Assembly (NCBI GenBank): GCA_021791455.1
Contig: JAJYWM010000352.1
Coordinates: forward strand, 1 to 7,707
Direction of reading: 5' to 3'
Length of the DNA stretch: 7,707 nucleotides
Source of the DNA: a bacterium
Lineage (GTDB): Bacteria; Chloroflexota; Dormibacteria; UBA8260; Bog-877
Under the pieces are notes generated by a model. That model saw only the letters and a program-made list of their open reading frames with translations. It ran no database searches and had not been told where the DNA came from. The position numbers and the translations under genes were made by a program. Below, one piece after another: positions 1 to 7,707 of this stretch; within the stretch, counting starts at the first letter, position 1, and every line of letters begins with the position of its first letter.

Positions 1-1832
1 CCGCGTTCCACGGCCCTGGAGTAGATCCAGGCAAGGACCGTTTCGAACCCGCCCGGCCAGAGAATTACCACCACCACCAGCGCTGTGCCGAATACGATGG
101 GGGGCCAATTCGTCAGTCCTGCTAACAGCGTCGGTAGCACGACAACGAACGCCGCGCCGGCCAATGCGCCCACGGGCCCCCAAGCCCCCCCGATAATCAC
201 CCCTGCCAGAAGCGTCACGCTCACTGACACGTCCACCGAGGTAGGGCTCACATAGCCCCCGAGGAAAGCCACCGCCGCGCCGCTGAGGCCGATGATGGCT
301 GCTCCGAGTCCCTCAACTGCCGCCATGTGGAACCCACGGCGCACCCCGCTGGCCACTGCCCGGCTCGGGTCCGCGACGAGCATGAGCGTCCGGCCGCCGA
401 CACGCCGCAGGCCGAACATAAGCGCTGCCCCGAGCCCAACGAGGAGCATGGCACCCAGTATGAGGGTCATGCCGAACAGGCTCCCAGCTGGGGGCGTCAC
501 GTACATTCCCTCGGCACCCCCAGTCCAGTGAGCCAGTACCAGCGCCAGATCGGCTACGGACGCGGTGAGGACAAGTGTGAGGGTTACGTAGTAGATGTCT
601 TCCATTCGGTGGGTGACCCAGCCCACCAGGGCCCCAACTATCCCGGCTGCCACCACGGACCCGCCCAGCGCGACTACCCACCAGACGTGGTCTCCCGTAG
701 CAATCGCGTACACGTACGAGCCCACGGCCAGGTATGCTGCCCCACCGAGGTTGACCCTCCCGGCGTAGCGCGTGATTAGGGCTAGGCCGGTAACCCCAAT
801 GGCATAAGCAACGACCAGTTCTGCAGTGTTCTGGGCTCCACCGCTAAGCAGGAGCATCGCCCCTAAGGCGATCACCAGCGCCACTACCAACTCGCCCACC
901 GCTACCCGCCGGCCAGTCCTCGCCGCCTTGTAGTGGGGGCGGATCTCAAAGGCCTTGCTGCCGAGCACGACCCTCCCCCGCCACAGCGCACCAGGGTCCA
1001 GGCGGGTGCGGACCACGAACACGATGCTGAGGAGTACCAGCAAGGCAGTGTTAGTAAGCGGTACGTCCACGTACCGAGTGATCAAGTTCGTGATCACGCC
1101 GACCACCACGGCTCCAATCAGCGTAAGGGGAATGTTTCGGAATGCCCCCCACGACGCCGCGACGGAAGCCGACAGTAGGAATGACACCTCAACAGTGGTG
1201 CTGATCTCCTGATAGGCCGCGAAAAGCACTATTGCCCACGCCGCCACCACGCCAGCAATCACCCAGATGCTGAGCCGGAGCCAGAACGTCGAGACGCCGC
1301 TCAGCAGCGTGAGCTCCGCATTGGAGGCTCCCATGCGCAGCGCCAGCCCGTACCTGGTGCCGAAGAGCAACCAGGCGAAGAGACCCAGCCCGATCGCGGC
1401 GCTCCCAATGATAACCACTCCTGCCAGGGGCAGACTGGTCCCCAATATGGTCACAGAGTCCGCGGTCGGAAACAGGTTGAATGTGTACGGGTTGTACCCA
1501 AAGAACTGGGCAAGCAGCCCGCCAGCAATCGTGCTCACGCCAAGTGTCGTGACCATGGTCGCCAACACCCCCGCCCGGCGCACCTCCAACGGCCGAATGC
1601 AGGTCAGGTACACCAAGGCGCTGGCCACCCCAGAAGCGACCAGCCCAAAGACCACTGCCAGCCAGAGAGGAACCTGCCTAGAAGCGAGGGTGATTGTGAT
1701 GAATGCTCCCACCGCTCCAACACTTCCCTGCGCGAAGTTGAAAGCACCGGATGTCCGGTAAATGAGAACCAATCCGACCACCAGGAGGGCGTACACGCTT
1801 CCTAGGATCAGCCCACCGATGAAAAGGCCCAA
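1..1832 (-). CDS. Fused LivH-LivM branched-chain amino acid type ABC permease (3' end outside window)
   Basis: Inner-membrane permease of a HAAT-family ABC importer, with both permease subunits in one polypeptide. The frame is open for 610 codons and runs off the window edge. The start is TTG at 1832: an in-frame TAG lies five codons upstream (1845-1847), and TAGGAG sits 9 bases before the TTG. Residues 1-275 are LivH-like, with GSVYALLVVGLVLIYRTSG at 11-29, FNFAQG at 31-36, and RYGLALRMGASNAELTLLSG at 160-179. A basic linker at about 276-310 joins them to a LivM-like half, with YAIGVTGLALITRYAGRVNL at 343-362, a MEDIYYVTLTLVL segment at 410-422, and GGAWGPVGALAGAAF at 548-562. Both halves are mostly hydrophobic helices. 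LivH and LivM are separate genes in the classical E. coli system; fused versions are known elsewhere. It lies 245 bp after citrate synthase on the same strand. The substrate need not be Leu/Ile/Val, because this family also imports amides, urea and aromatic compounds. A further C-terminal fusion, for example to an ATPase, cannot be excluded. Confidence 0.93.
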   Translation of the reverse strand, partial: MGLFIGGLILGSVYALLVVGLVLIYRTSGAFNFAQGSVGAVGAFITITLASRQVPLWLAVVFGLVASGVASALVYLTCIRPLEVRRAGVLATMVTTLGVSTIAGGLLAQFFGYNPYTFNLFPTADSVTILGTSLPLAGVVIIGSAAIGLGLFAWLLFGTRYGLALRMGASNAELTLLSGVSTFWLRLSIWVIAGVVAAWAIVLFAAYQEISTTVEVSFLLSASVAASWGAFRNIPLTLIGAVVVGVITNLITRYVDVPLTNTALLVLLSIVFVVRTRLDPGALWRGRVVLGSKAFEIRPHYKAARTGRRVAVGELVVALVIALGAMLLLSGGAQNTAELVVAYAIGVTGLALITRYAGRVNLGGAAYLAVGSYVYAIATGDHVWWVVALGGSVVAAGIVGALVGWVTHRMEDIYYVTLTLVLTASVADLALVLAHWTGGAEGMYVTPPAGSLFGMTLILGAMLLVGLGAALMFGLRRVGGRTLMLVADPSRAVASGVRRGFHMAAVEGLGAAIIGLSGAAVAFLGGYVSPTSVDVSVSVTLLAGVIIGGAWGPVGALAGAAFVVVLPTLLAGLTNWPPIVFGTALVVVVILWPGGFETVLAWIYSRAVER

Positions 1833-2077
1833 GCGAACTATCTCCTATGGTTCACGATGCTGTGCGACCGTCTATCGATGGCACCGGGACCCCGCACCGC
1901 CGAGCCAGGCTAGTGCGGCACCGCGTCCGGGTCCTCCCGCAGCCGCGATCGGCGCCGATGTCAGCCAACCGGCCGCGCTGCCAGTGGCTCCAGGCGAAAC
2001 CTCCCGGGCCGGCCCCCCCGACCAACATGCCCTGAGTGGGCCAGTCCGGTCTGCGGCTGATCCTGTCACTCCCGCCC
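1833..2077. other. Gap between citrate synthase and permease genes
   Basis: This 245-bp stretch separates the citrate synthase stop from the permease TTG. It contains the permease Shine-Dalgarno (TAGGAG, about 1842-1847) and a perfect 12-base palindrome, ATCGGCGCCGAT, at 1948-1959. I see no U-tract terminator and no clear -35/-10 pair. A minus-strand open frame covers the stretch, but its product is rich in Arg, Gly and Ser, matches nothing I recognise, and largely overlaps the citrate synthase 3' end in another frame. Co-transcription of the flanking genes remains possible, although the gap is long for tight coupling. Confidence 0.5.
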
Positions 2078-3364
2078 CTACTGGAGATGGCGTTCGCCGC
2101 GGCCGACATAGAGCTGCCTCGGCCGGCCGATCCTCTGCTCTGGGTCCTGAACACCTTCCACCCAATGCGCCAGCCACCCGGGCGTCCGCCCAATCGCGAA
2201 GAGCACCGGGAACATCCCGACCGGAAGGCCCATCGCCAGATAGATGATGCCAGAGTAGAAGTCGACATTCGGGTACAGCTTGTGCGAGACGAAGTATTCA
2301 TCCTCCAGGGCGATGCGTTCGATCTCCTGAGCCACTTGCAGCAGAGGACTTGGTCCCGTCACCTCGAACACTTCATCCGCGATCCGCTTGATCAGTTGCG
2401 CTCGAGGGTCGAAGTTCTTGTACACCCGGTGGCCGAAGCCCATCAGGCGGAACTCCCCGTCCTTCACCCGCTGGATGTACTCCGGGACAGCTGCTTTGGT
2501 GCCGATCCGGTTGAGCATTAGCAAGACCTGCTCATTGGCTCCGCCGTGGAGCGGGCCGTACAGCGCCGCACAGGCTCCAGACATCGCGGCATACGGGTCT
2601 GCCAGAGAGCTTCCGACCAGCCGCATGGTGCTGGTCGAGCAGTTCTGCTCATGGTCAGCATGCAGCGTCAGAAGGACGTCCAGAGCCCGCTGCAGGACGG
2701 GATGGGGCTGATTCCTGTTGGCGGTACCGCGCCAGAGCATGGTGAGGAGGTTGCCCGTGTACGTTAGAGTGGGGTCCGGGTAGACGTAGGGAAGGCCCCG
2801 GTTGTGTCGATAGATGAAGGCGGCAATCGTCGGCATCTTCGCGATGAGGCGAATGACCTGCGTCGCCCGCGATGTGGGGTCGTCGACCTGCTTGGCCTCG
2901 GGATAGAACGTGGACAGCCCAGCCACCACGGACCCCAAGACCCCCATGGGGTGCGCATCATACGGGAACGCATCGATCAACTTCCGCGCGGCCTCGTGAA
3001 CGCCTGCGTTCCGGGCAATCTCGCTGGACCAGGACGCGATCTCGTTGGGGGTCGGCAGCTCGCCGTGCAGCAGTAGGTACGCGACCTCCAAGAAGGTCTT
3101 CTTCACGGCCAGTTCCTCGATTGGGTAGCCGCGATAGCGAAGGATCCCTTTCTCTCCGTCGATGAACGTGATGGTGCTTCGACAGCTGGCGGTATTCACA
3201 AAGGCAGGGTCATAGCTGAGGAGGCCAAAATCGCACTCGCTCGCCTTGATCTGACGCAGGTCAGGCGCTCGGACCGCCCCATCCACGATCTCCAGCTCGT
3301 AAGTCCGGTTAGTGCGTCTGTCCGTAATCTCGAGTTTCGCTTCAGCATCCTCAGTTGTCGGCAC
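2078..3364 (-). CDS. gltA: Citrate synthase, type II (GltA-like)
   Basis: Condenses oxaloacetate with acetyl-CoA to give citrate, the entry step of the TCA cycle; cytoplasmic. From the chosen GTG start the protein is 428 residues, close to E. coli GltA (427). The short N-terminal beta domain typical of type II hexameric enzymes is present (AKLEITDRRTNRTYELEI), followed by DPAFVNTASC at 52-61 and FIDGEKGILRYRGYPIEEL. The catalytic triad is intact: His273 in PLHGGANEQVL, His312 in GFGHRVYKN, and Asp368 in YPNVDFYSG. The substrate-contact segments HADHEQN (235-241), GRTPGW (Arg393) and RPRQLY (Arg416) are also present. GTG at 3364 is preferred because GGGGAGGAG lies just upstream and homology begins there. 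ATG at 3400 is an alternative but has no Shine-Dalgarno. The frame stays open to an ATG at 3652, overlapping the lyase gene, but that extension is Arg/Pro-rich and looks non-coding. 2-Methylcitrate synthase is less likely because it usually lacks the N-terminal domain. The gene sits between the lyase and the permease. Confidence 0.95.
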   Translation of the reverse strand: MPTTEDAEAKLEITDRRTNRTYELEIVDGAVRAPDLRQIKASECDFGLLSYDPAFVNTASCRSTITFIDGEKGILRYRGYPIEELAVKKTFLEVAYLLLHGELPTPNEIASWSSEIARNAGVHEAARKLIDAFPYDAHPMGVLGSVVAGLSTFYPEAKQVDDPTSRATQVIRLIAKMPTIAAFIYRHNRGLPYVYPDPTLTYTGNLLTMLWRGTANRNQPHPVLQRALDVLLTLHADHEQNCSTSTMRLVGSSLADPYAAMSGACAALYGPLHGGANEQVLLMLNRIGTKAAVPEYIQRVKDGEFRLMGFGHRVYKNFDPRAQLIKRIADEVFEVTGPSPLLQVAQEIERIALEDEYFVSHKLYPNVDFYSGIIYLAMGLPVGMFPVLFAIGRTPGWLAHWVEGVQDPEQRIGRPRQLYVGRGERHLQ

Positions 3365-3563
3365 AACTCCTCCCCATTTGCCACAGGCATCCGTATCCAT
3401 CTGAAGATGGGGAGTGGGCAGCGGCAAGCCACTCCTCCGCGGACGGCCAGAACGACGCGCTCCTACCCTGTTGCGCCGTTGCACTTGACCAGCCACGCTG
3501 GTGGCGGTCCCGCACTCGATCGGCGGACCGGTGCGACCTTGGGGCGCTAGGCATGCTTTGCTC
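3365..3563. other. Spacer between lyase and citrate synthase genes
   Basis: About 200 bp between the lyase stop (3564-3566) and the preferred citrate synthase start. It carries the Shine-Dalgarno GGGGAGGAG and a weak imperfect hairpin near 3412-3432 (AGTGG paired with CCACT around an 11-base loop). The two flanking genes could share a transcript. A 67-codon minus-strand frame (3351-3554) has no recognisable product. Confidence 0.4.
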
Positions 3564-5054
3564 CTAGCCCGCTGCAAGCTGCGCCAGACCGTTGGCGAGC
3601 TCGGCCGCCGCTCGCTCATCATCGGCAAGGGCTGTCTCAACGAGCGCGGCATCCCTTTCCAGGGCTGAACGAGCCGCCTCTAGTTGCTCTCTGGTGCGGG
3701 CCGTGGAGGTTCCACCCCTTAGGGCGTGGGAGGCGACGACTGCGGGCACTCTGGTCCTGGCCTCGAGGGCGGCAACATCGCTCCCCTTGCCACTGTGGAG
3801 CAGCGGCTGCAGGCGAGCTGACAGGGCCGATAGGTCATGGGTGTCCAGAACCTGTCCAGCGCGACCCTGACCTTCTCGGTCGCGCTGGAACTCTGCGATG
3901 GCCCCGTGCGCGTCGCGGTAGGGCACCCCTCGCTCTCCGATGAGCCAAGCCAGTACGCCACCTACGACCGCGCTTGAGCTGTCGGCCGCGCGCCTGAGGC
4001 GGGCCTCGTCCACTTCGAGGTGGACCATCAGCTCCCTCAGCACCCGAAGGGCCCGGTCAGCTTCGTGGGACTGTCTAAGCACTTGCAGCGGCAACAGGGT
4101 CGCAGCTTCCAACTGCTCCGACGGCGCTTTTACGGCGCTAAGGCCTTCCATCAACCCGCCAGCGCCAACCGCTGCCAAGCCGCAGAGGAACTCTAGTACG
4201 TAGGGTATCCGCATGTGTGGTGCAACGCTAGACGTGATGCTGAGCTGCCCCGGTATCCGTACAAAACCAAACTCGCTGGTGCTCCAGACGAGCAGGTCCG
4301 TTGCGAGCCGGGCGAGGGTGGTGTCCAGAATCGCCAGCCCGGCTAGGGTCTGAATCAAGTAGTCGTAGTTGCGAATCCCGTCGCGCGCGTTCAGGCATGG
4401 ACGGGGGAAGCCGAGCAACTGGTCGAGCTGCTCAAGTGCCACGTGGTACGGGGTCCCAAAGCCCCCGTCGGACCCGACCACGCTGACATTCACCACTTGG
4501 TATGAGTCGTACAGGCGCTGAGCATCGCGTTCCAGCGCCGCGCCCCAAGAGAGCAGGTAGTACCCCAGGGTGGTGAGGTCGATATGTTGGAGGTAGCTGT
4601 ACCCCGGCATGTAAGTCTCGAGGTGGTCGGCTGCTAGGGCCAAGACGGCCCGCCTCACTTCAACGAGCGCGATCTGGACGCCCAGGATTCGCCTGCGCGC
4701 CGAGAGGCGGCTCGCCACTGCCCGGATCGACGGGCTGGACCGCCCCAGGTGGAGGAGGCTAGCGCTCTCTGGGCCACAGACTTGTCGCAGGAACTCCTCC
4801 CCGCCGTGGATAACATTGCTCAACTGCAGGCGCGCTTCAACAACTCCCTCCTCCTCCATCTGGCGCAAGGCTCGCGCCAGGCGTTGCAGGGTGGGTCCAG
4901 GAGCGAGGTCAGCGCGCGCGAGCATGACCAGCTGGGCCCGGTCATAGTCATGGACCGCGCGCAGAAAGTCGGGCTCCTTCATGATCTCCGCGTAGTAGTG
5001 CATGAGGTCCGAGCTTGCCGAAGCACCCAATCGCTGAGTCCAGAAGAAGCTCAC
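3564..5054 (-). CDS. Divergent argininosuccinate lyase-like protein (fumarase/aspartase superfamily)
   Basis: The superfamily removes an amine or similar group from a succinyl substrate by beta-elimination, usually releasing fumarate. From GTG 5054 the protein is 496 residues and aligns by eye with argininosuccinate lyase (ASL) from end to end. Matches are an N-terminal WTQRLG (cf. LWGGRF), LHLGRS at 101-106 (cf. HTGRSRNDQ), MPGYSYLQ at 149-156 (cf. MPGYTHLQ), VNVS, the DLLVWSTSEFGFV helix, TSSVAPHMRIPYVLE at 274-288 (cf. GSSxMPQKKNPDxxE), GVPYRDAH at 376-383, and GGTSTARTREQLEAA near the C-terminus, plus about 30 extra helical residues. Key ASL residues are changed: the GYTH histidine is Tyr154, the first signature lysine is Met281, and the signature asparagine is Ile283. 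The RNDQ after GRS is SPSI. The loop serine (275) and Glu288 remain. The frame has no lesions, so decay is unlikely; an altered lyase or a pseudoenzyme fits better. GTG 5054 has GAGAGGA 9 bases upstream; ATG 5078 is possible, but its GGAGG is only one base away. Confidence 0.88.
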   Translation of the reverse strand: MSFFWTQRLGASASSDLMHYYAEIMKEPDFLRAVHDYDRAQLVMLARADLAPGPTLQRLARALRQMEEEGVVEARLQLSNVIHGGEEFLRQVCGPESASLLHLGRSSPSIRAVASRLSARRRILGVQIALVEVRRAVLALAADHLETYMPGYSYLQHIDLTTLGYYLLSWGAALERDAQRLYDSYQVVNVSVVGSDGGFGTPYHVALEQLDQLLGFPRPCLNARDGIRNYDYLIQTLAGLAILDTTLARLATDLLVWSTSEFGFVRIPGQLSITSSVAPHMRIPYVLEFLCGLAAVGAGGLMEGLSAVKAPSEQLEAATLLPLQVLRQSHEADRALRVLRELMVHLEVDEARLRRAADSSSAVVGGVLAWLIGERGVPYRDAHGAIAEFQRDREGQGRAGQVLDTHDLSALSARLQPLLHSGKGSDVAALEARTRVPAVVASHALRGGTSTARTREQLEAARSALERDAALVETALADDERAAAELANGLAQLAAG

Positions 5055-5235
5055 GGATGTGCTTCCTCTCGGATCCATTCCTCCCCCGTGCCCCAGTTAT
5101 AGACGCATCGGGTACAGCTGGTGCTGCGTGGATAGGTACCGTGCAGTCGGAGATCCGTCACCGCTGCACCGCCCTGGTAGGGCATCCCGGATACACGTCG
5201 CAATCTAATGCCTCGCAAACAACCTGGGAGAGGAA
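5055..5235 (-). promoter_or_regulatory. Upstream region of the lyase gene with possible leader hairpin
   Basis: On the minus strand, between the terminator-like hairpin and the lyase start, GTGCAG (5164-5169) can pair with CTGCAC (5141-5146). A small inner stem, CGG/CCG, lies within the enclosed segment, so the transcript could fold into a stem-loop. A TATAAC (5096-5101) could act as a -10 element, but no good -35 lies at 17-18 bases. The lyase, citrate synthase and permease may therefore have their own weak promoter here, or depend on read-through from the binding-protein gene. Confidence 0.25.
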
Positions 5236-5267
5236 GCGGCCGGTCCGCCTAGTGGCGGACCGGCCGC
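5236..5267 (-). terminator. Strong hairpin after the binding-protein gene, probable terminator or attenuator
   Basis: A perfect 14-bp inverted repeat: GCGGCCGGTCCGCC (5236-5249), a 4-base loop (5250-5253), and GGCGGACCGGCCGC (5254-5267). On the minus strand it begins 41 bases after the binding-protein stop and is followed by TTCCTCT, a pyrimidine run rather than a pure U-tract. Such stems after a solute-binding protein gene often raise its expression over downstream genes, either by partial termination or by protecting the upstream mRNA from 3' exonucleases. The stem itself is certain; full termination is not. Confidence 0.8.
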
Positions 5268-5308
5268 GGTCCCCTATCCCAGGCGCCTAGTCAGTTGCCT
5301 CTGTCCGC

Positions 5309-6559
5309 TCACTGAGCAAGCGAGACCGGCAAACGGGGAACCGGAAGTGGCCCGTAGACGTGTGGTGTCGTCTGGGTTGAAGGATCGTACCTGTACATAT
5401 TCTCGGTTGCCGTGGGAATGACGTTCGATGCGGAGAACGTCAGCGTCGCTCCGAGATTTCCTGGTTCGAAGGCTGGGCCCGTTTCGAGAGCCTTTATCAA
5501 CGAGGCCCGAGTCGGGGTCTTGCCACCCTTTGTGGCCAGCTGCAGGGCGTGGATGAACACGCCCATCCCAATCCACCCCAGGGCGGCCTGAGCGCTGGGG
5601 TTCTGGTCGGAGGTGTACTGCCGCACGATGCTGATCATTGACGACACGCCTGGGTTCGAGGTGTCGGTGATGGGCGTGAACCAAGAGTCGAAGTAAATGG
5701 TGTCACCGAGCGCCGAGACCGGCTGGAAGACGGCGGGCACCGCGTTGTAGAAGGGAAGGACCACGGTCGGGTGGTAACCGATGGCCGCGCACGCCTTCAG
5801 GAGCGCGATCACGTTCGGCGGCTCACCAAAGTCGAGCAGGTACGGGGCGTTGGCGCTGGCCAGAGTCGCGGCGTAGCCGGAGAAGTCCGTGGCGTTCGGG
5901 TTGTAGCCCAGGTTGGCCGCGAGGGTGAGGTGTAGCTTGGAGACCTCGTACGGGACTCCGGGCGCGGCGCCTTCGCCCGGAGCGTCCTGGGTGTACGCGA
6001 GCGAGATTTTGGTGGCGTGGAGCACGTTGGCAAGGAACTCGACTTGGAATGCCGTGATCTCGTCAAATGGAACCTGGTACCCAAAGAAGAGCCCCTCAGG
6101 GGTGGTGATCCCCTGGTGGGCAAGCACGCCGGTGTCCATTGAGAATCCAATGTCTGGCACCTTGGCTTGCTTGAGGATCGGAACATCGGCGGCGTTGGTA
6201 GGCGTTCCGACCAAAGCGGCGACGGCGAAGATGTTGCTCGCCAGAAGTTGGTGGAGGTCAGAAACCGCGAGCGACGGCTGATACTGGTCGTCCAAGACCG
6301 TGTAGTGGAGCTTCCACCCGTTGACGCCGCCGTGGGCATTGACGTAGTCGACGTACGCCTGAGCGGCGACCGAACCCTCTCCGAAGAGGGAGTAGGCTCC
6401 CGTCTTGGCAGCGCTTGCCCCGATGTCGATCGTATGGGTCTTGGTATTGACACCCGGCGACGCCCCGGACCCGGACGTTGCCGACTGCCCACAGGCAGTC
6501 AGGGCCACGGCGCATGCACACAGCAGGCCGGTTGCCCACCCTAGCTTAGAGCGGAGCAT
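5309..6559 (-). CDS. Branched-chain amino acid type ABC transporter substrate-binding lipoprotein
   Basis: Extracytoplasmic ligand-binding component (Peripla_BP_6/LivK-like, type 1 periplasmic-binding fold) that captures substrate for the importer whose fused permease is encoded downstream. The 416-residue precursor starts at ATG 6559, chosen because GGAGGG lies 8 bases upstream and a lipoprotein signal peptide follows at once: basic RSK, a hydrophobic core, and lipobox LTAC with Cys23 as the lipidation site. A Ser/Gly-rich linker precedes the domain. Family features are IDIGASAAKTG (44-54), AQAYVDYVNAHGGVNGWKL (66-84), DDQYQPSLAV (90-99), and VGTPTNAADVPIL (117-129). The C-terminal part, with GWIGMGVFIHALQLA and TRASLIKAL, is typical of lobe 2 and the closing helix. 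The frame extends 30 codons further upstream to ATG 6649, but those residues would bury the signal peptide. The substrate cannot be read from sequence; the adjacent lyase and citrate synthase hint at a nitrogenous or carboxylic acid rather than plain Leu/Ile/Val. Confidence 0.93.
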   Translation of the reverse strand: MLRSKLGWATGLLCACAVALTACGQSATSGSGASPGVNTKTHTIDIGASAAKTGAYSLFGEGSVAAQAYVDYVNAHGGVNGWKLHYTVLDDQYQPSLAVSDLHQLLASNIFAVAALVGTPTNAADVPILKQAKVPDIGFSMDTGVLAHQGITTPEGLFFGYQVPFDEITAFQVEFLANVLHATKISLAYTQDAPGEGAAPGVPYEVSKLHLTLAANLGYNPNATDFSGYAATLASANAPYLLDFGEPPNVIALLKACAAIGYHPTVVLPFYNAVPAVFQPVSALGDTIYFDSWFTPITDTSNPGVSSMISIVRQYTSDQNPSAQAALGWIGMGVFIHALQLATKGGKTPTRASLIKALETGPAFEPGNLGATLTFSASNVIPTATENMYRYDPSTQTTPHVYGPLPVPRLPVSLAQ

Positions 6560-6667
6560 GTCGGGTTCCCTCCATTCACGTCTGATAGACACAACCGGCA
6601 CGACCGGCATATGGCAATGGGCACGATGGTGTCTCACGCCGTGATACATGCGTTGTCAAACATGCAG

Positions 6668-6701
6668 CATGCGGGATTTATACTCTTGGGCTCCCCGCAT
6701 G
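6668..6701. promoter_or_regulatory. Inverted repeat bracketing the promoter, candidate operator
   Basis: CATGCGGG (6668-6675) and its exact complement CCCGCATG (6694-6701) are separated by 18 bases. One arm overlaps the end of the -35 box; the other covers the predicted transcription start just past the -10 box. This is a typical position for a dimeric repressor site. Further CATG-containing half-sites follow in the leader (near 6661 and 6647). No regulator gene is in the window, so the binding protein is unknown. Weak hairpin formation in DNA or RNA is the alternative reading. Confidence 0.5.
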
Positions 6702-6705
6702 TCAA
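6677..6705 (-). promoter_or_regulatory. Sigma70-type promoter of the binding-protein gene
   Basis: On the minus strand the -35 box is TTGACA (6705-6700), then a 17-base spacer, then a -10 box TATAAA (6682-6677). This is near-consensus for the housekeeping sigma factor. Predicted transcription start is about 6670, giving a leader of about 110 nt before ATG 6559. A second TTGACA (6659-6654) lies in the leader but lacks a good -10 at the right distance. Confidence 0.8.
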
Positions 6706-7137
6706 GGGTCAGGTTCACCCGGTCAAGTGTCCGGGGAGCAAGCGGTGTCCCGGGTTGGATGCGCCCAGCTAGGCGGAGGACTTGCAACCGAGATTCCGCA
6801 GTTGGAGGGTTCGCTGGGGTGCCGGTGGCCTGAATTGAAGTTGACACGGGGGTCCCAACACGCCCTGGCACAGGTTTGTCAAAGGCGAATTGGAACTGGA
6901 CGGTAGCGGCCACCGGAACTGGACAGGCACGGTGAGGCGGTCCTCGCTCTGGTTTCTTGGTAGTGGAGTGAGGGGTGCGGAGAGGAGGCGTGGACACCGC
7001 CGAGACCTTGGACGGCCCATGCGGTGCCGGGCCTGGCTGTGGGTGCCCGAGGCGGGCTAAGGCCCTGGAAGTAGTTTCCACAGTAGGCGTGGGCTCCAGC
7101 TTGCGGGGCGCTTCGGGTGGGGATCCCTCCCCGGACG
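6706..7137. other. Gene-poor stretch with possible insertion-sequence remnant
   Basis: About 430 bp between the binding-protein promoter and the IS256-type remnant. A minus-strand frame of 161 codons (6656-7141) crosses it, but the product is Pro/Thr-rich, has no recognisable motif, and reads through the promoter, so I treat it as spurious. The most structured part is a 10-base direct repeat, GGAACTGGAC, at 6892-6901 and 6915-6924. The rest shows no RNA gene or clear promoter. Confidence 0.5.
6892..6924. repeat. Direct repeat GGAACTGGAC x2, possible IS21-like terminal motif
   Basis: Two exact copies of GGAACTGGAC start 23 bases apart, separated by GGTAGCGGCCACC. Read on the minus strand this gives GTCCAGTTCC, GGTGGCCGCTACC, GTCCAGTTCC. 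Several IS21-family elements carry multiple short repeated motifs of this style at their ends. No istA/istB coding sequence remains nearby, so this would be a relic end. The repeat is plain in the sequence; the family assignment is only a resemblance. Confidence 0.35.
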
Positions 7138-7140
7138 TCA

Positions 7141-7170
7141 TGTCAAGTCAAGTCCCTTTGAGTGGTGGAA
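7141..7170. repeat. Likely terminal inverted repeat end of an IS256-family element
   Basis: The stretch after the transposase stop reads, on the minus strand, CCACCACTCAAAGGGACTTG and then a GACTT/GACAT run. Transposase tail, short gap, then a CACCACT...GGGAC-type end is the usual layout of actinobacterial IS256/Mutator elements. The partner end is not in the window. The exact boundary cannot be set without a second copy. Confidence 0.4.
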
Positions 7171-7171
7171 A

Positions 7172-7415
7172 TTAGGGAGGGGCTGGGGGCAGTTCATCAG
7201 GCAGCCAGTCCTGCGGCGAGGGGTTGGTGAGGAGTTGCTGACCGTCGCCTGAGAGCAGGGCCACGGAGGCCTCGGAGAAGTGGCGCTTGCCGTCCTGCCA
7301 CTCGTCGTGCTGCTCTTGGAGAACAGCGGTGGCCAGGCGCCGCAGGGTTTCGGAGTTGGGGAAGGTCCCCACGACCTTGGCGCTGCGACCGTTGAGGTCC
7401 GATCGGGCGCGTCGT
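7172..7415 (-). pseudogene. IS256/Mutator-family transposase, C-terminal remnant
   Basis: Reading from about 7402 to the stop at 7172, the frame encodes DLNGRSAKVVGTFPNSETLR and then RLATAVLQEQHDEWQDGKR. This matches the conserved tail of IS256-type DDE transposases (LN-x-RRxxVVGxFPN, then RLxxAVLxEQHDEW). Just upstream, TTRPIG appears in a different frame (about 7400-7415) where the family has TTNPIE, so a frameshift near 7400 is likely. The catalytic DDE domain is absent; farther upstream there is no recognisable transposase sequence. Only about 80 of roughly 400 residues survive, so it cannot transpose on its own. It marks past insertion or rearrangement between the plus-strand gene at the window edge and the transport operon. 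Confidence 0.72.
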
Positions 7416-7586
7416 ACCCGCGCCCGTGGACGTATTCATCAGCACCATATGCCCTAGCCGGTCCGGCCAGTCGTTGCGGGGCCTCACCGGCCCTGGGGCC
7501 CAACACGAGGCCCGGCAGGACTCCGGCCCCGGGGCGGGTAGGTTAGGAGCGTGCCTGGGGTGCGGCCGCGGCCCGCGCGTCACCCA

Positions 7587-7615
7587 TTGCCATGAGGCGC
7601 CGTCTCCCCTATGGT
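7587..7615 (+). promoter_or_regulatory. Candidate plus-strand promoter
   Basis: TTGCCA (7587-7592), a 17-base spacer, and TATGGT (7610-7615) resemble a sigma70-type promoter: 5 of 6 matches at -35 and 4 of 6 at -10. The predicted start near 7622 would give a leader of about 44 nt before ATG 7666. Support is modest and comes mainly from agreement with the ribosome binding site and start codon that follow. Confidence 0.35.
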
Positions 7616-7665
7616 GGCGCTGACGGTGCCAGAGTGCGCCCGGAGCCGTTGCAGGGGGACCGAGG

Positions 7666-7707
7666 ATGGAGGCCAGGGTCGGGCTCTTGGTCGGGGTCGA
7701 GAACACC
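7666..7707 (+). CDS. Start of an unidentified plus-strand gene (5' end only)
   Basis: ATG at 7666 opens a frame that is uninterrupted to the window edge (14 codons: MEARVGLLVGVENT). AGGGGG (7653-7658) lies 7 bases upstream as a Shine-Dalgarno, and a promoter-like pair precedes it. The hydrophobic RVGLLVGV strand followed by Glu-Asn resembles the first beta strand of a Rossmann or ATP-grasp-type fold, but 14 residues cannot support a family call. It is oriented away from the transport operon. Confidence 0.35.
   Translation, partial: MEARVGLLVGVENT

Follow-up and report, generated by a model that had tools for sequence, protein, structure and literature searches.

A conserved branch of argininosuccinate lyase-like proteins with an altered alpha-carboxylate pocket

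Analysis of a 7,707-nucleotide stretch of DNA (hereafter the window) identified a gene whose product, judging from sequence comparison, belongs to a real, conserved and unnamed branch of argininosuccinate lyase (ASL)-like lyases with an altered alpha-carboxylate pocket. What sets the predicted active site apart is that both alpha-carboxylate ligands of the SS-loop are lost while both serines of this loop are kept. The best explanation, which we put forward tentatively and at somewhat less than even confidence, is that these proteins are active, homotetrameric lyases of the aspartase/fumarase superfamily that would act on 3-substituted monocarboxylates and would not be ASL.

The ASL-like gene and its active-site motifs

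All four genes of the window with family matches are located on the minus strand (Table 1). The homology of the ASL-like product to ASL covers most of the protein length. With the GTG start, which is common to most of the relatives that were fetched, the protein begins with (M)SFFW, and an alternative ATG start at position 5078 yields a 504-residue form, to which the residue numbers refer throughout.

Table 1. Features of the window and of the related plasmid locus
Feature	Position	Strand	Remarks
ASL-like lyase gene	3564..5054	-	496 aa; GTG start 5054, TAG stop 3564
C1 motif HLGRSSPSI (from H110)	4725..4751	-	ASL counterpart HTGRSRNDQ
C2 motif GYSYLQ (from G159)	4587..4604	-	ASL counterpart GYTHLQ; Tyr162 for His, codon 4593-4595
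C3/SS-loop motif TSSVAPHMRIP (from T282)	4203..4235	-	ASL counterpart GSSxMPQKKNP; codons of Ser283 4230-4232, Met289 4212-4214, Ile291 4206-4208
Branched-chain-amino-acid-type ABC transporter substrate-binding protein	5309..6649	-	upstream; Peripla_BP_6, 150 bits
Citrate synthase	2078..3400 (3400 approximate)	-	downstream; NCBIfam PRK05614, 561 bits, above cut-off
Fused LivH-LivM-type ABC transporter permease	3..1832	-	open at the end of the window
Sister-clade gene E5P2_RS35785, Variovorax sp. SRS16 plasmid	L146 5953-7461		annotated argH

The initial annotation held that the ASL signature was replaced in an intact frame, and all three altered motifs were confirmed on the minus strand. The ASL residues Lys289, Asn291, His162, Arg115 and Asn116 are Met, Ile, Tyr, Ser and Pro, respectively, in the window protein, and the ASL Tyr323 loop is replaced as well; canonical catalytic residues at shifted positions, which would have explained these differences away, were not found in the alignment. 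Within the SS-loop, Ser283, the putative general base, and Ser284 are kept, and Met286 is replaced by Ala in addition to the Lys and Asn replacements. When aligned to Escherichia coli aspartase, Met289, Ile291 and Ala286 correspond to Lys327, Asn329 and Met324, and Ser114, Ser115 and Pro116 to Ser143-Thr144-Asn145. The superfamily consensus for this loop is given as GSSxxPxKxN in the available text of a recent paper (PMC13411527); the window loop has both serines and the proline and lacks the Lys and Asn, and the protein is placed in the aspartase/fumarase superfamily, with a variant of this loop, because of its fold and descent. The replacement of the C2 His, one of the differences listed in the initial annotation, is not unique: this position is Gln in ethylenediamine-disuccinate (EDDS) lyase (YTQRK) and E. 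coli aspartase (GRTQLQ), Tyr in XcbC-type proteins (TYLQP), and Leu in CreD (PMC13411527, available text).

Within the Liv-type transporter locus, the citrate synthase gene lies between those for the binding protein and the permease. The nearest relatives of its product that carry an organism name are mostly from Candidatus Dormibacteria, at about 73%, which points to a host that is probably akin to this group. No match to the window LivK, LivHM or lyase was found at any of 10 Dormibacteria citrate synthase loci (flanks of approximately 1.5 kb, contig permitting); the arrangement is thus not the usual one at these loci, and citrate synthase was rejected as a partner of the lyase. Second among the matches listed for the window citrate synthase is a protein of 753 residues with a citrate synthase domain (P0036; 939 bits, 55% identity), possibly a fusion or duplication. 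Rfam and tRNA scans of the window gave no matches, nor did a Pfam scan of three further upstream open frames.

Conservation of the family

The protein search (7,996 candidates scored) retrieved at least 34 proteins, 29 of which are members of the family (P0001-P0029), and a search of the same depth with an alignment as the query reproduced the set obtained with the single sequence. Among the matches listed, identity to the window protein is 98% for P0001, 85% for P0002 and 39-50% for the other family members. In the genome survey, members scoring 842-976 bits were detected in 12 of the 74 genomes of the taxonomic family of G001, which was reached via a Burkholderiales MAG (carriers G439, G373, G441, G429, G376, G401, G404, G430, G438, G400, G417 and G377). 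No member was detected at E 1e-120 in 369 genomes of the class of G001, a weak negative result with at most four candidates scored per genome (20 rows listed) and carriers possibly left undrawn. In the phylum of G443, 5 of 400 genomes yielded matches at E 1e-75, all at 349 bits or less and outside the family clade, and the 110 genomes of the class of G443, that of a Dormibacterota MAG, contained no family member.

The residue counts compare 40 distinct family sequences with 120 distinct outside sequences drawn from all 151 loci (L001-L151) and the protein search. In the family, Ser114, Ser115, Ser283 and Ser284 are each present in 40/40 sequences; Met289, Ile291, Tyr162, Pro116 and Glu296 are each present in 39, the exceptions being Lys, Val, Phe, Ala and Gly, respectively; and position 286 is Ser, Ala or Cys (33/6/1). 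Outside the family, Lys289 and Ser283 are invariant (120 each), followed by Asn291 (119; Thr in one), Ser284 (118; Val in two), Met286 (117) and His162 (116; two Phe, two Tyr). The sole exception at position 291 is a verrucomicrobial ASL (L045, match near 1149-2240) with the loop MPQKKTPD. L096, the single family sequence with Lys289, branches from inside the family and retains Ile291; because of this nested position, its Lys most likely was regained by reversion.

The active-site stretches are better conserved than the rest of the protein (0.92 vs 0.71 in 20 non-redundant family sequences). Moreover, some residues that are invariant in the family are absent from ASL, several of them being arginines; in the column analysis, Arg119, Arg232 and Arg236 show conservation in the family that they do not show in ASL. 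Replaced ASL-conserved columns are not enriched in the active-site stretches (22/36 vs 30/58 elsewhere, Fisher p 0.40). For 12 members, dN/dS ranges from 0.026 to 0.319, with a median of 0.09 (63 of 66 pairs, three giving no value; dS is saturated in many), and is 0.026-0.049 for the eight pairs with the lowest dN. The frame is accordingly intact and not decaying, and a sequencing error or pseudogene, for which close homologs with a normal signature would have spoken, is ruled out by the change of the Lys in 39/40 distinct family sequences, all 39 of them with Met289, together with the low dN/dS. The alignment (A2) comprises the window protein and P0001-P0026, without P0027-P0029; P0027 and P0033, with fewer than 350 aligned residues, are included in the residue counts and left out of the column analysis and the tree.

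Phylogenetic position and comparison with characterized relatives

In the tree of 57 chosen sequences, the family forms one clade of 20 sequences with 100/100 support, so that the phylogeny called for by the initial annotation does reveal a separate clade. The sister group (support 96/85) consists of ASL-like proteins with an HSGE- or HFGE-type motif (the Variovorax plasmid protein, P0030, L081 and L142). Like the family, these proteins have Ser115 and have lost Asn116; unlike the family, they keep Lys289 and Asn291. Because the sister sequences checked (Variovorax, P0030 and L081) have Ser115 and Gly116 yet keep Lys289 and Asn291, remodelling of the leaving-group side seems to have preceded that of the alpha-carboxylate pocket, an order inferred from one tree. 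Our searches found no described function for the sister-clade proteins. The Variovorax gene lies in a cluster with an amino-acid ABC transporter, agmatinase, Asp/Glu racemase, TctC, MmgE/PrpD and TcuA, and it probably encodes a catabolic lyase and not ArgH; TctC, MmgE/PrpD and TcuA are also the features in which its surroundings resemble those of the family genes. An uncharacterized variant of the SS-loop, SSIMMQKKN, was observed in the ASL-like paralogs L003 (9896-11416), L081 and L142; in L003 and L081, the C2 His is also replaced by Phe.

The window protein matches PF00206 (Lyase_1) at 79 bits (cut-off 27), and Foldseek and VIA searches recover the fold of the superfamily, whose enzymes are homotetramers in which three subunits contribute to each active site. 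The match to the NCBIfam argH model (TIGR00838) is 175.6 bits, below the cut-off of 279.5, as are those of P0012 (244.6) and the L096 gene (scored as L108; 251.6). ASL, including the delta-crystallins, differs from the family in having Lys289, Asn291, His162, Arg115 and Asn116 and falls into a separate clade. The expectation that most pipelines would label such proteins ASL is borne out in part: JGI names 7 of the 29 family proteins argininosuccinate lyase, and, against it, the NCBIfam argH cut-off is missed and NCBI names one protein "hypothetical protein".

The closest solved structure to the family profile is EDDS lyase (E 1.4e-61 for the mutant, 4.3e-61 for the native enzyme), which is also closest in Foldseek (22% identity in the structure match, with a monomer model) and works between fumarate and amines, according to the available text of PMC12363623. 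Like the family, EDDS lyase of Chelativorans sp. BNC1 (6g3d) lacks the C2 His; unlike the family, it keeps the GTSSIMPQKKNPD loop (SSIMPQKKNPD), with Asn288 and Asp290 against Ile291 and Tyr293 of the non-canonical family loop. The XcbC-type lyases of coenzyme M synthesis resemble the family in the Tyr at the C2 His position and the Tyr after the loop Pro, and differ in that Lys and Asn are kept, the second loop Ser is Val, and they fall on a separate branch. XcbC-type proteins and EDDS lyase both lie elsewhere in the tree, on long branches whose placement is unsure. To go by the title of the paper that describes it, XcbC is a functionally distinct, phosphate-eliminating ASL relative; the description of the model NF052535 reads "phosphatase", at variance with the title of the paper it cites. 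Two plasmid XcbC-type proteins encoded in coenzyme M clusters (L147 5124-6449 and L149 3917-5464) score 332 and 399 bits with this model, both below its cut-off of 575, which makes the cut-off alone a weak test; the window protein scores 156.7 bits, lower than its argH score.

Genomic context

A separate canonical argH gene is present in most of the carriers, as the check proposed with the initial annotation established: a strong ArgH match (622-645 bits) was found in 9 of the 12 genomes. Although 11 of the 12 contain a match above the argH cut-off, G400 and G377 were not counted, their matches (378 and 375 bits) being to a different ASL-like type that carries RSRID and SSSIMPQKKNPY; besides its family gene and a protein of a further ASL-like type, G430 shows only a C-terminal ArgH fragment (177 bits). 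In G400, G377 and G417 (L118, L119 and L122), ASL-like proteins with HxGRSRIDLIA and SSSIMPQKKNPYS form a clade of their own and score above the argH cut-off (348-378 bits), and the NCBIfam argH annotation may be too generous for proteins of this type.

Neighboring genes were called with a simple script and not with an annotation pipeline. The regions around the family genes are rich in genes for Bug/TctC-type binding proteins (neighbors confirmed in L099 and L107, others identified by BLAST clustering). This adjacency was rejected as functional evidence because the genome-wide expansion makes such proximity nearly expected: first-look TctC-type candidates number 307-996 in each of the 12 carriers, of which 97 per genome were scored. 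MmgE/PrpD is the nearest predicted neighbor at 5 of 12 loci (L101, L103 and L104 by Pfam, L102 and L105 by BLAST cluster) and lies within two genes at a sixth, L106. This family is itself unusually expanded, with 42-99 matches per carrier genome and 888 in 65.6 Mb; by our own estimate, at roughly one gene per kb, about 0.3 loci would be expected against the 5 observed. Some of the loci are close relatives, and we regard the adjacency as a lead only. Other neighbors include TcuA-type dehydrogenases at two loci (L101 and L107), a gamma-glutamyltranspeptidase at L105 with a BLAST cluster-mate at L104, and FAD oxidoreductases of the amine-oxidase type at L098. At the latter locus (5078-9924), a flavin oxidoreductase, a ThiO-like FAD oxidase and a protein with Pyr_redox, SO_alpha_A3 and Fer2_BFD domains are encoded next to the family gene, a pair of oxidoreductases among them presumably resembling the subunits of opine or amine oxidases. 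Taken together, the gene content is variable and singles out no substrate; its common theme is the import and degradation of organic acids or nitrogen compounds.

Predicted reaction and alternatives

In AspB, as described in the available text of PMC11744663, the alpha-carboxylate pocket is formed by Thr187, Met321, Lys324 and Asn326, and the mechanism is expected to require the beta-carboxylate alone; hydrophobic variants, e.g., T187I/M321I/K324M/N326C, convert acrylate to beta-alanine, and crotonate is accepted by an aspartase variant with K324M, cited there, that was obtained by directed evolution. The family resembles the engineered AspB variants (8rj0 and 8rj1) in its non-polar alpha-carboxylate pocket, the change of Lys to Met and the presence of both loop serines. 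Unlike the family, the variants are man-made and derive from an aspartase parent of low identity to it, and the amine-contacting His188 and Asn142 are unvaried in them, whereas the equivalents differ in the family. The family profile scores higher with mutant AspB (8rj0, 35.3 bits) than with aspartase (1j3u, 30.9 bits), the gap of 4.4 bits being small.

A non-polar pocket together with both loop serines, the combination found here, is what would be expected of a lyase of 3-substituted monocarboxylates. In the proposed mechanism, Ser283 would take the proton from the carbon adjoining the carboxylate, which would be held by the hydroxyls of Ser114, Ser115 and Ser284, and the substituent on the next carbon would leave. 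The second (alpha) carboxylate site of ASL, aspartase and fumarase, with Lys289 and Asn291, is now a hydrophobic site lined by Met289, Ile291, Ser/Ala/Cys286 and Tyr162, and it is because of this site that the substrate would be a 3-substituted monocarboxylate, R-CHX-CH2-COO-, converted to a 2-enoate and HX, or formed in the reverse addition, without release of fumarate. A putative product other than fumarate appears most likely, and ammonia is an unlikely leaving group because the Tyr162 and Pro116 positions differ. The enzyme might serve in the uptake and breakdown of such a compound, beside carboxylate or amino-acid-type transport genes. That nature arrived at the pocket designed by engineers, in a branch acting on acrylate-, crotonate- or larger 2-enoate-type monocarboxylates and not on fumarate, so that the enzyme would be a natural beta-amino-acid-type or C-S/C-O lyase, is a conceivable specific form of this proposal that we hold with low confidence. 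In the literature searched (titles and the starts of abstracts, with few subscription journals), we found neither a natural ASL-like acrylate-forming lyase or natural aspartase of the K324M type nor a report on ASL together with MmgE or tripartite tricarboxylate genes.

Several observations count against the best explanation, namely Lys289 in L096, Thr291 in L045 outside the family and the null result of the column-enrichment test. In CreD (PMC13411527, available text), the alpha-carboxylate is bound by Lys308 and Asn310, both indispensable with fumarate, and the other carboxylate by the second loop Ser, Thr122 and Ser123; monoacids are not accepted, and the Lys is proposed to act in catalysis. 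K308A, like N310A, loses activity on fumarate, so that this Lys can matter for catalysis. Arg119, Arg232 and Arg236 could also accommodate some other anion at the same site.

These arginines also figure in the alternative that survives best, which we consider rather unlikely: an active superfamily enzyme of other chemistry, i.e., an isomerase, cycloisomerase or decarboxylase of the CMLE or trans-aconitate decarboxylase (Tad1) type, or, in another form of the same alternative, an elimination in which a second acid group of the substrate is bound by the three arginines. CMLE and Tad1, both of which give weak matches, demonstrate that the fold supports such reactions, and the family-specific invariant residues and the proximity of MmgE/PrpD fit this possibility. 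ASL and EDDS lyase, however, match far better, and both SS-loop serines are invariant; the absence of CMLE and Tad1 from the best 50 VIA-align rows carries no weight.

A C-N lyase that releases fumarate from an N-substituted aspartate, close to EDDS lyase and with the carboxylate bound differently, is distinctly improbable. The closeness of EDDS lyase, itself devoid of the C2 His, and the canonical Lys and Asn of the sister clade are compatible with it, but EDDS lyase keeps the loop of which the family has lost the Lys in 39/40 and the Asn in 40/40 sequences, and, in the available text of PMC13411527, single changes of either residue abolish the activity of CreD on fumarate.

Very doubtful, too, is an XcbC-like lyase that would act on a phosphorylated or sulfonated acid and eliminate phosphate or some other oxyanion. 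The XcbC-type proteins of the two coenzyme M clusters share the Tyr pair (TYLQP, PQKRNPY), and the window protein does match the XcbC model; this match is, however, far below the cut-off and lower than that to argH, the retention of Lys and Asn with Val for the second Ser is the reverse of the family pattern, the two groups are separated in the tree, although the XcbC-type branch is long, and no coenzyme M genes were found among the part of the neighbors that was scanned or clustered.

Duck delta-1 crystallin is reportedly a precedent for a catalytically dead ASL-type protein, and several catalytic or binding residues are lost here, but a dead scaffold or regulatory protein, the second option of the initial annotation, is unlikely and disfavored by the invariance of the general-base Ser and its neighbor and by the better conservation of the active-site stretches. 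Its other suggestion, a lyase with a new substrate, is supported: the proteins are not ASL, form a distinct clade under purifying selection and most likely act on a new substrate.

Implications

The electrophile selectivity of the superfamily is described as remarkably strict in the available text of a 2026 paper (PMC13411527), with synthetic use largely confined to fumarate; the rare cases of a broader selectivity took extensive engineering. A natural family in which both second-carboxylate ligands of the loop are replaced makes the question of selectivity directly testable. If active, these proteins would offer biocatalysts for beta-amino acids and related compounds, would allow one to ask whether the conserved Lys serves binding alone, and would be a warning against the argH label for such genes.
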